This document shows positions 1-5,893 of a DNA stretch of 5,893 nucleotides, piece by piece (positions within the stretch are counted from its first letter, which is position 1; each line of letters starts with the position of its first letter). A program made the position numbers and the translations under genes. The notes beneath the pieces are model-generated. The model was not told the origin of the DNA, searched no databases, and saw only the letters and a program-made list of their open reading frames with translations. The DNA is from Nitrospirae bacterium CG2_30_53_67 (GTDB taxonomy: Bacteria > CG2-30-53-67), in contig MNYV01000183.1 in assembly GCA_001873285.1 (NCBI GenBank), positions 1 through 5,893 on the forward strand, read 5' to 3'.

Positions 1-2
1 CG

Positions 3-230
3 GTCGGCATGAAAGGCATACGGCCGGCTGTTATCTCGGAAGAACTTGCTGCAGAGCTTGATGACTTTCTTTCCTTCAGACATGTGTTCAGGAATATTTA
101 CGGCTTTGAGCTGAAGGGAGAGCGGGTCATATATCTTTCCAAAAAATTTGATACGGTTGCTGAATGGTTTATCAGAGAGATTAAAACATTCCTGATATTT
201 CTGGGAACGGAATTAAAGAGCGGGTTATGA
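3..230 (+). CDS. HepT-like HEPN ribonuclease toxin, C-terminal part (5' end cut by window edge)
   Basis: The reading frame is open to the left edge, so this is the C-terminal end of a longer protein; family members are roughly 150 residues. Counting from the internal Met at base 9, the stretch RPAVISEELAAELDDFLSFR followed by HVFRNIYGFEL is, from memory, typical of the HepT-like HEPN family, small helical proteins acting as RNA-cleaving toxins and paired with a minimal nucleotidyltransferase (MNT) antitoxin. The HEPN active site is an R-x4-6-H motif. Here the expected segment reads R24-H25-V-F-R28-N29-I-Y31, with Asn where I would expect the second His. No nucleotidyltransferase lies downstream, so any antitoxin would be to the left, outside the window. 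The Met at base 9 is unlikely to be the true start, because homology appears to continue upstream of it. The family call is fairly sure; toxicity is inference. Confidence 0.72.
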   Translation, partial: VGMKGIRPAVISEELAAELDDFLSFRHVFRNIYGFELKGERVIYLSKKFDTVAEWFIREIKTFLIFLGTELKSGL

Positions 231-248
231 GCGGGGGCAATCAAAGCT

Positions 249-402
249 GACATTTCAAGTCATCTGAAAATCAATAAGGACGAGATTTTTTTTATGTAGG
301 AGGGGTCTCGGATACCAATGTTATTGAGGACGGCCTTCACGGAATTTTGCCAGTTCAAGACATAACCACATTATATACTTATTTAATATTCGTCTCTCCT
401 TA
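249..402 (+). pseudogene. Possible frameshifted gene remnant of unknown function
   Basis: Bases 249-293 read in one frame as DISSHLKINKDEIFF and then hit a stop. If one base is missing from the run of eight T at 286-293, the reading continues in the +2 frame from 293 as YVGGVSDTNVIEDGLHG, then ILPVQDITTLYTYLIF, and stops at 400-402. The joined reading looks protein-like in composition on both sides of the T run, with no start codon or ribosome site of its own nearby. This suggests an old decayed fragment. I do not recognise the family. The last codons run into the repeat at 397-430, so the repeat may have interrupted the gene. It could also be chance. Confidence 0.3.
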
Positions 403-430
403 CTAAAGAGGGGAAATTGAAATTCCTCCC
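397..430. repeat. Interspersed repeat, copy 1
   Basis: This 34-base segment (TCCTTACTAAAG through AATTCCTCCC) matches 1261-1294 at 28 of 34 positions without gaps. The core pattern, CTTAC, then a purine-rich AAAG-GGGAAA block, then TGAAA and CCTCCC, resembles intergenic repeats I recall from genomes of anaerobic Gram-negative lineages. It does not code for a recognisable product. The two copies flank the Phd/RelE pair in the same orientation. Confidence 0.6.
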
Positions 431-502
431 TTTTCTTCATGAAAATATTTTACTTGCCGGATATGCACACGAAAAGAAAATAATTTGGGGAAATATTGGG
501 TA

Positions 503-531
503 TTGACAAAATGGACAAATAAATGTACATT
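503..531 (+). promoter_or_regulatory. Sigma-70 type promoter with TGTACA operator core for the Phd/RelE operon
   Basis: A perfect -35 box TTGACA (503-508) is followed after 17 bases by a -10 box TACATT (526-531, 4 of 6 matches). The -10 sits inside a perfect 10-base palindrome AATGTACATT (522-531) whose centre is TGTACA (524-529). A near copy TGGACA lies at 512-517, exactly 12 bases upstream. TGTACA cores are, as I recall, the recognised hexamers of the E. coli yefM-yoeB operator, so the placement fits autorepression by the Phd/YefM protein encoded just downstream. Transcription would begin near 538. Confidence 0.7.
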
Positions 532-577
532 AAGATGCATATAAGACAGGTCGATGACTCGTAGAGAGGAGTACATT

Positions 578-859
578 GTGACGAAGACATTACCCATTAC
601 CAAGGCCCGTTACAAACTCAAAGATCTTAGTAAGGAGTTTGCAAGGGAGAAAGAACCCGAGGCAGTTGCTGTCACAAGGCGAGGAGAGCCGATACTTGCA
701 GTCATGCCATGGGATCTTTATGAGTCGTTAATAGAAACTCTGGAAATCATGGGTGATAAAGATCTAATGGAAGGTCTGCAACAAAGCATCCGGGAAATAA
801 AGGAAGGGAAAACAATCCCATGGGAGGAGGCGAAAAATGATCTTGGGTTAGAAGGATGA
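578..859 (+). CDS. Phd/YefM family antitoxin of a type II toxin-antitoxin pair
   Basis: This 93-residue protein neutralises the toxin encoded immediately downstream and probably represses the shared promoter. The N-terminal part, ITKARYKLKDLSKEF (residues 7-21), AVAVTRRGEPILAVMPWDLY (29-48), is the Phd/YefM DNA-binding and dimerisation fold with its usual RRGEP-ILAV strand. The C-terminal part (about 50-93) is the acidic and basic tail that wraps the toxin. I chose the GTG at 578 because AGAGAGGAG at 563-571 gives a strong ribosome site six bases upstream and the protein then begins MTKTLPITKA, as family members do. An in-frame ATG at 554 (101 residues) has a weaker site and is the alternative. 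The stop overlaps the toxin start as ATGA (856-859), so the two are translationally coupled. Confidence 0.88.
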   Translation: MTKTLPITKARYKLKDLSKEFAREKEPEAVAVTRRGEPILAVMPWDLYESLIETLEIMGDKDLMEGLQQSIREIKEGKTIPWEEAKNDLGLEG

Positions 860-1170
860 GTTACAAAATAGTTCTCACCGAGAAGGCAAAAAAAATGCTT
901 GCAGCTATTTCTGATCGCCGTGTAAGAGAGAAGATTGCCTATCGAATAGATGGTCTATCGCAAGATCCCGACAAACAAGGCAAAGCTTTGACCGGTGACC
1001 TCGCAGGATATCGAAGCATAAGGGCGGTTGGACAACGTTATCGTATTCTCTACCGTGTGGAAAGGAAGGAAGTGGTTGTTATAATAGTAGCGGTTGGCAT
1101 TCGAAAACAAGGAAGCCGTTCCGATTTATATCATCTGGCCAAGAAACTTCTTCGTTTAAAATTACTATAA
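856..1170 (+). CDS. RelE/ParE family toxin
   Basis: This 104-residue basic protein is the toxin partner of the upstream Phd/YefM antitoxin. RelE members cut mRNA in the ribosomal A site; ParE members poison gyrase. The sequence shows the RelE/ParE fold: an N-terminal strand YKIVLTEKAKKML (3-15), a helical hairpin (19-35), the LTGDLAGYRSIRAV strand region (45-58), RYRILYRVE (61-69), and the final strand VVVIIVAVGIRKQG (73-86) followed by Y92. Arg61/Arg63, Arg83 and Tyr92 sit where E. coli RelE has catalytic or RNA-contacting residues (R61, R81, Y87), which favours an mRNA interferase over ParE. The usual His in the VGHR motif is Ile here. The start ATG overlaps the antitoxin stop by four bases. 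Length and gene order are those of an intact module. Confidence 0.87.
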   Translation: MSYKIVLTEKAKKMLAAISDRRVREKIAYRIDGLSQDPDKQGKALTGDLAGYRSIRAVGQRYRILYRVERKEVVVIIVAVGIRKQGSRSDLYHLAKKLLRLKLL

Positions 1171-1185
1171 TCTATATTCGCCTCA

Positions 1186-1272
1186 CCTTTGTAAGCCGAT
1201 GGCTCGTTGATGGGAGGATAGGCGGGGTAGAGCCAAGGTGAATCTACCTCTCCATTCCCCTTCTTACAAAGG
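1186..1272. repeat. Inverted repeat with 10-base perfect arms
   Basis: CCTTTGTAAG at 1186-1195 is the exact reverse complement of CTTACAAAGG at 1263-1272, with a 67-base interior. The right arm overlaps interspersed repeat copy 2. The left arm begins 15 bases after the toxin stop codon. The structure could be a degenerate mobile intergenic element; no reading frame lies inside and no long T run follows, so a classic terminator is unlikely. Confidence 0.5.
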
Positions 1273-1294
1273 ATGGGAAAATGAAATGCCTCCC
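1261..1294. repeat. Interspersed repeat, copy 2
   Basis: This 34-base segment matches 397-430 at 28 of 34 positions in the same orientation. It begins just before the right arm of the 1186-1272 inverted repeat and ends in CCTCCC, directly followed by a second type of repeat at 1303-1322. The spacer 1171-1422 is therefore built largely of repeat material. Confidence 0.6.
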
Positions 1295-1302
1295 GGCGCC
1301 TG

Positions 1303-1322
1303 CCCTGAGCGCAGTCGAAGGG
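1303..1322. repeat. Short dispersed repeat of the CCCTGAGC...GTCGAAGGG type
   Basis: The motif CCCTGAGC, four bases, GTCGAAGGG is a short imperfect dyad. I recall it in very many copies in the intergenic DNA of diverse environmental bacteria. Its reverse complement encodes the peptide PFDCAQG, a recurrent artefact in predicted small proteins, and that explains the minus-strand open frame at 1131-1364. Only one copy is in this window, so the repeat status rests on recollection. Confidence 0.5.
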
Positions 1323-1367
1323 GCCTCCCAGTGCTGAATTATTGAAAATGCATAGCGAACGCATTCA

Positions 1368-1384
1368 CCGCCCCTTGGGGGCGG
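1368..1384 (-). terminator. GC-rich hairpin downstream of vapC, possible terminator
   Basis: CCGCCCC (1368-1374) and GGGGCGG (1378-1384) pair over a three-base loop. The hairpin lies 39 bases past the vapC stop on the minus strand. A second weak dyad, AATGC/GCATT (1347-1351 and 1361-1365), follows and is succeeded on the minus strand by TTTT. There is no good T run directly after the GC hairpin, so intrinsic termination is only plausible. Confidence 0.35.
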
Positions 1385-1422
1385 GATTAGTCTTAAACAG
1401 GGCAAATGGGTTCCGGGCTCGT

Positions 1423-1818
1423 CTATTGGAACAGCTTGAGCGGATAGTGCTCGGCGATTCTTTCGAAGTGGCGATCCAGGGAATAAAGAGACATGCGATG
1501 CTCAAGTGCTGTTTGAGCAATAATCAAGTCTACGGCGCCGATGTGAATACCTTGTTTGGATAGATTGTGGCCCATGCTTCCTGCCTTGTTGTAGACCTCT
1601 TCATCGGTCTTGATATAATCGACGGCCTCCAGAAACTTCATGAGAAATCTAAGCTCCCTTTCGCCCTTGGCTCCTCTGTAGAGCTCGGTCACAACAATCC
1701 CTGACACAGCGGCGCTGTTGCGAACGAGCAATGGCTTCAGGGAAGCCGACACCGGGTCATTTCCCCCTCGGAAAAATTCAATCCACACGGGGGTGTCAAC
1801 CAGGACCTTATCTTTCAT
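1423..1818 (-). CDS. vapC: VapC family PIN-domain ribonuclease toxin
   Basis: This 131-residue single-domain PIN protein is a magnesium-dependent endoribonuclease; VapC toxins cut tRNA or rRNA and are held inactive by VapB. All four acidic active-site positions are visible: Asp8 in LVDTPVWIEFFRG, Glu45 in VVTELYRGA, Asp97 in GAVDLIIAQTA, and Asp115 in YSLDRHFERIA. The protein has normal family length and no break, so it should be catalytically competent. Its start overlaps the end of vapB by 11 bases (1808-1818), the usual coupled arrangement with the antitoxin first. A GGGAG ribosome site lies inside the end of vapB. Its target RNA cannot be told from sequence. Confidence 0.92.
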   Translation of the reverse strand: MKDKVLVDTPVWIEFFRGGNDPVSASLKPLLVRNSAAVSGIVVTELYRGAKGERELRFLMKFLEAVDYIKTDEEVYNKAGSMGHNLSKQGIHIGAVDLIIAQTALEHRMSLYSLDRHFERIAEHYPLKLFQ

Positions 1819-2002
1819 GTCTTAACTTCTCCCAGTCGGCCATGAACTCGAGCTTTCCCTGCATGGCAATTGCTTCTTCAATGGTTTTCCTGCGGATGAA
1901 CTCCTGCAATGCCATGATGACCGCCCGTCTCTTTGTATTGCTTTTTGAGAGCTTCATTGCCTCACGTATAAGGTCATTTGGGATGTCTAATGTTGTTTTC
2001 AT
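1808..2002 (-). CDS. vapB: VapB family ribbon-helix-helix antitoxin
   Basis: This 64-residue protein begins MKTTLDIPNDLIREAMKLSK, a ribbon-helix-helix DNA-binding domain (residues 2-40: strand TTLDI, helix NDLIREAMKLS, turn KSNTKR, helix RAVIMALQEFIRRK). The C-terminal tail (41-64), with MADWEKLR, is the part expected to bind the VapC active-site groove. It should bind the AT-rich palindrome just upstream and repress its own operon together with VapC. The ribosome site AGAGGAG (complement at 2010-2016) sits seven bases before the ATG. The length is normal for the VapB type that pairs with small PIN toxins. Confidence 0.9.
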   Translation of the reverse strand: MKTTLDIPNDLIREAMKLSKSNTKRRAVIMALQEFIRRKTIEEAIAMQGKLEFMADWEKLRHER

Positions 2003-2023
2003 TTTATATCTCCTCTGACCAAG

Positions 2024-2062
2024 TATATATATCTAATATATATATTTTATTACATATGTCAA
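2024..2062 (-). promoter_or_regulatory. vapBC promoter with overlapping AT-rich palindromic operator
   Basis: Read on the minus strand, a perfect -35 TTGACA (complement of 2057-2062) is followed after 16 bases by -10 TATATT (complement of 2035-2040). The -10 is covered by an inverted repeat with nine-base arms, TATATATAT (2024-2032) and ATATATATA (2036-2044), around CTA. A ribbon-helix-helix antitoxin such as VapB typically binds a dyad in this position, so the site is probably the autoregulatory operator. Part of the symmetry comes from simple TA alternation. Confidence 0.65.
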
Positions 2063-2170
2063 GTCTATTTTCCAAATCGGATTCATAAGAAATATCATTT
2101 CGAAAGCATCGCTCACCTCTATCTTTCGGTTACGCATCCCCCGTCACAAGACCGCTCTCATATATTTGCA

Positions 2171-2362
2171 TCAGAAATAACGCCGGCCGAGGTAGATGAC
2201 GATCAATCCGGCTGCCATGACGGTGATGCCGAAGGTGCGGATCACGCCGCTCGGTATGGATGGAAGGCGTTTTGCCAGTTCTCTTATCTGATTTGGAAAA
2301 GCGAAGTATAAGATTCCCTCGAAGACCATGGCAAGCCCGAGAGCGGAGATGAAGAGTTTCAA
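2171..2362 (-). CDS. DUF2065 family small inner-membrane protein
   Basis: This is a small hydrophobic protein of unknown biochemical role, of the DUF2065 family (E. coli YjeT type, about 60 residues). With the start chosen here it has 63 residues: a first membrane segment FISALGLAMVFEGILYFAF (3-21), a short polar link NQIRELAKRLPSIPSGVIR with the family's amphipathic shape, and a second segment TFGITVMAAGLIVIYLG (43-59) ending in RRYF. I chose the TTG at 2360-2362 because AGGGAG lies five bases upstream and the length then matches the family. An earlier TTG at 2381-2383 overlaps the upstream stop as TTGA and would give 70 residues. There is no ATG near the beginning. It is translationally coupled to the membrane-anchored protein upstream. 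Confidence 0.8.
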   Translation of the reverse strand: MKLFISALGLAMVFEGILYFAFPNQIRELAKRLPSIPSGVIRTFGITVMAAGLIVIYLGRRYF

Positions 2363-2379
2363 GGCGTCTCCCTGGGGGA

Positions 2380-3003
2380 TCAATCTGCATAAACGGTCAC
2401 GATGAGTGAACCGCCGATGATATGAACCTCCTTGATGGTGCGGATCTGTTTTTCAAAGGGATTGATATCCAGGTCGTTCAGAATTTCAGGCATGAATTGC
2501 GGAGGGATTCGAAGGTCTCCAAGGAAAATCTCTTCAGGCTCGAAAACGATCTGGTTGGATCGAACGGCGGGTTTGGTTACGATCCGGAAGGCGATCTTGG
2601 CATTGCGAAGTTGCTTTGAGATAAAGTTCTCTTCCATGCCGCTTAAGGTTTTGCTGATGAACGGATTAAAAAGACCGGAAAAGATGGTCCGATCCTTGTC
2701 CAATTGCACATAGACCTTGAATACCCGGTCATTCTCCAGTTTTTGCTGAACCCATGAGTTGATTTCCATCCCCGTGAATGAGATGTCTTTGGTTTTTTTG
2801 AAATTGAAGGCCAGGGTTTCGTCAATGAGCATCTTGGTGATCTTTGCCTGGCAGCTTTCAGCGGCTTCAGTAGAGATGTCCGTGGCCGCAATCTTTACAG
2901 GTGAAAAAACCTTCATGGAAATATAAAGGATCCCCGAGACGATGCAGAGGAGTATAAGCAAAAAAATAATGAAAAGGGGCGATTTCTTCTTTTTAGCAGG
3001 CAT
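2380..3003 (-). CDS. Single-pass membrane-anchored protein of unknown function
   Basis: I do not recognise this 207-residue protein with confidence. It starts MPAKKKKSPL, a short basic cytoplasmic tail, followed by one uncleaved membrane anchor (about 9-30, LFIIFLLILLCIVSGILYIS). The rest (31-207), outside the cytoplasm by the positive-inside rule, alternates strands and helices: FTGMEINSWVQQKLEND (76-92), FKVYVQLDKDRTIFSGLFNPF (95-115), and a C-terminal FLGDLRIPPQFMPEIL, NPFEKQIRTIKEVHIIGG, SLIVTVYAD. The pattern of a strand-rich domain that ends in a proline-rich helix and a final GGSLIVTV strand recalls extracytoplasmic lipid-binding-like proteins such as the DUF2140 or DUF2993 groups, but that is shape only. 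Cys20 and Cys51 show no lipobox. GAAGAGAG precedes the ATG by seven to eight bases. The DUF2065 gene follows with overlap or near overlap, so both probably act at the inner membrane. Confidence 0.75.
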   Translation of the reverse strand: MPAKKKKSPLFIIFLLILLCIVSGILYISMKVFSPVKIAATDISTEAAESCQAKITKMLIDETLAFNFKKTKDISFTGMEINSWVQQKLENDRVFKVYVQLDKDRTIFSGLFNPFISKTLSGMEENFISKQLRNAKIAFRIVTKPAVRSNQIVFEPEEIFLGDLRIPPQFMPEILNDLDINPFEKQIRTIKEVHIIGGSLIVTVYAD

Positions 3004-3276
3004 TGCTTATCTCTCTTCCAAAATGTGAAGCGGACCTTTTAGAAAACAAAAGGATAAAATGACATCGCCACGACAATCCTTTTATTTTATTACTTAATCT
3101 TTTCCATAAGTTACTATACCTTATCGGCATAAGTCAACGTATTTCTATCATCGGATGATTTTTGTATTTTATTGGATCGGATTTCCATGTATGATCATGG
3201 CTGTCTCCGGGCATTCGACAGAGAGGGTATTTTCGATATGGAAAGGGGTTTTTCTTTATATTAGAGGAGAGAAGGG
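3004..3276. promoter_or_regulatory. Divergent intergenic region with several palindromes
   Basis: This spacer must hold the promoters for both the membrane protein operon (leftward) and the DUF366-queE operon (rightward). I see no convincing -35/-10 pair in either direction. It holds AAAAGGAT/ATCCTTTT arms (3048-3055 and 3076-3083), a 13-base palindrome ATCATC-G-GATGAT (3147-3159) followed by TTTTTGTATTTT, and CCATG/CATGG (3185-3189 and 3196-3200). None matches a regulator site I know. I looked for a preQ1 riboswitch ahead of the DUF366-queE operon and did not find its conserved core. Confidence 0.4.
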
Positions 3277-3834
3277 ATGATCTGCAGGCTGATTGAACAG
3301 GAGATTCCTTATACGGGGAGGGAGCTTGCCTCCCATTGGGCGTTCAGGTCTTTTGGCCTTTTAGGGGACAGCATGGTGGCCTTTGCAGGCCCTTGTGACG
3401 TCGGTACCGACCGGATGGCGGATCTCGTGGATGTCAAAGCAGATGCGCCGATATGGAGCGAACGGATGCTGCACTTTATCGTGGAGCATTTCGGGTGCGG
3501 GCTCGAGACGGCGATCCTCCGGCAGAGGCTCCTGATCTGTATCATTCAGGAGATCCTCAACGGCGGATTCAAGGCGCAGATCATCCGGCGCAAGGGGGAT
3601 GACCTGTACGAAGGGGATGCAAAGCTTTCGGTTTCCATTGCCGTGCAAAGCCCGGTTTCCTGCATGATTCACGTGGGTCTCAACATCGAAAGCCGGGGGA
3701 CCCCTGTAAAGACCATGGGTCTGAACGATCTTGGCGTGGAGCCGAGGGCCCTGGCCAAGGACGTGATGGCCGGGTATCTCGATGAGTTAGAAGGGATGAC
3801 GGAGGCGCGCTGCAAGGTGCGTGGAGTACCCTGA
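3277..3834 (+). CDS. DUF366 family protein, probably linked to 7-deazaguanine metabolism
   Basis: This 185-residue soluble protein matches my recollection of the DUF366 family, found in archaea and scattered bacteria, with no established reaction that I know of. Conserved-looking blocks are FAGPCDVGTDRMADLVDVKA (36-55), SERMLHFIVEHF (61-72), QRLLICIIQEIL (83-94), RRKGDDLYEGDAKLSVSIA (104-122) and SPVSCMIHVGLNIESRGTPV (125-144). The R-x-x-G-D-D-L...K-L-S-x-S-x-A pattern resembles by eye the substrate-gripping strand of biotin and lipoate ligases, so an adenylate- or ligand-binding fold is possible. The ribosome site AGAGGAG (3263-3269) lies seven bases before the ATG. Its stop overlaps the queE start by one base (TGATG), so the two are translationally coupled and DUF366 plausibly handles a substrate, product or partner of QueE. 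That role is inference from context. Confidence 0.8.
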   Translation: MICRLIEQEIPYTGRELASHWAFRSFGLLGDSMVAFAGPCDVGTDRMADLVDVKADAPIWSERMLHFIVEHFGCGLETAILRQRLLICIIQEILNGGFKAQIIRRKGDDLYEGDAKLSVSIAVQSPVSCMIHVGLNIESRGTPVKTMGLNDLGVEPRALAKDVMAGYLDELEGMTEARCKVRGVP

Positions 3835-4580
3835 TGGATGCTGCGGCTGAGATCATGGAGATATTCTCCTCGATTCAGGGTGAGGGACCGCTGGTGGGGG
3901 AGCGCCAGCTCTTTGTCCGGTTCTACGGCTGTAACCGTGCCTGTCAATACTGTGATACGGAGGCGTCCAAAGGTCCGGTCAGAGACTGCCTGATTGAAAA
4001 AACGCCGGGGCGCAGGGATTTTACCGCACGCCCCAACCCCCTGAGTGCGGAAGAACTCATCCGGATCATCCGGGACGCCGTGAGACACCGACACCTGCAT
4101 CAGTCTCTGGTATTGACCGGCGGGGAACCCCTGCTCCATGCCGGATTTCTGTCCGCTCTGCTTCCGGCCGTAATCCGTGAGATCCCGGTTCTCCTGGAGA
4201 CCAACGGTCTTTTGTATCATGAACTCGGAGAGATCCTGCCGTGGGTGGAGACCATCTCCATGGATGTCAAGCTCGCCTCGGCCACGGGCGAGGCCGAGGA
4301 CTGGGAATCACACCGGCTCTTTCTGGACTTGGCGAAGACCAGGAAACTCTATATCAAGGCGGTGCTGACACCCCGTGTGACCGATGAGGAGATCCGTCTT
4401 CTATCCGATCTGATCGAGAAGGCCGATCCCGGGATCCCCCTGATCCTTCAGCCGGTGCACGGCGCCGAGGCTGATCCGGAATGGACCCGCCGCCTGCTCG
4501 ACATTCAAGGCGCGTGCAAGGAGCGCCTCCGGAGCGTCCGTATCATCCCTCAGATTCATCAGGCGCTGAATATGCTTTGA
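3834..4580 (+). CDS. queE: 7-carboxy-7-deazaguanine synthase QueE (radical SAM)
   Basis: QueE converts 6-carboxy-5,6,7,8-tetrahydropterin to 7-carboxy-7-deazaguanine, the ring-contraction step toward preQ0 and queuosine, using S-adenosylmethionine, a 4Fe-4S cluster and magnesium in the cytoplasm. The 248-residue protein opens with the family signature IMEIFSSIQGEGPLVGERQLFVRFYGC (7-33). The cluster-binding cysteines are Cys33, Cys37 and Cys40 in CNRACQYCDT (C-x3-C-x2-C). SAM-binding follows in LVLTGGEPLL (92-101) and LETNG (121-125), then SMDVKL (142-147), LILQPV (203-208) and the C-terminal RIIPQIHQAL (236-245). It is somewhat longer than the E. coli enzyme, with about 50 residues between the cluster loop and TGGEP. 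GGAG at 3823-3826 supports the ATG at 3834; an in-frame ATG seven codons later is an alternative. Other pathway genes (queC, queD, folE) are not in the window. Confidence 0.93.
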   Translation: MDAAAEIMEIFSSIQGEGPLVGERQLFVRFYGCNRACQYCDTEASKGPVRDCLIEKTPGRRDFTARPNPLSAEELIRIIRDAVRHRHLHQSLVLTGGEPLLHAGFLSALLPAVIREIPVLLETNGLLYHELGEILPWVETISMDVKLASATGEAEDWESHRLFLDLAKTRKLYIKAVLTPRVTDEEIRLLSDLIEKADPGIPLILQPVHGAEADPEWTRRLLDIQGACKERLRSVRIIPQIHQALNML

Positions 4581-4599
4581 TCAACGGAAAGGAAAACGG

Positions 4600-5893
4600 A
4601 TGACCCATCAAGAAAAGATTGCATCAAACGGATACGGCATTTTCGGGTTTATGCATCAATACGTTGTACTGATTGTGGCGGCTTGTCTGGGGATCGCCCT
4701 CTCTTTGTTTCTGTTCAACACTTCACGGACGTGGGAAAACAAAAAGATACAGGCGGAGTTTGAGAGGATTGCTGCGGACCATATCTCCGCTTTCAGAAAA
4801 ACCATTCAAATCAATTTGCACGAGCTTGATGCGCTCCACGCCTTTTATCTCGGTTCTGAAAAGGTTGAACGGTTGGAATTCAGGAAGTTTGCCGAGCACA
4901 TGATGGTGGAAAATCCATCCGTGCAGGCGCTGGAGTGGATTCCTCGTGTTCTCCAAAAGGAGCGGATCGTCTTTGAAGAGACGGCGCGAAGAGAGGGGTT
5001 CCAGGATTTCGAAATCAGCGAGATCAATGCGGCAGGCAAGCGGGTCAGGGCGGGCCGACGGGACGAGTATTTCCCCGTCTATTTTCTGGAACCTCTGAAG
5101 GGAAACGAGCGCGTCCTGGGGTTTGATGCCGCCACAAGGCCCGCTAGGCTTGAGGCCATGAACCTGGCTGCCGACACCGGAAAGACCGCAGCCACCAGAA
5201 GAATTCATCTCGTACAGATAAAAGAGGAAGAGTCCGCTATCCGGGTATTTCACCCGGTCTTCCGCAAAGATGCTGAGGTTGATACCGTGGAATTCAGGCG
5301 CGCAAATCTTTCGGGTTTTGTAGCGGGAGTTTATCGGGTCGGGGATATGCTGAAAAACAGCCTGATATTTTCCCATCCTCAGGGGATTGATATTTACCTT
5401 TACGACGACTCCGCCCCTGCAGACGAACGACTTCTATATTTCCATGCCTTTCGGACAAGGAAGGAATCCGTGCAGCCCGTTACAGATGAGACTCAGCTCA
5501 AATCAGGGATCTACTACGAGGAGCGCTTTGATGTGGCAGGCAGAACATGGCGGATGCTTTGCCGGACCACACCGGATTATGTCCATGCCGCAAGAACCTG
5601 GGAGCCCTGGGGGATCCTTGCGGCCGGGTTGATGTTTACGGCCATGATTTGCGGTTATCTCCTGATCAACCTGGTCCGGATGAACCAGATTAAAGGTCAT
5701 GTCGAAGCGCTCAACAAAGCGAAAAAAGAACTGGAGCATGAGATCATCGAGCGCAAAGAGGCGGAAGAGGTCTTGAGGGAGAGCGAGGAACGGTTCCGGC
5801 AGTTGACCGAGGCCGCCTTTGATGGGATTGCTCTCTCTGAAGAAGGAAGGCTTTTAAAGGTCAATGAGTCCTTTGCCGCGATGTTCGGTTACG
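4600..5893 (+). CDS. CHASE-PAS membrane sensor protein, 3' end cut by window edge
   Basis: An open frame of 431 codons runs off the right edge. It starts MTHQEKIASN at an ATG preceded by an AAAGGA ribosome site. Order of parts: membrane segment 1 (about 21-40, YVVLIVAACLGIALSLFLFN); an extracytoplasmic CHASE domain (about 75-300) with ALEWIPRVLQKER (110-122), REGFQDFEISEI (131-142), RRDEYFPVYFLEPLKGNE (153-170), VLGFDAATRPARLEAM (172-187) and HPVFRKDA (218-225); membrane segment 2 (about 337-358); a coiled coil (362-393, EALNKAKKELEHEIIERKEA); and the beginning of a PAS domain (ESEERFRQLTEAAFDGIALS, 394-413). CHASE domains sense small extracellular ligands. The output domain is outside the window; a histidine kinase or a GGDEF/EAL enzyme is most likely. 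Only 19 bases separate it from queE, so read-through is probable, though a shared function is not implied. Confidence 0.88.
   Translation, partial: MTHQEKIASNGYGIFGFMHQYVVLIVAACLGIALSLFLFNTSRTWENKKIQAEFERIAADHISAFRKTIQINLHELDALHAFYLGSEKVERLEFRKFAEHMMVENPSVQALEWIPRVLQKERIVFEETARREGFQDFEISEINAAGKRVRAGRRDEYFPVYFLEPLKGNERVLGFDAATRPARLEAMNLAADTGKTAATRRIHLVQIKEEESAIRVFHPVFRKDAEVDTVEFRRANLSGFVAGVYRVGDMLKNSLIFSHPQGIDIYLYDDSAPADERLLYFHAFRTRKESVQPVTDETQLKSGIYYEERFDVAGRTWRMLCRTTPDYVHAARTWEPWGILAAGLMFTAMICGYLLINLVRMNQIKGHVEALNKAKKELEHEIIERKEAEEVLRESEERFRQLTEAAFDGIALSEEGRLLKVNESFAAMFGY

Follow-up and report, generated by a model that had tools for sequence, protein, structure and literature searches.

What does a DUF366 protein do beside an enzyme of 7-deazaguanine synthesis? 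The question arises from contig MNYV01000183.1 of Nitrospirae bacterium CG2_30_53_67, of which a stretch of 5,893 nucleotides (referred to here as the window) was analyzed, and in which the stop codon of a DUF366 gene overlaps the start codon of queE. QueE makes 7-carboxy-7-deazaguanine (CDG), and QueC consumes CDG via an acyl-adenylate and the amide ADG. The product, 7-cyano-7-deazaguanine (preQ0), is the precursor common to queuosine and archaeosine. The preQ0 pathway, which also feeds the synthesis of DNA-protecting 7-deazaguanines, is considered fully accounted for by four enzymes.

DUF366 is very probably an unrecognized enzyme of this pathway, because it has a ligase-like fold and is found in the preQ0 operons of many unrelated microbes, beside a variant QueC. 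The probability that it belongs to the pathway is put at about 0.93. The Pfam family, one structure, and the preQ0 pathway itself were already known; the connection between them, the fold with its Asp/Lys pair, and the QueC subtype are new. A literature search returned no paper naming the family as DUF366 (whole word), PF04017, or COG2029, and hits to 2DDZ were unrelated. The search likewise returned no paper with a connection between DUF366 and the pathway, the Asp/Lys fold assignment, or the link to a QueC subtype. To our knowledge, the biotin/lipoate-ligase fold has never before been linked to the preQ0 pathway.

The DUF366-queE junction

The DUF366 gene (positions 3277 to 3834, forward strand) encodes 185 amino acids and is preceded by the ribosome-binding sequence AGGAG (3265 to 3269, forward), read from the sequence 7 nt before the ATG. 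Its stop codon TGA (3832 to 3834) and the ATG of queE (3834 to 3836) have base 3834 in common, forming the TGATG (3832 to 3836, forward) on which the first-pass annotation had based its claim of coupling. That annotation also placed one strong ribosome site at the head of the operon. The AGGAG is there, but “one” is not strictly true because queE has a possible site of its own, GGAG (3823 to 3826, forward), located 7 nt before its ATG within the end of DUF366. The same GGAG doubles as codons for the conserved C-terminal Gly-Val of DUF366. Four related genomes conserve the one-base overlap, as either TGATG or TAATG, and the spacing between DUF366 and queE is close to zero in most Bacillota loci. 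No terminator-like site was found between the two genes, and the single terminator-like match within queE (3890 to 3909) is no more than shuffled sequence yields. A CHASE-PAS sensor gene starts on the same strand 19 bases downstream of queE (4600 to 5893, forward).

The queE gene (3834 to 4580, forward) encodes a radical SAM protein of 248 amino acids (Radical_SAM, 48.3 bits). The best PDB matches of a profile of its group are three solved QueE enzymes, 5tgs (E value of 8.8e-18), 6nhl, and 4njg, and the radical SAM CxxxCxxC cysteines (C33, C37, and C40) are invariant in the group. The window protein nevertheless falls below the NCBIfam equivalog cut-offs (best, 59.8 versus 260.1 bits). Because its nearest PDB relatives are QueE enzymes, yet its score lies far under those cut-offs, it is, judging by sequence, a divergent QueE of a subfamily outside the NCBIfam models.

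DUF366 has a biotin/lipoate-ligase fold

The window protein matches PF04017 with 217.8 bits (cut-off, 29.9) over positions 1 to 184 of 184. An AlphaFold model built from an alignment of 48 family members has a mean pLDDT of 93.9 and a pTM of 0.90. The nearest solved structure is 2ddz, a Pyrococcus horikoshii protein of unknown function (Foldseek E value of 2.5e-21; VIA-align Z score of 28.4, 1.5 Å, and 39% identity across 183 residues). This is itself a DUF366 protein with the same fold but is known from its structure alone, and searches gave it neither a function nor a ligand nor a paper. Its gene is presumably PH0223, and 2ddz may already be classed with biotin synthetases in fold databases. 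PH0223 appears once in the literature, apparently among self-interacting proteins in a list (PMC1414084).

After 2ddz, Foldseek ranks LplA and biotin protein ligases (BPL), with E values of 1e-7 to 1e-5 (1.2e-7 for the LplA structure 2ars). In VIA-align, the DUF366 model aligns with P. horikoshii BPL over nearly its whole length (Z score of 13.4, 157 residues, 2.9 Å), with LipB (Z score of 13.1), and with LplA (Z score of 12.2). The comparison of a predicted structure with the biotin/lipoate ligase fold, proposed in the first-pass annotation, thus gives a confident match to all three enzymes.

The earlier guess by eye that the R..GDDL....KLS block resembles the ligand-gripping strand of biotin and lipoate ligases is borne out by the fold and by profile matches. 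The block is a strand-loop-strand element at codons 106 to 120 (3592 to 3636, forward; KGDDLYEGDAKLSVS). A family profile made from sequence only reaches Aquifex BPL (E value of 0.001), with RkGdDlfveekkLs aligned with KWPNDVYFQEKKVS, and D109 and K116 fall on the BPL Asp and Lys at equal spacing. Comparison of the family with Escherichia coli BirA by hhalign aligns the same block with BirA VKWPNDLYLQDRKLAG, placing D109 on D176 and K116 on K183, with an E value of 0.0077 for a single comparison and a probability of only 5%. The catalytic Lys is K183 in BirA and K133 in LplA, and the BPL Asp lies seven residues before it. D109 and K116 are invariant in all 131 DUF366 sequences, as are Y12, G14, R105, G107, S120, S128, H132, and N136. 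The extended R..GDDL....KLS.S.A block is also similar to the strand block of LplA, but the DUF366 and LplA sequence profiles do not join (E value of 0.12), and neither BLAST nor hhalign gave a usable alignment.

Several features set DUF366 apart from BPL. Val or Ile replaces the Gly of KxxG, and conservation does not extend to the GRGRRGR adenylate-binding loop of BirA: in this weakly aligned stretch only G14 is invariant, position 17 is Leu or Ile where BirA has R118, and position 20 is mostly His. In addition, the 185-residue protein leaves no room for the C-terminal domain, and its gene neighbors are que genes rather than genes for acceptor proteins. Because the fold and the Asp/Lys pair are kept and the GRGRRGR loop is not, DUF366 is a relative of the biotin/lipoate ligases but probably not itself a biotin or lipoate ligase, and its gene context argues against a role in attaching either cofactor to acceptor domains.

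DUF366 genes lie in preQ0 operons of distant lineages

A pattern scan of GTDB genomes provided, as its best matches, 80 DUF366 loci with flanks of up to 10 kb; more than half come from one cyanobacterial sister group. Neighboring genes were predicted and clustered before any were named, and the top clusters were then identified from sequence. The top neighbors are QueD at −2, QueC at −1, QueE at +1, and FolE at +2, and queC immediately upstream is the commonest. At least one que gene is present on the same strand within 2.5 kb in 60 of the 80 loci. By lineage, such linkage is found in 4/4 Nitrospirae-like loci (queE), 3/3 Deltaproteobacteria, 8/9 Firmicutes (all four genes), and 42/43 Gastranaerophilales (queC), and in 1/10 Thermococci, 0/6 Vampirovibrio-type, and 0/2 Planctomycetota loci. 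All 21 Bacillota loci examined have queE adjoining DUF366, and 16 have the order queD-queC-DUF366-queE-folE.

The adjacency of DUF366 and queE is therefore not due to chance, and the que neighborhoods bear out the earlier proposal that DUF366 is a member of the 7-deazaguanine pathway. Scatter away from que genes, named at the outset as an outcome that would refute this, is not seen overall but does occur in Thermococci, Vampirovibrionales, and Planctomycetota. The same operons dispose of the suggestion that DUF366 performs a QueD-like early step: substitution for QueD or FolE is rejected because queD and folE share operons with DUF366 and the genome of the window has its own QueD.

A gene for a HEAT-repeat protein directly precedes queC-DUF366 in 42 Gastranaerophilales loci. 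In Thermococci, a gene for an MDP-1-type HAD phosphatase usually lies just upstream of DUF366, and in one Thermococcus-type genome (G238; L178, 1489 to 2535) the two form an in-frame fusion of 348 amino acids. A long DUF366 frame in a second genome (G082) proved to be merely an upstream extension overlapping queC and not a fusion. In five Thermococci, a provisional motif for archaeal arcS had no match within ~19 kb of DUF366.

Protein searches with the window protein gave no match on viral contigs, and DUF366 had no match on plasmids. DUF366 was found in a single phage record, MW495066 (“Microcystis phage MaAM05”), which has the appearance of a misfiled bacterial contig because DUF366 is surrounded there by SecDF, GlyS, FliM, OmpA, and other bacterial genes. 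A viral origin of DUF366 was rejected on these grounds.

Co-occurrence of DUF366 with QueC

The CG2_30_53_67 genome is a 2.36-Mb draft, 95% complete, with one DUF366 gene; queD and queC are adjacent to each other on a different contig, and queA is on a third. DUF366 is present in six of eight genomes examined from the same phylum and in 74 of 99 genomes of the Thermococcus phylum. In one genome of the same genus as CG2_30_53_67 (G003, C54:7497-8036), a premature TAA occurs near the end of the DUF366 frame and QueC was not detected, a combination suggestive of joint decay or of an assembly error. Absences of genes are soft evidence throughout, because many of the genomes are metagenome assemblies.

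Among 159 Bacillota genomes drawn evenly across the phylum, 22 have DUF366 above the cut-off. QueC is found in all 22 of these, versus 23 of the 137 without DUF366 (Fisher test, 8e-15, kinship ignored).

A variant QueC travels with DUF366

The signature of QueC comprises SGGxDS, YxQxHxxE, VPxRN, YPDC, and a zinc motif, according to a 2026 study in which Y131 of YPDC was essential and Phe at this position gave partial activity (PMC13329287). In QueC and the related Cap9, the Tyr stacks against the deazaguanine, whose Watson-Crick edge is read by the Asp (PMC13279940). The 88 QueCs counted in DUF366 genomes all have F-x-D-N in place of YPDC and have lost the His of YxQxHxxE. These proteins (referred to here as Asn-type) come from bacteria and Thermococci, most of them from Gastranaerophilales, and include QueCs encoded far from DUF366 and that of the window genome. 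They keep SGGxDS and VPxRN (all 88 having the R and N of the latter) and score 172 to 186 bits against PF06508.

YPDC is found in the QueCs of eight Bacillota and eight archaea of the Thermococcus phylum that lack DUF366, and in those of 14 further Bacillota without it. Within the Bacillota, all 18 Asn-type QueCs occur in DUF366 genomes (Fisher test, 1.4e-8, kinship ignored). A first tree unites the Asn-type QueCs as a single clade (support, 0.73); in a second tree, the clade encloses just an odd FPDQ paralog besides. That paralog is the sole QueC of a genome without DUF366 (G112); another odd paralog reads FPDT (G068), and both genomes also have QueF. Distances in the QueC and DUF366 trees are correlated across 75 loci (r = 0.87), although shared ancestry contributes. 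Seven Thermococci, some possibly incomplete, have an Asn-type QueC without a DUF366 match, and four DUF366-containing Bacillota (G046, G088, G089, and G126) have lost the operon queC, so that their only QueC is of the YPDC type and is encoded elsewhere.

The GAT-QueC proteins, archaeal and phage archaeosine synthases, offer a comparison. Their QueC domain likewise has Asn for the Cys of YPDC, with W in WVPxRN, and the domains of phages Vid5, PH669, and JG054 read YPDN and EWVPARN; these were placed beside the Asn clade, with negligible support (0.109). Unlike DUF366 operons, GAT-QueC carries a fused glutamine amidotransferase domain, and no DUF366 was seen beside GAT-QueC in the phages examined. 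Asn at the Cys position and the Trp of WVPARN may mark QueCs that cooperate with a second domain or protein. Asn at this position does not alone abolish preQ0 synthesis, because GAT-QueC of phage 9g appears able to yield preQ0 when the E. coli host has had its queC deleted (PMC6884629).

Possible role of DUF366 in CDG activation

Compared with the canonical pathway (e.g., Bacillus subtilis queCDEF), DUF366 operons share FolE, QueD, QueE, and QueC but have an extra protein of BPL fold, an Asn-type QueC, and a divergent QueE, and QueF is often absent. BPL and LplA enzymes convert a carboxylate and ATP to an acyl-AMP and then to an amide. DUF366 may therefore act in CDG activation or amide formation, because its gene lies between queC and queE, it has a ligase fold with the Asp/Lys pair, and its partner QueC has lost the Cys and His. 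The first half of the QueC reaction matches carboxylate activation of the BPL/LplA type (PMC13329287, PMC13279940).

DUF366 would on this reading be a dedicated component of the route from GTP to preQ0 and the partner of the Asn-type QueC subfamily. It would bind CDG and ATP, activate the carboxylate as CDG-adenylate through the Asp109/Lys116 pair, and hand the activated CDG on for amide formation, after which the Asn-type QueC would finish preQ0 by forming the nitrile. GAT-QueC would be a parallel case, in which the fused amidotransferase serves as partner of an Asn-type QueC. That DUF366 acts on CDG together with Asn-type QueC, probably by activating the CDG carboxylate, is a tentative proposal with somewhat less than an even chance of being correct. 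Among the three roles offered in the first-pass annotation, “handler of 7-carboxy-7-deazaguanine” is nonetheless the best supported, and “downstream ligase” is a less well supported candidate. A still more speculative version is a two-enzyme route in which DUF366 both activates and amidates CDG and the Asn-type QueC makes only the nitrile; such a route might be an ancient alternative spread over archaea and several bacterial phyla. DUF366 does not merely mend a defect of Asn-type QueC, because the four Bacillota with only a YPDC QueC keep it. The degenerate adenylate loop, the seven Thermococci with Asn-type QueC alone, and the DUF366 genes located away from que genes in Thermococci, Vampirovibrionales, and Planctomycetota count against CDG activation. 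So do these four Bacillota, the apparent preQ0 synthesis by phage 9g GAT-QueC, and the origin of most of the 88 QueCs in a single group.

If this proposal is true, the pathway exists in a second form that has escaped notice, with a fifth conserved protein that is present in genetically tractable archaea, among others. The solved structure 2ddz would gain a concrete substrate hypothesis, and caution would be needed with QueC annotations, which would span two functionally different groups.

Alternative roles

The degenerate adenylate loop is also what would be expected if DUF366 were a noncatalytic subunit, scaffold, or chaperone of Asn-type QueC that binds CDG or preQ0, and the tight gene coupling and codivergence with QueC fit such a protein equally. 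However, strict conservation of D109, K116, and several polar residues in the 131 sequences resembles that of a catalytic site, making a purely structural role rather unlikely.

An enzyme with this fold and an Asp/Lys pair like that of lysine-modifying ligases could instead join CDG, or some other deazaguanine acid, to a lysine of a protein, an N terminus, or a carrier, either for channeling to QueC or as a modification of proteins in its own right. Related joining of CDG to protein exists in Cap9 (PMC13279940), which, like QatC, is a phage-defense protein. Cap9 activates CDG with ATP, as proposed for DUF366, but has the QueC (PP-loop) fold and uses a protein N terminus as acceptor. The neighbors that recur across lineages are que enzymes, with no acceptor protein among them, and no lipoyl- or biotinyl-type acceptor domain was seen; both versions of this ligase are unlikely.

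The distribution of QueF raises the possibility that DUF366 belongs to a route replacing QueF, by which preQ1 is reached without the known nitrile reductase. QueA, which requires preQ1-tRNA, is present in 156 of the 159 Bacillota genomes, and among the 45 with QueC, QueF is above the cut-off in 1 of 22 with DUF366 versus 15 of 23 without it (Fisher test, 2e-5, kinship ignored). A family-by-family search did not find QueF in the window genome, and it is absent from that genome's whole family, in which QueA is present; the four Bacillota with DUF366 and only a canonical QueC also lack QueF. Outside that Bacillota group, however, the 29 genomes tested that have both DUF366 and QueA divide into 15 without and 14 with QueF. 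Furthermore, five DUF366-containing Thermococci tested lack both QueF and QueA, and Thermococci make archaeosine, for which preQ1 is not needed. Eight Bacillota with canonical QueC and QueA have neither QueF nor DUF366, so the absence of QueF must have another cause there, whether a different preQ1 route or salvage; preQ1 salvage would account for QueA without QueF. The DUF366 fold also differs from the T-fold of QueF, and we know of no nitrile reductase chemistry in the biotin-ligase fold. Substitution for QueF as a general role of DUF366 was rejected because the two are complementary in Bacillota only, and participation in a QueF-replacing route is improbable. The pattern nevertheless points to bacteria that seemingly make queuosine without QueF.

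Service outside the preQ0 pathway (in pterin/folate metabolism or a phosphatase-linked process of archaea), with DUF366 drawn into que operons through shared FolE and QueD, would fit the conserved and once-fused HAD phosphatase partner in Thermococci but is very improbable, as queC, which has no pterin role, is alone the commonest neighbor (42/43 Gastranaerophilales loci) and the QueC subtype follows DUF366 even where the genes lie apart.

Other genes in the window

Upstream of DUF366, the window carries two toxin loci. A gene for a Phd/YefM-type antitoxin is followed, with a four-base overlap, by one for a ParE/RelE-like toxin (554 to 1170, forward); this is an ordinary type II toxin-antitoxin pair. 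On the reverse strand (1423 to 2002), a PIN-domain toxin gene (1423 to 1818) has a small upstream gene (1808 to 2002) in the place of an antitoxin.
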